Below are positions 1 to 64,000 of a DNA stretch of 64,000 nt, piece after piece. The notes beneath the pieces were generated by a model that saw nothing but the letters and a program-made list of their open reading frames with translations, was not told where the DNA came from and did not search any database. Location: NCBI RefSeq assembly GCF_900142415.1, contig NZ_FRAU01000002.1, forward strand, positions 310,001 to 374,000, in the 5' to 3' direction. Each line of letters starts with the position of its first letter. Within the stretch, counting starts at the first letter, position 1. This DNA is from Rhodothermus profundi. GTDB taxonomy: Bacteria > Bacteroidota > Rhodothermia > Rhodothermales > Rhodothermaceae. The translations under genes and the position numbers were made by a program.

Positions 1-36
1 CCGTATGTGGAGGTTCGAATCCTCCCCGGGCAGCCA
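1..36 (+). tRNA. tRNA, 3' end only (isotype not determinable)
   Basis: The window opens inside a tRNA. The T arm is complete: stem GGAGG at 9-13, loop TTCGAAT at 14-20, stem CCTCC at 21-25. The 3' acceptor strand CCGGGCA (26-32), discriminator G33 and an encoded CCA (34-36) follow. The acceptor 5' strand should read TGCCCGG, but it and the anticodon lie before the window, so the amino acid cannot be assigned. Confidence 0.9.
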
Positions 37-37
37 G

Positions 38-57
38 GCTGTGCTGCGTGGCACAGC
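38..57 (+). repeat. 7-bp perfect hairpin after the tRNA
   Basis: GCTGTGC (38-44) pairs with GCACAGC (51-57) around a 6-nt loop. It lies between the tRNA 3' end and the U-tailed terminator at 67-91. It could assist tRNA 3' processing or termination. It has no T-run of its own. Confidence 0.5.
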
Positions 58-66
58 AGTAGTTTC

Positions 67-91
67 CCTGCACCTGCGGTGCAGGTTTTTT
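67..91 (+). terminator. Rho-independent terminator after the tRNA
   Basis: CCTGCAC (67-73) pairs perfectly with GTGCAGG (79-85), with loop CTGCG and a run of six T at 86-91. It closes the tRNA transcript and separates it from prs. Confidence 0.85.
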
Positions 92-140
92 GTTGAAGTT
101 GAAAAATCTGGCGAAACTGATAAGCGCCCATCCCTGCCCT

Positions 141-1091
141 ATGCTACCGAGCTACCGGCACGAGCGCCCCATCGCCCTGTTTGCCGGACGGTCGAATCCG
201 GCGTTGGCTCGCCGCATTGCGGAGGCCTACGGTCAGGAGCTGGGTCAGGTGACCATCAAGAACTTTTCGGACGGGGAGATTTACGTTCGCTACGAAGAGT
301 CGATCCGAGGGGCCGACGTCTTTATCATTCAGAGTACCCATCCGGGGGCAGAAAACTGGATGGAGCTGCTGCTTATGATTGATGCGGCCCGCCGGGCTTC
401 GGCCGCTCGGATTACGGCGGTCATTCCCTACTTTGGATATGCCCGCCAGGAGCGCAAAGACCAGCCGCGCGTCTCGATTGCTGCCAAGCTGATGGCTAAT
501 ATGCTTACGACGGCGGGCATCGACCGGCTGCTGACGATGGATCTGCATGCTCCGCAGATCCAGGGCTTTTTTGACGTGCCGGTCGATCACCTTTACGGCT
601 CCGCCGTCTTTACCGAATACGTGCAGCAGCTGAACATTCCGAATCTGGTGGTTGTGGCGCCCGACGTTGGGGCGCTCAAAATGGCGCGTTCTTATGCCAA
701 GCGGCTGCAGGCCGAACTGGCCTTTATTGATAAGCGTCGGCCTCGCCAGAATGAGGCCGAGGTGGTGAACATCATTGGGGAGGTGGAGGGGCGGAATGTA
801 CTGCTGATTGACGACATTGTGGACACGGCTGGTACGCTGACCAATGCGGCCTGGGCGCTTCGGGAAGCGGGAGCCCGGGAAATTTACGCTGCCTGCACGC
901 ATGCCTTGCTTTCAGGCCCCGCCTACGAGCGCATCGAGTCGTCGGTGCTAACCAAGCTGGTCGTAACCGATACCATCCCGCTTAAACGGCCTTCCGAAAA
1001 GATCGAAGTGGTCAGCGTGGCCGAGATCTTTGCCGACGCAATCCGACGCATTTACACAGACGAGTCAGTTTCGACCCTTTTTGTGGAATAA
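141..1091 (+). CDS. prs: Ribose-phosphate pyrophosphokinase (PRPP synthetase)
   Basis: This cytosolic enzyme makes PRPP from ribose 5-phosphate and ATP for nucleotide, histidine, tryptophan and NAD synthesis. The ATG at 141 gives 316 aa, the usual family length. The frame is open back to a TTG at 90, but that codon lies in the T-run of the upstream terminator and adds residues the family lacks. Visible signatures are FSDGEIYVR (42-50), the ATP loop around RQERKDQPR (102-110), the catalytic region DLHAPQIQGFF (His137) and the PRPP loop DDIVDTAGT (224-232). A possible promoter is TTGAAG (93-98) with TGATAA (118-123), spaced 19 nt, which would leave a very short leader. rplY follows after 21 nt and pth after that, a common bacterial order. 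Confidence 0.96.
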   Translation: MLPSYRHERPIALFAGRSNPALARRIAEAYGQELGQVTIKNFSDGEIYVRYEESIRGADVFIIQSTHPGAENWMELLLMIDAARRASAARITAVIPYFGYARQERKDQPRVSIAAKLMANMLTTAGIDRLLTMDLHAPQIQGFFDVPVDHLYGSAVFTEYVQQLNIPNLVVVAPDVGALKMARSYAKRLQAELAFIDKRRPRQNEAEVVNIIGEVEGRNVLLIDDIVDTAGTLTNAAWALREAGAREIYAACTHALLSGPAYERIESSVLTKLVVTDTIPLKRPSEKIEVVSVAEIFADAIRRIYTDESVSTLFVE

Positions 1092-1112
1092 AAACGCTAA
1101 CCGAGATAAACG

Positions 1113-1730
1113 ATGGCGATCATTACCATTGAAGCCAAGCCGAGGGAGACCGGCAAACGTGCGGCAAAAGCGATCCGGCGCCAGGGATGGGTTCCCTGTA
1201 TTCTCTACGGGCACCATGTGGAGCCTGTCCCTTTCCAGATTCCGGAGCTGAAGCTGCGGCCGCTCATTTATACGACCGAGACGCACCTGGTCAAGCTCGA
1301 ACTGAATGGTCAGACCTGGGACTGCATTCTTAAAGACGTAGAATTCCATCCGGTAACCGACCGGCCCATTCATGCCGACTTCCAGGTGCTGCGGACCACA
1401 GAAAAGATTACGGTTACGGTGCCGGTTCGGATTGTAGGAACCGCTATCGGTGTGCAGCGCGGTGGCGTGCTGCAACTAGTAACCCACGAACTGGAGGTCA
1501 CCTGCCTGCCCAAAGATATTCCTGCCCATATTGATATCGACGTCACGAACCTGGACATTGGCGACGCGCTGCACGTAGGTGATCTCCAGTTCGAAGGACT
1601 GGAATTTGAAGAGGCGCCGGACCAGACCGTTGTGGTTATTGCCGCTCCGCAGATTGGCGGCCTTGAGGAAGAAGAAGGTGCCGAAGGCGAAGCAGGAACG
1701 GCTGAAGCAGGGAGCGGCACAAGCGCCTGA
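1113..1730 (+). CDS. rplY: 50S ribosomal protein L25, CTC/TL5 long form
   Basis: This protein binds 5S rRNA in the large ribosomal subunit. At 205 aa it is the two-domain general-stress/CTC form rather than the ~95-aa E. coli form. The N-terminal beta-barrel RNA-binding domain spans about residues 1-95 and begins with the typical ETGKRAAKAIRRQG segment and the ILYGH motif. A C-terminal TL5 domain follows (about 100-185), then a low-complexity acidic Glu/Gly/Ala tail. The gene sits 21 nt after prs and 17 nt before pth, so the three are probably one transcript. Confidence 0.95.
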   Translation: MAIITIEAKPRETGKRAAKAIRRQGWVPCILYGHHVEPVPFQIPELKLRPLIYTTETHLVKLELNGQTWDCILKDVEFHPVTDRPIHADFQVLRTTEKITVTVPVRIVGTAIGVQRGGVLQLVTHELEVTCLPKDIPAHIDIDVTNLDIGDALHVGDLQFEGLEFEEAPDQTVVVIAAPQIGGLEEEEGAEGEAGTAEAGSGTSA

Positions 1731-1747
1731 ACCGGCCGGGCAGTTTC

Positions 1748-2332
1748 ATGGCGGCACGTGCCCTGATCGTTGGGCTGGGCAACCCGGGCGCGCGGTACGC
1801 GACCACGCGGCACAATGTCGGGTTTATGCTGGTCGATCGCCTGGCCCAGCAGTATGGTATTGCCTGGCGCTCAGAGCGAGGGCCGTCGCTACTGGGATGG
1901 GGACAGCTTGAAGGCTGTCCGGCCGGCCTGATGAAGCCGCTCACCTACATGAACCGTAGTGGTGCTGCCGTTTCCGAAATTGTTCGCTATTATCGCATCC
2001 CGCTAGAACGCCTGCTGGTCGTCTACGACGATATCCACCTACCACCCGGACGCATCCGGCTCCGGCCGGGAGGGAGCGCAGGCGGACATAATGGCGTCGA
2101 GGATATCATCCAGGCCCTGGGCACAACCGCCTTTCCCCGCTTACGCATTGGCATCGGCCGGAATTTTGAGCGAGGGCGGCAGGCCGACTACGTACTCTCG
2201 CCTTTTACCGAAGAAGAATGGCCACAGATCGACGAAGCCCTTGCGCGCGCCTGTCAGGCAGCCATCACCTTTGCCTGTGAAGGGCTAACGCCCGCTATGA
2301 ACCGGTACAATCGCGTCGAAAATTCGCTTTAG
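1748..2332 (+). CDS. pth: Peptidyl-tRNA hydrolase
   Basis: The enzyme releases peptides from tRNAs dropped by stalled ribosomes. The 194-aa length is normal. Catalytic and substrate residues are visible: N12 in GLGNPG, H22 in the TRHNVGF motif, N70 in YMNRSG, D94/D95 in VYDDIHLP and N115 in GGHNGVEDI. It ends the prs-rplY-pth run. The next gene begins 139 nt later. Confidence 0.96.
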   Translation: MAARALIVGLGNPGARYATTRHNVGFMLVDRLAQQYGIAWRSERGPSLLGWGQLEGCPAGLMKPLTYMNRSGAAVSEIVRYYRIPLERLLVVYDDIHLPPGRIRLRPGGSAGGHNGVEDIIQALGTTAFPRLRIGIGRNFERGRQADYVLSPFTEEEWPQIDEALARACQAAITFACEGLTPAMNRYNRVENSL

Positions 2333-2395
2333 GCAAAGCTTCACGCACTTTTTGCGGGAGAGCCCTGTCGCTTCTTTCCTAAAAAAGAATGCTGG

Positions 2396-2423
2396 TTTGT
2401 AACTTCTGGCGCCACAACTTTTG
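2396..2423 (+). promoter_or_regulatory. Possible promoter of the pyrophosphatase gene
   Basis: TTTG (2396-2399) lies 16 nt before AACTTTTG (2416-2423). The second element differs by one base from the Bacteroidota -7 consensus TAnnTTTG, but the spacing is shorter than the 19-21 nt known from Bacteroides. It lies 48 nt before the pyrophosphatase ATG. This is a weak inference. Confidence 0.25.
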
Positions 2424-2471
2424 TAAGTTCAATACTTAACCAAAGCGAGAAGCTACCCGACGGAGACGCTT

Positions 2472-4568
2472 ATGGAGATGCTGGTTACCTATCTCGTGCC
2501 GCTGGCCGGATTGCTGGCCCTGCTCTATGCGTTTGTGCGCACGCGCTGGATCAGCCGCCAGGACCCCGGCACGCCAGAAATGCAACAGATTGCGGCGGCT
2601 ATTGCCGAAGGCGCACGGGCGTTCCTTCGGCGGGAATACCGGGTGTTAAGCATTTTCGTGATCGTGGTGGCCATTCTACTGGCCATTTTTAATGCCCGGC
2701 AACCCGGTTCCTCCTGGCTGATTGCCCTTTCGTTTGTGGTCGGCGCGGTTTGTTCGGCCACGGCCGGCTTTATTGGCATGACGGTTGCTACCCGGGCCAA
2801 TGTGCGCACGACGAACGCTGCCCGGACGGGACTGGGACCGGCGCTTAACGTAGCCTTCTCGGGAGGGCTTGTCATGGGACTGAGCGTTGTGGGGCTGGGA
2901 TTGCTGGGGCTCAGCTTGCTCTTTCTGTTCTATTCAGAGGTGCTGGCCTGGGATTATCTCAAGGTTATCAACGTTATTTCAGGCTTTTCGCTGGGCGCTT
3001 CTTCGATTGCCCTGTTTGCACGCGTGGGCGGCGGCATCTATACAAAAGCAGCCGATGTAGGAGCTGACCTGGCCGGCAAAGTCTATGAAGGCATTCCCGA
3101 AGACGACCCGCGCAACCCCGCTACGATTGCAGACAATGTGGGCGACAACGTCGGCGACGTGGCCGGAATGGGCGCCGACCTGTTCGAAAGCTACGTGGGG
3201 TCGATCATCGGGACCATTGTGCTGGGCGCTTCGTTTGTGCCCGTCTTCCAACAGATGTCCGGTGTGCACCCGCTGGCAGGCGTACTGCTGCCCATGATTC
3301 TGGCAGGAGCGGGCATTGTTGTTTCGATTATTGGGGCCTTTTTCGTAAAGGTTAAAGAGGGCGGCAACCCCCAGAAGGCGCTGAATCAGGGTGAGTTCGG
3401 CGCCGCTTTTGTAATGGCTGTACTGGCCTACTTCATCATTCAGTGGATGCTGCCTGAGGCCTGGACGGCCGAAAGCCCGCTTATTCCGTTTACGAACTAC
3501 ACCGCCACCGGCGTTTACTGGGCCGTGCTGATCGGGTTGGCGGCTGGCGTGCTGATCGGGCTCATTACCGAGTATTACACGTCTACGCATACCAAACCCA
3601 CGCTCCTTATCGCCCGGCAGAGCGTCACGGGTGCCGCAACGAACATCATTGCCGGCCTGAGCGTGGGCATGCTCTCGACCGGATTGCCCGCTCTGGTGTT
3701 GGCCCTGGGCATCATTGGTGCCTATGCGGCAGCCGGACTCTACGGCATTGCCATTGCGGCGCTGGGAATGCTTTCGGTCACAGGCATTCAGCTTGCCGTT
3801 GATGCCTATGGACCGATTTCAGATAATGCAGGCGGCATCGCTGAAATGGCCCACCTGCCTCCTGAGGTGCGTGAGCGGACCGACAAGCTGGATGCTGTGG
3901 GCAATACGACGGCTGCCATCGGAAAAGGATTCGCTATTGGTTCGGCCGCGTTGACAGCCCTGGCGCTGTTTGCAGCGTACATGCAACAGGCCCATGTGCC
4001 TACCATTGACGTATCGCAGCCCAATATTCTGGCAGGTGTGCTGCTGGGAGCCGTTTTGCCCTTTGTGTTCAGTGCGCTGGCTATGAGCGCTGTAGGCCGC
4101 GCAGCCTCCGACATGATCAAAGAAGTGGGACGCCAATTCCGGGAAATTCCAGGACTCCGGGAAGGTAAAGCCCGCGCCGAGTATGCGCGCTGCGTGGACA
4201 TTTCAACGAAAGCCGCTATTCGGGAGATGGTATTGCCCGGACTACTGGCCGTGTCGGCGCCCGTGATCGTGGGACTTATCGACAAGAACATGCTGGGCGG
4301 CCTGCTGGCTGGTGTGACGGTGTCGGGTGTGCTGCTGGCCATCTTCCAGGCCAACGCTGGCGGCGCCTGGGACAATGCGAAAAAGCGGATTGAAGCAGGC
4401 CTGGAAATTGACGGCGTGCACTACGGTAAAGGCAGTGACGCCCACAAAGCGGCGGTCGTAGGCGATACGGTCGGCGATCCGCTGAAGGATACCTCCGGCC
4501 CCAGCCTGAACATCCTGATCAAGTTGATTGCCGTAGTTGCGCTGGTTATTGCACCGCTGCTGGCTTGA
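2472..4568 (+). CDS. hppA: Membrane-bound ion-pumping pyrophosphatase, K+-dependent type
   Basis: An integral membrane pump that couples PPi hydrolysis to H+ (possibly Na+) transport. At 698 aa with about 16 hydrophobic segments it is full length. The active-site signature is complete: [22 protein letters not shown] and [20 protein letters not shown]. The loop [16 protein letters not shown] carries Ala481 and Gly484 at the two positions that are Lys and Thr in K+-independent pumps, which places it in the K+-dependent family. That family contains H+, Na+ and dual pumps, and the transported ion cannot be decided here. It is monocistronic, with a strong terminator right after the stop. Confidence 0.95.
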
Positions 4569-4589
4569 GCCGTGAGCGCCAGACAGCCA

Positions 4590-4625
4590 ACCCGGCGTCT
4601 CCCGTCTGGGACGCCGGGTTTTTTT
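4590..4625 (+). terminator. Rho-independent terminator after hppA
   Basis: CCCGGCGTC (4591-4599) pairs perfectly with GACGCCGGG (4610-4618), followed by seven T (4619-4625). It begins 21 nt after the hppA stop. Confidence 0.92.
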
Positions 4626-4779
4626 ACAGCGATATGCGCGAGCGGGCAAGCGGGTGCGTTGTGACAAACCTTCGCAAATTCTTGTCGAGGAACCGTCGGG
4701 GAAGGGCTTCCCTTTTCATGAAACGGTTACCGTATATTACCCAGGGTCGAAAAACAGGAAAAAAAGCCTGACGATAACC

Positions 4780-6504
4780 ATGGCACGGGTTGAAGTGGTT
4801 ATGCCCAAGATGGGCGAGAGCATTACAGAGGGGACGGTAGTGGCGTGGTTGAAGCAGCCGGGGGAGCGGGTGGAGGCGGACGAGCCGTTGCTGGAGATTG
4901 GGACGGACAAGGTTGACACGGAGGTTCCTTCGCCGGCTTCGGGGGTGTTGCAGGAGATTCTGGTTCCGGAAGGCGAAACCGTCGCGGTCGGTACCGTCCT
5001 GGCCGTTATCGAAACGGAAGCAGAAGCAGCCCCCGAGGCCGCACCGACGACGCCGGCTCCAGAAGCTGCGGCAGCGGAAGCACCTGAGGCGCCGCCCGCC
5101 CAGACAACACCCTCTCCCGAAGCTGGGGAGGGCGAGATCGTAGAGGTTGTGATGCCCAAGATGGGCGAGAGCATTACAGAGGGGACGGTAGTGGCGTGGT
5201 TGAAGCAGCCGGGGGAGCGGGTGGAGGCGGACGAGCCGTTGCTGGAGATTGGGACGGACAAGGTTGACACGGAGGTTCCTTCGCCGGCTTCGGGGGTGTT
5301 GCAGGAGATTCTGGTTCCGGAAGGCGAAACCGTCGCGGTCGGTACCGTCCTGGCCCGTATTGCAACGGGCGCGCCAGCTGCTACCACACCTCGCGAGGCA
5401 CCGACTGCCCCAACCAGAGCGCCTCAACCGACGCCTGAACCGGCCGCGCCACCGCAGCCAACGCCTTCCGGTGATGGCGCTCCGGCTACGGCCCGGGCAC
5501 CTATCCCTCGTCGCGGACCAGACGGGCGCTTTTACTCGCCGCTGGTGCGCTCTATTGCCGAAAAGGAAGGCTTGACGCTGGAAGAACTGGCCTCTATTCC
5601 CGGTAGCGGTCGAGGCGGACGCGTGACGAAGCGAGATGTGCTCCAGTATCTGGAGCAACGCCGCCAGCGGGTGCAGCAACCGGCTGCGCGACCTGCCGAG
5701 CCGCGTCCGGCTGCGCCGCCTCGTCCTCCTGCTCCAGAACGCCCGGCTGCACCGCCTCCGACGCCGCAGGTGGCCGCTGGCACCTACGAGGGCCGCGTCG
5801 AGATTATCGAAATGGATCGGATGCGGCAGCTCATCGCCGAGCACATGGTGCGCTCGAAGCACACCTCGCCCCATGTAACCTCCTTCGCTGAAGTCGATGT
5901 AACCAACCTGGTGCGGGTGCGCGAGCGCAACAAAGAGCGTTTTGAGCAGCGGGAGGGCGTGCGGCTGACCTACCTGCCGTTCTTTGTGCAGGCGGTTGTG
6001 GAAGCATTAAAAGAGCATCCCTGGCTGAACGCTTCGGTAGAAGGCACGCGCATTATCGTCAAAAAAGACTATCACATTGGGCTTGCCGTGGCGCTGGGCA
6101 GGACAGGCCTGGTGGTGCCGGTTATTCGAAATGCAGGACAGAAAAATCTGGTGGGGCTGGCGCACGCCATTGCCGACCTGGTGCATCGCGCCCGCAACAA
6201 ACAACTACAACCTGACGAGCTGCAGGGAGGCACCTTTACCATCACCAATGTGGGGTCGCTGGGTTCGTTGATGGGCACGCCCATCATCAATCAGCCGCAG
6301 GTAGCGATTCTGGCAACCGGGGCCATTAAAAAGCGACCGGTCGTCATTGAGCATCCGGAGCTGGGCGATGTGATTGCGATTCGGCATATGATGTATCTCT
6401 CGCTGTCGTACGACCACCGGATCATCGACGGTGCCATGGCAGCCTCCTTCCTGCGGAAGGTAACGGAAGTGCTCGAATCCATTGATCCTGCCATGGAGTT
6501 GTAG
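4780..6504 (+). CDS. 2-oxo acid dehydrogenase complex E2 (dihydrolipoamide acyltransferase), two lipoyl domains
   Basis: The E2 core carries acyl groups on lipoyl-lysines and passes them to CoA. Translation from the ATG at 4780 gives 574 aa. The open frame extends upstream, but only this start puts a lipoyl domain at the N-terminus. Lipoyl domains lie at about 2-78 (DK lysine K44) and 119-195 (K161), joined by Pro/Ala/Glu-rich linkers. The peripheral subunit-binding domain is at about 250-292 and the acyltransferase domain at about 337-574, with catalytic H546 and D550 in DHRIIDG. The two lipoyl domains are encoded by a 204-bp identical DNA repeat. No E1 or E3 gene is adjacent, so pyruvate, 2-oxoglutarate or branched-chain specificity cannot be settled; sucB- or bkdB-like are possible. 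Confidence 0.93.
   Translation: MARVEVVMPKMGESITEGTVVAWLKQPGERVEADEPLLEIGTDKVDTEVPSPASGVLQEILVPEGETVAVGTVLAVIETEAEAAPEAAPTTPAPEAAAAEAPEAPPAQTTPSPEAGEGEIVEVVMPKMGESITEGTVVAWLKQPGERVEADEPLLEIGTDKVDTEVPSPASGVLQEILVPEGETVAVGTVLARIATGAPAATTPREAPTAPTRAPQPTPEPAAPPQPTPSGDGAPATARAPIPRRGPDGRFYSPLVRSIAEKEGLTLEELASIPGSGRGGRVTKRDVLQYLEQRRQRVQQPAARPAEPRPAAPPRPPAPERPAAPPPTPQVAAGTYEGRVEIIEMDRMRQLIAEHMVRSKHTSPHVTSFAEVDVTNLVRVRERNKERFEQREGVRLTYLPFFVQAVVEALKEHPWLNASVEGTRIIVKKDYHIGLAVALGRTGLVVPVIRNAGQKNLVGLAHAIADLVHRARNKQLQPDELQGGTFTITNVGSLGSLMGTPIINQPQVAILATGAIKKRPVVIEHPELGDVIAIRHMMYLSLSYDHRIIDGAMAASFLRKVTEVLESIDPAMEL
4801..5004 (+). repeat. Lipoyl-domain repeat, copy 1 (204 bp)
   Basis: This segment is identical, base for base, to 5152-5355 (offset 351 bp). 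It encodes the first lipoyl domain from MPKMGESITEG to GTVLA. The flanking sequence differs immediately outside the copies. Confidence 0.93.
5152..5355 (+). repeat. Lipoyl-domain repeat, copy 2 (204 bp)
   Basis: Second copy of the exact in-frame repeat, encoding the second lipoyl domain. Identity at third codon positions as well as first and second points to recent duplication or gene conversion. Confidence 0.93.
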
Positions 6505-6613
6505 CGCAGGCGTCAACAGTTGTTAACGGATCATTACATTTAGGCCGGGGGATTCAGCCAGTTACGGCGTTAGTTTTCCTGGTTCAACTGTTGGGTGAGG
6601 GAGCCCCGGCCGT

Positions 6614-8440
6614 ATGGAGCAAGCCGTTGTTTGGCCGTCGTTGTTGCAACATTTGCCGGTAGCGGCTGCGCTCATGGATGAAGCGCTCTGCTACCGAGCG
6701 GTCAATCCCCAATGGTGCCAGACGTTTGCGTTGGCGGCCGAGGAGGTAGTGGGAAGGCCCCACCTGATGCTTTTTGAAGATGCCGGAGGATACTGGCCGC
6801 AGGCTATCCGGCGGGTGCTGCAGGGAGAAGTCGTGGAGGGCGAGGAGATGAGCCTGCGGCGTCGGGGCGGCCCCACCTTCTGGGTGCGCTGGTGGGCACG
6901 GGCCTGTCCGATGGACGAAAAACGTGGCGTGATCCTGGTGTTTGAGGATCAGACAGAGATGCATCGGACCCGTGAAGCCCTGGAAGCTTCCCGACGACTG
7001 CTAACCCGTATTCTTTCCTGTTCGCTCGAAGGCATTATGGTACTGCGTCCGGTGTATCATCCGGACGGTGACGTGATTGATTTCGTCTGGTTGCTGGCCA
7101 ACCCCCGAGCCCATGCCCTGCTGCAGCAATCTGATTTAGATGGTCGTCGGCTCCGCGAAACGCTGCCGGAGGAGATCTTACCCGGCTTTTTCGAGGCCTG
7201 CGTGCGCGTTGTGCAGCGCGGCGAGCCTTTTCAGCAAACGTTTCGTCTGGCGCAAACCAGACAGCCGATATGGCTGGAAATGACGGCCACCCGCCTCGAC
7301 GAAGGGGTGGCCGTCATCTTTCGGGATGTCACGAAAGCCCGGGCAGCAGAAGAAAAACTCCGGGAGCGAGAACGCCTTTTCCGGTTGCTGGCCGAGAACA
7401 TGACCGATCTGGTGGCCCTGCATGACGCCGCCGGGCGTTTCGTGTACGTCAGCCCTTCGGCTACCCGGATCGTTGGTTATGCACCAGAAGAGCTGATCGG
7501 CCAACAGCCAGAACAATTCTGGCATCCGGAAGACCGGGGACGGTTCCGGTCGCTTGTAGCCCAACTGGCTGAGGATGATCAGCCCGCTGTTCTGGTTTAT
7601 CGCTTCCGACACAAACAGGGAGGGTACCGCTGGCTCGAAACGCACGTGCGTGTCATTCGAAACGCCGCAGGCCAGCCAGAGCAACTCCAGAGCAGCTCAC
7701 GGGACGTAACCGACCGAGTGCAAACAGAAGAAACGCTCCAGCAGCGAAACCGCGAGTTGCAGGAGTTTGCCTACATTGCATCGCATGATCTGCAGGAACC
7801 CCTCCGAAAGGTGCGGGCCTTTGCTGAGCTGCTCAAGGAAGAGTACGCATCGTTGCTGGATGACGAAGGACGTTACTATGTGGATCGCATGCAGGACGCC
7901 GCAACGCGCATGTCCCAGCTTATCGAAGATCTGCTGACCTGGTCGCGCATTACCACACGAGCAAGGCCTTTTGAACGCGTCGATCTGCATGCGGTGCTGC
8001 AACAGGTGCTGGCAGACCTGGAAGTGCGCATCGCCGAGACCGGAGCGCAGGTGCACGTCGAAGGGCATTGGCCTGTTGTCGAAGCCGATCCGACGCAAAT
8101 GCGCCAGTTACTTCAAAACCTGATCGGAAACGCCTTGAAGTTTCATCATCCCAATCGCCCCCCCGAAGTCTGGCTGCGGTCGCGCCTGGAGGACGCTCCG
8201 TCGGGAACGCTGTGCGTCATCGAAGTGCAGGATAACGGGATTGGGTTTGATGAGAAGTATCTGGACCGTATCTTCTCTCCGTTCCAGCGACTACACGGGC
8301 GAGGGCGCTATGCCGGTACAGGAATGGGCCTGGCCATCTGCCGGCGTATTGTCGAGCGGCATCATGGACAACTGACCGCTCGCAGCCGACCCGATGAAGG
8401 GGCAACCTTTACCGTAGTGCTTCCCCTGACGCAGTCCTGA
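6614..8440 (+). CDS. Multi-PAS sensor histidine kinase
   Basis: A 608-aa kinase with no obvious membrane segment, so probably cytosolic. Three PAS-type sensor regions are seen at about 10-120, 130-245 and 255-375; the last is a clear PAS/PAC with FVYVSPSATRIVGY and WHPEDRGRF. The HisKA helix has phospho-acceptor H391 in IASHDLQEPLRKV. The HATPase domain has NLIGNALKFH, DNGIGFD and GTGMGLAICRRIVE. The SHDLQEPLR type of H-box is shared with phytochrome-like kinases that signal to small receivers, and the next gene (10 nt downstream) is exactly such a receiver. The ligand is unknown. Confidence 0.9.
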   Translation: MEQAVVWPSLLQHLPVAAALMDEALCYRAVNPQWCQTFALAAEEVVGRPHLMLFEDAGGYWPQAIRRVLQGEVVEGEEMSLRRRGGPTFWVRWWARACPMDEKRGVILVFEDQTEMHRTREALEASRRLLTRILSCSLEGIMVLRPVYHPDGDVIDFVWLLANPRAHALLQQSDLDGRRLRETLPEEILPGFFEACVRVVQRGEPFQQTFRLAQTRQPIWLEMTATRLDEGVAVIFRDVTKARAAEEKLRERERLFRLLAENMTDLVALHDAAGRFVYVSPSATRIVGYAPEELIGQQPEQFWHPEDRGRFRSLVAQLAEDDQPAVLVYRFRHKQGGYRWLETHVRVIRNAAGQPEQLQSSSRDVTDRVQTEETLQQRNRELQEFAYIASHDLQEPLRKVRAFAELLKEEYASLLDDEGRYYVDRMQDAATRMSQLIEDLLTWSRITTRARPFERVDLHAVLQQVLADLEVRIAETGAQVHVEGHWPVVEADPTQMRQLLQNLIGNALKFHHPNRPPEVWLRSRLEDAPSGTLCVIEVQDNGIGFDEKYLDRIFSPFQRLHGRGRYAGTGMGLAICRRIVERHHGQLTARSRPDEGATFTVVLPLTQS

Positions 8441-8450
8441 CGGTAGATGC

Positions 8451-8909
8451 ATGAGCAACGCAGAGCCCATTATCATTCTGCTGGCCGATGATGATCCTGA
8501 TGATCGCCTGTTGACGATCCGGGCGCTCAAGCGGAGCCGTCTGCGTAATGAAATCTATACCGTTGAGGATGGAGAAGAGTTGATGGATTATCTCTATCGC
8601 CGCGGGCCCTATGCCGATCCAAGCCGCTCTCCTCGTCCAGGACTGATTCTACTGGACTTAAACATGCCGCGTAAGGATGGACGAGAGGCGCTGCAAGAAA
8701 TCAAGTCAGATCCAGCTCTTCGGCGCATTCCTATTGTCGTGCTGACAACTTCCGACGCAGAAGCCGACATTTTGCGTAGCTACGATCTGGGCGTTAATGC
8801 TTTTATTACGAAACCGGTTACCTTTGATGGACTGGTGCGCGCGTTGCAGGTGCTGGGCGACTTCTGGTTTGAAATTGTGCGGCTTCCTCCCCCTGTGGAT
8901 CAGGCCTGA
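8451..8909 (+). CDS. Single-domain response regulator, Rcp1-like
   Basis: A 152-aa stand-alone receiver with no output domain. The acidic pocket LADDDPDDR, phospho-acceptor D69 in LILLDLNMPRKDG, the TT switch residues in VVLTTSD and Lys in FITKPV are all present. The insertion around residues 50-62 and the YLYRRGPYAD segment are typical of the Rcp1/CheY-like family that partners PAS or phytochrome kinases. It lies between two kinases (gaps 10 and 2 nt) and probably shuttles phosphate between them. Confidence 0.93.
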   Translation: MSNAEPIIILLADDDPDDRLLTIRALKRSRLRNEIYTVEDGEELMDYLYRRGPYADPSRSPRPGLILLDLNMPRKDGREALQEIKSDPALRRIPIVVLTTSDAEADILRSYDLGVNAFITKPVTFDGLVRALQVLGDFWFEIVRLPPPVDQA

Positions 8910-8911
8910 TC

Positions 8912-10810
8912 ATGGCGACACCCCTGGACATTTTACTGGTTGAGGATGACGAGGATGACTATCACATTGTGCGTCGGCTCCTGAGCCGCGCTACAACCAT
9001 TCAGTGCACGCTCCACTGGCGCTCAAGCTATGAAGAGGGATTGGCAGCCCTTCGAGAACGACCGTTCGACGTCTGCCTGATCGACTACCGCCTGGGCGCT
9101 CATGATGGCCTGGCGCTTTTGCGGACAATCCGTTGTGAAGGACTCACGCTACCGGTCATTTTGCTAACCGGCCAGGGAGACCTGCAGGTAGATCTGGAGG
9201 CCATGGCTGCGGGCGCCTGGGATTATCTGATCAAGGGGCAGATTGATGCGCAGCAACTGGAACGTTCGATTCGCTACGCCGTCGAGCGCCATCGGGCCGA
9301 AGAGCGCATCCGAGAGCAGGCCGCTCTGTTGGATGCAGCCCGAGATGTGATTGTGGCGGTCGATCTGGAAGGACGCGTTGTCTACTGGAACCGGAGCGCC
9401 GAACAGCTTACCGGAAAGGCCGCTGAGGAGGTGCGCGGCCGACCCATTCCGCATGCTCTTGAAGGCGTGGACGCGGCGTTGCTGCAGGAAGCCCTGCATC
9501 AGGTTAAAACCGAAGCAAGCTGGAACGGAGAACTGCATCTGCGTCTCCGTGATGGAGAAGTCCGCATTCTGGAGAGTCGGTGGACTCTCGTGAAGGATGC
9601 CTATGACCGGCCCCGCTCGGTCCTGATCATCAGTACCGATGTGACGGAACGGCGCCAGCTCGAACAGCAATTCTTACGAGCGCAGCGCATGGAGAGTATC
9701 GGGCGACTGGTCAGTGGCATGGCACACGATCTGAACAACCTGTTCGTGCCCATTTTACTGGGCGTGCGCATGCTCTCCCAGGACACGCTGGATCCCGAAA
9801 AGCAGAAGCGGGCGTTGGGAATGATTCAGCGCAGTGCAGAACGAGGGGCTGAGCTGGTGCGCCAGGTGTTGGCTTTTGCCCGGGGAGTGGAAGGAGAGCG
9901 GGTGCTCCTGGATGTGCGTCCGATTATTCAGGAAGTTGCCCATCTGCTGCGCGAGACCTTTCCCCGTACGATTCACATAGAGACGCGCCTGGACGACGCG
10001 CTCTGGGCAGTGCAAGGCGACGCCACGCAGCTGCAACAGGTCCTGATGAACCTGTGCGTTAATGCCCGGGATGCTATGCCGGAAGGCGGACGACTGTTGC
10101 TGGCGGCTGAGAATGTCCAAGTGGACGCGCACTATGCGCGCCGCGTGCTAGAGGCCCGTCCTGGTCCATATGTGTGCCTGACGGTCAGCGATACAGGAGT
10201 GGGGATCCCGCATGATATTCTCGACAAGATTTTCGAGCCTTTTTTCACGACCAAACCGGTTGGTAAGGGATCGGGCCTGGGCCTCTCAACGGTGTACAGC
10301 ATTGTGCGCAGCCATGGAGGCTTCATCAATGTTTATAGTGAGCCAGGGCGCGGAGCGACCTTCCGGGTGTACCTGCCGGCTATGCCGGAAACGCAGGCCG
10401 CTCCATCCGAAATAGCGGTACCTGTCTTTCGAGGAGCTGGCGAGGGCATTTTGCTGGTTGACGACGAGCCGTTCGTCCTGGAAGCAGCGCGAGAGGCCCT
10501 GGAGCAACTGGGCTATCGCGTCTATACGGCCGCGCAGGGGCAGGATGCGCTGCAGCAACTGGAAGCGCACGCTTCCGAAATCCGAGCCGTGATTACAGAC
10601 CTGGTAATGCCCGAAATGGACGGCCTGACGCTGATCCGGACCATTCGAGCGCGATGGCCGAAGTTGCCCATTGTGGCTTCCAGTGGGTTACATGGGGGGC
10701 GGGCTGAAGCGGCGCGTCAGGCCGGCGCCCAAGCTTTTTTACACAAGCCGTACACGGCGGAAAAACTGGCCGCGGTGCTGCACCAGGTGCTGCATGAGGG
10801 GGCCTCCTGA
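8912..10810 (+). CDS. Hybrid histidine kinase, REC-PAS-HisKA-HATPase-REC
   Basis: A 632-aa soluble protein. An N-terminal receiver (about 5-125, D58 in LIDYRLG) is followed by a PAS domain (about 140-255). The kinase core has H272 in [25 protein letters not shown] and [17 protein letters not shown]-terminal receiver (about 510-630) carries D563 in [11 protein letters not shown]. It starts 2 nt after the small receiver, so the three genes are co-transcribed. None has a DNA-binding domain, so the pathway must end in a protein target or a regulator encoded elsewhere. Confidence 0.92.
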
Positions 10811-10844
10811 AAAGACAAACGGCCTGCTCTGCAGAGCAGGCCGT
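10811..10844 (-). terminator. Terminator of tig-clpP (minus strand), 26-bp palindrome
   Basis: A perfect 26-bp palindrome at 10819-10844 forms a long stem. On the minus strand it is followed by TTTGTCTTTT (down to about 10811), so it terminates the clpP transcript. The stem may also stop the converging kinase operon, although the plus strand has no T-run. Confidence 0.82.
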
Positions 10845-10873
10845 CGATGGCCACGGCGAAGGAGGCAAAATGG

Positions 10874-11626
10874 CTATGTATCTTTACCTTTCCCCTTTTC
10901 TTTATCTCCGCCAGCCTGTCCATCGGGAGATGGGAAGAAACCGCGACGAGGCGTCAGCACATTGTCCACAAGGCCGTATTCTTTGGCCTCTTGCGCACTG
11001 AGCCAGAAGTCCCGGTCGACGTCCTGGGCAATCCGTTCTTTAGGCTGGCCTGTGTGAAAGGCCAGGATGTCGTTTAGGCGCTCGCGCATTTTGAGAATTT
11101 CGCGGGCGTGAATTTCGATGTCGGTAGCCTGCCCTTGCACGCCGCTCATCCAGGGCTGGTGGATCATAATCCGTGAGTTGGGCAGGGCCGCCCGTTTGCC
11201 CTTAACGCCGGCGGCCAGTAAGACCGCTCCCATTGAGGCCGCCAGCCCTACGCAGATGGTGGCAACAGGCGGCGCCACATACTGCATGGTATCATAGACG
11301 GCCAGGCCGCTATCAATAGAGCCGCCTGGTGAGTTGATGTAAATGTTGATATCTCGCTCCGAGTCTTCGCTGGCCAGCCAGAGCAACTGAGCCACCACCA
11401 GGTTGGCGATCTGGTCATTGATCGGAGTGCCGATAATTACGATCCGTTCTTTGAGCAGGCGGCTGAAGATGTCGTAGGCTCGCTCTCCCCGCGTGGTTTG
11501 CTCAATCACAATAGGGACCAGCGCGCCGATGGGATACTGCTGGAACGGCCCGCTGTAGATCCCCGAGGGAAGCGTTAGACTCCGCGAAAACTTCAGGAAA
11601 TCCTCTACAAGCTTACGGTCGGACAT
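10874..11626 (-). CDS. clpP: ATP-dependent Clp protease proteolytic subunit
   Basis: This serine peptidase forms the ClpP barrel that works with ClpX/ClpA/ClpC ATPases. The 250 aa include the full fold. The triad is S131 (GLAASMG), H156 (MIHQPW) and D206 (VDRDFWLSA). The N-terminus is extended by about 30 residues relative to mature E. coli ClpP, consistent with a propeptide. The C-terminal tail after residue ~230 is Gly/Lys/Asp rich and non-conserved. It lies 50 nt downstream of tig, the usual tig-clpP order; clpX is not in the window. Confidence 0.96.
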
Positions 11627-11676
11627 TGCTGTCTGATTTCTGGTCCAGTTTGCTGAAGGCGGACAGGCATTCGGTC

Positions 11677-13041
11677 CTACCGAACGCTTCCTTCAGAGTT
11701 CCGAGCCTCAGCGCCTTCCCGCTGGGCTCTCAGACGCTCCATGTACGCTTCGCGGTCCAGTTCTTCGAGCTGAAACTGCTCTTGCAGCGCATCGAATACC
11801 TTGCGGGTAAGCAGGCGCCGTCGCACCTGATCCATCAGACCCGGGACCGATTCGTAAAACTGACGCAGTTGGTCCGCACGTAAGCCTCGGTCAGGGTCGG
11901 CTTGTTCTTCAAAGAAGGCCTGCACGTCTTCTTCGGTGACTTCAAGGCCGTAGGTTTCCACGACCTTGTCGAAAAGGAACATCCAGCGGGCTTGCTGTTC
12001 AGCCAGGGCTCGGTTAGCGTGCCGGAAGGCGGTTTCATCAAAGCCTTCAGGAAGTCGGCCATTATTACGCTGGCGCACATCCTCCACAAATTCGTCCAGC
12101 ACCATCTCTACGGCCGATTCGGGGACCGGAATGGGATGCAGCGCCAGCATTCGGTTCATAATCTCCTGTTCCAGCAACTCCCGAGATTCGCGGTTCCAGC
12201 GCGCCTGTAATTCCTGGCGAACCAGCTCGCGCAGGCCCGCTTCGTCAGAAGCCTGCCCGCGCGTGATCTTCTGAATGAAGGCTGCGTCGAGTTCAGGCAG
12301 CTCGCGCCGTTTGGTTTCCCGCACGTGCACTTCGTAGCGATGCGTATGCACCGGCTCGCCGGCCGTCTCATCCCCATGAGGCAGGTCAACGCGGACCGTT
12401 TCGCCCGCTTTTTTGCCCAGAAGCGCCTGGCGAAGTTCTTCACGCAGCCGCGGATCGTCTAAGAAAAAGGAAACGCCCTCTTCTTTTTCGCCGATAATAG
12501 GCGTGCCTGTTGCTTCATCCAGACGCTGCAGATCCACCACCGCGTAATCCTCAGAGCTCAGGGGGGTGTCGGCCGGCAGATCGACGAGCTTGGCCTCTTC
12601 TCGCTGTAAACGTCGGATGGCCTGTTCGACTTCTTCGTCTGTGACCTGGTGCACCAGATGCGGAATGGTTTCGTTGCCGAGTGGCTTCAGCTCAAATTCG
12701 GGGCGTACGCCGAAGCGCAGCACGGCATGGAGGTCGGTATCGGGCTTGTAGTCGAGACGGACGATGCGAGGGCGGCCGATGACCTTATACGTGCCCGGTT
12801 CTAATACGGCCTGCTCAAGCGCTTCGCGAATTTTGCGCTCGGCCAGCTCCAGGGCTACTTCGTCGCCATACAGCTTCTTGACAAGAGACAGAGGCGCCTT
12901 GCCGGGACGGAATCCTTTAAGCTGGACGCGAGCGCGCAGTCGGCGAAGCAGTTGGTCCAGTTCAGGTTGCAGTTCTTCTGCGGGAACGTGGACCGTCAGC
13001 TCGTATTCGACCGAGCTGATCTCTTTGATCTCTGTTTGCAT
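11677..13041 (-). CDS. tig: Trigger factor (ribosome-associated chaperone, PPIase)
   Basis: A 454-aa chaperone that meets nascent chains at the ribosome exit. The N-terminal ribosome-binding domain has the GFRPGKAP signature (about residues 43-50). A central FKBP-like region (about 155-245) and a long helical C-terminal domain follow. The length is normal. The ATG at 13041 begins [17 protein letters not shown], the expected family N-terminus. It heads the tig-clpP operon on the minus strand. Confidence 0.95.
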
Positions 13042-13079
13042 GCTACGAGCGGGATTGACGCTACGGGGATGGATTGTGG

Positions 13080-13106
13080 AAAAAATGCCGACCTTACGGG
13101 TCGGCC
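13080..13106 (-). terminator. Terminator of the metallopeptidase-barrel gene (minus strand)
   Basis: GCCGACC (13087-13093) pairs with GGTCGGC (13099-13105). On the minus strand the stem is followed by ATTTTTTCC. It lies about 45 nt past the stop of the 13153-16392 gene and just upstream of the tig start. Confidence 0.85.
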
Positions 13107-13152
13107 ATTCGTAGAACCCCTTTAAATCAAGGGCTTCATTTCGGGTTCCGTC

Positions 13153-16100
13153 TCAGAAGTCAAGTCCAATTGAGAAGTAGAATCGCTGTTTCAGAAAGCG
13201 GCGTCCGTTGAAAGGCCAGGCAAAATCGAACCGGAAGGGAAAGCCCAGGATAATGGTGCGCAGTCCCAGGCCACTGGCTACGCGCACATCGTCAAGCACC
13301 GGGCGGCCGCTTTCATCCCGCCGAAACAGATTCAGGCGGCGGTTGGAGGGACTGCCCCACACCGTGCCCACATCCAGAAACGCCGTGCCCTGAAGGTTGT
13401 AGAGGGGAAGCACAGGTAGAGGACCGGGTAGCAGCGCGGCGACCAGGGGAAAGCGGAACTCGGCATTGAACAGGCCAAAGTACGGTCCTTTAAGGGTGTT
13501 GATATCCGTAGCGCGTAGCGGAAGCACCGGCGTAGCAAAGACAAAGTCGGTCAGATCTTCGATGGGGAAGCTGTCAAAGTGCCGGTTGATCCAGTTTTCA
13601 ACCCCTGCTGAATAAAAGAGCTGAGGATTCGGGCCAAACGAAGCGCCACCGGCCAGCCGAAAAGCCAGGCTGTAGAGCCCGCGGCCGAAGGACGTGTAGC
13701 TGCGCAGGTCGGCCAGCACGGTCACAAAGCGGATTTGCCGTCCGTAGAGCAAATTGCCGGGGCTCCCGGCAAGCTGAATTGCCAATCGATGCCCCCCGAT
13801 CGGTGCCAGCAATCCCGGCACGCTGACGTCCCGCGTGTAGGTGAGGGAGGGGTAGAAAAGCGTGCGCGTGAGCGGCGGTCGCGTCAGGTTTCCGATGTCG
13901 GTCTGGTTGACCCCCATGTAGGATAGCCCGATGTCAAAGCGTTCAAATTTATTGAGCGGATAGCTGGCGCTGAGGTTCAGGCCATAGTGGCGGTAGCGGT
14001 AGAGCGTGCGCAGCGTATAGTCCGGAAGCAGTCGGGCTACGTGGTAGACGGCTACTGTCCAGTCGGTGCGGCGCGGCAGGTAACTGTAGGCAATGAGATA
14101 GTCCGAGTTGCGCAGGTCAACCAGCAGATTGGTGGCGGCCCAGATGCGATGGTTGCCCAGCATATCGCTGAACATCATTTGCGTAACGCTCTGGACACCA
14201 TAGAGCATGTCGTAGCCAGCAGTGCCGTAGACCAGGTCGGGTGTAAAGTAGAGGCGATACCGTCGAGGGCGGTAGCGGCCGTTTTCGTCTACATTATCGT
14301 GCGGGGCAAAGGGATCTGCATAAAACGAAGGGGACGGTTGGGACCGTGCTTCGTCGAAGGCTGAGCTGAAGACATAATTGCGGAAGTCGACGCGCAGCGT
14401 GCCGTAGCGGGTAGAGTCGGGCGCCTCGTCGAGACCGTTGGTTCTATCAGGTGGTCCTTCTTCAGCGGTGGCCAGCAGAGCGCGCCCAAACGATGCGGAA
14501 GGGGGCGGAGCGCTTGCGTCGCGCAGAAAAGGATTGCGCTGCCGCATCGCCGCTGAAGCGAGGGCAAGGGCGGGAGCAGGTCGGGTGGTCTGGTGCAGGC
14601 GTCGCTGTGCCCAGACCGTAGGGGCCAGCGTGTCGGTTTCAAGGCGGCGTGCAAAAGGATTTTTGATCAGATAAATCGACGGGACACCATCCCGCAGACT
14701 GACAACGGCTGCTTTGTGGCCGTCGGCTGAGAGCGAAACTTGCTGAATGCCCACGACCACATTGGTCAGGGGGCGTTCAAGGCCCGTGCGCAGATCTTTC
14801 TCATAAAGATTAGGGATTCCGTTGCGGTCCGAGATGAACAGCACGCGATCGGGATGGCTGCCGAAGCGTCCGCTCCGATCATCCCAGGGCTCGGTAGTGG
14901 TTAACCGCTCGATGCGCACCGGGTCGAGGTAGAGCAGGTAGAGGTCATAGCCTTGGAAAGCGTGCGTCGTAAGGTCAAAGGAGCCGGCCTGGTAGCGACC
15001 GGGTTCGATATAGTCGCCTCGGTCGCTGTGAAACACCAGTGCCTGGCCGTCGGGACGCCAGGCTGGTTCGTGATCACTGAAGATATCGTTCGTGTAATTG
15101 ATCGTTTCGCCTGTTTGCAGGTTCAGCACATAAATATCGCTCTGGCCCTGCTGCGTGCCTGCAAAAGCGATCCGATGACCGTCGGGGCTCCAGGCCAGCG
15201 ACAGAATCTGCTCAACGCCCGGGATGCGGTAGCGGAGGTGCGCGCCTGTTTCAACGTTGATGACGGAAATGACGTCGGTTGGGCCACTTTTGACGGCCAG
15301 GGCCAGCAGTCGGCCATCCGGGCTCCAGGTAAGCCCCGGGGTCAGGATCCGCAGGCTTTCAAAGTCGGGGCTGGTTTGCCCGGACACCAGGCGGCGCAAA
15401 ATTTTGCCATCGTTGGCGCTGGCCAGGTACACATCGAACAGTCCATTGCGCGTGGTGATGAAGGCAATGCGGTCTCCCTGAGGCGAAAGGGCCGGACTTG
15501 TATTGTAGTAGCCTGCATTGCGAGCGGTCAATAAGGGGCGGCCGATGTCTTCAAGCGGTTCACGAGCGGTTAATTCCGGATAGTAAATTTCACGCAATGC
15601 CTTGTGCCAGCGCTCCGACAGTTCGCGCAACGACAGTCCTGTTGCCTGCCGAATGCCAGCCTCGACCGAATGCGTCAGACGAACGCGTTGCAGAATTTCG
15701 GCAATTTTCTCACGGCCATACTGCTCGGCAATGTAATCCCAGACGCTTTGTCCTCCCCGGTAGGCAAAATACCCCGAGAGATACGGAATAGAGGCCAGAT
15801 GGTCATTCAGCACGGCCTCTCGCAGGTACATGTCGGAGTTTACGTCCCATCCCAGCGCGGCGTATTCGGCCAGTCCTTCGCTAAACCAGAGCGGGAGTAC
15901 CAGGCGCAGATTGTTCTGGAGGATAGATTGCAATGAGCCGCCGTAGAACATGTCGTTCAGGACGGCATGCACGAGTTCGTGGTGCACCACTCGGCGATAG
16001 TCGCGATAGTCGCCCATAAAAGGGACCGCTATGCGGTTCTTATACAGCTCCGTAACGCCGCCAATGCCTTCGCTATAGTCGGGCAGGTCAACGGCATTGG

Positions 16101-16392
16101 TGACGGCGAAATCATGATGGCTTTGATAAACCAGGATAGGAATGCGATGGGAGATTTCGTACTGGAACAGGTCAACTAACTGTTGATAGGCTGCTTCCGC
16201 CACTTCGGCTGTAAAGCTGGCCAGTTCGTAGCCGCCTTCGTAGTAGTAGATATCGAAGTGCTGCGATTGGATATAGTACCAGGTGAGCGTTCGATAATGC
16301 ACTTTGTTTTTGCCGAAGCGAAAGTACTGTGCCTGCGCGGCCGGTGCGGCCGGTAACAGCAGCAGCAATCCCACAAGGCATCCGAGCCGCAT
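13153..16392 (-). CDS. Secreted fusion: gluzincin-like peptidase, TolB/PD40 propeller and outer-membrane beta-barrel
   Basis: The ATG at 16392 gives 1079 aa; a TTG four codons upstream is less likely. A signal peptide ends near AQAQ. Residues about 35-270 look like a peptidase_MA gluzincin, with H138-E139-L-V-H142 and a downstream WFSEGLAEY (E172 the likely third zinc ligand). Residues about 285-560 hold repeated WSPDG/WRPDG blades of a TolB/PD40 beta-propeller. From about 640 the protein is rich in alternating aromatic strands and ends in FYFSIGLDF, as in Omp85/surface-antigen barrels. The enzyme is therefore predicted to be anchored at the outer membrane. It has its own terminator. Substrate and function are not known to me. 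Confidence 0.85.
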   Translation of the reverse strand: MRLGCLVGLLLLLPAAPAAQAQYFRFGKNKVHYRTLTWYYIQSQHFDIYYYEGGYELASFTAEVAEAAYQQLVDLFQYEISHRIPILVYQSHHDFAVTNAVDLPDYSEGIGGVTELYKNRIAVPFMGDYRDYRRVVHHELVHAVLNDMFYGGSLQSILQNNLRLVLPLWFSEGLAEYAALGWDVNSDMYLREAVLNDHLASIPYLSGYFAYRGGQSVWDYIAEQYGREKIAEILQRVRLTHSVEAGIRQATGLSLRELSERWHKALREIYYPELTAREPLEDIGRPLLTARNAGYYNTSPALSPQGDRIAFITTRNGLFDVYLASANDGKILRRLVSGQTSPDFESLRILTPGLTWSPDGRLLALAVKSGPTDVISVINVETGAHLRYRIPGVEQILSLAWSPDGHRIAFAGTQQGQSDIYVLNLQTGETINYTNDIFSDHEPAWRPDGQALVFHSDRGDYIEPGRYQAGSFDLTTHAFQGYDLYLLYLDPVRIERLTTTEPWDDRSGRFGSHPDRVLFISDRNGIPNLYEKDLRTGLERPLTNVVVGIQQVSLSADGHKAAVVSLRDGVPSIYLIKNPFARRLETDTLAPTVWAQRRLHQTTRPAPALALASAAMRQRNPFLRDASAPPPSASFGRALLATAEEGPPDRTNGLDEAPDSTRYGTLRVDFRNYVFSSAFDEARSQPSPSFYADPFAPHDNVDENGRYRPRRYRLYFTPDLVYGTAGYDMLYGVQSVTQMMFSDMLGNHRIWAATNLLVDLRNSDYLIAYSYLPRRTDWTVAVYHVARLLPDYTLRTLYRYRHYGLNLSASYPLNKFERFDIGLSYMGVNQTDIGNLTRPPLTRTLFYPSLTYTRDVSVPGLLAPIGGHRLAIQLAGSPGNLLYGRQIRFVTVLADLRSYTSFGRGLYSLAFRLAGGASFGPNPQLFYSAGVENWINRHFDSFPIEDLTDFVFATPVLPLRATDINTLKGPYFGLFNAEFRFPLVAALLPGPLPVLPLYNLQGTAFLDVGTVWGSPSNRRLNLFRRDESGRPVLDDVRVASGLGLRTIILGFPFRFDFAWPFNGRRFLKQRFYFSIGLDF

Positions 16393-16405
16393 TGCAGCCA
16401 GCAAG

Positions 16406-16427
16406 AAAGGGTGGCCGAAACCCTTTT
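16406..16427 (-). terminator. Possible terminator of the ABC exporter genes
   Basis: AAAGGGT (16406-16412) pairs with ACCCTTT (16420-16426). On the minus strand the stem is followed only by a short TTTCTTG. It lies between the permease stop and the start of the barrel gene, so it may instead act as a partial terminator. Confidence 0.45.
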
Positions 16428-16467
16428 CGTTGTAGGCAGGCTTAATCGTTAAGTTCCGTTGAACAAA

Positions 16468-17757
16468 TCAGGCCCGGAGCCATCGCAGCAGCTCACGCAG
16501 GGAGGGTTTCTGACCATAGGACAGGATGCCAATGCGATAGATGCGAGCGCTGACCCAGATAGCCCCGAGGAAGCCGGCTACCAGCAGCAGGTAAGCCAGC
16601 ACGGCTTCCCAGAGGGCAGCGCTGCCAATCGCAATGCGGACCATCATCAGGATAGGCGAGAAAAACGGAAATAGAGATAGCCCGACCGACAGGGGGGCGC
16701 TGGGGCTTTCGATCACGTACGTGATAAAGAAGATGGGAAGCATGATCAGAAGCATCAACGGGAGCATGAGGCTCTGGGCATCTTGCTGCTGTTCGACAGC
16801 CGATCCGGCAGCTGCAAACAGGCTGGAGTAGAGCAGATAACCGCCCAGGAAAAACAACACGAACCAGACAATCAGCACCGGATCAATGGTAGGCAGCGTG
16901 ATATTTGCCGCTGCGAGCAGCTCTTCGGTGGAAGCGTTGGTGGGCAGGTTTAGCTGCTGGGGATCAAGAAAGTAGGCAATGATAGGACCTGCGGCCGCAG
17001 CCCCGGCAATGAGCAGAATCCCCCAGAGCATAAACTGGACAAGCCCCATCGCTCCTATGCCGAGCACTTTGCCCATGAGGAGGTGAAACGGGCGTACGGA
17101 AGAGACGATGAGCTCCACCACGCGGCTGGATTTCTCTTCGATGACGCCCTGCATGACCAGACTCCCATAGCCGAGCGTGGCCCCGTAGATAATAAAGCCC
17201 ATCAGGTAACCAATGATAGAGAAGAACACGGTGCCGTCTTCTTCAGCGCCGGTTTCCGAAAGGCGGTACTGGCGCAGGGAAACCTCCGAGCGCAGGACAG
17301 CTACCAGCTCGGGGGGGACCTGTAGCCGTTCGATTCGCACTTCCCGCACGGCCTGGTTGATCAGGCGTTCGAGGTGTCCTTGAAAACTCAATCCCGGGCT
17401 TTTTTCGACATAAAATTCGACGTCTGCCTCCCCTTCGATCAGGCTGGCGGGCAAGATGAGATAGCCGTCGTAGCGTCCCTGACGGACAGCCGCTTGCAGC
17501 GAGTCGAGCGGTAACGAAACGGCTTCCAGGCGCAGTGTGGAAGGCGCAAGCGCTTGCATGCGGGAGAGCAGGACGCCACTAGAATCAATCACTGCAAGAT
17601 GGCGCGTCGTATCGCGGCTGCCTAGATAGCCGATTAGCGCGGGCAGCAGCGCCATGGCCAGCAGGAGGACAGGCGCCAGCAGCGTTGTGAGCACAAAGGT
17701 GCGGGTGCGCACGCGTCGGAGAAACTCGCTTTGCAGAATGATCCAGATCTTATCCAT
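16468..17757 (-). CDS. ABC-2 type transporter permease (NatB-like)
   Basis: The membrane partner of the ATPase encoded upstream. From the ATG at 17757 (MDKIWIILQSEFLRRV) it has 429 aa and overlaps the ATPase stop by 8 nt, a sign of translational coupling. One N-terminal TM (about 22-45) is followed by a large extracytoplasmic domain (about 50-185). Five or six TM segments then run to the C-terminus. This layout matches ABC-2 exporters such as NatB. The exported substrate cannot be inferred. Confidence 0.88.
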   Translation of the reverse strand: MDKIWIILQSEFLRRVRTRTFVLTTLLAPVLLLAMALLPALIGYLGSRDTTRHLAVIDSSGVLLSRMQALAPSTLRLEAVSLPLDSLQAAVRQGRYDGYLILPASLIEGEADVEFYVEKSPGLSFQGHLERLINQAVREVRIERLQVPPELVAVLRSEVSLRQYRLSETGAEEDGTVFFSIIGYLMGFIIYGATLGYGSLVMQGVIEEKSSRVVELIVSSVRPFHLLMGKVLGIGAMGLVQFMLWGILLIAGAAAAGPIIAYFLDPQQLNLPTNASTEELLAAANITLPTIDPVLIVWFVLFFLGGYLLYSSLFAAAGSAVEQQQDAQSLMLPLMLLIMLPIFFITYVIESPSAPLSVGLSLFPFFSPILMMVRIAIGSAALWEAVLAYLLLVAGFLGAIWVSARIYRIGILSYGQKPSLRELLRWLRA

Positions 17758-18679
17758 GGGACGTTTCGGTCGATGCGGATTGCGTGCGAACAACCTGCTT
17801 AAAAATTTCGGTTAAGGGCGGTTCGGTCACTTCGAAGCGATATACTTCGCGCACGTGGCGCAGAGCAGCTTCCAGTACCCGACGAGGGGGCGTTCCATTG
17901 TTCAAGATCAGTTCGACGCGGTGGTTGGTCCGGTTGAGCAGTCGAACGGCCCCTTCCTGTAGCAACGGGTCAAGAAAGTCGTCGTCTCCGTCGAATTCGA
18001 GCACTACGGTGTTGCGCCCGAAGCGCTGCTTGACTTCCCGTAGCGAGCCGGCTATCAGAATACGCCCCCGGGCAATCAGACAGATATCGTCGCAAAGCTG
18101 CTCGACTTGCTCCATGCGATGGGAGGCAAACAGGATGATCCGACCGGCTTCTTTGAGCTCCAGCACGATATCGCGTAGCAACTCTGCGTTAAGCGGATCT
18201 AAGCCGCTGAAGGGTTCGTCCAGGATGAGCAGCCGGGGCTGGTGTTGAATTGCAGCAATGAACTGGAGCTTTTGCTGCATGCCCTTAGAAAGCGCTTCGG
18301 TTTTATGGTGGCGCCATCGCGCAAGGCCAAGCCGCTCCAGCCAGTGGCGGGCCTGCCGCTGCGCCTCCGAAAGCGAAAGTCCCTTCAGCCGACCGAAATA
18401 CACAAGTTGTTCTTCCACCTTGAGTTTGCGGTAGAGGCCTCGTTCTTCGGGCAGGTAGCCCATAAGCGCCTGGCTCCAGGGACCAACGGGGCGTCCCTCC
18501 AGAAGGATGCGCCCTTCGTCGGGAAGTAAAATGGCGGCTATCATGCGAATGGTGGTTGTTTTGCCGGCGCCATTGGGGCCCAGCAATCCCAGAATGCGGC
18601 CGGGGGCTGCAGTGAAGGAGGCGCGATGGACTGCTACGGTCGTTCCGTAGCGCTTCGTGACCTGATCAACAATGAGCAT
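17750..18679 (-). CDS. ABC transporter ATP-binding protein (NatA-like)
   Basis: A 309-aa ATPase. Walker A is GPNGAGKTTT (about 34-43). The signature is an atypical LSKGMQQKL in place of LSGGQ, common in ABC-2 exporters. Walker B is LLILDEPFSGLDP, and the H-loop is ASHRMEQ. The C-terminal ~80 residues match the extra domain of NatA/ABC-2 ATPases. It drives the permease encoded immediately downstream. Confidence 0.93.
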   Translation of the reverse strand: MLIVDQVTKRYGTTVAVHRASFTAAPGRILGLLGPNGAGKTTTIRMIAAILLPDEGRILLEGRPVGPWSQALMGYLPEERGLYRKLKVEEQLVYFGRLKGLSLSEAQRQARHWLERLGLARWRHHKTEALSKGMQQKLQFIAAIQHQPRLLILDEPFSGLDPLNAELLRDIVLELKEAGRIILFASHRMEQVEQLCDDICLIARGRILIAGSLREVKQRFGRNTVVLEFDGDDDFLDPLLQEGAVRLLNRTNHRVELILNNGTPPRRVLEAALRHVREVYRFEVTEPPLTEIFKQVVRTQSASTETSHG

Positions 18680-18757
18680 GCTCTGGCCAGTTGGTGGATG
18701 CAGCGCTTCTCTGATACGAATGCGTCTCCAGAAAAGATACAGGGAGAAGGAGGGTAA

Positions 18758-19063
18758 CTACAACAAGGGGAGCGTTGCAGGGGGAATGGGAATGAGATAC
18801 TCTTCGGACAGAACATCTTCGTGCACGCCAAGCAGTCCGGTGCCTCGGAAATCGACCGCTACGTACGAACCAACCACCTGTTTGACTTCGCCAATGCCAT
18901 AATAAAGTGGCATGGGACCATAATACACTAACTGCCCCTCCTTTAGCTCTTTTTTCTGGCGTGCCCGTCGATGATAGGCCGGCACAACAGGTAGCAGTTC
19001 CAGCCGATAAGGGCTGGCCCGTCGCTGTTTTTGCGCAGGTTCTCGTATTGGTTTCTGGCTCAT
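18758..19063 (-). CDS. Small basic protein with an SH3/Tudor-like segment, unknown function
   Basis: The ATG at 19063 gives 101 aa; the frame is open further upstream but the extension lacks compositional support. Residues 1-40 are basic and Gln/Pro/Arg rich. Residues about 45-95 (EGQLVYYGPMPLYYGIGEV, then VVGSYVAVDFRG and LSEEYLIPI) have the strand pattern of the small barrel at the C-terminus of UvrD-like helicases (DUF3553-like). That resemblance is by eye only. It lies upstream of and co-directional with the ABC genes (78-nt gap) and divergent from the next gene. Confidence 0.6.
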   Translation of the reverse strand: MSQKPIREPAQKQRRASPYRLELLPVVPAYHRRARQKKELKEGQLVYYGPMPLYYGIGEVKQVVGSYVAVDFRGTGLLGVHEDVLSEEYLIPIPPATLPLL

Positions 19064-19274
19064 AGCTCCGTAGTATGGGCTATGTCCGGCCTTGTTCAAC
19101 GCTGGGCAGAAGGCCGGGTTCGTAGAAACCTGTTCGCACAATTTTCTGTTGATACCCGGTAGCCCTTTTACAAGGGGTGTTGTAATTTATTTCTACACGC
19201 ATCTTACCCGTCTGTGCGCAGGGTTTTTGTAGAACCCGGCCTCACCATGTGTAAGATAAGCAGTTTGTAGAGCG
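19064..19274. other. Divergent intergenic region
   Basis: These 211 bp separate two divergent small genes and must hold both promoters. AT-rich stretches occur at about 19140-19200. No hairpin with a T-run, tRNA or clear consensus promoter was identified. Confidence 0.4.
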
Positions 19275-19574
19275 ATGACTTACTATCGTGAGAAAATGAT
19301 TGACCGCCAGGTTGGGCGCAATGCCGAATTATTTGCACAGGCCATTGCCCGCCTGGACTCCCCGGAAAAGCGCTATCCGTATTTGCGCATTCTGGTCAGT
19401 CTGATCGAACAGGCGCATCCTGAATGGAATCAGGCTCCCCACAAGGATCGACAGATCGCGCAGTTGGTCTATCTGATGAGTAAAGGCCAGCTCGACATGG
19501 ACGAGGTGGCCGAGGTAGTGCGCGTTCGGGATGAGGAGCGCGGCTATTTCTACGATAGCGAGCGCGCGCGCTAA
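19275..19574 (+). CDS. DUF4290-like small protein
   Basis: A 99-aa soluble protein. The opening (YYREKMIDRQVGRNAELFAQ, then EKRYPYLRILVSLIEQAHP) resembles the start of DUF4290, a Bacteroidota/Rhodothermota family of unknown function. Family members I know are nearer 190 aa, so this would be a short version. It converges on ruvC with only 3 nt between the stop codons. The function is unknown. Confidence 0.65.
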   Translation: MTYYREKMIDRQVGRNAELFAQAIARLDSPEKRYPYLRILVSLIEQAHPEWNQAPHKDRQIAQLVYLMSKGQLDMDEVAEVVRVRDEERGYFYDSERAR

Positions 19575-19577
19575 CGA

Positions 19578-20123
19578 TCAGTCCAGGCGTTCCGGGTGTG
19601 CCTGAACGAAACGGGCCCAACTGGTATGGCCTCGGAAAGGCTGCAAGCGCGTCCGGTGTTGCCAGTGGCACACAGCCACGGCGAGGGCATCGGACGCGTC
19701 AAGGGCCAGTTTTACCTGATCGGAAGGTAGATCAAGCAAGGCCTGCACCATAAAGCGCACCTGCTCCTTGGTAGCATTGCCGCGGCCAGTTAGTGCTTTT
19801 TTGACTTCTTTCGGGGTGTATTCAACCGTAGGAATCTGACGGGTCAGAACGGCCAGCATCGCGGCAGCCTGCGCCCGCCCCAGTTTCAGCATAGATTGGG
19901 GATTGCGGCCATAAACAGGCATCTCAAGCGCGCATTCGTCCGGTCGATACCGATCCACCAGGGCGCTGAGCTGTTCAAACAGCCGAAGCAAACGGAGCGG
20001 ATGGGACGCCTGCGCGTCCAGATGGATTACGTCCACGGCGACCACCCGCGCCCGCTCGCCTTCCACTGCCAGCACCCCATAGCCGGTGTGGCGCGATCCC
20101 GGATCAATTCCCAGGATGATCAA
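19578..20123 (-). CDS. ruvC: Crossover junction endodeoxyribonuclease RuvC
   Basis: This nuclease resolves Holliday junctions with RuvAB. A TTG start at 20123 is preferred: it places the first catalytic Asp of GIDPGSRHTGYG at residue 6 and gives 181 aa (E. coli 173). Longer in-frame starts run into yebC and add unrelated residues. Other acidic residues are in ALEMPVYG and in the paired DASDALAVAVCH. The typical QSxxKLGRAQ segment is also present. It starts 13 nt after the yebC stop; ruvA and ruvB are not here. Confidence 0.92.
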   Translation of the reverse strand: MIILGIDPGSRHTGYGVLAVEGERARVVAVDVIHLDAQASHPLRLLRLFEQLSALVDRYRPDECALEMPVYGRNPQSMLKLGRAQAAAMLAVLTRQIPTVEYTPKEVKKALTGRGNATKEQVRFMVQALLDLPSDQVKLALDASDALAVAVCHWQHRTRLQPFRGHTSWARFVQAHPERLD

Positions 20124-20136
20124 CGTCTCGGTGCGC

Positions 20137-20883
20137 TCAGGAGATAGCGGCAAGGGTGGCCTCGTCGAAGTTGAGGGTGGTGTAGACGTTCTGCACGTCT
20201 TGATGCGCTTCAAGCGCCTCCAGGAGGGCGACAACCTTCTTGGCCTCCTCCGGAGGCAGGGTGACCGTGGTCGTGGGAACGCGCTGCAGACCCGCCTCTA
20301 GGGGCTCAATACCCGCGCTGCGCAGGGCTTCCAGCACGTCAGCAAACGCTTCGACCGACGTGGTAACGACAAACGTATCGTCCTCTCGCGTCAGATCTTC
20401 GGCACCAGCTTCGGCCACCAGCTCAAAAAGCTCCAATTCGTCGCGGTCGGCCGCTGAGATCTCAATGATACCCTTGCGCTCAAACAGATAGGCCACCGAT
20501 CCGGGCTGTCCCAGACTGCCCCCTGCCTTGGTAAACAGGTGGCGAATTTCAGAAACAGTCCGATTGGTGTTGTCCGTCAACGCTTCGATAAAGACGGCTA
20601 CGCCGCCAGGCGCGTACCCTTCATAGGTTACTTCGACGTAGTCTTCGCCCTGAATTTCGCCCGTTCCCCGTTTGATTGCCCGTTCAATGTTTTCCTTGGG
20701 CATGTTCTCGGCTTTCGCGCGCTCAATAGCCTGCGCCAGGCGGGGATTGGCCTCAGGATCTCCTCCTCCTTCCCGAGCCGCAACAATGATGTCGCGCGAG
20801 AGTCGCGCCCAGATCTTTGATTTCCGTGCGTCGACGACGGCCTTCTGCCGCTTGACCTTCGACCATTTATTATGCCCGGCCAT
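20137..20883 (-). CDS. yebC: YebC/PmpR family protein (TACO1-like)
   Basis: A 248-aa protein of the YebC family. Members are described as transcriptional regulators and, more recently, as factors helping ribosomes through proline-rich stretches. The start MAGHNKWSKVKRQK at 20883 is the family N-terminus; the frame upstream is open but not conserved. ENIERAIKRGTG, YEGYAPGG and NTNRTVSEIRHLFTKAGGSL are conserved blocks. It is co-transcribed with ruvC, a widespread pairing. Confidence 0.95.
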   Translation of the reverse strand: MAGHNKWSKVKRQKAVVDARKSKIWARLSRDIIVAAREGGGDPEANPRLAQAIERAKAENMPKENIERAIKRGTGEIQGEDYVEVTYEGYAPGGVAVFIEALTDNTNRTVSEIRHLFTKAGGSLGQPGSVAYLFERKGIIEISAADRDELELFELVAEAGAEDLTREDDTFVVTTSVEAFADVLEALRSAGIEPLEAGLQRVPTTTVTLPPEEAKKVVALLEALEAHQDVQNVYTTLNFDEATLAAIS

Positions 20884-21236
20884 TGCTGCTGCATCGCTTG
20901 GTTGCACACCCCATCGAAAAACGCAGGGCAGGCATTTGTGGGTTCCCGCGCAATCGCCCCGCTGAATGGACGCGGGCGCAAAACCTGAAGCACCGAGCGC
21001 TCCAGAAAGAGGACGCAAGATCGCCGGACCTTCCGGAACCGGTCCATGTCCGCGTAGGCTAACGCGGCAAGAGATCCTCTACGTCTGGTGGAGGGGGCGG
21101 GCGCCACCACACCTTTCACTCCTTTACATCAAGAAAAATGAGGCGCACCCTTTAAACGAAGACTGGCAAAATCGAACAGAAATTCCGATCTTTGGCGCAA
21201 GAAGTGTGAGCGCTTTCATTACCCGAAATATCTGCC
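20884..21236. other. Divergent intergenic region, 353 bp
   Basis: This lies between yebC (minus) and a symporter gene (plus). GATCTTTG at 21187-21194, 42 nt before the symporter ATG, is close to the Bacteroidota -7 element TAnnTTTG. Frames open across this stretch on both strands show no recognisable protein. No RNA gene was recognised. Confidence 0.4.
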
Positions 21237-22892
21237 ATGCCTGCGTTTCAGTTCGTCTGGCTCGATTTAGCTGCTGTTGGGCTCTACGTGGTCTTTATTG
21301 TCTGGTTAGGGCTGTACCTGGCCCGTCGCATGAAAACAGCCGACGACTATTTTCTGGCAGGCCGTTCGCTTACCTGGTGGCTGATTGGTTTTTCACTATT
21401 TGCTTCCAACATTTCTTCCAGTACGCTGCTGGGATTGGCCTCAAGTGCTTACGGTACGGGCATATCGGTGTACAATTATGAGTGGATGGCCACCCTTGTG
21501 TTGATCTTCTTTGTCATCTTTATTCTTCCTTTCTATTTGCGCACGCGCATTTATACCATTCCCGAGTTTCTGGAGCGGCGGTTTGACGGACGGGCGCGGG
21601 TGTACTTTTCGGGATTGCTTATTGTGCTCAACATTATGGTGGACACGGCGGGAGCGCTCTATGCAGGAGCCCTGGTGGTGCAGATCCTTTATCCTCAGGT
21701 GCCCATGTGGATGGCGGTGGCTGTGCTTGGATTGTTGGCCGGTCTCTACACGGTAGCGGGTGGCTTGAAGGCGGTTGTGTACACCGATGCGGTGCAGGCC
21801 GTGCTCTTGCTGCTGGGTGCGGTGCTGGTGGCGGTGCTTTCCTTCCAAGCGGTAGGTTCCTGGGAGGTTGTAACGGCCCAGATTCCGCCGGGTGACCTGA
21901 GCATCCTTCGTCCAGCCGACGATCCGGTGCTGCCATGGCCCGGGCTGGTAACAGGGGTCTTCCTGCTGGGCTTCTATTTCTGGTGTACCAACCAGTTTAT
22001 GGTGCAGCGTGTGCTGGGCGCGCGGGATTTGAACCACGGGCGGTGGGGGTCGCTCTTCGCGGGACTGCTGAAATTACCCGTCCTTTTCATCATGGTACTG
22101 CCGGGCATTTTTGCACGCATTCTTTATCCCCCCGAGCAATTTCCGATGCTGGCAGCCAACACTGACCTGATTTTTCCAACCCTTCTTTTTGATCTGTTGC
22201 CGGCAGGCATTCGGGGGCTGGTCATTACGGCCCTGGTAGCGGCGATCATGTCAAGCGTCGATTCGACGCTGAACGCTGCTTCGACGCTTGTAACTATGGA
22301 TTTCATCCGCCGCTTCAGACGGCAGGACAGCCATGCATTGGTCGGGGCAGGACGCTGGGTGACCGCCGGCTTCATGGCGCTGGCCATTCTCTGGGCACCG
22401 CAGATCGTGCGCTTTCCTAATCTGTGGACCTACCTGCAGGCCATGCTGGCCTATCTGGCACCGCCGGTAGTAGCCTGCTTTCTGGTAGGCATCTTCTGGA
22501 AACGCGCCACGCGCAGCAGCGCCTTTATCGGGCTTGTGGTGGGCCATCTGGCGGCTGCGGTCTTTCTCATCCTGAATCTGACGAACCAGCTTATTGTGCA
22601 GACCGGACCGCTCTCTTCCGAGCAGCAGGCCCTGGTAGCGGCCGGCGTGCCGGTGCTGCACTTTCTCTATCTGCCACCTATTCTGCTGGTCATCAGCGTG
22701 ATTACGATGGTGGTAGCCAGTCTGCTGCAGCCACCTCCTGCTCCGGAAGAAGTCGAAGGGTTGACGTGGTCGCCTGCGTTTTTCCAGGAAGAGTCGCGTA
22801 TGCTGGCCGCCCTGCCCTGGTATAAAAACTACCGGATCCAGGCGTTAGGCCTACTTGTGCTCATTGCATGGATTCTGGTGTGGTTCCGATGA
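21237..22892 (+). CDS. Sodium:solute symporter (SSS/SGLT family), first copy
   Basis: A 551-aa inner-membrane transporter with about 13-14 TM segments. It resembles SglT-type sugar symporters: the early DDYFLAGRSLTWW motif, GGLKAVVYTDAVQ, the Trp/Tyr-rich FYFWCTNQFMVQR segment and the Na2-site region SSVDSTLNAASTL. This suggests Na+-coupled sugar or related uptake, but the substrate is not certain. An outer-membrane barrel and a second SSS gene follow downstream. Confidence 0.9.
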   Translation: MPAFQFVWLDLAAVGLYVVFIVWLGLYLARRMKTADDYFLAGRSLTWWLIGFSLFASNISSSTLLGLASSAYGTGISVYNYEWMATLVLIFFVIFILPFYLRTRIYTIPEFLERRFDGRARVYFSGLLIVLNIMVDTAGALYAGALVVQILYPQVPMWMAVAVLGLLAGLYTVAGGLKAVVYTDAVQAVLLLLGAVLVAVLSFQAVGSWEVVTAQIPPGDLSILRPADDPVLPWPGLVTGVFLLGFYFWCTNQFMVQRVLGARDLNHGRWGSLFAGLLKLPVLFIMVLPGIFARILYPPEQFPMLAANTDLIFPTLLFDLLPAGIRGLVITALVAAIMSSVDSTLNAASTLVTMDFIRRFRRQDSHALVGAGRWVTAGFMALAILWAPQIVRFPNLWTYLQAMLAYLAPPVVACFLVGIFWKRATRSSAFIGLVVGHLAAAVFLILNLTNQLIVQTGPLSSEQQALVAAGVPVLHFLYLPPILLVISVITMVVASLLQPPPAPEEVEGLTWSPAFFQEESRMLAALPWYKNYRIQALGLLVLIAWILVWFR

Positions 22893-22991
22893 GGCTTGAT
22901 CAAAAATTCGCCGGCCGTCGCAAAAGTTAACAGTATGGAAACACAGCACCCTGTAGTATTACAGCTTACTGCAGGCAACCTGAAAAAAAGG

Positions 22992-23996
22992 ATGATGCGG
23001 TATTTCCGGTGCGGAATCGCTCTGCTCAGCCTGTTGCTCACAGGAACGCTTTATGGTCAGGGACGAGTCAGTGGACTGGCTTTCGGGGATTTCTACTACA
23101 TAGCGCGTCATCACAATGCTGAGCTGGAAGGACAAAACGGATTCTGGATCCGGCGCATTTATTTAACCTATGATCAGAAGCTGGACGAAACCTTTGCCTG
23201 GCGGTTACGCCTGGAAATGAACTCGCCGGGCAATTTCACGGCAGGCAACGCAACGCCTTTCGTAAAGGATGCCTATCTGCGATGGAAGCTGAACGACCTG
23301 CATGCGCTATACCTGGGCATTTCTTCATCGGCGCTGTTCAACCTGGTGGAATCGGTCTGGGGGTACCGCTCCGTTGAAAAAGCTCCGGCAGATTTGCAAA
23401 AACTGGGATCGTCGCGGGAGTTTGGCGTTGCGCTGAAAGGACGCCTTACCCGGGATGGACGAGTGCGGTATCATGCTACGTTTGGTAACGGAGAGGGAAC
23501 GAAGGCAGAAGGATACCGAGGAAAAAAGCTGGCGCTGGCGCTGCAGTTTTTCCCATCCAGGCCATTGATTCTGGAGTCTTATGTGGATTATGCGCGCCTG
23601 CAGCAAGGCGCCTCGCTGACGACGTGGCATCTTTTCGGGGCTTACCGGACCGAAGGCTTCCGCGCTGGGGTGGTGTATGAAAGGCAGCGCGTTCGTGCGG
23701 CGGGAGGAAGCGACCGCATGCTGCGCTATGTTTCGGGATTTGTGGTGGGGCGTGTGCAGGAGCGCATGCACCTGTTGGTGCGCATGGATCGGCTGCTGGA
23801 TCCTAATCCGAAAGGCGCCTCCATTTCCTATCTACCCTTTGCCACAACTTCAAAAGCCACGTTGTGGATTCTGGGAGTAGATGTGGCCGTAGCGCCGCAG
23901 GTTCATTTTATTCCGAACATTGAATGGATCACCTATGACCAAGAAGCCCTGCGCGCCGATCTTTACCTTCGCGGGACGTTCTATTTTCGTTTCTAA
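22992..23996 (+). CDS. Outer-membrane beta-barrel protein (porin-like)
   Basis: The double ATG at 22992/22995 precedes a clear signal peptide (MMRYFRCGIALLSLLLTG, cleavage near YGQG), giving about 334 aa. The longer frame upstream adds 32 polar residues before the signal and is rejected. The mature part shows alternating strands and ends in FYFRF, the C-terminal aromatic expected for barrel assembly. It resembles the phosphate-selective porin O/P and DUF481-type barrels only in outline. It lies between two Na+ symporter genes, so it may let their substrate through the outer membrane. Confidence 0.75.
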   Translation: MMRYFRCGIALLSLLLTGTLYGQGRVSGLAFGDFYYIARHHNAELEGQNGFWIRRIYLTYDQKLDETFAWRLRLEMNSPGNFTAGNATPFVKDAYLRWKLNDLHALYLGISSSALFNLVESVWGYRSVEKAPADLQKLGSSREFGVALKGRLTRDGRVRYHATFGNGEGTKAEGYRGKKLALALQFFPSRPLILESYVDYARLQQGASLTTWHLFGAYRTEGFRAGVVYERQRVRAAGGSDRMLRYVSGFVVGRVQERMHLLVRMDRLLDPNPKGASISYLPFATTSKATLWILGVDVAVAPQVHFIPNIEWITYDQEALRADLYLRGTFYFRF

Positions 23997-24012
23997 ATAA
24001 CCGGAAAAGGCC

Positions 24013-24020
24013 TATCTTTC
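24013..24020 (+). promoter_or_regulatory. Candidate -7 promoter element TATCTTTC
   Basis: One mismatch from the Bacteroidota -7 consensus TAnnTTTG. It lies 31 nt before the ATG at 24052. A matching -33 element is not obvious. Confidence 0.3.
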
Positions 24021-24051
24021 CGAAGCTCCGAAGGACTCGCCTGCCAACACG

Positions 24052-25641
24052 ATGATTACGGCGCTGGATTATGCCGTCATTGGCGCCTACTTTGCCGGAC
24101 TTATTCTGCTCTCTTACCTTATTGGACGGCGCTTTCAGGGACGAGCGGACTATTTTCTGGGAGGCCGGCGCATGCCTGCCTGGGTGATTGGATGTTCCAT
24201 TATCGCTACCCAGGCCAGTGTCATCAGCATGATCAGCGCGCCAGCGTTTGTAGCCTTGCGACCAGGGGGCGGTCTCCAATGGCTCCAGTATGAGTTCGCC
24301 GTACCCCTGGCCATGATTCCCGTGGCTGCTGTGCTGGCGCGCGCCTTTCATCGCGCCGGCATTATTACCGTCTACGAATACCTGGAGCAGCGTTTTGGCG
24401 TGGCGACTCGGCTGCTGTTCAGCCTGATTTTCCAGCTCAGCCGTAGTCTGGCTACAGGCGTTGCTATCTATGCGGCTGCCATTTTGCTTTCGACCATCCT
24501 GGATACGTCTCTGCCTGTTTCCATTTTGTTGGTCGGAGGCATTTGTTTGCTGTACACAACTATCGGCGGGATTGCCGCGGACATCTGGAGCGACGTGATT
24601 CAGCTTTTTGTGCTCTGGGCAGGGATTTTCATTGTGTTGGGGTATGCGCTGAAGGTGGGAGGCGGATGGGAACAGCTACTAGCGCACGTGCCCACCGATC
24701 GATTGCAGGCGCTTGAGCTGACCGCGCATGGATGGGGCGACGGGGCTACTTTTGGGTTCTGGCCGATGTTGCTGGGAGGACTGTTTCTGTACACCTCCTA
24801 CTACGGATGCGATCAGAGTCAGATTCAACGGGTACTGTCCACGCCGGATGAGGACACCGCCCGCCGCGCGCTTTTTCTGAACGGAATCGGACGCTTTCCG
24901 CTGGTACTTTCTTACATCCTGGTAGGGGTGTTTTTTGCCGGTTTTGTGCAGGCGGTACCGTCGTTTGCAGCGGCCGTACCTGCCGACCATCCGGACTACA
25001 TGATTCCGCTCTTTATCAAGCAATACGTGCCTCCAGGTATTACGGGGGTGCTGCTGGCTGCCATGTTTGCTGCGGTCATGTCGAGCATCGACTCAGCCTT
25101 CAACGCACTGGCAGCAACAACCGTCCAGGACGTCTATGCCCGGTACCTGCGCCCTCAGGCCAGTGATCGGCATTATTTGAAGGTTTCGCGGCTGCTTACG
25201 GTAGTCTGGGGGACAATCTGCACAGGATTTGCGTTTCTTGCAGGCGGGGTTGCCCCTACCGTCATTGAAGCCATCAACAAGATCGGATCGGTCTTTTACG
25301 GCCCTATTCTGGCAGCCTTTCTGCTCGCTATTCTGAGCCGACGGGCTACCGGTGCGGGGGTTATTGTGGGATTGCTGGCGGGCGTGGGGGTTAACCTGGT
25401 ACTCTGGTTGGCCTTCGAAGCCGAAGTGTCCTGGCTCTGGTGGAATGTAACCGGCTGTCTGGCAACGCTTGGCGTAGCCACGCTGCTTCGCAGCCGAAGC
25501 GCAACAGCTTCCCCCTTCCCCCTGGAGATCAAGCAGGAGCTCCAGGCATATCGCGGACTCTACGCGGGGCTATTGGCTTATAGTCTGGTCATTATGGGCG
25601 TGTCGGCTGGCCTTGCCTACGTGATCCGCTGGCTGGGGTAG
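24052..25641 (+). CDS. Sodium:solute symporter (SSS family), second copy
   Basis: A 529-aa transporter with about 13 TM segments. Family marks are ADYFLGGRRMPAWVIG, GGIAADIWSDVIQ, SYYGCDQSQIQR and SSIDSAFNALAATTVQD. It is clearly divergent from the symporter at 21237 and looks nearer to the multivitamin/iodide or sialic-acid branch than to SglT. The substrate is not assignable. It converges with the minus-strand KaiC-partner gene. Confidence 0.9.
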   Translation: MITALDYAVIGAYFAGLILLSYLIGRRFQGRADYFLGGRRMPAWVIGCSIIATQASVISMISAPAFVALRPGGGLQWLQYEFAVPLAMIPVAAVLARAFHRAGIITVYEYLEQRFGVATRLLFSLIFQLSRSLATGVAIYAAAILLSTILDTSLPVSILLVGGICLLYTTIGGIAADIWSDVIQLFVLWAGIFIVLGYALKVGGGWEQLLAHVPTDRLQALELTAHGWGDGATFGFWPMLLGGLFLYTSYYGCDQSQIQRVLSTPDEDTARRALFLNGIGRFPLVLSYILVGVFFAGFVQAVPSFAAAVPADHPDYMIPLFIKQYVPPGITGVLLAAMFAAVMSSIDSAFNALAATTVQDVYARYLRPQASDRHYLKVSRLLTVVWGTICTGFAFLAGGVAPTVIEAINKIGSVFYGPILAAFLLAILSRRATGAGVIVGLLAGVGVNLVLWLAFEAEVSWLWWNVTGCLATLGVATLLRSRSATASPFPLEIKQELQAYRGLYAGLLAYSLVIMGVSAGLAYVIRWLG

Positions 25642-25642
25642 T

Positions 25643-25670
25643 GCAGGCAAGGCAGCTTCACCCTGCCTGC
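25643..25670. repeat. Hairpin at a convergent junction
   Basis: GCAGGCA (25643-25649) pairs perfectly with TGCCTGC (25664-25670). It lies between the symporter stop and the end of the minus-strand KaiC-partner gene, overlapping the latter's last codons. There is no T-run on either strand. It could act as a weak bidirectional terminator. Confidence 0.4.
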
Positions 25671-26032
25671 GAGGCCGTTTCACGCTGGAGGGCCTTGTAG
25701 GCCAACCGAGCCAGGCCGCCAGCAACATGCACGTTGCGTTCCGAGGGCTCTTCCTGGTCCAGTCGTTCTCGGACGGCTTCGGTCGAAGCCCGGAGTAAGT
25801 TGCGCGTGGCAGCCGTTGAGAGGCCCAGAAAACGGGCAATTTCATCAGCCGATCGATGATGCTCGGCCTCCAGCACCACCGCATAGGCGGCTTCCATCAG
25901 GCTGGGCAGCCAGGTCAGGCGTTTGCGCTCGATCAAGCCACGCGGACCACCGGCCAGCTCAATGGCCTTCAGAAAAACCTGCAGGGCGCGTTGGTCGAGA
26001 TCCACAGGTTGTGGAATGACTTCAACCGGCAT
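25658..26032 (-). CDS. Small helix-turn-helix partner of the KaiC-like ATPase
   Basis: The ATG at 26032, 2 nt after the stop of the KaiC-like gene, gives 124 aa. The central region (RSADEIARFLGLSTAATRNLLRA in two stretches) reads as a helix-turn-helix, followed by a charged helix. It matches my recollection of the 'near-KaiC' probable regulatory family, known mainly from archaea, whose genes sit next to a KaiC-domain gene. The assignment comes from context and pattern; no partner or target is known. Confidence 0.65.
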   Translation of the reverse strand: MPVEVIPQPVDLDQRALQVFLKAIELAGGPRGLIERKRLTWLPSLMEAAYAVVLEAEHHRSADEIARFLGLSTAATRNLLRASTEAVRERLDQEEPSERNVHVAGGLARLAYKALQRETASQAG

Positions 26033-26034
26033 GG

Positions 26035-26919
26035 CTACGTCTCGGAGGTTGATGCTACCGGGGAGGTCTGATGCAGCACCTGAAGGCTGGGGCCGATGCG
26101 GACCAGTCCCTCCGGTGTGATATCCAGCACGTGGGTGCTGGTGTCGTGCCCGCAAAGCCGGCAGCCATCGATACGAAACAGCCGGACCGTTTCGCCAAGG
26201 GGCAAGCGGTAGAGCCGGGCCTGTTGGACACTGGTAATGGGCTGTTTGGCCAGCACCAGCGTGCCGTCAAGAATATGCCCTACCGCATACCCCCCGGCCG
26301 CTTCGGCCGTGAGCAACTCGTGGCCGCTGCGTTTCTGGGAAACCAGCAAGGCGGTCTGGCGCCACTTTTTTAAAAAGGAAAAGATCGGTCGCACCACGTC
26401 GCGGGCCAGCATTTCCCGTGCTTCATAAAGACCGGTGATGGAATCGATTACAAGAGCCCGCACGTGGTAGGTTTTTATGGCGTGCGCTAACGTATTGAGC
26501 AGGGTGGGTAGATCCTGAAGCAGAATTGTATGCGTGGCCGCGTCGATGAGCACAATGCGTTCTTCGATGGCCTGCCAGTCGGTGCCCATGGCCGCCGCCC
26601 GGGTGCGCAGGCCCATGGCGACAAAGGGTGCCGGGTTCTCGGTGGTCAGAAAGAGACACCCGTGACCCTGGCGAGCCTGCGCTATGACAAACTGCTCGAC
26701 AAGCAGGGTTTTGCCGGTGTCGGCTACGCCGGTAACCTGGAGAACGGCATAGCGAGGAATGCCGCCCAGCGGCCTGCGTACCGGGCGATGCGCTTGCCAG
26801 ACCGTAGTGAAGAATAGGTCATCCAGTCCTTCAACTCCTGTGGGAACCCCTTCCAACTGAGGGGCGGCGGCTGCTGCATGGCGCAGCGAAACAACCGCTT
26901 CAACCACCGGTCCGGCCAT
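26035..26919 (-). CDS. KaiC-like RecA-fold ATPase
   Basis: A 294-aa single-domain RecA/KaiC-type ATPase. Walker A GVADTGKT is at 64-71, and the core opens with GVPTGVEGLDDLF. The Walker B region is ALVIDSITGLYE (D159). The C-terminal part contains CRLCGHDTSTH, a possible metal site. It resembles archaeal single-domain KaiC relatives more than cyanobacterial double-domain KaiC. The ATG directly follows the T-run of a hairpin terminator, so the transcript must either read through or start at the hairpin. A small HTH-type partner follows and bpsA lies upstream. Confidence 0.82.
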   Translation of the reverse strand: MAGPVVEAVVSLRHAAAAAPQLEGVPTGVEGLDDLFFTTVWQAHRPVRRPLGGIPRYAVLQVTGVADTGKTLLVEQFVIAQARQGHGCLFLTTENPAPFVAMGLRTRAAAMGTDWQAIEERIVLIDAATHTILLQDLPTLLNTLAHAIKTYHVRALVIDSITGLYEAREMLARDVVRPIFSFLKKWRQTALLVSQKRSGHELLTAEAAGGYAVGHILDGTLVLAKQPITSVQQARLYRLPLGETVRLFRIDGCRLCGHDTSTHVLDITPEGLVRIGPSLQVLHQTSPVASTSET

Positions 26920-26955
26920 AAAAAAGCTACCGGCTGTTTCGCGACAACCGGTAGC
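26920..26955 (-). terminator. Terminator of bpsA, abutting the KaiC-like start codon
   Basis: GCTACCGG (26926-26933) pairs with CCGGTAGC (26948-26955), with three more inner pairs (TGT/ACA). On the minus strand six T (26925-26920) follow. The ATG of the KaiC-like gene (26919-26917) begins at the very next base, so this may work as an attenuator. Confidence 0.85.
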
Positions 26956-27012
26956 GTCAAACGTTCGTTCCGTCGAATCGCTTCGCGCTGTATGTAATGG
27001 GTTTGTAATACG

Positions 27013-28089
27013 TTAGGTGGTAGCAGCCTCTTCGTCGCTGAAGATGTCTCCTTCGACGGCCGTATTTTCCAGGGCAGGCGTGCGCAGCAGCTCAATGCGA
27101 TGCAGCGCCGAGTAATACCAGGAGCGTTCGGGTGGGCGGTGTGTGGGAAGCCATTTCCAGGAGCGCATCGACTCGATATATCCCCAGTTGATGTACGCGC
27201 TAAAGTCATCCAGTAAGTCGGTGAGGACAGCGCCACTGTCGAGCAAAAAGCGCTGGATGCGCGCCCACTTCTCATAGCTTGATTCTACGTGGGTCAGGCC
27301 AAAATAGCCTGCGCAACCTGGACCGCGCAGGGCCATGAGTCCTCGCTCAATGGTCGTCTTAAAGCCCAGAAAACTTTCGGTAGGATCGGTCATAAAGGTG
27401 TCAAAACTGCGGAGCCATGATGTAGGCAGTGGGTCGCGCAGGTCGTAGCGGACGGCTTCAAGCCGGTCAAGTCCTTCGCGGCGAGCCACCTCGTTAATGA
27501 ACTGGATCAACCGTTCATCAATATCAATGGCTAAAATGCGGGCAGGGGCGCCGGTAAGAGCGGCGGCAATGCTCATAAGGTCATCGTCCCCCAGCACAAT
27601 GATGGTTTTCCCTTCCAGATCGCCGCGATGCCAGGCAAAAGCAATGCGCGAGAGGGTGGTTGCTTCGGTGACAAAGCCTTGATCATAGGCCTGAATGGCT
27701 TCGGGGCGTTGCTTGCAGATCTCTGCAAAGCGGGTAACCACCTGTTCAGGCAACGTGTGATAGTCAACCCCTCGCCCTTCGCAGTGCGGGCAGGTGGCCT
27801 CGCGCGCTGGCGCAACGCCCAGCGCTTGCGCCAGGGCCTGACCGCTTTTGGTCAGGCGCAGCGCACCGTCCCGGGCTTCCAGGAGCTCCGCAGCGATGAG
27901 CTGGTGCCAGAACGCAGTGAGCGCCCGCAGGGGCACATGGCTCAGCCGAATCGCTTCCCACAGATTGTCGGTGGTCAACAGAGCCGCCAGCGCCCGTTTG
28001 GCATCGCGCTCAGTGAAAGGGACCGGTGCCTGCTGGCGCGTTTGCGCAAGTAAATGGGACAGATGCTGGATGGCTTCCTGGCTCGTCAT
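27013..28089 (-). CDS. bpsA: Branched-chain polyamine synthase, N4-bis(aminopropyl)spermidine synthase (BpsA)
   Basis: This enzyme adds aminopropyl groups from decarboxylated S-adenosylmethionine to the secondary amine of spermidine, making quaternary branched polyamines that stabilise nucleic acids at high temperature. The 358 aa carry a winged-helix-like N-terminal domain (about 1-90), the conserved CPHCEGRGVDY segment (about 99-109) and a Rossmann fold. The active-site motif GDDDLMSIA (about 167-175) and TDPTESFLG mark the family (formerly DUF43). It is known from hyperthermophilic archaea and a few thermophilic bacteria. It is followed by its own terminator and then the KaiC-like gene. 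Confidence 0.88.
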   Translation of the reverse strand: MTSQEAIQHLSHLLAQTRQQAPVPFTERDAKRALAALLTTDNLWEAIRLSHVPLRALTAFWHQLIAAELLEARDGALRLTKSGQALAQALGVAPAREATCPHCEGRGVDYHTLPEQVVTRFAEICKQRPEAIQAYDQGFVTEATTLSRIAFAWHRGDLEGKTIIVLGDDDLMSIAAALTGAPARILAIDIDERLIQFINEVARREGLDRLEAVRYDLRDPLPTSWLRSFDTFMTDPTESFLGFKTTIERGLMALRGPGCAGYFGLTHVESSYEKWARIQRFLLDSGAVLTDLLDDFSAYINWGYIESMRSWKWLPTHRPPERSWYYSALHRIELLRTPALENTAVEGDIFSDEEAATT

Positions 28090-28694
28090 AGTATGGAAAA
28101 AATTTTGAGTGCGACCGGATCAAATGGATTGAAACAAAAGCTAAAGGACTGGTCCCGTCGATGCAACTTGTTGGGCAAATCTTGATCTTGAAGGATAGAA
28201 AAAACGATGCCCGAGTAAACCTGCAGCTATTGTCTTCAAGAGCGTTAGCGGAGTGGGATGCGATGTGCAGGGGAAGCTCAGAGGAATCGAAGAGGGCTTT
28301 CATGGGGCTGTTTCCGTTCTTAGTTGCACGCTATCTCTGAGCATTACAGTGGCCTCGGTTAGCCTGTGCATTTCCGGAGGCTGAAACTTTCCGGCAGAGT
28401 GCAACCGCACGGAGCTCCGGACCGCTCGGTTGTTGCCGGCGCTGCCGAAGACCATGCTGCCCATCTGGATTGTTCGGTGCTGCTGAGTCAGTGCTGAGGA
28501 TTTTCGCGACAATGACGGGTTCTTTCCTGTAAAGCCGTGATGGACAGATTGGCGGAGGGGAACGGGGCCACCTCTTTTTCATGGAAGGCGCCCGGCTTTT
28601 AGCCAGGTGCGTTGTATTTTTTCCGACAGACGGCAGGGCTGTCTCAGACAGGCAGTCTGCGTTGAAAGGCAAGCAAAAGGCAAAGTTGGAGAAG
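28090..28694. other. Long divergent intergenic region, 605 bp
   Basis: This lies between bpsA (minus) and tdh (plus) and should contain both promoters. The middle (about 28370-28450) is GC-rich and highly self-complementary (for example GTGC-AACC-GCAC, and the palindrome GGAGCTCC). The flanks are less GC-rich. I could not match it to a known riboswitch. Open frames here have no recognisable product. Confidence 0.4.
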
Positions 28695-29756
28695 ATGCCG
28701 ATGACCATGAAAGCACTGGCCAAGACGCGTCCGGGACCCGGGTTAGAATTGATCGAGACGGACGTGCCCCGGCCGGGCCCTCGGGACGTGTTGATCCGGG
28801 TGAGGGCTGCGTCGATCTGTGGCACCGATGTGCACATTTACCGGTGGGATGCCTGGAGCCAGCATCGCATTCGTCCGCCGTTGATTCTGGGACATGAGTT
28901 TGCGGGTGAAATTGTTGCGGTAGGTGAGGAGGTGGAAGGGTTAGAGGTGGGACAGTTCGTATCGGCGGAAGGGCACATTGTAGATCATACCTGTGCGGCC
29001 TGCCGAGCTGGCCAACTGCATCTGTGCCGGAATGCGCGGGTGATCGGAATCGACCGTCCGGGCGCGTTTGCTGAATATGTATGCGTTCCTGCGGAGAACG
29101 TCTGGGTGAATGCCCTGGATGTCCCCCCTGAAATCGCTTCGCTGCAGGATCCGTTTGGCAACGCCGTGCATGCAGCCTACGCATTTGATCTGGCCGGTCG
29201 GGCCGTGCTGGTCAGTGGATGTGGGCCCATTGGCCTGATGGCTATTCCGGTGGCTCGCGTAGCTGGAGCGCGGCTCATTGTGGCCACGGACCTTAACGAG
29301 CGGCGGTTGGCTTTAGCTCGACGCATGGGAGCTGATGTAACGCTGAACCCTCAACAGGATGATGTGGTAGGCCAGGTGCGCACGCTGACGGGAGGCGATG
29401 GCGTAGATGTTGTGCTGGAAATGAGCGGGGCACCGGCCGCTATCTACGCAGCGCTGGAAGCGCTTCGGCCCGGTGGACAGGTGGCCGCCCTTGGGCTAAC
29501 GGCTGCGTCGATTACGCTTGACTGGAACGAGCACGTGGTGATCAAAGGGGCAACCGTGCAGGGCATCTACGGCCGCAAGATCTGGGATACCTGGCATCGC
29601 ATGCGGGCGCTGCTCCAGACAGGTGCCGTCGATCTCAGTCCCCTGATTACGCACCGTTTGCCTCTGGAAGACTATGAGCAGGCGTTTCGGCTCCTGATGC
29701 ATCCGGGCGACGAAGTCGTTGCCAAAATTATTCTATATCCCAATGGCATGGATTAA
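28695..29756 (+). CDS. tdh: L-threonine 3-dehydrogenase
   Basis: A cytosolic NAD- and zinc-dependent enzyme oxidising threonine to 2-amino-3-ketobutyrate. Three in-frame ATGs (28695, 28701, 28707) are possible. A GGAG at 28688-28691 favours the first two, while similarity to MKALSK of E. coli Tdh favours the third; 353 aa from the first. The catalytic zinc site ICGTDVHIYRWD, GHEFAGEIVAVG, the coenzyme loop SGCGPIGLMA and YGRKIWDTW are present. In the structural-zinc lobe, GHIVDHTCAACRAG has Asp where the first of four Cys normally stands. kbl follows 61 nt downstream, completing the pathway to glycine. Confidence 0.94.
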   Translation: MPMTMKALAKTRPGPGLELIETDVPRPGPRDVLIRVRAASICGTDVHIYRWDAWSQHRIRPPLILGHEFAGEIVAVGEEVEGLEVGQFVSAEGHIVDHTCAACRAGQLHLCRNARVIGIDRPGAFAEYVCVPAENVWVNALDVPPEIASLQDPFGNAVHAAYAFDLAGRAVLVSGCGPIGLMAIPVARVAGARLIVATDLNERRLALARRMGADVTLNPQQDDVVGQVRTLTGGDGVDVVLEMSGAPAAIYAALEALRPGGQVAALGLTAASITLDWNEHVVIKGATVQGIYGRKIWDTWHRMRALLQTGAVDLSPLITHRLPLEDYEQAFRLLMHPGDEVVAKIILYPNGMD

Positions 29757-29817
29757 CGTTTCAGAACCTGCTATTTTGAACGGAGAGCAAAAGCGCTGAA
29801 CCCAACCGGAATGCGCC

Positions 29818-31005
29818 ATGAACCATCCGTTGAGCTGGATTGATGACGAACTGGCCGCCTTAAAAGAAGCAGGGCTGTACACGCACATTCGCACCATTGA
29901 ATCGCCCCAGGGCGCCTGGTTGACCATTGAGGGGAAACGCGTGCTGAACTTCTGCTCCAACAACTACCTGGGACTGGCGAACCACCCGCGTCTGGTGGAG
30001 GCGGCGCGCAAGGCCATGGAGCAATACGGGGTCGGTCCCGGTGCCGTGCGAACCATTGCGGGTACCATGACGCTCCACGTAGAACTGGAGCGTCGGCTGG
30101 CTGCCTTCAAGGGGGTAGAAGCCGCGATTACGTTTCAGAGTGGCTTTGCCGCCAACCTGGCGACGATCCCGGCCATTGTCGGCCGGGAAGACGTCATCTT
30201 CAGCGATCAGTTAAACCATGCCAGCATCATCGATGGCTGCCGCCTGAGCCGCGCTAAAATCATCGCCTATCCCCACAACGACGTCGATGCCCTGGAAGAC
30301 CTGATCAAAGAGCATGGCCCCCAGTATCGCCGCAAGCTCATCGTGACCGATGGGGTGTTTAGCATGGACGGGGACATTGCACCGCTGCCGCGTCTGGCAG
30401 AGCTGGCCAAGCGGTATGGCTGCATTCTAATGGTAGACGATGCCCATGGCGAAGGCGTGCTGGGCCGAGGAGGGCGGGGCATTGTCGATCATTTCGATCT
30501 GCACGGAGTGGTTGATATTGAGGTGGGCACCATGTCGAAAGCGTTCGGCGTAATGGGAGGTGTCGTGGCCGGAAGCCGACGGCTGATCGAATGGCTGCGC
30601 CAGCGTGGCCGGCCGTTCTTGTTTTCCAGTGCCATGACGGTTCCCGATGTGGCAGCCTGCCTGGCAGCCATCGACCTGCTGGAGGAGAGCACCGAACTGG
30701 TCGAGCGTCTGTGGGACAACGCGCGCTACTTCAAGACCCGAATGCAAGCGCTGGGCTTTGATACGGGCAAGAGCGAAACCCCCATTACTCCCATTATGCT
30801 GGGAGAAGCGCCGCTGGCGCAAGCGTTTAGCCGCCGCCTGTTTGAGGAAGGGGTCTTTGCGATGGCCATTGGCTACCCCACTGTGCCCAGAGGCGCTGCC
30901 CGCATCCGTGTGATGCCCAGTGCTGCGCATACGCGTGAAGACCTTGATTTTGCCATCCAGGCCTTTGAGAAGGTTGGCCGAGAGCTGGGCGTGCTTGTCG
31001 CATAA
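29818..31005 (+). CDS. kbl: Glycine C-acetyltransferase (2-amino-3-ketobutyrate CoA ligase)
   Basis: A PLP enzyme cleaving 2-amino-3-ketobutyrate with CoA to glycine and acetyl-CoA. At 395 aa it is normal for alpha-oxoamine synthases. The PLP lysine is K241 in [13 protein letters not shown]. Other marks are [25 protein letters not shown] and [10 protein letters not shown]. It is paired with tdh and ended by a strong terminator. Confidence 0.95.
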
Positions 31006-31022
31006 AATCCGCACGGCACCAG

Positions 31023-31060
31023 AAAGCCCCGAGGTCTAAAAACACCTCGGGGCTTTTTAT
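31023..31060 (+). terminator. Rho-independent terminator after kbl
   Basis: AGCCCCGAGGT (31025-31035) pairs with ACCTCGGGGCT (31044-31054), extended by flanking A/T pairs, then a T-rich tail to about 31064. Confidence 0.93.
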
Positions 31061-31220
31061 TTTATATGTAATGATGTCAATAGTGTAATGATTTCATAAA
31101 TATAAATGTATCTTAAAACATTAATTTTTAAATGTAACTTTTTATGCACATGCTTGCCAGTCGGACTTTTTTTGTTTAAACATAAAAATGATTTCGGTAA
31201 ACGATGACTAAGCAGAAGGT
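31061..31220. promoter_or_regulatory. AT-rich regulatory region before the cytochrome-barrel cassette
   Basis: These 160 bp are far more AT-rich than their surroundings. TGTAATGAT occurs twice (31067-31075 and 31084-31092, 17 nt apart) and AAATGTA also recurs near 31104 and 31129. The repeats suggest regulator binding sites for the downstream cassette. No exact promoter match could be fixed. Confidence 0.45.
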
Positions 31221-31637
31221 ATGATGCGAAGCACTTTCTGGATATTGCTCTTATTCGGTCTTGGAAGTGGTTTAGGGCTCTCCTTTCAGCGGCCTGTAGC
31301 GGTGCAGAGCAAGTGGAAGGCACCTGCCTGGGCAGATACCCTGAAGAATCCTTATGCCAACAGGGTAGAAGAGGCCCTCAAGATGGGCGAAAGAATTTAT
31401 CAGCAACAGTGTGCCGTCTGTCATGGCCCCAGAGGTCGAGGGGATGGACCGGCCGGTATGGCTCTCAATCCTCGACCGGCCGATCTGACCAGCAAGGCCG
31501 TTCAGGCGCAGACCGATGGGGCGCTTTTCTGGAAGATCAGTGAAGGTCGGGGAGCAATGCCTGCCTTCAAGGGCATGTTAAGCGAAGCAGAGCGGTGGCA
31601 GGTGGTTACCTACGTACGCACCTTAGCCCGGAAATAA
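31221..31637 (+). CDS. Secreted monoheme cytochrome c
   Basis: A 138-aa periplasmic class I cytochrome c. An N-terminal signal segment (about 5-28) is followed by the heme motif C64-A-V-C67-H68, the CHGPRGRGDGPAG loop and the axial Met M113 in GAMPAFKGML, the standard His/Met pattern. It is the first gene of a three-gene cassette with an outer-membrane barrel and a cytochrome lipoprotein, so it probably carries electrons in the periplasm. Confidence 0.92.
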   Translation: MMRSTFWILLLFGLGSGLGLSFQRPVAVQSKWKAPAWADTLKNPYANRVEEALKMGERIYQQQCAVCHGPRGRGDGPAGMALNPRPADLTSKAVQAQTDGALFWKISEGRGAMPAFKGMLSEAERWQVVTYVRTLARK

Positions 31638-31654
31638 ACCATCATGAGGAGGCA

Positions 31655-32863
31655 ATGAAACGATTCCTATATATCCCGTGGGTCACGCTCTGGCTACTTA
31701 TGGGCGTCTCTTCGCTTCAGGCCCAGCGGCTGGATCCGACGCCTGGCCAGAGTCTCTTTACCGTGCGCGGGTATGCGCATTCTGGACTGGAATTCCGCAA
31801 GTTCGAAGGCGAACCGCTGAACAGTAGCTTTGTCGGCGGAAGCTTTAATCCCATCTTTCTCTGGCGACAGTCAGATCGACTGCTTTTTGAGGGGGAGCTG
31901 GGCGTGGCTTTTGATGAGGGAGAGGTAACGTTCGATCTGGAATACGCAAATGTCGCCTATAAATTGACCGATCGGGTGACGGCTCGGGTCGGGCAGTTCC
32001 TGTTGCCCTTTGGGATTTTTGTGCCCAACCTGCATCCGGCCTGGATCAATCGGCTGCCTACCGCCCCGCTGGGGTTTGACCACCATAATCCTGTCGGGCC
32101 GACAGCCGACTTTGGCTTCGAGCTGCGCGGCGCTTTTCCGCTGGGAGAAGGACGGTTGACCTATGCGGTTTATGTTACCAACGGACCGGCTTTGCTGGAC
32201 GGAGCGGATAATCCGGCCGAAGCCGGGCGTCTGGTCTTCAGTCAGGTGGAAGACAACAACAGCAACAAAGCGGTAGGCGGCCGTCTCAGCGTGCTTCCCT
32301 TTTCGAATCTTTCGCTGGAAATCGGACTCTCTGGCCAGTACGCGCGTGTTGGGGCAGATGGGTCGGACTATGAAAAGGTAGCTGCGCGGATGTACAGCGT
32401 GGATATCAATCTGGTCCGCACGCTGCCGGCTCTTCGGAGCGTGCTCAACGTCAAGGGACAGTACAACGCCGTCCAGGTCGATCGCGCTACCTATCCAGGA
32501 GCAGGACCGCTCACGTCGCGCACGTTTGACAACACCAGTTGGGCCTATTTCCTGCAGGCCTCCCTGCAGCCTTCTTTTGTGGCCCATGCGCTGCTGCGTC
32601 ACCTGGAGCTGGTGGGACGCGTTTCGCAGATGGAACTGGCACCAGAAGCGCCGTGGGGAACGCGGCAGCGTGAAGTTGCCATCGGGCTCAACTACTGGAT
32701 TGACTGGCGCACGGTCGTCAAGTTCAGCTATCTGGTTATTAACGCGCTGGACGAAGCGCATGAGGAAGAAGGGGGGATGCTAAAGACAGAAACGGTTGGC
32801 GAAGCGCATGGGGAGAAGTTCTTTAAAAACGCCTTCATGATTCATATTGCGATAGGATTCTAA
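31655..32863 (+). CDS. Outer-membrane beta-barrel protein between two cytochromes
   Basis: The ATG at 31655 follows GAGGAGG at 31646-31652 and opens a signal peptide (MKRFLYIPWVTLWLLMG, cleavage after LQAQ), giving 402 aa. The frame is open further upstream but that part overlaps the cytochrome gene. The mature protein has many amphipathic strands (VTARVGQFLLPFGIFVP, LELVGRVSQMEL) and ends in MIHIAIGF, as barrels do. It resembles OprO/P-type porins in outline. Its position between two c-type cytochrome genes suggests a role in moving a redox substrate or electrons across the outer membrane. Confidence 0.8.
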   Translation: MKRFLYIPWVTLWLLMGVSSLQAQRLDPTPGQSLFTVRGYAHSGLEFRKFEGEPLNSSFVGGSFNPIFLWRQSDRLLFEGELGVAFDEGEVTFDLEYANVAYKLTDRVTARVGQFLLPFGIFVPNLHPAWINRLPTAPLGFDHHNPVGPTADFGFELRGAFPLGEGRLTYAVYVTNGPALLDGADNPAEAGRLVFSQVEDNNSNKAVGGRLSVLPFSNLSLEIGLSGQYARVGADGSDYEKVAARMYSVDINLVRTLPALRSVLNVKGQYNAVQVDRATYPGAGPLTSRTFDNTSWAYFLQASLQPSFVAHALLRHLELVGRVSQMELAPEAPWGTRQREVAIGLNYWIDWRTVVKFSYLVINALDEAHEEEGGMLKTETVGEAHGEKFFKNAFMIHIAIGF

Positions 32864-32878
32864 TTGAGAACCGAAGCC

Positions 32879-33196
32879 ATGAAACGCTATACCTTACTGA
32901 CGTGCGTGGGGCTGCTCAGCGCAGGGTTACTCGGCTGCAGCCCGGTAACCTTCAGCGCAAGCGTAGCCGACAACACCGAACAGACTGCCAGGCCGCCTCG
33001 GCCACGGGTCCTGGACACAAAACCTGGCGTGCAGCTCTGGGGAGAAAACTGCATCCGCTGCCACAACGCGCCTCCTCCTGCTGCGTTCGGGGATCCCGAA
33101 TGGGAGATCATTACCCACCACATGCGCGTGCGCGCAAACCTGACTGAAGAGGAAGTGCAGAAAATTCGGGCGTTCCTGATTTCATCGAACGGTTAA
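32879..33196 (+). CDS. Monoheme cytochrome c lipoprotein
   Basis: The ATG at 32879 gives 105 aa. A lipoprotein signal ends in LLGC with Cys20 as the lipidated residue. One heme c motif C58-I-R-C61-H62 and a likely axial Met (M82 in HHMRVRA) follow. The domain is very short (about 60 residues) and resembles minimal diheme-like or SoxX-like c domains. It sits 15 nt after the barrel gene, and the cassette ends in a hairpin. Confidence 0.85.
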   Translation: MKRYTLLTCVGLLSAGLLGCSPVTFSASVADNTEQTARPPRPRVLDTKPGVQLWGENCIRCHNAPPPAAFGDPEWEIITHHMRVRANLTEEEVQKIRAFLISSNG

Positions 33197-33251
33197 GCAG
33201 GCGCAGTCCGGGCAGCGGCGCATGCAGATGATCCGGCAACGCTCTTGATAC

Positions 33252-33277
33252 GAAAGGCCCGCTTTTGCGGGCCTTTC
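33252..33277. terminator. Bidirectional terminator hairpin
   Basis: GAAAGGCCCGC (33252-33262) pairs perfectly with GCGGGCCTTTC (33267-33277) around TTTT. The A-run and T-run are inside the stem ends, as in many bidirectional terminators. It lies between the cytochrome cassette (plus) and the TPR gene (minus). Confidence 0.8.
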
Positions 33278-33306
33278 GCGGATACCTGAACGTGCTGGGG
33301 TTTCGA

Positions 33307-34191
33307 TTACCGGGACGAGGAAAGCTGCGACAGGTAATGCTCAGCAGGCGCTTTGTAGCTCCCGTACAGCGCGTTGCTGAAGGCCTGACGCGCATTTTCC
33401 TTGTCACCCATCAGCATATAGGCCTCGCCCATTACAAAGTAGATTTTAGCCTTATCGGTACGGCTTCCCCGGTGCAGCTCCAGTGCCTTCTGGGCCATCT
33501 CTACGGCTTTCGCATACTCACCCAGTGTCTTCAGCGCTTCGGCGTAGTAGTAGTACACATCGGCGTCCGGGGAAACGTCCTCAATCTGGAGCAGCTCATC
33601 CAGATAGCCAATGGCCTCGCGTGCATCTGAAGGCCGAGGATTGCCTCCATTGCGAGCCAGTGTGCTGGAGGCCAGGTAGAGGTAATGATCCCGAATAGCC
33701 TTGCCAGCAGCGCGCAGGGATTGACGATCCCCTGCTTCTTTACTTACGGCCAGCGTTTGCTTCAGCGTTTCCAGCCCCTCTTCCAGGCGCTCAAGCTTAA
33801 GCAGCGCCAGTCCTTTGCCTAAGTAATTCTTGGGATAGGAGGGGTCGTGCTCAATGCCCTTGGTGTAATGCTCCAGCGCTTTGTCATACTGCTCATTGCG
33901 ATAAGCGCGCAGGCCAAAGTTGTAGTCGAGCTGGGCCACAATGCGCAACGCTTTCTGAGCTACTTCCTCGTCGTTGGCCTGCCGGGCCATCTCAGCAGCC
34001 TGCAGAAAGCCCTCGTAGGCCTTCTGATATTGTTTGGCTTTGGCGTCCTCCAGCGCCTGATTAAATACCCGCTTGTACTCCTCGGACTGCTGGGCCCGGG
34101 TGGTCACGGGGATCAACGTGGTCATCCAGAAGGCAACGCCCAGCAGGAAGAGCCCGGAACGAATCGCTCCCATGCGTCCTTTCTGCATCAT
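33307..34191 (-). CDS. Secreted tetratricopeptide-repeat protein
   Basis: A 294-aa protein with an N-terminal signal or anchor (about 10-33, ending TTRAQ) and several TPR motifs. Examples are AYEGFLQAAEMARQ, NFGLRAYRNEQYDKALEHYTKGIEHDP, and two more near the C-terminus. It is probably periplasmic and a scaffold for protein contacts. The exact start among Met1, Met2 and Met7 is uncertain. It is monocistronic. The function is not known. Confidence 0.85.
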   Translation of the reverse strand: MMQKGRMGAIRSGLFLLGVAFWMTTLIPVTTRAQQSEEYKRVFNQALEDAKAKQYQKAYEGFLQAAEMARQANDEEVAQKALRIVAQLDYNFGLRAYRNEQYDKALEHYTKGIEHDPSYPKNYLGKGLALLKLERLEEGLETLKQTLAVSKEAGDRQSLRAAGKAIRDHYLYLASSTLARNGGNPRPSDAREAIGYLDELLQIEDVSPDADVYYYYAEALKTLGEYAKAVEMAQKALELHRGSRTDKAKIYFVMGEAYMLMGDKENARQAFSNALYGSYKAPAEHYLSQLSSSR

Positions 34192-34319
34192 CGTTCTCTG
34201 GTTGGAGTGTTTGGAAATTCGAAACTTGTAGCGAGGCCGGGATTGAAGACAAGGCTTAAAGATACAAGTTCCGGCGCTAAAAAGAAAGATAACGGTTTTT
34301 TTACCAAAACTGCACAGTA

Positions 34320-35063
34320 TTAGAAGTTAGGACCTAATGCACGTTCCCGGTAGAAGGTTTCGATAATCTGGACTGCTTCTTCTGGCGCATCGGTCAGTTT
34401 AAACAGCTCCAGATCCTCGGGAGAGATATTGCCAGCAGCCAGCATTTCGCTTCGAAGCCAGTCGATGAGCCCTTTCCAGTAGTCGGTGCCCATGAGAATA
34501 ACCGGAAAACGAGTGGCTTTGCCGGTCTGGATGAGCGTCAGGGCTTCAAAGAGTTCGTCCATGGTCCCGAAACCGCCAGGCAGCACGATGAAGCCCTGGG
34601 CGTATTTGACAAACATCACCTTGCGTACGAAGAAAAAATCAAAATTAATCAGCTTGTCGCGGTCAATGTAGGGATTGCTCTCCTGTTCGTGGGGAATAAC
34701 GATGTTCAGGCCAACCGACACGCCGCCTGCTTCTTTGGCGCCTTTGTTGGCCGCTTCCATAATGCCCGGGCCGCCTCCGGTGATTACGCCGAAGCCGTGC
34801 TCAACGAGACAGCGGCCTACTGCTTCGGCCAGTCGATAGTATCGGTGGCCGCGCGGCGTGCGCGCCGAGCCAAAAATGGATACGCAGGGACCAATGCGCG
34901 AGAGCGTCTCAAAACCTTCGACAAACTCCGACATAATGCGGAAAATGCGCCAGAGATCTTTAATCTGGCGCTGCTGCCACGCCAGCGCCTCCGCTTCGGT
35001 CAGCTTGCTGAGTGGATGGCGGGCATGCCCATCCGTCCGCGACAGGGGAAACAGCTTGTCCAT
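34320..35063 (-). CDS. LOG-family protein (TIGR00730; cytokinin riboside 5'-monophosphate phosphoribohydrolase-like)
   Basis: A Rossmann-fold protein of 247 aa from the ATG at 35063. The family hydrolyses nucleoside 5'-monophosphates to the base and ribose 5-phosphate. Signatures are GSARTPRGHRYYRLAE, TGGGPGIMEAANKGA and LPGGFGTMDELFEALT with the conserved PGGxGTxxE. The N-terminal ~40-residue extension is common in the larger bacterial members. It starts 4 nt after the OmpA-lipoprotein stop, so the two are co-transcribed. Confidence 0.9.
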   Translation of the reverse strand: MDKLFPLSRTDGHARHPLSKLTEAEALAWQQRQIKDLWRIFRIMSEFVEGFETLSRIGPCVSIFGSARTPRGHRYYRLAEAVGRCLVEHGFGVITGGGPGIMEAANKGAKEAGGVSVGLNIVIPHEQESNPYIDRDKLINFDFFFVRKVMFVKYAQGFIVLPGGFGTMDELFEALTLIQTGKATRFPVILMGTDYWKGLIDWLRSEMLAAGNISPEDLELFKLTDAPEEAVQIIETFYRERALGPNF

Positions 35064-35067
35064 TTTT

Positions 35068-35724
35068 TCAATACGATGATTGCACCTCTTTTCGGAACGC
35101 CTCACTAGCAAAAATCGCGATTTCGACGCGTCGGTTAAGTTGGCGTCCTGCTTCTGTAGCGTTAGAAGCTATCGGCTCGGTTTCGCCTTTCCCTAACGTG
35201 CGAATGCGGCTGGGACGAATGCCCTGGCGCATGAGGAAGGCGGCGGCTGCCTCGGCGCGTCGCTCAGAAAGGCGCTGGTTATAGGAGGCCGGACCGGTGC
35301 TGTCGGTGTGGCCTACAATGAGCACTTCTGTGTCGGGATATCTCTTCAAACTGTGGGCCAGGCGCCGCAGCTTCTCTCGGGCCTCGGGGCGCAGCACTGC
35401 TGAGTCAAAATCGAACAGAATGCCTGCATCGAACGTAACCAGAATGCCTTCCCCAATGCGTTCGATGCGGGCATCAGGCAACTCCTGTTGCATTTCAGCC
35501 GCCTGGCGGTCCATGCGCTGCCCGATTATAGCGCCAACCGTGCCCCCTACCATAGCGCCCAGGATAGCGCCTCGGGCCGTATTGCCTGTCGCTTTCCCAA
35601 TAGCGCCGCCTACTACCGCACCTGCTCCTGCACCGACGGCAGCTCCCTGCTCTGTGTGGCTCAGCCGAGCGCACCCGGCCAGCAGTAGGCTCAGGGCTAC
35701 AAGCACATAACCTGCACGCTGCAT
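35068..35724 (-). CDS. OmpA-family lipoprotein with glycine-zipper segment
   Basis: The ATG at 35724 opens a lipoprotein signal (MQRAGYVLVALSLLLAGC, lipidated Cys18), giving 218 aa. A Gly/Ala-rich glycine-zipper stretch (about 28-70) is followed by a C-terminal OmpA/peptidoglycan-binding domain. The latter carries FDFDSAVLRPEAREKL, VGHTDSTGPASYNQRLSERRA and RTLGKGETEPIASN. The domain arrangement is like YiaD/Pal-type lipoproteins that tie the outer membrane to peptidoglycan. Residues upstream of Met1 in the same frame lack signal features. Confidence 0.92.
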   Translation of the reverse strand: MQRAGYVLVALSLLLAGCARLSHTEQGAAVGAGAGAVVGGAIGKATGNTARGAILGAMVGGTVGAIIGQRMDRQAAEMQQELPDARIERIGEGILVTFDAGILFDFDSAVLRPEAREKLRRLAHSLKRYPDTEVLIVGHTDSTGPASYNQRLSERRAEAAAAFLMRQGIRPSRIRTLGKGETEPIASNATEAGRQLNRRVEIAIFASEAFRKEVQSSY

Positions 35725-35859
35725 ACGATCACGTAACCTCTGGTTCTTAGATTCCGGACGTCCCGGGTCCCAATCAACTACGGTGCCGAACGCCGCCTTT
35801 TGGCAAAAGTCGATGGATGAAATGCGCCGGAGCACACCCATTCCTTAGCACAGGTGTCC

Positions 35860-35867
35860 TATCTTTG
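35860..35867 (+). promoter_or_regulatory. Candidate -7 promoter element TATCTTTG
   Basis: An exact match to the Bacteroidota -7 consensus TAnnTTTG, 37 nt before the ATG at 35905. A canonical -33 TTTG is not visible at the expected distance. It would drive the seven-gene run to trkH. Confidence 0.4.
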
Positions 35868-35904
35868 AGGCCGAACGTGCTCATCAAAGTAAGCAGAAAG
35901 CACC

Positions 35905-36903
35905 ATGAAGCTGATCATTCCCATGGCCGGACGAGGGACGCGCGTGCGGCCTCATTCGCACGTGACGCCTAAGCCGCTGCTGCCCGTCAAGGGCAAGAGC
36001 ATGGTGGAGCGCATCGTGGACACGTTTAACCGGGTGCTGCCGCGTCATCTGGACGCAGGAATCTTTGTGCTGGGCCCAGATTTTGGCGAGGAGATCCGCG
36101 CGCAGCTTCGGGACATCTGCAGTCGGCACCATATGGAGGCGCACTTTGCGGTGCAGCCGGTGGCCGAAGGAACAGCGCATGCTGTCTACTGCGCCGGCGA
36201 CCACCTGGAAGGAGAAGGCATCGTGGTGTTCGCCGATACGCTTTTTGAAATGGAGCCCAATGTCGATCTGAAAGGCGCTGACGTGGTTATGTGGGTCAAG
36301 GAGGTGGAGGATCCTCGACGCTTTGGAGTGGCCGTGCGCGAGGGGGATCGGGTCGTGGCGCTGGTCGAAAAGCCCGCAGAACCCATCTCATATGAGGCGC
36401 TGATCGGGATCTATTACGTGGCAGATCTGGGCGTCCTGCGCCGCTATATCCAACAGCTCATTGACCACAACATCCGGGGGCACGGAGGGGAATTTCAACT
36501 GACGGACGCCTTCGATCGCATGCTCAAAGACGGCTACGTCTTCAAGACCGCTACTGTCACGGAGTGGCTCGACTGTGGCACCATTGAAGCGCTTATGGAA
36601 ACGACGCGCCATTTGCTGCACAAAGAGCAGGATACGCTTCGGCTGGGCACCGTCGAAAACAGCGTTGTGCACGAACCGGTGTATGTCGGGCCCGGAGCAC
36701 GGGTAGTCGATTCAGTCGTCGGGCCCAACGTGTCAATTGAAGCCGGGGCGGAAGTGCGCGGCTCGGTAGTGCGCAACAGCATCCTGTTTGCCCATGCGCG
36801 CGTTGAAGGCGTCGTGCTGGCCGACTCCCTGGTAGGGCAGCACGCAGAGGTGCGCGGTCATCCGCAGCGCCTGAATGTTGGCGATCACTCAACGGTGCAA
36901 TGA
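35905..36903 (+). CDS. Sugar-1-phosphate nucleotidyltransferase with C-terminal left-handed beta-helix
   Basis: A 332-aa NTP-transferase. The nucleotide-binding motif MAGRGTRVRPHSHVTPKPLL is at 7-26, with EWLDCGT typical of RmlA/glucose-1-phosphate thymidylyl- or uridylyltransferases. From about 255 a hexapeptide-repeat beta-helix follows (VVHEPVYVGPGARVVDS, VVGPNVSIEAGAEV). This suggests activated sugar synthesis for surface glycans, but base and sugar specificity cannot be read. Its stop overlaps the mutS2 start (ATGA). Confidence 0.88.
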   Translation: MKLIIPMAGRGTRVRPHSHVTPKPLLPVKGKSMVERIVDTFNRVLPRHLDAGIFVLGPDFGEEIRAQLRDICSRHHMEAHFAVQPVAEGTAHAVYCAGDHLEGEGIVVFADTLFEMEPNVDLKGADVVMWVKEVEDPRRFGVAVREGDRVVALVEKPAEPISYEALIGIYYVADLGVLRRYIQQLIDHNIRGHGGEFQLTDAFDRMLKDGYVFKTATVTEWLDCGTIEALMETTRHLLHKEQDTLRLGTVENSVVHEPVYVGPGARVVDSVVGPNVSIEAGAEVRGSVVRNSILFAHARVEGVVLADSLVGQHAEVRGHPQRLNVGDHSTVQ

Positions 36904-39314
36904 TGGCGGACGGCGCAGCGCTGCGCTGCTATCCGGACACGCTGGAGACGCGGCTGGGCTTTGACGTCGTGCGCGAGGCGCTCAGGGCGCATGCGCGCAG
37001 CGCATTGGGCGCCGAGGCGGTCGCGCAGCTCCGGCCGTTGCGGGATCTGGCAGCGGTCAGGGCCGAGCTGGCCCGGGTTGAAGAGCTGCAACAGGCGTTG
37101 CGTTTTGATGATCCTGTTCCGCTGGAGCACCTGATCGACCTGCGCCCCTGGCTCGCGCAAGCTGCACCCGAAGGCGCCCGGCTTGAGGGCGAGGCGCTGG
37201 AGGCAGTGCGGCGCGTGCTGGTAACGATCCGGCTGCTGGCTCGCTATTTTCAAGAGCGGCGACAGAAGTACCCGGCGTTGGCTGCCCTGGCCGAACGCCT
37301 GACACCCCTTCCGGAGCTGGAGCGGCAACTGGCGGCTGTTGTGGATGAAGAGGGGCAGGTGCGAGACGACGCCTCCCCCGAACTCCGCCGCCTGCGCCGC
37401 CGGCTCGCTCAGCAACGCCAGCGGCTCCGGGAAACCCTGCTCGAAGCACTCCAGGAGGCCATCCGGCAGGGCTATGCAACCGAAGCGCAACCTACCCTTC
37501 GTAACGGACGCATGGTCATTCCGGTGCGCGCCGAAGCCCGCCGCAAGGTGCCCGGCTTTGTGCACGACACCTCGGCCTCAGGGCAGACGGTCTATATCGA
37601 ACCGGCGTCCTGTCTGGAATTAAACAACGCCGTGCGCGAGCTGGAGCTGGCCGAGCAACGCGAGATCGATCGCATTCTGCGAGAAGCTACGGGGTGGCTC
37701 CGTCCTCATCTTTCCGCGCTGGAGGCTTCGCTCGACGTGCTGGGGCATTTTGACTTGCTTCAGGCCAAGGTGCACCTGGCTGAGCTGCTCGAAGCGCATG
37801 TGCCTGAAGTCGCAAATGATGGCATCATTGATCTGAAAGGTGCACGCAATCCCGTACTGGTATTGCACTTTCGGCGGCTCCGAGAGACAACCGGCCAGGT
37901 GCGTGAGGTAGTGCCGCTGGATTTGAGCCTGGGGCGCACGTACCGTACGCTTATCATTACCGGTCCCAACGCAGGGGGCAAGACGGTTGCCATGAAAACG
38001 GTAGGGCTACTGGTGCTCATGTTGGCCTGCGGGCTCCCTATCCCTGCGGATCCCGCCTCGCATGTGTCCCTCTTCGATCAATTGCTGATTGATATTGGCG
38101 ATGAGCAATCGGTCGAAGCCGACCTGTCCACCTTTAGCGCCCACATGACCCATATGGCGTACATGCTGGCGCACGCGGATGAGCGCACACTGGTGCTGAT
38201 TGATGAAGCCGGAACGGGAACGGATCCAGACGAGGGGGCGGCGCTGGCGCAGGCCATCCTTGAGACGCTGACGCGGCGAGGTGCTCGCACGATTGCGACC
38301 ACTCACCACGGGGCGCTCAAGGTGTTTGCCTATGAAACCGAGGGTGTCGAAAATGGCTCCATGCAATTCGATCAGACGACGCTTCGGCCCACCTACCGTT
38401 TTCAGCCTGGGGTACCTGGTTCATCGTACGCTTTTGAAATTGCCCGGCGCATGGGCATTCCCGAACCGGTGTTGGTCCGAGCGCAGACGCTTGTAGGACG
38501 GCAGCAGGTAGCGCTGGAGGCACTGGTTCGGACGCTCGAGCAACGTACGCAGGAGCTGGAAACCCGCCTGGCTGTCCTGGCGGAAGAGCAGGCGCGTCTC
38601 GAACGGCTTCAGCGCGAGTACAGGGAGCAGCGCGAAAGGCTTGAAACTGAAACCGAGGCGATTCGGCAGCGGGCGCTTGAAGAAGCGGAACAATTGCTGC
38701 AAGAGGCCAACGCGCGCATTGAACGCACCATTCGAGAGATCAAAGAGGCACAGGCCGAACGGGAAGCGACGCGAGCAGCGCGAGAAGCGCTGGAGCGTTT
38801 CCGGCGACGCGTGCGCGAGCAGCGGCGTAAGGCGCGCCCTCAGCCGTCGGGTTCCGAGGAACCGCGGCCAACACTGGCTGTGGGAGACCAGGTGGTGCTT
38901 GACGAGGGCGGTACCCCGGCGGAGGTGCTGGCGCTGAAGGATGATGAAGCGTTAATTGCCGTAGGGTCTTTGAAGATGCGCGTGCCGGTAAGTCGACTGC
39001 GCCGGCTAAACCGGACCGCTCGACGCGCGCACCAGCGAGCGGCTGCCTCAACGTCGCTTCCGGCCCTGCAGGCGCGCACGCGCATTGACGTGCGCGGCTA
39101 TCGGGTAGACGAGGCGTTGCAGGCCGTTGAACGCCTCATTGATGAAGCGGTGGCTGGCGGCTTACGCGAAGTAGAGGTGCTGCATGGTAAGGGCACCGGT
39201 GCCCTGCGACAGGCTATCCGCACCTACCTGCAGGGACGCTCTGACGTAGCGCGCTTCGAAGATGCTCCGTGGGAGCAGGGGGGGCCGGGCGTTACTCGCA
39301 TCTGGTTGAAGTAA
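36900..39314 (+). CDS. mutS2: Endonuclease MutS2
   Basis: An 804-aa MutS paralogue without the mismatch-recognition domain. Known roles are suppression of homologous recombination and rescue of collided ribosomes. The core and lever run over about 10-330 with HDTSASGQTVYIEP. The ATPase has Walker A GPNAGGKT at 355-362, LVLIDEAGTGTDP and the TTHHGALK switch. A coiled-coil region (about 540-650) is followed by a C-terminal Smr nuclease domain (about 720-804) with IDVRGYRVDEAL and VLHGKGTGALR. Two adjacent ATGs (36900, 36903) are possible starts; the first overlaps the upstream stop. Confidence 0.95.
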   Translation: MMADGAALRCYPDTLETRLGFDVVREALRAHARSALGAEAVAQLRPLRDLAAVRAELARVEELQQALRFDDPVPLEHLIDLRPWLAQAAPEGARLEGEALEAVRRVLVTIRLLARYFQERRQKYPALAALAERLTPLPELERQLAAVVDEEGQVRDDASPELRRLRRRLAQQRQRLRETLLEALQEAIRQGYATEAQPTLRNGRMVIPVRAEARRKVPGFVHDTSASGQTVYIEPASCLELNNAVRELELAEQREIDRILREATGWLRPHLSALEASLDVLGHFDLLQAKVHLAELLEAHVPEVANDGIIDLKGARNPVLVLHFRRLRETTGQVREVVPLDLSLGRTYRTLIITGPNAGGKTVAMKTVGLLVLMLACGLPIPADPASHVSLFDQLLIDIGDEQSVEADLSTFSAHMTHMAYMLAHADERTLVLIDEAGTGTDPDEGAALAQAILETLTRRGARTIATTHHGALKVFAYETEGVENGSMQFDQTTLRPTYRFQPGVPGSSYAFEIARRMGIPEPVLVRAQTLVGRQQVALEALVRTLEQRTQELETRLAVLAEEQARLERLQREYREQRERLETETEAIRQRALEEAEQLLQEANARIERTIREIKEAQAEREATRAAREALERFRRRVREQRRKARPQPSGSEEPRPTLAVGDQVVLDEGGTPAEVLALKDDEALIAVGSLKMRVPVSRLRRLNRTARRAHQRAAASTSLPALQARTRIDVRGYRVDEALQAVERLIDEAVAGGLREVEVLHGKGTGALRQAIRTYLQGRSDVARFEDAPWEQGGPGVTRIWLK

Positions 39315-39342
39315 TCCCTCACCATGGAACGCAGACAGGCCT

Positions 39343-40311
39343 ATGGCACGCATCGTAGTTACGCGACCCGTCATGGAAGAAGGTCTCCGACCGCTGTTGG
39401 ACCAGGGCTACCAGGTGGAGGTGCTTGAACCGGATCCTGCACAGCCGCTCGACGAAGAGGCGCTTATTGCAGCCGCCCGGGAAGCAGAGGCACTGATCAC
39501 CATGCCCTCGGATCCGATAACGGCCCGGGTGCTGGCATCTTGCCCCCGATTGCGCATTGTGGCGCAACATGCCGTGGGCTATGAAAACATTGACCTGGAA
39601 GCTGCACGCCAGCGCGGAATCGTGGTAACCCACACGCCCGGTGTGCTAACCGAGGCTACTGCCGATTTTACATTTGCCTTGTTGCTGGCCCTGGTGCGTC
39701 GGGTGCGGGAGGCGGATCGCTACGTGCGCGCCGGACATTTTAAGCGCTGGGAGACCAAGCTGTTGCTGGGATATGATCTGCACGATAAGGTGCTGGGCAT
39801 CGTAGGTTTAGGGCGCATCGGAAGTGCAGTGGCAAGACGGGCGCTGGGGTTTGGCATGCGCGTTGTCTATTATAACCGGCGACCGGCCAACCCGACCGTC
39901 GAGCGGCAGAGTTGCGCGCGCTACGTGTCGTTTGATGAGCTGCTGCGCATCAGTGATGTGATTTCCATACACTGTCCGCTTAATAAAGAGAGCTATCACC
40001 TGTTCGATCAGGCCGCCTTTGCGAAGATGAAGCCAACCGCTGTACTGGTCAACACGGCACGGGGAGCTATAGTGGACGAGGCGGCCCTGGTCGAAGCACT
40101 GAGGCATGGGCAAATTGCCGGAGCGGCGCTAGATGTATTTGAGCACGAACCTCAGGTGCATCCCGGATTGCTTGAAAGTGATCGGGTGGTGCTGGCGCCC
40201 CACCTGGGCAGTGCAACCGTCGAGGCGCGGACAGCTATGGCCCGAGCCTGCGCCGAAGCCGTTCTGGCCGTGCTGAACGGGGCCGAGAAAATTCCATACC
40301 GATTGGTGTAG
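39343..40311 (+). CDS. D-2-hydroxyacid dehydrogenase (glyoxylate/hydroxypyruvate reductase type)
   Basis: A 322-aa NAD(P)-dependent dehydrogenase. The Rossmann motif GLGRIGSAVARRALGFG, catalytic Arg in VNTARGAIVDE, Glu in DVFEHEP and His in LAPHLGSATVE form the classical set. The AQHAVGYENIDLEAARQRGI block is typical of glyoxylate/2-ketogluconate reductases, so reduction of glyoxylate or hydroxypyruvate is the best guess. It lies 28 nt after mutS2 and 9 nt before the DUF4783 gene. Confidence 0.9.
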   Translation: MARIVVTRPVMEEGLRPLLDQGYQVEVLEPDPAQPLDEEALIAAAREAEALITMPSDPITARVLASCPRLRIVAQHAVGYENIDLEAARQRGIVVTHTPGVLTEATADFTFALLLALVRRVREADRYVRAGHFKRWETKLLLGYDLHDKVLGIVGLGRIGSAVARRALGFGMRVVYYNRRPANPTVERQSCARYVSFDELLRISDVISIHCPLNKESYHLFDQAAFAKMKPTAVLVNTARGAIVDEAALVEALRHGQIAGAALDVFEHEPQVHPGLLESDRVVLAPHLGSATVEARTAMARACAEAVLAVLNGAEKIPYRLV

Positions 40312-40320
40312 CGGTACGAT

Positions 40321-40779
40321 ATGCGGGTAAAGCTTGGGGTGACCAATAGCAGCCAGCCAGTGCGGTGGGGTTGGATACGGGTAGGCGTATTAGCGCTGTG
40401 GCTGCTTGGAGGGACCTGGGGGCAGGCGCAGCCAGCAGATTCGTTGCGTCAGGTACTGGTTGAAGCCCTGGCGCAGGGCGATGCCGCGCGACTGCTGGAG
40501 CAAGCGCCCACGCAGGTAGAGTTAGCTTTGCTGGGGCGCGGGCAGCTCTATAGCCGCATGCAGGCCCGTTACGTATTAATGGACTTTTTCCAGGCATACC
40601 CCCCCCTGCGCGTTGAACTGGAAGAGGATCGGTTGCTGGAACCGCATCGATTTCTGGTCGGACGGTACTGGTATGCGCAGGCGGCTGCCCCTTTCCGGGT
40701 ATACATGCGGTTGCACCGTGAGTCGGGCTCATGGAAACTACAGGAGTTGCGGGTAACGGCCGGCCGTCCGCGATGGTAG
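40321..40779 (+). CDS. DUF4783 family secreted protein
   Basis: A 152-aa protein with a signal sequence (about 16-37, ending GQAQ) and a compact alpha/beta domain of about 110 residues. The pattern (LVEALAQGDAARLLEQAP, YVLMDFFQAYPP, YMRLHRESGSWKLQELRV) fits DUF4783, an NTF2-like family found in Bacteroidota and relatives. The function is unknown. It is embedded in a seven-gene run and sits 16 nt before a giant histidine kinase, so a periplasmic partner role is possible but unproven. Confidence 0.8.
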   Translation: MRVKLGVTNSSQPVRWGWIRVGVLALWLLGGTWGQAQPADSLRQVLVEALAQGDAARLLEQAPTQVELALLGRGQLYSRMQARYVLMDFFQAYPPLRVELEEDRLLEPHRFLVGRYWYAQAAAPFRVYMRLHRESGSWKLQELRVTAGRPRW

Positions 40780-40795
40780 CGGAGCGATAGGGGTC

Positions 40796-43700
40796 ATGAA
40801 CACCCGACACGTTCATTCAGCATCTCGCCGCTACCTGCAGGTTACCCTGCTGCTTATCGGCTTGTTGCTTGGCACCGGTGCATTTCGGGTAATTCGGCTG
40901 GCCTGGCTGGAGCGTCATGTAGAGCGCGCGCGGCAGGCGCAATTGGATCGCGTGGCCGCCCGTATTGAAGCCGAACTGCTGGCCCGGCAACAGCGACTGC
41001 TGGCGCAGGCCCGTCGCTTAGCGCAGCACCCGACTGTTCAAGCTGCTCTGGAAAGGCTTCGCCAGGAAGATGGGCGCAGTTGCCCTGAAGCACTCGTTGC
41101 CCTGCTGGCACGCCAGAAGTTACCTGAGCGCGCAGGTATTGAGGTCTACGACGTTGTCCCTCAGCGGGTAGCCTGGGCCGGGCTCAGCATGCCCGTAGGG
41201 ACCATTCCAAACACCGAAGCCTTTCTGCAGCAGGTCCAGGTAGAACTGGTGGAGGATCCTCCCTGGCGGCTGGCGCTCAGTCTCTGGCATCCGGTGGTCG
41301 ATGCGCGGGGGCACCCCATTGGAGCTGTGCGCGTGCTGGACGTGTTGCGCTGGCAGATGCCTGTCGAGAATATCTACCTCGACACCTATAACCGGTTGCG
41401 GTTATGGGAGCGCGAGCTCGGAGTGAGCGTGGAGATCCTGCTTCCCGGGCAGGTTGCACCTCCTGAGGGGAAGGCGGCCTACACCCTGTCGGCTCTCAAC
41501 GGCACTCTGGGCATTTTGCGTTTAGGTATTCCTTCGGCCTCTCGGGTACTACGGGATGCAGCGCGGCGCATAGATCACCTCCTGGCGCTGTGGGCCACGG
41601 CCCTGCTTGTCTGGGGCATGATCGGACTGGTACGCTGGATGCAGGCCGCGCGTGCGAATCCGCGCCGTCTGCTAGGCCGCGCCATAATTGTCGGACTGGC
41701 ATGGTGGGGGGCACGGTACCTGTTGCTTGCGCTGGACGTGCCCAATCGCTGGCAGCGCGGACGCACTCCACTGGCCCCTCTGTTCGATCCAGCTCATCTG
41801 GCCTCGGCCTTTGGAGGAGGGTTGATGCGGTCGATTGGCGACTTGCTGTTGACTGCCCTGTTTGCCCTGGGATTTGTTCTGGGAGTACGCTGGGTCCTGA
41901 ACGAGTGCGTTCGACGTGCGCCTACCCCCACTTCGAAGCCTGCCCTGCTTGCTATCGGTGTCCGGCTGGCAATGGGTGGTCTGATGCTGGCCCTGGTGCT
42001 GCTATGGGGACTGCTGGTGCGGCATAGTGTTCTGGACAGTACCCTTGACTATCTGGCGCGGACTGGGCTGTTTCCGTCGCGGCTTGTGCTGCTGGTCTGG
42101 TCGGCCCTGCTGATTCTGTTGCTGGCCCTGCTGATTCTGCTGGAGACGTTGGGGCGCGGAATCAAACAATGGGGCGGAAGCAGACCGCAAACATGGCATG
42201 GCAGGCTAGGAGTGATTGGCGGTATCACGCTGGTTGTTGTAGGCGGTACCTATGCGCTCTGGCCGCCTGTTCGGCTGGTCCCCTTTCCGGTTGCTCTGGT
42301 ACTGGTAGGGGGTGGGCTGGCTGCCTCGTACAGGACTGTGCGGTGGCCTCAGGCAGGGCGCTGGCTGACGCTGCGCGCGCTCTTGCCGGTACCGTTTGTG
42401 TTCAGTTTGCTGCTTTATCCGGTGCTGTTTACCGCCCTGGATGCGCAGCGCCGCATGCAGATGGAACGTGCGCTGGAGCAGTTTGGACAGGGGCAGGATC
42501 CCCGGCTCGTTTTTGCAATGGAGCAAGCGCTGCAGGAACTGGCCGCCGATAGTCTGCTGGCTGCATGGTTAACGACGCGTCCTGATGCTGCCCGTTTCGA
42601 CTCCCTGGTGGAGGCCCGGCTGCGCGGCTCACTCCTGTTTTCCCTGCGAGGCACCTACGAAGTGCACCTGACCTTCTTCGACGCACAGCAACGGCCCCTT
42701 GGCCGCTATGAAAGCGGCCAGACTCGCTCAGCAGCTGAGTTGCTGGCGCAGGATGCGGCTGCGCTGGCCGTTCTATGGGAAGCGTTTCGCCAATCGGAAA
42801 ACGCACTACCGTTTATCACCCAGCTTCATGGGCGACGCGAGTCGGCCCGATTGCAGTATGCCGGGTTTACTCTGGTCCCTGATGCGGCAGGGCAGGCAGC
42901 CGGTTGGATCATGGTGCGGGCTGCGTCGATCAGTCCACTCTATGGAGTCGAGACCCCCTTCCCGCGCGTGCTGGTACCTGCTGGTTTTGCGGGAATGCTG
43001 CAGGAAGGATTATCGCTAGCGGAGTTTCGCAACGGCGTGCTGGTGCGCAGTCAGGGGCGAGCATTTGCGCGTTATCAGTTGGATCCGGAAGTGACACGGA
43101 AACTTCAGCACCAGCCGGCATTGTGGCGCTACGAGACCGAAAATGCGCTCGCCTATCTGACTTACTATCGACGCATTGACAAAGACGCGTCAACGGTGCA
43201 TGCTGCTCGCCTGCCGGCGCTGACGCGCTTTGACCACCTGTACTATCTGTTGCGTCTGACGCTTACGGGTCTGCTTTTGATGCTTGGCGTGTACGCAGGG
43301 GGTCTGGTATACCGCTGGCGTCGGGGCTGGTTATTTCTTCCCGAAGCACGTTTTCAGGATCGGGTGCTCAATGCACTGGTGGGGGTAGGGTTCATTGCAG
43401 TGGTTGTGGTAGGTCTGGTGGGCGTGCGCGTTCTGGAAGGCGAAAGCCAGCGGGCCGTGCAGGCGTGGCTGCGTCAGTACCTGGATCGCGTAGAGCATGC
43501 GTTAACACGGATCGCTCGTCCCGGGGAGTGGCCGTACCAGGTGCTGGACCGCATTCCTCTGGATTCCATAGCCCGGCGCGTCGGGTTGGATCTGCAGCTT
43601 TACCGGAATGGACAGCTTATCGCCACAACACGCCCCCGGCTGGTGCGCGAGCGGCTGATTGAACCCCTTATGCCTATTGCAGCCTATGAGGCCCTTTACT

Positions 43701-44833
43701 GCCGGGCGCAACGGTCGGCTTTTGTGCCAGAGCGCCTGGGTACGTTTGCCTACTGGACGGGTTTTCGGGCCCTGCTGGATGAGGCAGGCCGGCTTCGCTA
43801 CGTGGTAGCTGTCCCGGCCCTGCCTGAGCAGGAGCGCTTGGAGGAGGAGCGGGCCCGCACCGTAGCCTATCTGTTCGGGGCGTTGTTGCTGTTAATGTTT
43901 CTGGTGTTGCTGACGGCCTGGCTGGTGGCGCGGGCGCTCGGGCGGCCGCTCGCCCGCTTGCGGGAAGGGCTCCAGGCAGTGGCGCGTGGGGAGCTCGACC
44001 GACCACTTCCGGTTGAATCGCGCGATGAGCTGGGCACGCTGGCGCGCACCTTTAACTGGATGCTTCGCCAGTTGGCTGAAAGCCGAGAACAGCTAGCCCG
44101 TCAGGAACGCGAGTTGGCCTGGCGCGAAATGGCCCGGCAGGTAGCGCATGAGATCAAAAATCCGCTGACGCCCATGAAGCTGGCCGTGCAGCATCTACGC
44201 CGCGCTTTTGCGCAAAGCGATGATCCCGGTAAATTTGCAGCCCTGTTTGAGCGCGTTACCACAACGCTTATTGAGCAGATTGATACGCTGGCCCGTATTG
44301 CCGCGGATTTCTCGACACTGGCGCGCATGCCCACCCGGCGGCTGGAGCCGGTAGATCTCAACGAGGTCATCCGAGAGGCGGCGCGTCTGATGGAAGCTGA
44401 GGCGGGCCAGTCCATTGAGCTGGCGCTTTATCCGGAACCGCTGATTGTGCAGGCCGACCGTGAGGAGCTACGACGGGTCTACATCAATCTGATCAAGAAC
44501 GCTTTGCAGGCACTGGTGCCGGAACGCCCGGGACGCGTGCGGGTTACCACGCGCCTGGAAATGGACGAGCCCAATGCCGGACGCCGGTGGGCCTATAGTA
44601 CCGTGGAAGACAACGGACGCGGCATTCCAGAAGCGCTGCGTCCGAAAATTTTTGAGCCGAATTTCTCCACAAAGACCGGGGGAAGTGGATTGGGACTGGC
44701 CATTGTGCGGCAATGTGTTATGGACTTGCAGGGCACCATTGGCTTTGAGTCGGAAGAGGGCGTCGGGACAACGTTCTGGCTACGGTTACCCCTGGCTTCA
44801 GACGTGCAGTCAACAAAAGCCTCCAGAGGCTAA
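40796..44833 (+). CDS. Very large membrane sensor histidine kinase (NtrY-like core)
   Basis: A 1345-aa protein. An N-terminal TM (about 15-33) is followed by an extracytoplasmic sensor region (about 35-255). A hydrophobic block of about 8-9 TM segments (about 258-555), a second extracytoplasmic region and two more TM (about 820-900) come next. After a third extracytoplasmic region and a TM (about 1022-1044), a HAMP (about 1045-1095) leads to HisKA, with H1118 in QVAHEIKNPLTPMK. The HATPase has NLIKNALQAL, DNGRGIPE and GGSGLGLAIVRQCV. The kinase core is NtrY-like. No response regulator is adjacent; trkA-trkH follow directly, hinting at an envelope or osmotic signal, by position only. Confidence 0.88.
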   Translation: MNTRHVHSASRRYLQVTLLLIGLLLGTGAFRVIRLAWLERHVERARQAQLDRVAARIEAELLARQQRLLAQARRLAQHPTVQAALERLRQEDGRSCPEALVALLARQKLPERAGIEVYDVVPQRVAWAGLSMPVGTIPNTEAFLQQVQVELVEDPPWRLALSLWHPVVDARGHPIGAVRVLDVLRWQMPVENIYLDTYNRLRLWERELGVSVEILLPGQVAPPEGKAAYTLSALNGTLGILRLGIPSASRVLRDAARRIDHLLALWATALLVWGMIGLVRWMQAARANPRRLLGRAIIVGLAWWGARYLLLALDVPNRWQRGRTPLAPLFDPAHLASAFGGGLMRSIGDLLLTALFALGFVLGVRWVLNECVRRAPTPTSKPALLAIGVRLAMGGLMLALVLLWGLLVRHSVLDSTLDYLARTGLFPSRLVLLVWSALLILLLALLILLETLGRGIKQWGGSRPQTWHGRLGVIGGITLVVVGGTYALWPPVRLVPFPVALVLVGGGLAASYRTVRWPQAGRWLTLRALLPVPFVFSLLLYPVLFTALDAQRRMQMERALEQFGQGQDPRLVFAMEQALQELAADSLLAAWLTTRPDAARFDSLVEARLRGSLLFSLRGTYEVHLTFFDAQQRPLGRYESGQTRSAAELLAQDAAALAVLWEAFRQSENALPFITQLHGRRESARLQYAGFTLVPDAAGQAAGWIMVRAASISPLYGVETPFPRVLVPAGFAGMLQEGLSLAEFRNGVLVRSQGRAFARYQLDPEVTRKLQHQPALWRYETENALAYLTYYRRIDKDASTVHAARLPALTRFDHLYYLLRLTLTGLLLMLGVYAGGLVYRWRRGWLFLPEARFQDRVLNALVGVGFIAVVVVGLVGVRVLEGESQRAVQAWLRQYLDRVEHALTRIARPGEWPYQVLDRIPLDSIARRVGLDLQLYRNGQLIATTRPRLVRERLIEPLMPIAAYEALYCRAQRSAFVPERLGTFAYWTGFRALLDEAGRLRYVVAVPALPEQERLEEERARTVAYLFGALLLLMFLVLLTAWLVARALGRPLARLREGLQAVARGELDRPLPVESRDELGTLARTFNWMLRQLAESREQLARQERELAWREMARQVAHEIKNPLTPMKLAVQHLRRAFAQSDDPGKFAALFERVTTTLIEQIDTLARIAADFSTLARMPTRRLEPVDLNEVIREAARLMEAEAGQSIELALYPEPLIVQADREELRRVYINLIKNALQALVPERPGRVRVTTRLEMDEPNAGRRWAYSTVEDNGRGIPEALRPKIFEPNFSTKTGGSGLGLAIVRQCVMDLQGTIGFESEEGVGTTFWLRLPLASDVQSTKASRG

Positions 44834-44845
44834 GCAGGTTGGCCT

Positions 44846-46198
44846 ATGCGTGTGGTGATTATCGGGGCCGGTGAAGTCGGGTTCGATGTGGCCCGTATTC
44901 TGTCGCTGGAGCAGCATGATGTGGTGGTGGTCGATACGGATCCCACCGTGCTGGAGCAGGTAGCGCAGCGGCTGGATGTGCTGACCGTGCAGGGGAGCGG
45001 CACGTCCATCCACACGCTCGAGGCCACCGGCATTCGCGAAGCCGACATGCTGATTGCCGTGACGGCTATTGACGAAGTGAACCTGATTGCCTGCATGATG
45101 GCCGACCGGCTGGGCGTAGCGACCACGGTGGCCCGCGTGCGCTCCGATGTGCTGGGACGGGCCGAGTCGGTGCTGAAGGCGAGTGAGCTGGGCATTGATC
45201 TGCTCATTCATCCCGAAGAAAGTACGGCGGCAGAGATTGTCCGCTTAATCCGGCGCGCCGGGGCAACCGACGTGCTGAACTTCTGCGATGGACGCCTGCA
45301 ACTGGTGGGCATGCGCCTGGACCCGCAGGCGCCCGTGCTGGGACGGTCGCTCCGCGAGTTAGCGGCTGAGTTGGCTCCGCTGCGCTTTCGGGTGATGGCC
45401 ATCAGCCGGGGGTTTCGTACAATCCTGCCGCATGGCGACGAACGACTGCAGCGTAACGATCAGATTTTTGTGCTGGCACGTCCCGGAGAAATCCCCGTGA
45501 TCGCCCGCGCTATGGGGAAGCTGGAGGCACCCATTCAGCGCATCATGATCCTGGGGGGCACCAAGGTAGGGGCCTATGTGGCGCGTCAGCTTGGCCGCGA
45601 AAAGAATCGACAGATCAAGCTCATTGAACCGGATCGCGAGCAGGCAGAACGACTGGCTGAAAGGCTGGAGCATGTGCTCGTGCTGCACGGCGACGTTACC
45701 GACATTGATCTGCTGGTCAGTGAAGGGCTGGGGGAAATGGACGCCTTCGTAGCCGTTACAGACGACGAGGAGTCGAACCTTGTGACCTGTTTGATGGCCA
45801 AGCATCTGGGCGTGCGCAAGACGGTTGCCTTGCTGTCTAAGACCGCCTACGTACCGATCAGCCAGACCATCGGGCTGGATGCAGCGGTCAGCCAGAAGCT
45901 GGCTGTTTCACGCGAAATCTTACGATTCCTGCGGGGGCGCCATGTCCTCAGCGTAGCTACCGTGTACGGGCTGAATGCTGAGATTCTGGAAATTGAAGCC
46001 AAGCCGCGAGCACCTGTGGTTCGCAAGCCGCTCAAAGCCCTCAAACTGCCCCGGGGCGTACTGATTGGCGCGCTGCTGCGTGATGGTCAGGTGGAAATTG
46101 CCACCGGCGACACTCAGATTCAGGCAGGAGACCGGGCGATCGTGTTCGTGACGCCCGAGCAACTGGCCGAGGTGGAACGGCTGTTCGACAATCGCTGA
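44846..46198 (+). CDS. trkA: Trk potassium uptake system, NAD-binding peripheral subunit TrkA
   Basis: A 450-aa cytosolic gate subunit of the TrkAH K+ transporter. It has two tandem RCK units: the first with VVIIGAGEVGFDVARIL and VVDTD (about 1-220), the second with IMILGGTKVGAYVARQLG and LIEPD (about 230-450), each ending in an RCK_C domain. The length is typical of full-size TrkA. It is translationally adjacent to trkH, with 3 nt between stop and start. Confidence 0.96.
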   Translation: MRVVIIGAGEVGFDVARILSLEQHDVVVVDTDPTVLEQVAQRLDVLTVQGSGTSIHTLEATGIREADMLIAVTAIDEVNLIACMMADRLGVATTVARVRSDVLGRAESVLKASELGIDLLIHPEESTAAEIVRLIRRAGATDVLNFCDGRLQLVGMRLDPQAPVLGRSLRELAAELAPLRFRVMAISRGFRTILPHGDERLQRNDQIFVLARPGEIPVIARAMGKLEAPIQRIMILGGTKVGAYVARQLGREKNRQIKLIEPDREQAERLAERLEHVLVLHGDVTDIDLLVSEGLGEMDAFVAVTDDEESNLVTCLMAKHLGVRKTVALLSKTAYVPISQTIGLDAAVSQKLAVSREILRFLRGRHVLSVATVYGLNAEILEIEAKPRAPVVRKPLKALKLPRGVLIGALLRDGQVEIATGDTQIQAGDRAIVFVTPEQLAEVERLFDNR

Positions 46199-46201
46199 GC
46201 C

Positions 46202-47686
46202 ATGGTTTTAAATCTGCAGGCGCTGGCAGCCACGCTGGGGGCGTTGCTGGGCTTTCTAGCGGTTGCTCTGCTGCTGCCGGCTGGCGTTGCCCTGGTCTAC
46301 GGAGAACCTCACTGGCAGCCATTTGTCCTCTCCGCACTTTTGACGGCCGCCGTAGGAGGCCTGCTCTGGCTACTTGGCGGACGCCGTCCCCATGAACCTG
46401 GCATCCGAGAAGGGTTTGCCATTGTAGCGTTGGCGTGGCTGGTGCTTGCGCTTTTCGGGGCGCTGCCTTTTGTGCTGGGCGGCGTACTGGCCTACACGGA
46501 TGCCTTTTTTGAGACGATGAGTGGCTTTACCACGACGGGAGCTACAATCCTGGGGGGCGCGCGCACGCCGGAGATCGAATCGCTGCCGCGGGCCTATTTG
46601 TTCTGGCGAAGTCTGGCGCACTGGCTGGGCGGAATGGGCATCATTGTGCTGACGCTGGCGATTCTGCCCATTCTGGGCGTAGGGGGCATGCAACTGTTCA
46701 AAGCCGAAGTGCCCGGTCCAACGGCAGACAAACTAACGCCGCGTGTTCGAGAGACTGCCCGCCGTCTGTGGCTGATTTACGTGGGCCTTACCGCGCTGGA
46801 GATGCTGTTGCTACTGCCTGTTATGGACTGGTTTGACGCCCTCAATCATGCCTTTGCCACCATGGCTACGGGCGGCTTTTCAACCAAGAACGGCTCGATC
46901 GGGCAGTTTGGCTCGGCCTATGTCGAGTGGGTGATTACCCTGTTTATGCTGCTGGCAGGTGCTAACTTTGCGCTGCACTATCGCCTGCTGCATGGCCAGT
47001 GGCGCTCGGTGGTGCAAGACACCGAACTGCGCGTCTATCTGCTTATTGTAGCGGGAGCTACCGTACTGATTACCCTGGGTATCTGGGCGCCGCTCCAGTC
47101 TGAAGGAAACTACCAGACGTATCCGGCACTGACCGATGCGCTCCGGCACGCCGCCTTTCAGGCCGCCTCGATTATCACCACAACGGGCTTTGGCACGGCC
47201 GACTACGAGCAATGGTCGCCGCTGGCAGTAGGCGTGTTGTTTCTGCTGTTTTTTGTAGGCGGTATGGCTGGATCAACCGGAGGCGGGATCAAGGTAGTGC
47301 GACACGTGCTGCTTTTCAAGAACTCGTTTCGCGAATTGAAACAGCTCGTGCATCCCCGGGCGATTGTGCCGGTGCGGTTGAATGGCCGTATGGTCAGTGA
47401 TGAGGTGATGCGTAACGTCCTTTCCTTTTTTGTCTTGTACTTTGGGCTGCTGGGCGTAGGAACGCTGGCGCTAAGTGCTCAGGGCGTAGATCTGCTGAGT
47501 GCGTTTGGGGCTGCGCTGTCCTGTCTGGGAAATATCGGACCGGCATTTGGTGCTATGGGACCGGCGGAGAACTACGCGCATCTTCCAGGGCTGGCCAAAT
47601 GGGTGCTGGCCGTGTTGATGCTGATCGGACGGCTGGAGATCTTCACTGTGTTGATTCTGGTAACGCGGGCTTTCTGGCGACGTTAA
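46202..47686 (+). CDS. trkH: Trk potassium uptake system, membrane subunit TrkH
   Basis: A 494-aa K+-translocating subunit with about 10-12 TM segments. The four pore loops each carry the filter glycine: TTTGATIL, MATGGFSTKN, TTTGFGTADY and GNIGPAFGAMG. SLAHWLGGMGIIVL is a conserved TrkH block. It completes the seven-gene run. The K+ it imports would also support the K+-dependent pyrophosphatase encoded at 2472, though the two are not linked. Confidence 0.95.
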   Translation: MVLNLQALAATLGALLGFLAVALLLPAGVALVYGEPHWQPFVLSALLTAAVGGLLWLLGGRRPHEPGIREGFAIVALAWLVLALFGALPFVLGGVLAYTDAFFETMSGFTTTGATILGGARTPEIESLPRAYLFWRSLAHWLGGMGIIVLTLAILPILGVGGMQLFKAEVPGPTADKLTPRVRETARRLWLIYVGLTALEMLLLLPVMDWFDALNHAFATMATGGFSTKNGSIGQFGSAYVEWVITLFMLLAGANFALHYRLLHGQWRSVVQDTELRVYLLIVAGATVLITLGIWAPLQSEGNYQTYPALTDALRHAAFQAASIITTTGFGTADYEQWSPLAVGVLFLLFFVGGMAGSTGGGIKVVRHVLLFKNSFRELKQLVHPRAIVPVRLNGRMVSDEVMRNVLSFFVLYFGLLGVGTLALSAQGVDLLSAFGAALSCLGNIGPAFGAMGPAENYAHLPGLAKWVLAVLMLIGRLEIFTVLILVTRAFWRR

Positions 47687-47892
47687 TTTTTGTGAAGAAG
47701 TGTGGAAGAATTGCATTTCTTTTTTTTTGAAGACAATTGTGTCGAAATTCCTTTCCTTTAATAAGGAAGCGCATCCATATCCAAAAAAATAATCATGAAT
47801 GCTGGTAATTTGTTAATAAGTTTAGATGGAAAGCGCTACCAGTCCTGTATGGAAAGGATTGTCTGCAGGCAGGCTGCGCTATGAGCAACCCG
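47687..47892. other. AT-rich intergenic region after trkH
   Basis: The first 130 bp are unusually AT-rich, with a run of nine T near 47722-47730 and a small hairpin TTCCTT-TAAT-AAGGAA near 47750. No strong GC stem precedes the T-run, so a classical terminator for trkH is not certain. The promoter of the ilv operon follows. Confidence 0.4.
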
Positions 47893-47921
47893 TTGACAGC
47901 AGGCCATTTTGCATGTTAATT
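47893..47921 (+). promoter_or_regulatory. Candidate promoter of the ilv-leu operon
   Basis: A perfect -35 hexamer TTGACA (47893-47898), a 17-nt spacer and TTAATT (47916-47921, 3 of 6 matches to TATAAT) preceded by TG. Transcription would start near 47928, about 120 nt before the leader ATG. Confidence 0.45.
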
Positions 47922-48045
47922 ACGCGGCACAACGACGAACGCCACGCTAGTCATGCGATACGGACGTCACCAGGAGCTGATAGGTAAGGCAAGCGGTCGA
48001 AAGGCCGCCCTGGTGGCGTTGTGGACCCATCCCTTCTCGCAAGGG

Positions 48046-48153
48046 ATGACCGCGCGTGTGCAGCAGACACTTGAAGGGAGCAGCCTTCGACTTCGGAGGC
48101 TACCGCTGCTCCTTCTTGGTCTGCTTGTACTCCTTATTAGCCTTATTGGCTAA
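48046..48153 (+). CDS. Putative ilv leader peptide (attenuator)
   Basis: A 35-codon frame from ATG 48046, immediately preceded by AAGGG. The frame is open back to an ATG at 47953, but the short form fits leader peptides better. The last 22 codons (48085-48150) read LRLRRLPLLLLGLLVLLISL then IG: 12 Leu, 2 Ile and 1 Val. The stop lies 92 nt before the ilvB GTG/ATG. This is the pattern of a leader peptide whose translation senses charged branched-chain tRNAs. It is inferred from sequence; the same composition could also be read as a membrane helix, which I think less likely given the position and downstream pairings. Confidence 0.7.
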   Translation: MTARVQQTLEGSSLRLRRLPLLLLGLLVLLISLIG

Positions 48154-48245
48154 AACGCACGGCGGTCAATCCCTTGGCATTTCACAGGCATGACGGTTCC
48201 AGAAGAGCTTGAGGCCGGGGGATTGACCCCGGAAGCCCGACCGTG
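48154..48245 (+). promoter_or_regulatory. ilv leader RNA with alternative pairings
   Basis: GGTCAATCCC (48164-48173) can pair perfectly with GGGATTGACC (48219-48228). The same downstream bases also form a local hairpin, CCGGGG (48215-48220) with CCCCGG (48227-48232), so the two structures exclude each other. A ribosome stalled on the leader frame just upstream would cover or free the first strand. No T-run follows the hairpin, so control could be translational or Rho-dependent. Confidence 0.6.
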
Positions 48246-50087
48246 ATGAACACCAGAGATGCCGTATTTGACCGTCAAGCCTGTGAGGTAGCTATGCGTA
48301 CCGACACGATCCCGTTGGTCCGTTCTGCCCGTCCTGCATTGAGCCTCGACGAGGCATCGGTGAACGCACCTGCTGAACCGATAACTGGTGCCGAAATCTT
48401 TGTGCGTGCTCTGGAAGCGGAGGGCGTCGAGGTGGTTTTTGGCCATCCAGGCGGTGCAGTCATTCACATTTACGATGAGATGGCCCGTTTGAAGCCCCGC
48501 TTTCAGCATGTGCTCGTGCGGCATGAGCAAGGGGGCACGCATATGGCCGAAGGCTATGCCAAGGCCACGGGGCGTGTAGGTACAGTGCTGGTCACCAGCG
48601 GGCCCGGTGCCACCAATACCGTCACCGGTATTGCCGATGCTTACATGGACTCGGTGCCTATCGTAGTCTTTACGGGCCAGGTACCGACCAAACTGATCGG
48701 CAACGACGCGTTTCAGGAAACCGACACAATCGGCATTACGCGCTCCATTACCAAGCACAGCTTCCTGGTGCGCGACGTGCGCGACCTGGCCTGGACGATT
48801 AAGGCAGCCTACCATATCGCGCGTACGGGACGTCCGGGACCCGTCGTCGTTGACCTGCCCAAGGATGTACTGCTGGCCCGGGCGCCGTTTGTCTATCCAG
48901 AAGAGGTGCACCTGCGAGGCTACCGGCTACCGGGTCCGCCTGATCCAGAACGCATTCGAACAGCAGCGGAAATGATCGCGGCGTCACGTCGCCCGCTGCT
49001 CTACGTGGGAGGCGGCACAATCAATGCCAACGCCGCTGAGTTGCTGACGCAGTTGGCCCGTAAAACGCGCATCCCGGTTACAACAACGCTGCACGGCCTG
49101 GGGGCTTTCCCTGAGGACGACCCGCTGTCGCTGGGCATGCTGGGCATGCACGGTACCTGGTATGCCAACCAGGCGGTGCAGCATGCCGACCTGATCATTG
49201 CTGTGGGGGCCCGGTTCGATGACCGCGTGACCGGACGCGTCGATTCCTGGGCCCCTTATGCCAAGGTGATTCACATCGACATTGATCCGTCGTGCATCTC
49301 GAAGAACGTCCCGGTTGACTGCGCCATTGTGGGAGATGTGCGCGAGGTGCTGGCGCAACTACTCCCGCTGGTAGAGCCCAAAGACACAAAGGAATGGCTG
49401 GCCAAGATTGAGTACTGGCGTGCCGAATGCCCCCTGACCTATGAGCAGGGAGACGGTAAGCTGCGGGCGCAGTACGTCATCGAGCGCATCCGAGCAAAAA
49501 CTGGAGGCCACGCTGTTGTGGTCTCGGACGTAGGGCAACACCAGATGTGGACGGCCCAGTACTTCCGCTTTTTGCATCCCCGCACGCACATCACCTCAGG
49601 CGGACTGGGAACCATGGGCTTTGCGCTGCCAGCCGCCATCGGAGCAGCTATGGGACTGCGCGGGCGTTCCGACTGGCCGGTTGTCTGCATCAGTGGCGAC
49701 GGAGGATTCGTGATGAACGCGCAGGAGCTGGGGGTGGCGGCTGCGCACCGCCTGCCCATTAAGGTGGCCGTCATCAACAACAACTTCCTGGGAATGGTCC
49801 GGCAGTGGCAGGAGCTGTTCCACGAAAACCGGTTCAGCCACACGGACCTGTCCGATACCAACCCGGACTTCGTAAAACTGGCCGAATCCTTCCACTGCGT
49901 GGGCCTGCGGGCCACTCGTCCCGAAGAAGTCGATGCCGTCCTGGAGGAAGCCTGGAAAGTGACCGACCGACCCGTGGTGATCGACTTCCAGGTGGTGAAG
50001 GAAGAACTGGTCTTTCCCATGGTACCGGCCGGGGCTTCCACCAGCGAGATGATTACCCAGCGTCTCACCCCCAACGCTTTCGTCTGA
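48246..50087 (+). CDS. ilvB: Acetolactate synthase large subunit
   Basis: A ThDP/FAD enzyme joining pyruvate to pyruvate or 2-oxobutyrate for valine/leucine and isoleucine. It has 613 aa from ATG 48246 (GTG at 48243 also possible). ATG 48294, with GAGGT upstream, is an alternative that removes a non-conserved leader of 16 residues. Conserved blocks are EVVFGHPGGAVIHIYDE (catalytic Glu nearby), GPGATNTVTGIADAYMDS, FQETDTIGITRSITKHS and the ThDP motif GDGGFVMNAQEL with INNN. It is the first structural gene of the ilv-leu operon; ilvH follows after 7 nt. Confidence 0.95.
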   Translation: MNTRDAVFDRQACEVAMRTDTIPLVRSARPALSLDEASVNAPAEPITGAEIFVRALEAEGVEVVFGHPGGAVIHIYDEMARLKPRFQHVLVRHEQGGTHMAEGYAKATGRVGTVLVTSGPGATNTVTGIADAYMDSVPIVVFTGQVPTKLIGNDAFQETDTIGITRSITKHSFLVRDVRDLAWTIKAAYHIARTGRPGPVVVDLPKDVLLARAPFVYPEEVHLRGYRLPGPPDPERIRTAAEMIAASRRPLLYVGGGTINANAAELLTQLARKTRIPVTTTLHGLGAFPEDDPLSLGMLGMHGTWYANQAVQHADLIIAVGARFDDRVTGRVDSWAPYAKVIHIDIDPSCISKNVPVDCAIVGDVREVLAQLLPLVEPKDTKEWLAKIEYWRAECPLTYEQGDGKLRAQYVIERIRAKTGGHAVVVSDVGQHQMWTAQYFRFLHPRTHITSGGLGTMGFALPAAIGAAMGLRGRSDWPVVCISGDGGFVMNAQELGVAAAHRLPIKVAVINNNFLGMVRQWQELFHENRFSHTDLSDTNPDFVKLAESFHCVGLRATRPEEVDAVLEEAWKVTDRPVVIDFQVVKEELVFPMVPAGASTSEMITQRLTPNAFV

Positions 50088-50094
50088 GCCTGCC

Positions 50095-50715
50095 ATGCAA
50101 GCCGAAATGCCAATGCTGACGCCGCAGCAAATTCTGCGCAAGCGCAAAGCCGGGGAGCCGCTGCTGCCAGGCGAACCCGAACAGGTGCACCGCCACACCA
50201 TTGCCGTCCTGCTTGAAAACACGATCGGAGCGCTCATTCGGGTCGTCAACCTGTTCTCTGCCCGCGGCTTTAACCTGGAGAGCGTAACCGTCGGCGAAAC
50301 AGACGACCCGACGGTCTCGCGTATGACCATCGTTACAACGGGCAACGACCGGATTATTGGACAGGTCCTGCGTCAGCTCGATCGTCTGATTGACACGCTA
50401 CATGTAGAAGACCTGAGCGGCAGTTCGTTTGTCGAGCGTGAGCTGTGCCTGCTCAAGGTGCGCTACACAAACGAAACCCGGGCGGCGATCATGGACACGG
50501 CCGAAATCTTCCGCGGCAAGGTCGTGGACATTACGCCCGACACGATGACCTTTGAACTGACCGGTCCCACGTCGAAAATCGAAGCCTTTATCAAGCTAAT
50601 GCGGCCCCACGGTATCCTGGAGGTGGCCCGAAGTGGTCGCGTGGCCATGCGGCGCTCTTCTGGAAGCTGGCTCACGCATGAAGATCCTGCGCTGAATCTG
50701 TCTGCCGAACGCTAA
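50095..50715 (+). CDS. ilvH: Acetolactate synthase small (regulatory) subunit
   Basis: A 206-aa regulatory partner of IlvB. An ACT domain at about 30-105 (HTIAVLLENTIGALIRVVNLFSARGFNLESVTVG) binds the feedback inhibitor valine in the family. A C-terminal domain (about 115-195) has the KVVDITPDTMTFELTG and LMRPHGILEVARSGRVAM segments. The N-terminal ~28 residues are a non-conserved extension; a second Met at residue 4 or 7 could also start it. Confidence 0.95.
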   Translation: MQAEMPMLTPQQILRKRKAGEPLLPGEPEQVHRHTIAVLLENTIGALIRVVNLFSARGFNLESVTVGETDDPTVSRMTIVTTGNDRIIGQVLRQLDRLIDTLHVEDLSGSSFVERELCLLKVRYTNETRAAIMDTAEIFRGKVVDITPDTMTFELTGPTSKIEAFIKLMRPHGILEVARSGRVAMRRSSGSWLTHEDPALNLSAER

Positions 50716-51744
<1,029 letters not shown>

Positions 51745-51756
51745 TGGGAGACAACG

Positions 51757-52848
51757 ATGACAGCCCTACCATCTTACCATATCGTTGTGCTGCCCGGCGA
51801 CGGCATCGGACCCGAGGTAACGCGCGAAGCGGTGCGCGTGCTGGAAGCTGCTGCTGAGTCTTTTGGTTTTCGGCTGACCACCGCATCGTATCCGGTAGGG
51901 GGAGCAGCGCTGGAAGCGGAGGATGACCCACTGCCCGAACCGACGCTGCGTGCCTGTCTTCAGGCTGACGCTGTGCTGCTAGGAGCTGTTGGGGGGCCTC
52001 GGTGGGATCATCTGGAGCGTTCGCAGCGGCCTGAAGCTGGATTGCTGCGGCTGCGCAAGGCGCTTGAGGCCTACGCCAATCTGCGCCCCGTGCAGGTGCC
52101 TGAAGCGCTGGCGGATGCTTCGCCCCTGAAGCGAGAGGTGGTGGCTGGGACCGATCTGCTCATCGTGCGAGAATTGACCGGCGGCATCTACTTCGGCGAG
52201 CCGCGCGGGCGAGACCAACAACGCGCCTGGAATACAATGCACTACGCGCGCGACGAGATCGCGCGCATCGCCCGCGTCGCCTTTACATGGGCAAAGCGTC
52301 GGAAGGGCCGCGTGGCTTCCGTGGATAAGGCCAACGTGCTCGAAGTGTCCCAGCTCTGGCGCGAGGTGGTCACGCAGGTGCATCGAGAGGAATTCCCAGA
52401 GGTGGAACTGGAGCATTTCTATGTGGACAACGCTGCCATGCAGCTTGTGCGCGATCCGCGCCGGTTCGACGTGGTGGTCACCGGCAATCTGTTTGGAGAC
52501 ATTCTCTCAGACCTGGCGGCTACCTTGCCCGGCTCGCTGGGCATGTTGCCGTCGGCCAGTATCGGGGGACGGGTCGGCCTGTTTGAGCCGGTGCATGGGA
52601 GCGCACCGGACATAGCCGGTCAGGGAAAAGCAAACCCGCTGGCAGCGATCCTGTCGGCTGCTATGTTGCTGGAAACGCTGGGGCAAGAAGCAGCAGCACA
52701 GGCGGTTCGCCAGGGAGTGCGTGCTGCCCTGGCCGAAGGCGTCAAGACAGCCGACCTGTGCCGGGCAGGCGAAACGCCTGCTCCAACAGAAGTCGTTGGG
52801 CAGTTCATTGCAAACTACGTGCGACAGCAAACGCCGGTAACGCCATAA
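51757..52848 (+). CDS. leuB: 3-isopropylmalate dehydrogenase
   Basis: NAD-dependent oxidative decarboxylation of 3-isopropylmalate in leucine synthesis. A 363-aa protein with [18 protein letters not shown], substrate-binding [56 protein letters not shown] and [17 protein letters not shown]. It follows ilvC by 12 nt. The next gene comes only after a 187-nt structured gap. Confidence 0.96.
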
Positions 52849-52862
52849 ACCGTAAAGGACGT

Positions 52863-52979
52863 ATGGACGAGGCGGTTGTAGCCGTACCAGATGGCAGGCA
52901 GGGACAACGACTTAGCAGGCGCCCGGCCTCGGAAAAAAGCCGGTAGCTGGTCGCCGCAGGTTACCGGCCGGCCGGGCGC
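52863..52979 (+). promoter_or_regulatory. Structured leuB-leuA intergenic element with a small frame
   Basis: Nested inverted repeats: an outer 10-bp stem GCGCCCGGCC (52919-52928) with GGCCGGGCGC (52970-52979), and an inner 7-bp stem GCCGGTA (52939-52945) with TACCGGC (52962-52968). A 27-codon frame (52863-52946) with AAAGGA upstream ends inside the structure. It begins MDEAVVAVPDG, with three Val but little Leu. This may be an internal processing, pausing or attenuation element; there is no T-run. Confidence 0.5.
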
Positions 52980-53035
52980 GCTACACAACAAAGCGGCCTT
53001 ACCAGAACCCTCTGTCCCTAACCCTGCCAGTAGCC

Positions 53036-54649
53036 ATGAACGACCGCGTCATTATCTTCGATACCACGCTGCGTGATGGAGAGCAAGCGCCGGGCGCTTC
53101 CATGTCGCTGGATGAAAAGCTGCGCATCGCACGCCAACTGGCCCGGCTGAATGTTGACGTCATTGAGGCAGGCTTTCCGATCTCCTCGCCTGCTCAGTTT
53201 GAGGCAGTTCAGCGCATTGCCGCCGAGGTAGAAGGACCGATCATCTGTGCGCTAGCACGAGCGCGCGAAGAGGACATCCGCACAGCAGCCGAAGCGCTCA
53301 AGCCCGGCAAGCGCACGCGCATTCATACGTTTATCGCGACCAGCGACATTCACATCGATGCCAAGTTTGGCGATGTTCGTTACGGACGCACGCTGGCCGA
53401 AAAGCGCCAGACCATTCTGCGCCTGACCGACGAGGCGGTGCGTCTGGCGCGCACCTTCACCGACGACGTGGAGTTCAGTGCGGAAGATGCCGGGCGCACC
53501 GATATAGGCTACCTGGCCGAGGTCGTACAGGTAGCTATTGAAGCCGGGGCTACGACCATTAACCTCCCGGACACCACGGGCTATTGCGTGCCCGATGAAT
53601 ACGCCGCCATGTTCCGGGCCGTTATTGAACGGGTGCAGCCTCCCCCCTACGTTGTCTTCTCGGCTCATTGCCATGATGACCTCGGGCTGGCGGTGGCCAA
53701 TTCGCTGGCGGCTGTGCAGGCCGGTGTGCGGCAGATTGAATGCACCATCAATGGCATTGGGGAGCGCGCTGGCAACGCTGCGCTTGAGGAGGTGGTTATG
53801 GCGCTCAAGGTCCGTGGCCAGCGGTTCGGGCATCTGGCGGTTCATATAGTGACGCCCTACCTGATGGAAACCAGTCGCATGGTGGCCCTGGCCACCGGAT
53901 TCCCTGTACCTCCAAACAAGGCTATCGTGGGACGCAATGCATTCAGCCACGAAGCTGGCATTCACCAGCACGGCGTCCTGCGGCGGCGCGACACCTACGA
54001 AATCATGCGGGCCGAAGAGGTCGGGCAGCAGCCTGAGCAGATCCGACTGGGACGCCACTCGGGACGACATGGACTCTTCAGTCGGCTGGCCCGGTTGGGC
54101 ATTGAAGTGCCTGAAGAACGCAAAGAAGAAATCTATCAACGCTTCCTGGCACTGGCCGACCTGAAAAAGGAAGTCTATGACGAGGACCTGCGCCGGCTGG
54201 TTGAAGCAAAACCAACCGCTGATCCCGAAAACCCCTACCAGCTTATGGAAATGCATGTGGCTACCGGTACGCACCGGGCACCGGAAGCCGAAGTGCAGAT
54301 TTTCAACCGAACAACCAATACGCTTCGCATTGAGCGGGCAACCGGCGATGGGCCTGTCAACGCAATCTATAAGGCCATTGACCGGGCAGTAGGGGCTGCT
54401 CATGAACTGGTCAGCTATGAACTGCGCTCTGTTACCGAAGGAGCCGATGCGGTGGGCGAAGTGTCGGTGGTGATTGATTACAACGGTTCCCGCTTCAAAG
54501 GAACGGCGCGCCACACCGATGTGCTGCGCGCTTCGGCCGATGCCTACCTGGAAGCTATCAACCAACTGGAGCAGTTTCGCGCTGATCGAGAAAGTGTTTC
54601 GTTCGTACGGGCAGGCATTATGCAATCCTTTGGCGGAGCAGCCGCCTGA
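53036..54649 (+). CDS. leuA: 2-isopropylmalate synthase
   Basis: Condenses acetyl-CoA with 2-oxoisovalerate, the committed leucine step. At 537 aa it has the HMGL-like TIM barrel (about 1-280: [46 protein letters not shown], with metal-binding His) and the linker ([12 protein letters not shown]). A C-terminal LeuA dimer/regulatory domain (about 395-530) is where leucine feedback acts in the family. It has its own structured leader upstream but no separate promoter that I can define. Confidence 0.96.
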
Positions 54650-54671
54650 ACCATAATCCGCAGGAACGGCT

Positions 54672-55970
54672 ATGGGCATGACCATCACCGAGAAAATCCT
54701 GGCGCGTCATGCCGGGCGCGACCGCGTAACGCCTGGTGAAAACATCTGGATTGATGTTGACATCCTGATGACGCACGACGTGTGCGGGCCGCCAACTATC
54801 GAGATTTTCAAACGAGAGTTTGGACCGGACGCGCGCGTGTGGGACCGGGAGAAAGTGGTCATTCTGCCCGACCACTACATTTTTACGGCCGATCCGCACG
54901 CGCGGCGCAATATTGAAATCCTGCGCGCCTTCGCACAGGAACAGGACTTGCCGTACTACTATGACGTGGGCACCGCCCGCTACAAAGGTGTCTGTCACGT
55001 AGCCCTGGCTGAGGAAGGGTTCAATCGGCCAGGCATTGTGCTTATTGGAACAGACAGCCACACCTGCACGTCGGGCGCTTTTGGACTCTTCTCGACGGGG
55101 GTGGGCAATACAGACGCCGCCTTCATTATGGGCACCGGCAAGATCTGGGTCAAGGTGCCTGAAACCATGCGCTTCATTTTCGAGGGGAGTCTGCCGCCCT
55201 ACCTGATGGCCAAGGATCTCATTCTGACGATCATTGGAGACATCGGAATTGATGGGGCAACCTATCGCGCGATGGAATTCGACGGGGAGGCCGTCTATGA
55301 CCTGTCCATTGAGGAGCGCATGACGCTCACTAACATGGCTATTGAGGCCGGCGGCAAAAGCGGCATCATCGCACCCGACGAGAAAACTATCGCGTACGTG
55401 CGCGCGCGAACCGACGCGCCCTTTGAGGTATACCACAGCGATCCCGATGCCCGCTACCACTCTGAGTATGTCTATGATGTCTCTCGGCTGGAGCCTGTGG
55501 TAGCCAAGCCGCATCGGCCCGACAATCGAGCGACCGTCACCGAAGTCGCAGGTACTAGACTCGACCGCGCCTACATTGGAAGCTGCACCGGCGGTAAGCT
55601 GGAAGACTTTATTGCCGCCGCCCGTATTCTGAAAGGACAGGAGGTGCAGATCGATACCTACGTCGTGCCTGCCTCCACCTACGTTGCCCACCAGTTGCAT
55701 CATTACAAGATTGATGGCGTCTCGCTCTACGACATCTTTGTCAATGCGGGGTGCAAAATCGGCCACGCGAGCTGCGGCGCCTGCCTGGGAGGACCGCCCG
55801 ATACGTTCGGACGCACGCATGGCACTGAGGTGGTCATCTCGACGACTAACCGCAACTTCCCGGGACGCATGGGCTCCAAGCAGGCGGCGATCTACCTGGC
55901 TTCACCGCTAACGGTGGCTGCTTCGGCCCTGACCGGCGTCATCACCGACCCGCGCGAGGTGCTGGTGTAG
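54672..55970 (+). CDS. leuC: 3-isopropylmalate dehydratase large subunit (LeuC2/HacA type)
   Basis: A [4Fe-4S] aconitase-family subunit converting 2- to 3-isopropylmalate with LeuD. The 432 aa and sequence style are of the archaeal/thermophile LeuC2-HacA branch rather than the ~466-aa enterobacterial form. Cluster ligands are C305 (SCTGGK), C368 and C371 (CGACLGG). GTDSHTCTSGAFGLFSTGVG is the substrate loop. Homoaconitase or citraconate/2-methylmalate use is possible in this branch; with cimA in the operon, a double role in the citramalate route is plausible. Confidence 0.92.
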   Translation: MGMTITEKILARHAGRDRVTPGENIWIDVDILMTHDVCGPPTIEIFKREFGPDARVWDREKVVILPDHYIFTADPHARRNIEILRAFAQEQDLPYYYDVGTARYKGVCHVALAEEGFNRPGIVLIGTDSHTCTSGAFGLFSTGVGNTDAAFIMGTGKIWVKVPETMRFIFEGSLPPYLMAKDLILTIIGDIGIDGATYRAMEFDGEAVYDLSIEERMTLTNMAIEAGGKSGIIAPDEKTIAYVRARTDAPFEVYHSDPDARYHSEYVYDVSRLEPVVAKPHRPDNRATVTEVAGTRLDRAYIGSCTGGKLEDFIAAARILKGQEVQIDTYVVPASTYVAHQLHHYKIDGVSLYDIFVNAGCKIGHASCGACLGGPPDTFGRTHGTEVVISTTNRNFPGRMGSKQAAIYLASPLTVAASALTGVITDPREVLV

Positions 55971-56031
55971 GACAACAGGGCAAGGATGATTTCAAGCTGC
56001 TGCTATCCCCGATTCCCAACCGACTAAGGCA

Positions 56032-56613
56032 ATGAAAGATGTGATCCGTGGGCTGGCCTACGTGGTCGGCGATTCGATTGATACGGACCAGATCATCCCG
56101 GCCCAGCATCTGGTCTATAGCCTCACGCGTCCGGAAGAACGTCGGCTCTACGGCCGCTATGCACTCAGTGGCGTGCCGGCCGAAGGCCAGGGGCTGCCCT
56201 ATGGTGGCATTCCCTTTACCGAGCCGGACGCCTACAGAAGTCGCTTTAAGATAGTTGTAGCGGGTAAAAACTTTGGCTGCGGCTCTTCGCGCGAACATGC
56301 TCCGTTTGCGCTGCGCGAGGCGGGTTGTGAAGCGGTGATTGCCGAAAGCTATGCCCGCATTTTCTACCGGAATGCTATCGACGGAGGCTTTCTGGTGCCG
56401 TTTGAAACGCCCGTGCGTCTGATTGACAAAATCCGAACGGGCGACGAGCTGGAGATCGACACGCGCCTGGCTCGTCTGCTCAATCGAACAACGGGCGAAG
56501 AATTCCTGCTGCATCCACTGGGCGAAGTAGCCGAAATTCTGCGTGCTGGCAACCTGTTCGAATATGCCCGTAAGGCCGGTCTAATCCCCACAACCCCTTC
56601 AGAATCGCCATGA
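56032..56613 (+). CDS. leuD: 3-isopropylmalate dehydratase small subunit (LeuD2 type)
   Basis: A 193-aa swivel-domain partner of LeuC. GDSIDTDQIIPAQHLVYSL is the family opening, and GKNFGCGSSREHAPFALREAG is the conserved substrate-binding segment. YARIFYRNAIDGGFL follows. Its end overlaps the cimA start by 4 nt (ATGA), so the two are translationally coupled. Confidence 0.94.
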   Translation: MKDVIRGLAYVVGDSIDTDQIIPAQHLVYSLTRPEERRLYGRYALSGVPAEGQGLPYGGIPFTEPDAYRSRFKIVVAGKNFGCGSSREHAPFALREAGCEAVIAESYARIFYRNAIDGGFLVPFETPVRLIDKIRTGDELEIDTRLARLLNRTTGEEFLLHPLGEVAEILRAGNLFEYARKAGLIPTTPSESP

Positions 56614-58217
56614 AGATTGAACTTTTTGACACGACGCTGCGCGATGGTACCCAGGGGGAGCACGTTACGCTGACCGCTGATGACAAAATTCGCATCGCCC
56701 GCCAACTGGACGACTTTGGCATTGATGTGATTGAAGGGGGATGGCCGGGGTCGAATCCCAAAGACCGGGCATTTTTTGAGCGTGCCCGGGACATTGAGTG
56801 GAAGCATGCCCAGATCTGCGCGTTCGGGTCCACGCGCCGAGCCGGCCTGGCACCGGAAGACGATCCGAACCTGCAGGCGCTGCTGGAGGCGCAGACGCCG
56901 GTGGTGGCCATTTTTGGAAAAAGCTGGACGCTGCATGCCCGCGTTGCCCTGGGCGTCTCGCTGGAAGAGAATCTGGAATTAATTGCCTCCTCGGTAGCTT
57001 TTCTGAAAGCCCACGGTCGTCGCGTTATCTACGACGCCGAGCATTTCTTTGACGGCTATCAGGACGATCCTGCCTATGCGCTGGAGACGCTTCGGGCGGC
57101 TGCTGAGGCAGGGGCCGATGTACTGGTGCTCTGCGACACGAACGGCGGCACGCTGCCCAGTGATATTTACCGGATCGTAGGAGAGGTGCGGCGGCAGTTT
57201 AACGTGCCGCTGGGGATTCATACGCACAACGATACCGGTTGTGCGGTTGCTAACACAATCATGGCCGTAGCGGCGGGTGCTCAGCACGTGCAGGGGACCA
57301 TCAACGGGATCGGTGAGCGCTGCGGCAATGCCGATCTGTGTGCCATCATCCCAAACCTGCAGCTCAAGATGGGCTTTACGTGCGTGCCCGAAGAAAAACT
57401 GGCTCGGCTGACCGATCTGTCGCGCTTTGTCAACGAAGTGGCCAATCTGGCACCCATCGACCGGGCCCCGTACGTAGGCCGCAGTGCTTTTGCGCACAAA
57501 GGAGGGGTGCATGTCTCGGCCGTTATGAAGGATCCCCGCGCCTACGAACATATCCCTCCCGAGAAGGTGGGCAACCGCCGACGGGTGCTGGTCTCAGACC
57601 TTTCCGGCAAAAGCAACATCCAGTACAAAGCCGCCGAGCTGGGCATTGAGCTGAAGGAGAGCGAGCAGGCCCGGCAGGCCGTGCAGCGCATCAAGGAGCT
57701 GGAGCATCTGGGCTACGAATTCCAGGGAGCAGAAGCCTCCTTTGAGCTCTTGTTGCGCACGATCCAGGGGGAAGACACGCGCTTTTTCTCGCTGGAACGA
57801 CTGCGCGTGCGCACCGAAATCGACGAAGAGGGCGGCGTGTGCACCTCAGAAGCGACATTGGTCCTGCGCGTGCAGCATGAACGCGAGCTGGTCGTAGCCG
57901 AGGGCAATGGACCGGTCGATGCGCTCTCAAATGCGCTGCGTAAGGCGCTGCGCCGCTTCTACCCCGACCTGGATCAGGTGCATCTGAGCGACTACAAAGT
58001 GCGCGTGCTGAACTCCGAAGGAGGGACCGCTGCGGCCGTCCGGGTACTGGTGGAGCACCGAGACAGCGAGCGCCGCTGGCACACCGTAGGGGTATCGACG
58101 AACATTCTGGAAGCTAGCTGGCAGGCTCTGGCCGATGGGATTCGGTATTACCTGTTGAAAAGGCGGTCGCAGGCAGCTACCAGCGCAACGCTTGCATCGC
58201 TGCCTCAGCGCATGTAG
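56610..58217 (+). CDS. cimA: Citramalate synthase
   Basis: Condenses acetyl-CoA and pyruvate to (R)-citramalate, feeding 2-oxobutyrate and isoleucine without threonine deaminase. At 535 aa it is a LeuA paralogue with [16 protein letters not shown] and the IEGGWPGSNPKD hallmark of CimA. HTHNDTGCAVANTIMAV and FAHKGGVHVSAVMKDP are present, with a C-terminal regulatory domain (about 395-520) that in the family senses isoleucine. It is the last gene of the operon. Its 3' end overlaps the converging protease gene by 13 bp. Confidence 0.95.
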   Translation: MKIELFDTTLRDGTQGEHVTLTADDKIRIARQLDDFGIDVIEGGWPGSNPKDRAFFERARDIEWKHAQICAFGSTRRAGLAPEDDPNLQALLEAQTPVVAIFGKSWTLHARVALGVSLEENLELIASSVAFLKAHGRRVIYDAEHFFDGYQDDPAYALETLRAAAEAGADVLVLCDTNGGTLPSDIYRIVGEVRRQFNVPLGIHTHNDTGCAVANTIMAVAAGAQHVQGTINGIGERCGNADLCAIIPNLQLKMGFTCVPEEKLARLTDLSRFVNEVANLAPIDRAPYVGRSAFAHKGGVHVSAVMKDPRAYEHIPPEKVGNRRRVLVSDLSGKSNIQYKAAELGIELKESEQARQAVQRIKELEHLGYEFQGAEASFELLLRTIQGEDTRFFSLERLRVRTEIDEEGGVCTSEATLVLRVQHERELVVAEGNGPVDALSNALRKALRRFYPDLDQVHLSDYKVRVLNSEGGTAAAVRVLVEHRDSERRWHTVGVSTNILEASWQALADGIRYYLLKRRSQAATSATLASLPQRM

Positions 58218-61200
58218 ACCAGCGGACGGATTTTCACCGTTTTACCCACTTCCAGGCGAACAAAATACAGGCCCGGCGCCACCTCAACGCCTGCCTCGCT
58301 GCGGCCGTCCCATGTAACGGTATGACGGCCAATGCCGGGTCTGCCGTCCACAAGCCGTTGTACCCGCCGCCCCAGCAGATCGTAGATCGTCAGGCGCACC
58401 GCCTCAGGATCAGGCACGTCATACACGATATAAATAGGAGAACGACCAGGTGATGGATAGATCTGGATGCTGACGCTGGCCGGAATCACCTGCAGACGAA
58501 TGCGCGGAGTAGCCACAGTGAACCTGCCGTCGCTGACGGCTACGACCACCGTGTAGGTGGCTACTTCCTGGGGGGTGAAAACAAACTGACCACTCTGGGC
58601 ATCAATGGAGGCGCCGGGTGGCGCTTCGAGCAGGGTGTAGGTGAGCGGATCGCCTTCTGGATCCTCGGCCTGAAACTGATAGCGGAACGTCCGGCCCAGC
58701 ACAAGCACGGTGTCGGTCAGGACTGCCGTGAATGCAGGCGGACTGTTGACGTCCTGAACAACCAGCGTAGTCTGCATGGTGTCGGTGGCCAGACCGTCCG
58801 TTACCAGCAGGCGCAGCGTATAGATTCCTGCCTGGTCAAAAGCCGGTGTAAAGGTCACCTCTCCTGTGAGGGGATCGACCGCAAAGCCCTCGGGGCCTTC
58901 CAGCACCTGGAAAATTAAAGAGGGACAGGCATCTGGATCGGTTGCGGTAAACTGCCAGTTGAGCGCCTCGCCTTCCTGAACCCAGAGGGTATCGGGCGTG
59001 GCGGCGAAAGCCGGTGGTTCGTTGGGAATAGAGGGTTGAATGACCTCGTTCCAGAACCGCTGGGCCTCGTCGGCGGCCTGCGCGAGCACGTTTGCATTGT
59101 CGGCTGCTAACACGGCAAAGGCAATAGGAATGCGGCATCCGGGATCGAGGCGAAACGGCCCGGCTGCCATGAGCTGGGATACATCCGTATTGTTGAGCTG
59201 CGTCTGTTGCAGGCCTCCTGAAAGCGCATTCCACTTTTCGGTCTGGGTAAAACCGTTGTAGAGTTCCGACGGGTTATCAATCGCTCGGTAAGAGAAGGGG
59301 GTAGGCGTCAGGAGGCGGATAGCAGCCAGCGTATCAGGATTGATGTTTTTATCCTGCACAATGCCCAGGCGCCGCGCTGCGTCAAAGCGCGCGAAGTCTC
59401 GGGCGTCTGGGTTCAGGTCCCAGTCCAGAAAAAGTCCGGCGTACAGAGGAGCGAGGGGCGTCGGACGCAAATTTTCGATGGTGTAGTGGATAATCACAAA
59501 AAGCTGCCGTTCTGAGGCGGTGTCGGCATAGGTTTCCTGCAATACGTTAATGCGCAGCGGAAACGGGGCGCCCTGGTCGGTGAGTTCAACCGTTCCCTGC
59601 TGGGCTGTAAAGCGTCCGGGCGCAATGATTTCCAGGCTACCTCCTTCGGTAGGCTGAAAGTCGCGGTGTTGCGTGACGCCATCTTCGCCACGGACGGCGT
59701 CCGAGACAAACCGTTCCGAGATGCCCACCAGGAGGCCGCCTTCAAAGAGCAGGTTGCGCCCGTCCAGCGTAAAGCCTACGCCGCCTGCCTCTCCGGCAAA
59801 GCCGGTCCATCCCAGATTTCCGGTGGTAGTGATAGAGGTCTGAATGCGGCCAGTGGCCAGAGTGGCCGTTTGCTCGGGATTGATGATCAGGCGAAACAGG
59901 TCGCGATCGGTATAACCTGCGTCGGCCTGGATGGTTGTTTCAAAGATAACCTGTCGGTTCTGGGGGGCGTTGCTTGCGATTTCAAACGAGAACGTTGCCG
60001 CAACCGTATCGCCGGTGCCAAGCTGCGCGAAGAAGGCATTATCCTGCGTCAGGGTAACGTACGGCACTTCTTCCAGAAGCTGGATCTGAACGTTGCGGGT
60101 AGGGGCCAGATGATTGGTGAAGCGCAGGGTAAGCTGAACCGTTTCGCCGCTTTCCAGGTAGCCATCGGCATCACTATCGGCTACTTCGACGTCCACCAGG
60201 CGAATGGCGGGAAAACCGGTTTCCGTGACGGCCCGAAAGGCATTGATGCGGCCGCGGCCCAGGAGGCCGGCAAATCCCAGATTCAGCGCGTCGATGGGGT
60301 CGGCCGTCAGACGAATCTGCTCGCGCGCCTGATCGGGCGAGTATTCCGGGAAGCGCGTGCGCACCAGGGCCGCAATGCCGGCTGCCAACGGACTGGCGAA
60401 CGAAGTGCCGTTGGCGGAGCCGGTATAGCGTCCTCGGGGCAGCGTTGTGTTCAGGTTGACGCCGGGGGCAAACACGTTCACGCTGCGCCCATAGTTGGAA
60501 AAGCTTGCTTTGCCATCGTTGTCTTTATTGGTGGCTCCTACCGAGAGCACCCGGGGATGACTGGCCGGGCTGAATGGAACGCGGTCGTTGTCACTGCTGT
60601 CATTTCCGGCTGCTGCCACAATGAGACTGCCCAGATCTGTTACAGCTTCAATAACTTCCGCCTCGAAGCGCGAGAGTCCCGGGCCTCCCCAGCTTGCGTT
60701 GATTACCTGCGCGCCGTTCAGCGCCGCATAGACAATGCCCTGGTAGCCAAAGCAGATGCTGCGGTCCTGATTCGGGCAGCTTGCGTTGATGGGCATAAAG
60801 CGGGCATTCCAACTGCTGCCTGCCACTCCCCGGTTGTTGTTGGTCACAGCAGCGGCTACGCCGGCTACCTGTGTGCCGTGCGCTGCATTGTTGGGCGTGG
60901 CGGGTAGTCCGGTGGGGTCGGGCGTATTATTGGCAAAATTCCAGCCATGCACATCATCTACAAAACCATTGCCGTCATCGTCCACCCCGTTGTCGGGAAT
61001 CTCGCCGGGATTGGTCCAGACGTTATCGATCAGATCAGGATGGCGCCAGTCGGTGCCCCCATCGACGATGGCAATGACGACATCGCCCTGCTCGCCTTTG
61101 ACCACATCCCAGGCGTCCGGTGCATGGATCTGAGGCAGATGGGTCATTAAGGGATAGAGCGAGTCGTTCGGGACCGCTACGATCTGCCGGATCAGCAGCG

Positions 61201-61570
61201 GTTCAGCATAGACGACACCGGGTGTGCGGCTCAGCTCAGCAGCTACGCGCCAGGGAGAGATAGCCCGAGCATAGCGCAGCAGATAAATTGTGCGGAGGCG
61301 TTCCAGCGCAGGAGGCAGACGTTTGCCGGCTGTTTGCTCTAGAAAAGGAAAGGCCGGTTCCAGGGCGAGCGGAGCAAAGCGTGCCAGCGTGCGATCCAGA
61401 TAAGGCCAGCCGGTTTTGCCAGCCTGTAGCGTAGCAGGCCGTTCCAGCTTGACAACTACAACACCGGGCTGAACGCGAACGCGTGGGTTGCGATCTGCCT
61501 GTGCCGACAGGACGAACATAAAGGGGAATAGCAATCCGACAAAAATGGCGTGTCGAAGCACAGGACGCAT
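58205..61570 (-). CDS. Secreted subtilisin-like serine protease with C-terminal sorting domain
   Basis: A 1121-aa multidomain exported protease. A signal peptide (about 1-25) and prodomain-like region (to about 135) precede the peptidase S8 domain. The triad is D170 (AIVDGGTDW), H231 (AAHGTQVAG) and S390 (NGTSFASP), with oxyanion N323 (AAGND). A long beta-rich region follows. Two cadherin/Ig-like repeats (about 855-945 and 948-1035, each with FTATDPD/FQAEDPE motifs) lead to a C-terminal domain (YPSPGRSPIYIVYDV, LLGRRVQRL, GLYFVRLEVG) of the type IX secretion/sorting or FlgD-Ig kind. It is probably released or surface-attached for protein degradation. Its last codons overlap cimA tail-to-tail. 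Confidence 0.92.
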   Translation of the reverse strand: MRPVLRHAIFVGLLFPFMFVLSAQADRNPRVRVQPGVVVVKLERPATLQAGKTGWPYLDRTLARFAPLALEPAFPFLEQTAGKRLPPALERLRTIYLLRYARAISPWRVAAELSRTPGVVYAEPLLIRQIVAVPNDSLYPLMTHLPQIHAPDAWDVVKGEQGDVVIAIVDGGTDWRHPDLIDNVWTNPGEIPDNGVDDDGNGFVDDVHGWNFANNTPDPTGLPATPNNAAHGTQVAGVAAAVTNNNRGVAGSSWNARFMPINASCPNQDRSICFGYQGIVYAALNGAQVINASWGGPGLSRFEAEVIEAVTDLGSLIVAAAGNDSSDNDRVPFSPASHPRVLSVGATNKDNDGKASFSNYGRSVNVFAPGVNLNTTLPRGRYTGSANGTSFASPLAAGIAALVRTRFPEYSPDQAREQIRLTADPIDALNLGFAGLLGRGRINAFRAVTETGFPAIRLVDVEVADSDADGYLESGETVQLTLRFTNHLAPTRNVQIQLLEEVPYVTLTQDNAFFAQLGTGDTVAATFSFEIASNAPQNRQVIFETTIQADAGYTDRDLFRLIINPEQTATLATGRIQTSITTTGNLGWTGFAGEAGGVGFTLDGRNLLFEGGLLVGISERFVSDAVRGEDGVTQHRDFQPTEGGSLEIIAPGRFTAQQGTVELTDQGAPFPLRINVLQETYADTASERQLFVIIHYTIENLRPTPLAPLYAGLFLDWDLNPDARDFARFDAARRLGIVQDKNINPDTLAAIRLLTPTPFSYRAIDNPSELYNGFTQTEKWNALSGGLQQTQLNNTDVSQLMAAGPFRLDPGCRIPIAFAVLAADNANVLAQAADEAQRFWNEVIQPSIPNEPPAFAATPDTLWVQEGEALNWQFTATDPDACPSLIFQVLEGPEGFAVDPLTGEVTFTPAFDQAGIYTLRLLVTDGLATDTMQTTLVVQDVNSPPAFTAVLTDTVLVLGRTFRYQFQAEDPEGDPLTYTLLEAPPGASIDAQSGQFVFTPQEVATYTVVVAVSDGRFTVATPRIRLQVIPASVSIQIYPSPGRSPIYIVYDVPDPEAVRLTIYDLLGRRVQRLVDGRPGIGRHTVTWDGRSEAGVEVAPGLYFVRLEVGKTVKIRPLVYMR

Positions 61571-61656
61571 GGCTATTCACCGTTAGAGAACCGTTCAAGA
61601 AACGCTGACTGGTTTGGGAATAATAAGAATCTCGCCACTGAAAAGCAGCAGCGCGA

Positions 61657-62505
61657 TCAGGAATGAGAATCGCGCTGGTCCAGCGCCTTGGCTTCTTCCC
61701 AGTAACGGTCCATTTCTTCGAGATCAGCTTCGGCCGGGGTACGGCCCTGCTCCGCCAGACGCACCTCAATATGTCGGAAGCGGCGAATGAACTTATTGTT
61801 GGTCTGTTGCAGGGCATTTTCGGGGTTGAGGCCCAGCAGGCGGGCATAGTTTACCAGGGCAAAAAGCACGTCCCCCAGCTCCTCTTCCAGCGCTTCTGGC
61901 GCTGCTCCCGCAGCTACCAGGTGACGAAACTCCTCCAGCTCTTCCGCTACTTTTTGCCAGGCCTGCTCCCGCTCTGGAAAGTCGAAGCCGACGCCAGCAG
62001 CCTTTTCCTGAATGCGATAAGCGCGCAGTAGGGCGGGCAGGTGACGCGGCACGCCCTCCAACGCCAAAACCTGCTGCTTGCGGGAAGCCGCTTTTTCTTT
62101 AAGCTTGATCTGTTCCCAGTTGCTCAGCACTTCCTGCACGCTCCCTACCTCCACCTCGCCAAAAACATGGGGATGGCGCCGGATCAGCTTCTCGGTTTCG
62201 GTTTCGATAACGTCTTTCAGCGTGAACCGCCCGGCCTGCTCTGCCATGATGCTGTGGAAGACCACGTGCAGCAGCAAGTCGCCCAGCTCCCGCTTGAGCT
62301 CTTCCCAGTCTTTCTCTTCAATGGCGGAGACCACCTCATAGGCTTCTTCGATAAGCAGGTGCTTAACCGAGTCATGCGTCTGCTCTCGGTCCCAGGGGCA
62401 ATCGCGACGGAGCTGACGCACAATGGCTACAAAGTCGGCGTAGGCTTCCAGGCGATCTTCCGGTTCGCGAAACGCTGGATCGTATGGTTTTTTTGCGTCC
62501 GCCAT
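61657..62505 (-). CDS. mazG: Nucleoside triphosphate pyrophosphohydrolase
   Basis: Hydrolyses NTPs/dNTPs to monophosphates, clearing damaged or excess nucleotides. The ATG at 62505 (MADAKKPYDPAF) gives 282 aa. Both tandem MazG domains show acidic metal sites. The first has CPWDREQTHDSVKHLLIEEAYE followed by ELGDLLLHVVFH; the second has EELEEFRHL followed by EELGDVLFALVNYARL. The two-domain length fits E. coli-type MazG. It is divergent from ssb. Confidence 0.94.
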   Translation of the reverse strand: MADAKKPYDPAFREPEDRLEAYADFVAIVRQLRRDCPWDREQTHDSVKHLLIEEAYEVVSAIEEKDWEELKRELGDLLLHVVFHSIMAEQAGRFTLKDVIETETEKLIRRHPHVFGEVEVGSVQEVLSNWEQIKLKEKAASRKQQVLALEGVPRHLPALLRAYRIQEKAAGVGFDFPEREQAWQKVAEELEEFRHLVAAGAAPEALEEELGDVLFALVNYARLLGLNPENALQQTNNKFIRRFRHIEVRLAEQGRTPAEADLEEMDRYWEEAKALDQRDSHS

Positions 62506-62766
62506 TGTTTGCTGTCGGAATAACCCCACGTTCAACCGATGGCTCCATAACCCCGCGGGTCTGGATTTGTTTTGAAGGGAAAGAACAAAAATCTGAAGGG
62601 TGGATCAAAGGGAGTGACATACTGTTGACACTCCCGAGCCGTAACATACCTGCGCATCTCCTGGCGGGCTCGTGTGCGCACCGCAGGGAGGGCCGGCTTC
62701 GACCGGTGGACTCGTGTGCCATCCGCCAGGACTCATGTATCCATCCACCAAACCAGGAGGTGCATC
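62506..62766. promoter_or_regulatory. mazG-ssb divergent region with inverted repeats
   Basis: GGGAGTG (62610-62616) and CACTCCC (62629-62635) form a perfect inverted repeat overlapping a consensus -35 TTGACA (62625-62630); no good -10 is visible at the right distance. Further on, CCTGGCGG (62660-62667) pairs with CCGCCAGG (62723-62730). An imperfect direct repeat built on CTCGTGTGC lies inside it. These may be an operator and a leader stem-loop for ssb. Confidence 0.4.
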
Positions 62767-63249
62767 ATGGCACGTAGCATCAACAAGGTGATTCTTGTAG
62801 GCAATCTGGGACAGGATCCCGAACTGCGCTACACGCCCAGCGGCACGGCTGTGTGCAACATGCGGCTGGCTACCAACGAAGTGTACCGCGACCCCGAAGG
62901 CAATCTGGTGGAGCGGACAGAGTGGCACAATCTGGTAGCCTGGGGACGGCTGGCAGAAATCTGCAACCAGTACCTGCGGAAAGGCTCAAAAATCTATGTG
63001 GAAGGCTCGCTCCAGACGCGCTCGTGGGAAGACCGCGATGGAAATACGCGCTACACTACGGAAATTAAAATTCGAGAAATGGTGATGCTGGATCCGCGGA
63101 GTGAGCCGGCCCCTGAACCCTCGACCGCAGGGACCGCTGCTGCCCAGGGACAAGCCGCACCTCGCCAGACGTTTGCCCCGGAGCCTGCAGCGGAATCGTT
63201 TGAAGATGATGCCTACACGCTGACGCCGGACGACGACCTGCCGTTCTAA
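62767..63249 (+). CDS. ssb: Single-stranded DNA-binding protein
   Basis: Coats ssDNA in replication, recombination and repair. The ATG at 62767, 6 nt after a strong AGGAGG (62755-62760), gives 160 aa; an open frame upstream is non-conserved. An OB fold spans 1-110 ([47 protein letters not shown]). A Pro/Ala/Gln linker is followed by the conserved acidic tip DDDLPF, which recruits partner proteins. A terminator follows. Confidence 0.97.
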
Positions 63250-63292
63250 GTCGCCAGGTTGCTGGGCGACCGCGGCGCGTAGCTCCGACTTC

Positions 63293-63323
63293 AAAGCCCC
63301 TTCGTCTGGAAGGGGCTTTTTTT
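63293..63323 (+). terminator. Rho-independent terminator after ssb
   Basis: AAAGCCCCTTC (63293-63303) pairs with GAAGGGGCTTT (63309-63319), followed by further T to 63323. Confidence 0.93.
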
Positions 63324-63636
63324 CTTTGTTGGAGGCAGGGAAGGCCCGCAGCGGCGCAGGCAGCCCCTACCTTGCCCGAAGATGCAGGGACCACGGGAGA
63401 AGCAGCTGCGCCGGCAACGGCAGCAGAGAAGAGCTCGCGCCGTTTTTAGGGAAGTACAGCCCGCATGGGACACCTCCTGGACAGGTGATATTGCGTTCTA
63501 TTTTATCCTTCAAGTGGATTATTAAATTTTGATGAAGAAGCTGAAACGATACTCAAATGTGATAAAATAGAAACCAAAATGAGAGCATCGACTGCCCCAG
63601 GTTCAGGGCGCGCAATAAAGTGGAAAGTTTGTATAG
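63324..63636. other. Intergenic region after ssb, GC-rich then AT-rich
   Basis: The first ~150 bp are GC-rich with no recognised gene; a 47-codon frame at 63382-63525 is basic and unsupported. From about 63490 the sequence turns AT-rich and contains a 12-bp perfect inverted repeat flanking 53 bp. This is presumably the promoter region of the last gene. Confidence 0.4.
63496..63572. repeat. 12-bp perfect inverted repeat flanking 53 bp
   Basis: TTCTATTTTATC (63496-63507) is the exact reverse complement of GATAAAATAGAA (63561-63572). The 77-bp unit lies 64 bp before the start codon of the last gene. It could be a large hairpin, a paired operator or an invertible segment. Confidence 0.8.
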
Positions 63637-64000
63637 ATGCGTCGTTTCGGCTGGTCGCTGGCAGGCGTACTCTGTTTTAGTGTTGTCTTAGGTACACTGG
63701 GATGGGCCTTCGCGCAGCGCCAGAAATGGCAGCCGACGTTCTGGGTAATCGTCCTGGCAGAAGGTAGTGGGCTTCTGGGGTTATTAGGAGGGTGGTTGTT
63801 ACGCGCGCGCGTCTCTTCGCGGAGGGATAGTCGCTTGGAAGAAGCGCCTGTTGCATCTGCCAGGCCGGAACCGCTTCGGGCCCGTGATGAACGGACCGAG
63901 GCCGCTCCTTCATTGCATCACGAGCTGGAACGGCAGCAACAACGTCTGGGACAGATCCAACAGGCTCTGCTGGAAAGCCGTCGCGAGCTGCATCAACTAA
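63637..64000 (+). CDS. Membrane-anchored coiled-coil protein, partial (runs off the window)
   Basis: An open frame from ATG 63637 to the window end (121 codons, no stop). The start MRRFGWSLAGVLCFSVVLG and the stretch WVIVLAEGSGLLGLLGGWLL are two likely TM segments with a short loop, putting the rest in the cytoplasm. From about residue 90 (LHHELERQQQRLGQIQQALL, then ESRRELHQL) it reads as a coiled coil. That layout precedes the catalytic part of many sensor proteins, but the domain that would tell is outside. The function is unknown. Confidence 0.75.
   Translation, partial: MRRFGWSLAGVLCFSVVLGTLGWAFAQRQKWQPTFWVIVLAEGSGLLGLLGGWLLRARVSSRRDSRLEEAPVASARPEPLRARDERTEAAPSLHHELERQQQRLGQIQQALLESRRELHQL

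Follow-up and report, generated by a model that had tools for sequence, protein, structure and literature searches.

The locus raises the question of how the ilv-leu-cimA operon of Rhodothermus profundi is controlled from the unannotated region in front of its first gene. The window, that is the whole stretch of DNA analysed, comprises 64,000 nucleotides, and all the features described here lie on its forward strand. The genes, assigned with NCBIfam, follow the order ilvB-ilvN-ilvC-leuB-leuA-leuC-leuD-cimA. The regulated gene ilvB, coding for the acetolactate synthase large subunit (48294..50087; TIGR00118, 779 bits), is followed by the remainder of the operon at 50095..58217, which consists of ilvN (50095-50715), ilvC (50731-51744), leuB (51757-52848), leuA (53036-54649), a leuC-type gene (54672-55970), a leuD-type gene (56032-56613) and cimA (56610-58217). 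Judged by the conserved GAGGT..ATG, ilvB starts at ATG 48294 and not at GTG 48243. In one genus member (L008 of G001) the open frame of ilvB carries one in-frame TAA, which could point to a pseudogene or a sequencing error, or could lie on the leader side of the frame.

Sequence comparison and modelled folding give us high confidence that the region in front of ilvB would be a leader-peptide attenuator. With somewhat less assurance, the element in the window is probably a ribosome-mediated attenuator acting on the translation of ilvB.

The leader frame and its codons

A TTGACA-type promoter had been claimed at 47893. The hexamer is present and conserved in the genus, and TTAATT follows 17 nt on, giving a promoter-like block (TTGACA-17-TTAATT, 47893..47921) that is conserved in the genus alignment. 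A scan for the sigma-70 consensus gave no call, so only TTGACA can be taken as a good match. About 50 nt upstream of it another block, AAGCGCTACC..TCCTGT (47825-47850), is conserved in the genus alignment and is a possible regulator site.

The preliminary description had placed a 35-codon frame starting with ATG at 48046-48153 and had counted 12 Leu, 2 Ile and 1 Val among its last 22 codons (48085..48150). Direct reading found the frame at that position and computation returned the same counts; the frame is unannotated in the genome. Because the frame continues upstream without a stop as far as a conserved ATG at 47953 (47953..48153), a leader of 66 codons instead of 35 is possible. Seven genomes of the genus share the region and were compared by alignment. 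In all seven the frame is open with a conserved ATG 47953, extends over 61-66 codons and stops at TAA, TGA or TAG. The second in-frame ATG (48046) is likewise conserved, and the leader start codon is therefore left at either. The last codons and the stop are overlaid by a small putative hairpin, TTAGCC/GGCTAA (48137..48153), which is seen in several relatives.

The tail of this frame is exceptional in its surroundings. Nowhere else on either strand of the 64 kb is a stop preceded by 12 or more Leu/Ile/Val among 16 codons, and when the intergenic region (47687-48293) was shuffled 5000 times with dinucleotides preserved, not even 11 was reached. The leader is in this respect what is expected of an attenuator, a short ORF enriched in codons for the products of the pathway. 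Codon choice is skewed too, CTT making up 7 of the 12 Leu codons as against 11% in the genes of the window, and CTG 2 of the 12 as against 59%. For Rhodothermota leaders overall, CTT accounts for 86 of 182 Leu codons and ATT for 84 of 94 Ile codons. Changes within the genus fall on codon positions 1, 2 and 3 of the tail in the proportion 26/6/17, which corresponds to an interchange of Leu, Ile and Val. The N-terminal part of the leader shows 79/65/80, with no codon-position bias.

A hydrophobic tail after a more polar N-terminal part would also suit a functional membrane peptide, accompanied by helices that serve as an mRNA stability or processing element. This is hardly credible in view of an N-terminal part free of codon-position bias and a tail in which Leu, Ile and Val swap freely and codon use is skewed. 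Moreover, the tail stands at a fixed short distance from the first paired strand (A, below), before genes for branched-chain amino acids.

Competing helices and the start of ilvB

It had been claimed that two strands downstream of the frame can pair. They are A (segment 2, GGTCAATCCC, 48164..48173) and C (segment 3, GGGATTGACC, 48219..48228), and they are perfectly complementary. A is present in 56 distinct elements, over which 95.5% of the A:C cells are paired, a value biased by the finding of sites with a model that rewards pairing. Compensatory cells number 25 as against 4.8 in shuffles, none of 2000 shuffles being as high, in statistics that ignore the relatedness of the elements. The compensatory changes anticipated for this helix occur at 9 of its 10 pairs, and the informative types are T-A to C-G, G-C to A-T or C-G, C-G to T-A and A-T to T-A. 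The local CCGGGG/CCCCGG hairpin of the preliminary description was also found (48215..48232, CCGGGG-GATTGA-CCCCGG). In this C hairpin, the 3:4 helix, the GG-GATTGA-CC core is constant in many members, and the flanks appear to covary across clades.

Further upstream, and absent from the preliminary description, GGGATGACCGC (48043..48053) would be the classical '1' strand, pairing with A with one bulged A. Segment 1 is identical in all seven genus members, and in none of them does any other upstream sequence pair better with A (p<=0.01 against shuffles). It is an unusually good partner (p<=0.05) in 19 of 29 Rhodothermota and 15 of 29 Ignavibacteria elements; it is weak in family f14, and in Ignavibacteria it lies within Gly-Ile codons of the leader. 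A local hairpin with conserved arms and a variable loop, CATCCC/GGGATG (48028..48048), competes for it. The competing helices 1:2, 2:3 and 3:4 that characterize an attenuator have accordingly been kept by evolution, as judged from shuffles for 1:2, covariation for 2:3 and covarying flanks for 3:4.

The unusual constancy of A and C across distant groups might be read as the mark of a ligand-binding riboswitch or T-box, beside which the hydrophobic frame would be incidental. We regard this as very unlikely. The constancy is accounted for by the pairing of A with segment 1 and with C, since a strand that must fit two partners can be expected to stay near-constant. Nearly all elements have the Leu/Ile/Val frame beside them, with shifting length and changing stop codon. 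Rfam searches of the window and its relatives, at gathering and lax thresholds, gave no relevant family, riboswitch and T-box included, and no leader-family match.

In the genus alignment segment 1, A, B, C and D stand out as near-identical islands, between which the sequence of the seven genomes is variable and contains indels. D (GCCTGTGAGGTAGCTA, 48279..48294), an island following a variable spacer, comprises the ilvB Shine-Dalgarno sequence (GAGGT) and the initial base of the start codon. A strong partner of this region, likewise absent from the preliminary description, is the anti-start strand B (TGGCATTTCACAGGC, 48175..48189), located downstream of the leader stop. In 7/7 genus members B:D has 15 bp (about -27 kcal/mol) and covers the Shine-Dalgarno sequence and the first start-codon base. 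Only 0-8 of 1000 loop shuffles were as good in each of the seven genomes; when compared with the short start region alone, p is only 0.03-0.38 in Rhodothermus. Three observed base changes retain the pair as G-U, and in G005 two of the 15 pairs are lost.

Two other pairings were considered and rejected for the window. The C hairpin itself lies 62 nt from the ilvB start, too far to sequester it. Folding from 48080 onward, without segment 1, offered A with UUGACCGUC (48267-48275), which is specific to the window and was dropped because it is not kept in G001.

The absence of a T-run had been pointed out earlier, along with the suggestion of a non-classical form, either translational or Rho-dependent. 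The terminator scan of the window was indeed empty, with no T-run and no intrinsic terminator, so that the classical signature of transcription attenuation, a 3:4 hairpin with a U-run, is missing there. Of the two forms suggested, the translational one is supported by the conservation of the helix that covers the ilvB Shine-Dalgarno sequence.

Folding agrees with a two-state switch. In nascent RNA extending from A to beyond C and cut before D, the probability of A:C is about 1 at 37 and at 65 C, the latter being near the growth temperature of Rhodothermus. When A is masked, the C hairpin forms and B:D is about 1. For full-length RNA of the seven genomes at 65 C the values are at least 0.98 for 1:2, 0.82-0.96 for the C hairpin and at least 0.99 for B:D; with segment 1 unavailable, A:C is at least 0.99. 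The ribosome binding site is thus sequestered in the OFF fold and freed in the ON fold, as in a translational attenuator, in computations by a program that does not score pseudoknots; a pseudoknot of A:C with B:D would keep the ilvB start closed. In some genomes, when both strands are free, folding allows 1:2 to form around a ribosome positioned at A-40. With a spacing of 9-14 nt, a ribosome that sits on the stop codon covers no more than the first 0-3 nt of A. Termination therefore masks A only marginally, and the OFF state relies on 1:2.

In the proposed mechanism the leader peptide would sense charged Leu, Ile and Val tRNAs for the operon. By default, or when the leader is translated to its end, segment 1 would pair with A, C would close its local CCGGGG/CCCCGG hairpin, and B would pair with D, hiding the ilvB Shine-Dalgarno sequence and the A of the AUG. 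A ribosome stalled in the Leu/Ile/Val codons would keep segment 1 from A. A could then pair with C before D is transcribed, and with B held in the A-C loop the ilvB start would be free. Very probably, on this model, slow leader translation on shortage of Leu, Ile or Val refolds the mRNA so that the first enzyme gene is exposed at its start. We infer ribosome stalling, polarity and, as the readout, translation rather than Rho-dependent termination.

Recurrence and output in other groups

A covariance model built on A:C was run on whole genomes regardless of genes. It usually gave one match per genome (E=7e-15 for that of the window) and matched 33 of 114 genomes of the order and 33 of 394 of the wider group, the two sets overlapping. 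Among the genomes of the other loci 12 of 39 were matched, none of them gammaproteobacterial or acidobacterial, although such genomes are among the 39. From a scan of ilvB relatives together with the model, the arrangement recurs in other families of Rhodothermales, in Ignavibacteria and in Calditrichota, group names for part of the loci being taken from contig titles. Nearly all sites directly precede ilvB or ilvD; at L155 the leader arrangement stands before leuB instead. At almost all sites there is a frame that ends 9-14 nt short of A and whose final 16 residues include 8-14 Leu/Ile/Val; as the model covers about nine leader codons, this content is independent of the model in part, though not entirely. 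Homologous regions that retain the paired strands also retain the frame and its Leu/Ile/Val codons, as had been anticipated for relatives.

Some loci deserve separate mention. The genome G474 has two copies of the element (L164 and L169), both before ilvD-like starts; gltB had been considered as the target at L164 and was rejected, the site actually lying before an ilvD start. At L134 (1580-2109) a stop closes the ilvD frame about 60 codons in, and a SAM riboswitch (Rfam RF00162, 81 bits) lies behind it, so that either a truncated gene or an assembly join is seen there. In family f15 (L009, L011-L013, L035, L037) the element is absent before ilvB, where another conserved stretch, GGGACATCTTGC...GTATCAT...TAGG, is found; judged by its sequence, this family would have a different control of ilvB.

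The output seems to differ between the three groups. T-runs (at least 5 T within 50 nt after C) occur in 18 of 30 Ignavibacteria elements as against 1 of 30 in Rhodothermota, and part of this contrast may come from base composition alone. Not all of the Ignavibacteria cases resemble good terminators, only some do, and in some a composite hairpin ends close before the T-run. A TCTGAAG motif of Ignavibacteria was considered as sequestering the ilvD Shine-Dalgarno sequence; it fits better as an outer stem before the T-run.

In other Rhodothermota families an ATG 11-24 nt after C is the start of ilvB or ilvD, or of a second small ORF. This ORF begins about 11-21 nt after C, has about 43-70 codons and stops either right at the start of ilvB or slightly upstream of it (L119-L122, L126, L129, L130, L133, L137, L138, L140, L141). 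In several cases it overlaps that start (ATGCCTGA, TGATG), an arrangement which suggests translational coupling. The A-C loop pairs with the start region more often than expected in these families (family-combined p=1e-6), as compared with p=0.086 in the control of Ignavibacteria and Calditrichota together, at loci that were selected partly for A:C pairing, being model-found sites.

The same leader-peptide sensor could instead be read out by termination without a U-run, for example a Rho-dependent one that acts, in the absence of A:C, on the C-rich sequence following the C hairpin. In Rhodothermota the first 50 nt past C are in fact C-rich and G-poor (36% C, 20% G), and the T-runs and composite hairpins of Ignavibacteria follow the same core. 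We consider this readout unlikely, however, since the window has no intrinsic terminator, a T-run is found in just one Rhodothermota element, and it leaves unexplained both why B:D is conserved across the ribosome binding site and why the start codon stands so close behind C in the other families. Rhodothermota, Ignavibacteria and Calditrichota may share one inherited sensor core (segments 1, A and C) whose output has been swapped. Many Ignavibacteria would use U-run termination, and Rhodothermota a sequestration of the start codon or Shine-Dalgarno sequence by an anti-start strand in the A-C loop, acting in some families on the second small ORF overlapping or just before ilvB. For this whole scheme we see the chances as evenly balanced.

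Known attenuators and significance

The element resembles the enterobacterial attenuators (leuL, ilvL, ivbL, trpL) in the pathway-product codons of its leader ORF, in the competing helices 1:2, 2:3 and 3:4 and in its position upstream of a branched-chain amino acid operon. It differs from them in having no U-run terminator in the window, the output being probably the ilvB start, in a stop codon 9-14 nt before segment 2, and in its sequences, with no Rfam leader match. With the translational attenuators of ermC and cat it would share the freeing of a sequestered ribosome binding site by a stalled leader ribosome; there the inducer is a drug and not an amino acid shortage.

Leader-peptide attenuation is mainly known from Proteobacteria, Actinobacteria and Firmicutes. 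Candidate attenuators in Bacteroidetes/Chlorobi are reportedly mentioned by Vitreschak and co-workers in a survey of 2004. According to a 2010 survey, none had been known outside Proteobacteria and Actinobacteria before that survey added Firmicutes (PMC2965389). In the actinobacterial LEU element before leuA, Leu codons pair with the Shine-Dalgarno sequence in a pseudoknot (PMC1262725). A Leu-rich leader frame and a helix over the Shine-Dalgarno sequence of the first gene are common to both, whereas in the present element that sequence would be covered by B, a strand of its own downstream of the leader stop, and the A:C switch differs. Since B:D reaches at least 0.99 in the full-length folds at 65 C, a pairing of the Leu codons with the Shine-Dalgarno sequence would not be favoured in the window. 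Upstream ORFs rich in branched-chain amino acid codons, with attenuation proposed, precede ilvB in the ilvB-II (Corynebacterium), ilvB-OMG and Leptospira ilvB motifs, ilvB-II being presented as transcription attenuation (PMC10272879). The ilvB-OMG motif (41 members in several phyla; PMC10272879), likened to the element by description alone, may overlap with it.

For these genomes the analysis corrects the start of ilvB and adds a missing small gene. In the three groups sharing the sensor core this type of control is little described. If true, a core kept across Rhodothermota, Ignavibacteria and Calditrichota, and conserved down to its sequence, would extend leader-peptide attenuation to deep branches, and would provide a natural series in which the output of an RNA switch moves from transcription to translation while its input is kept.
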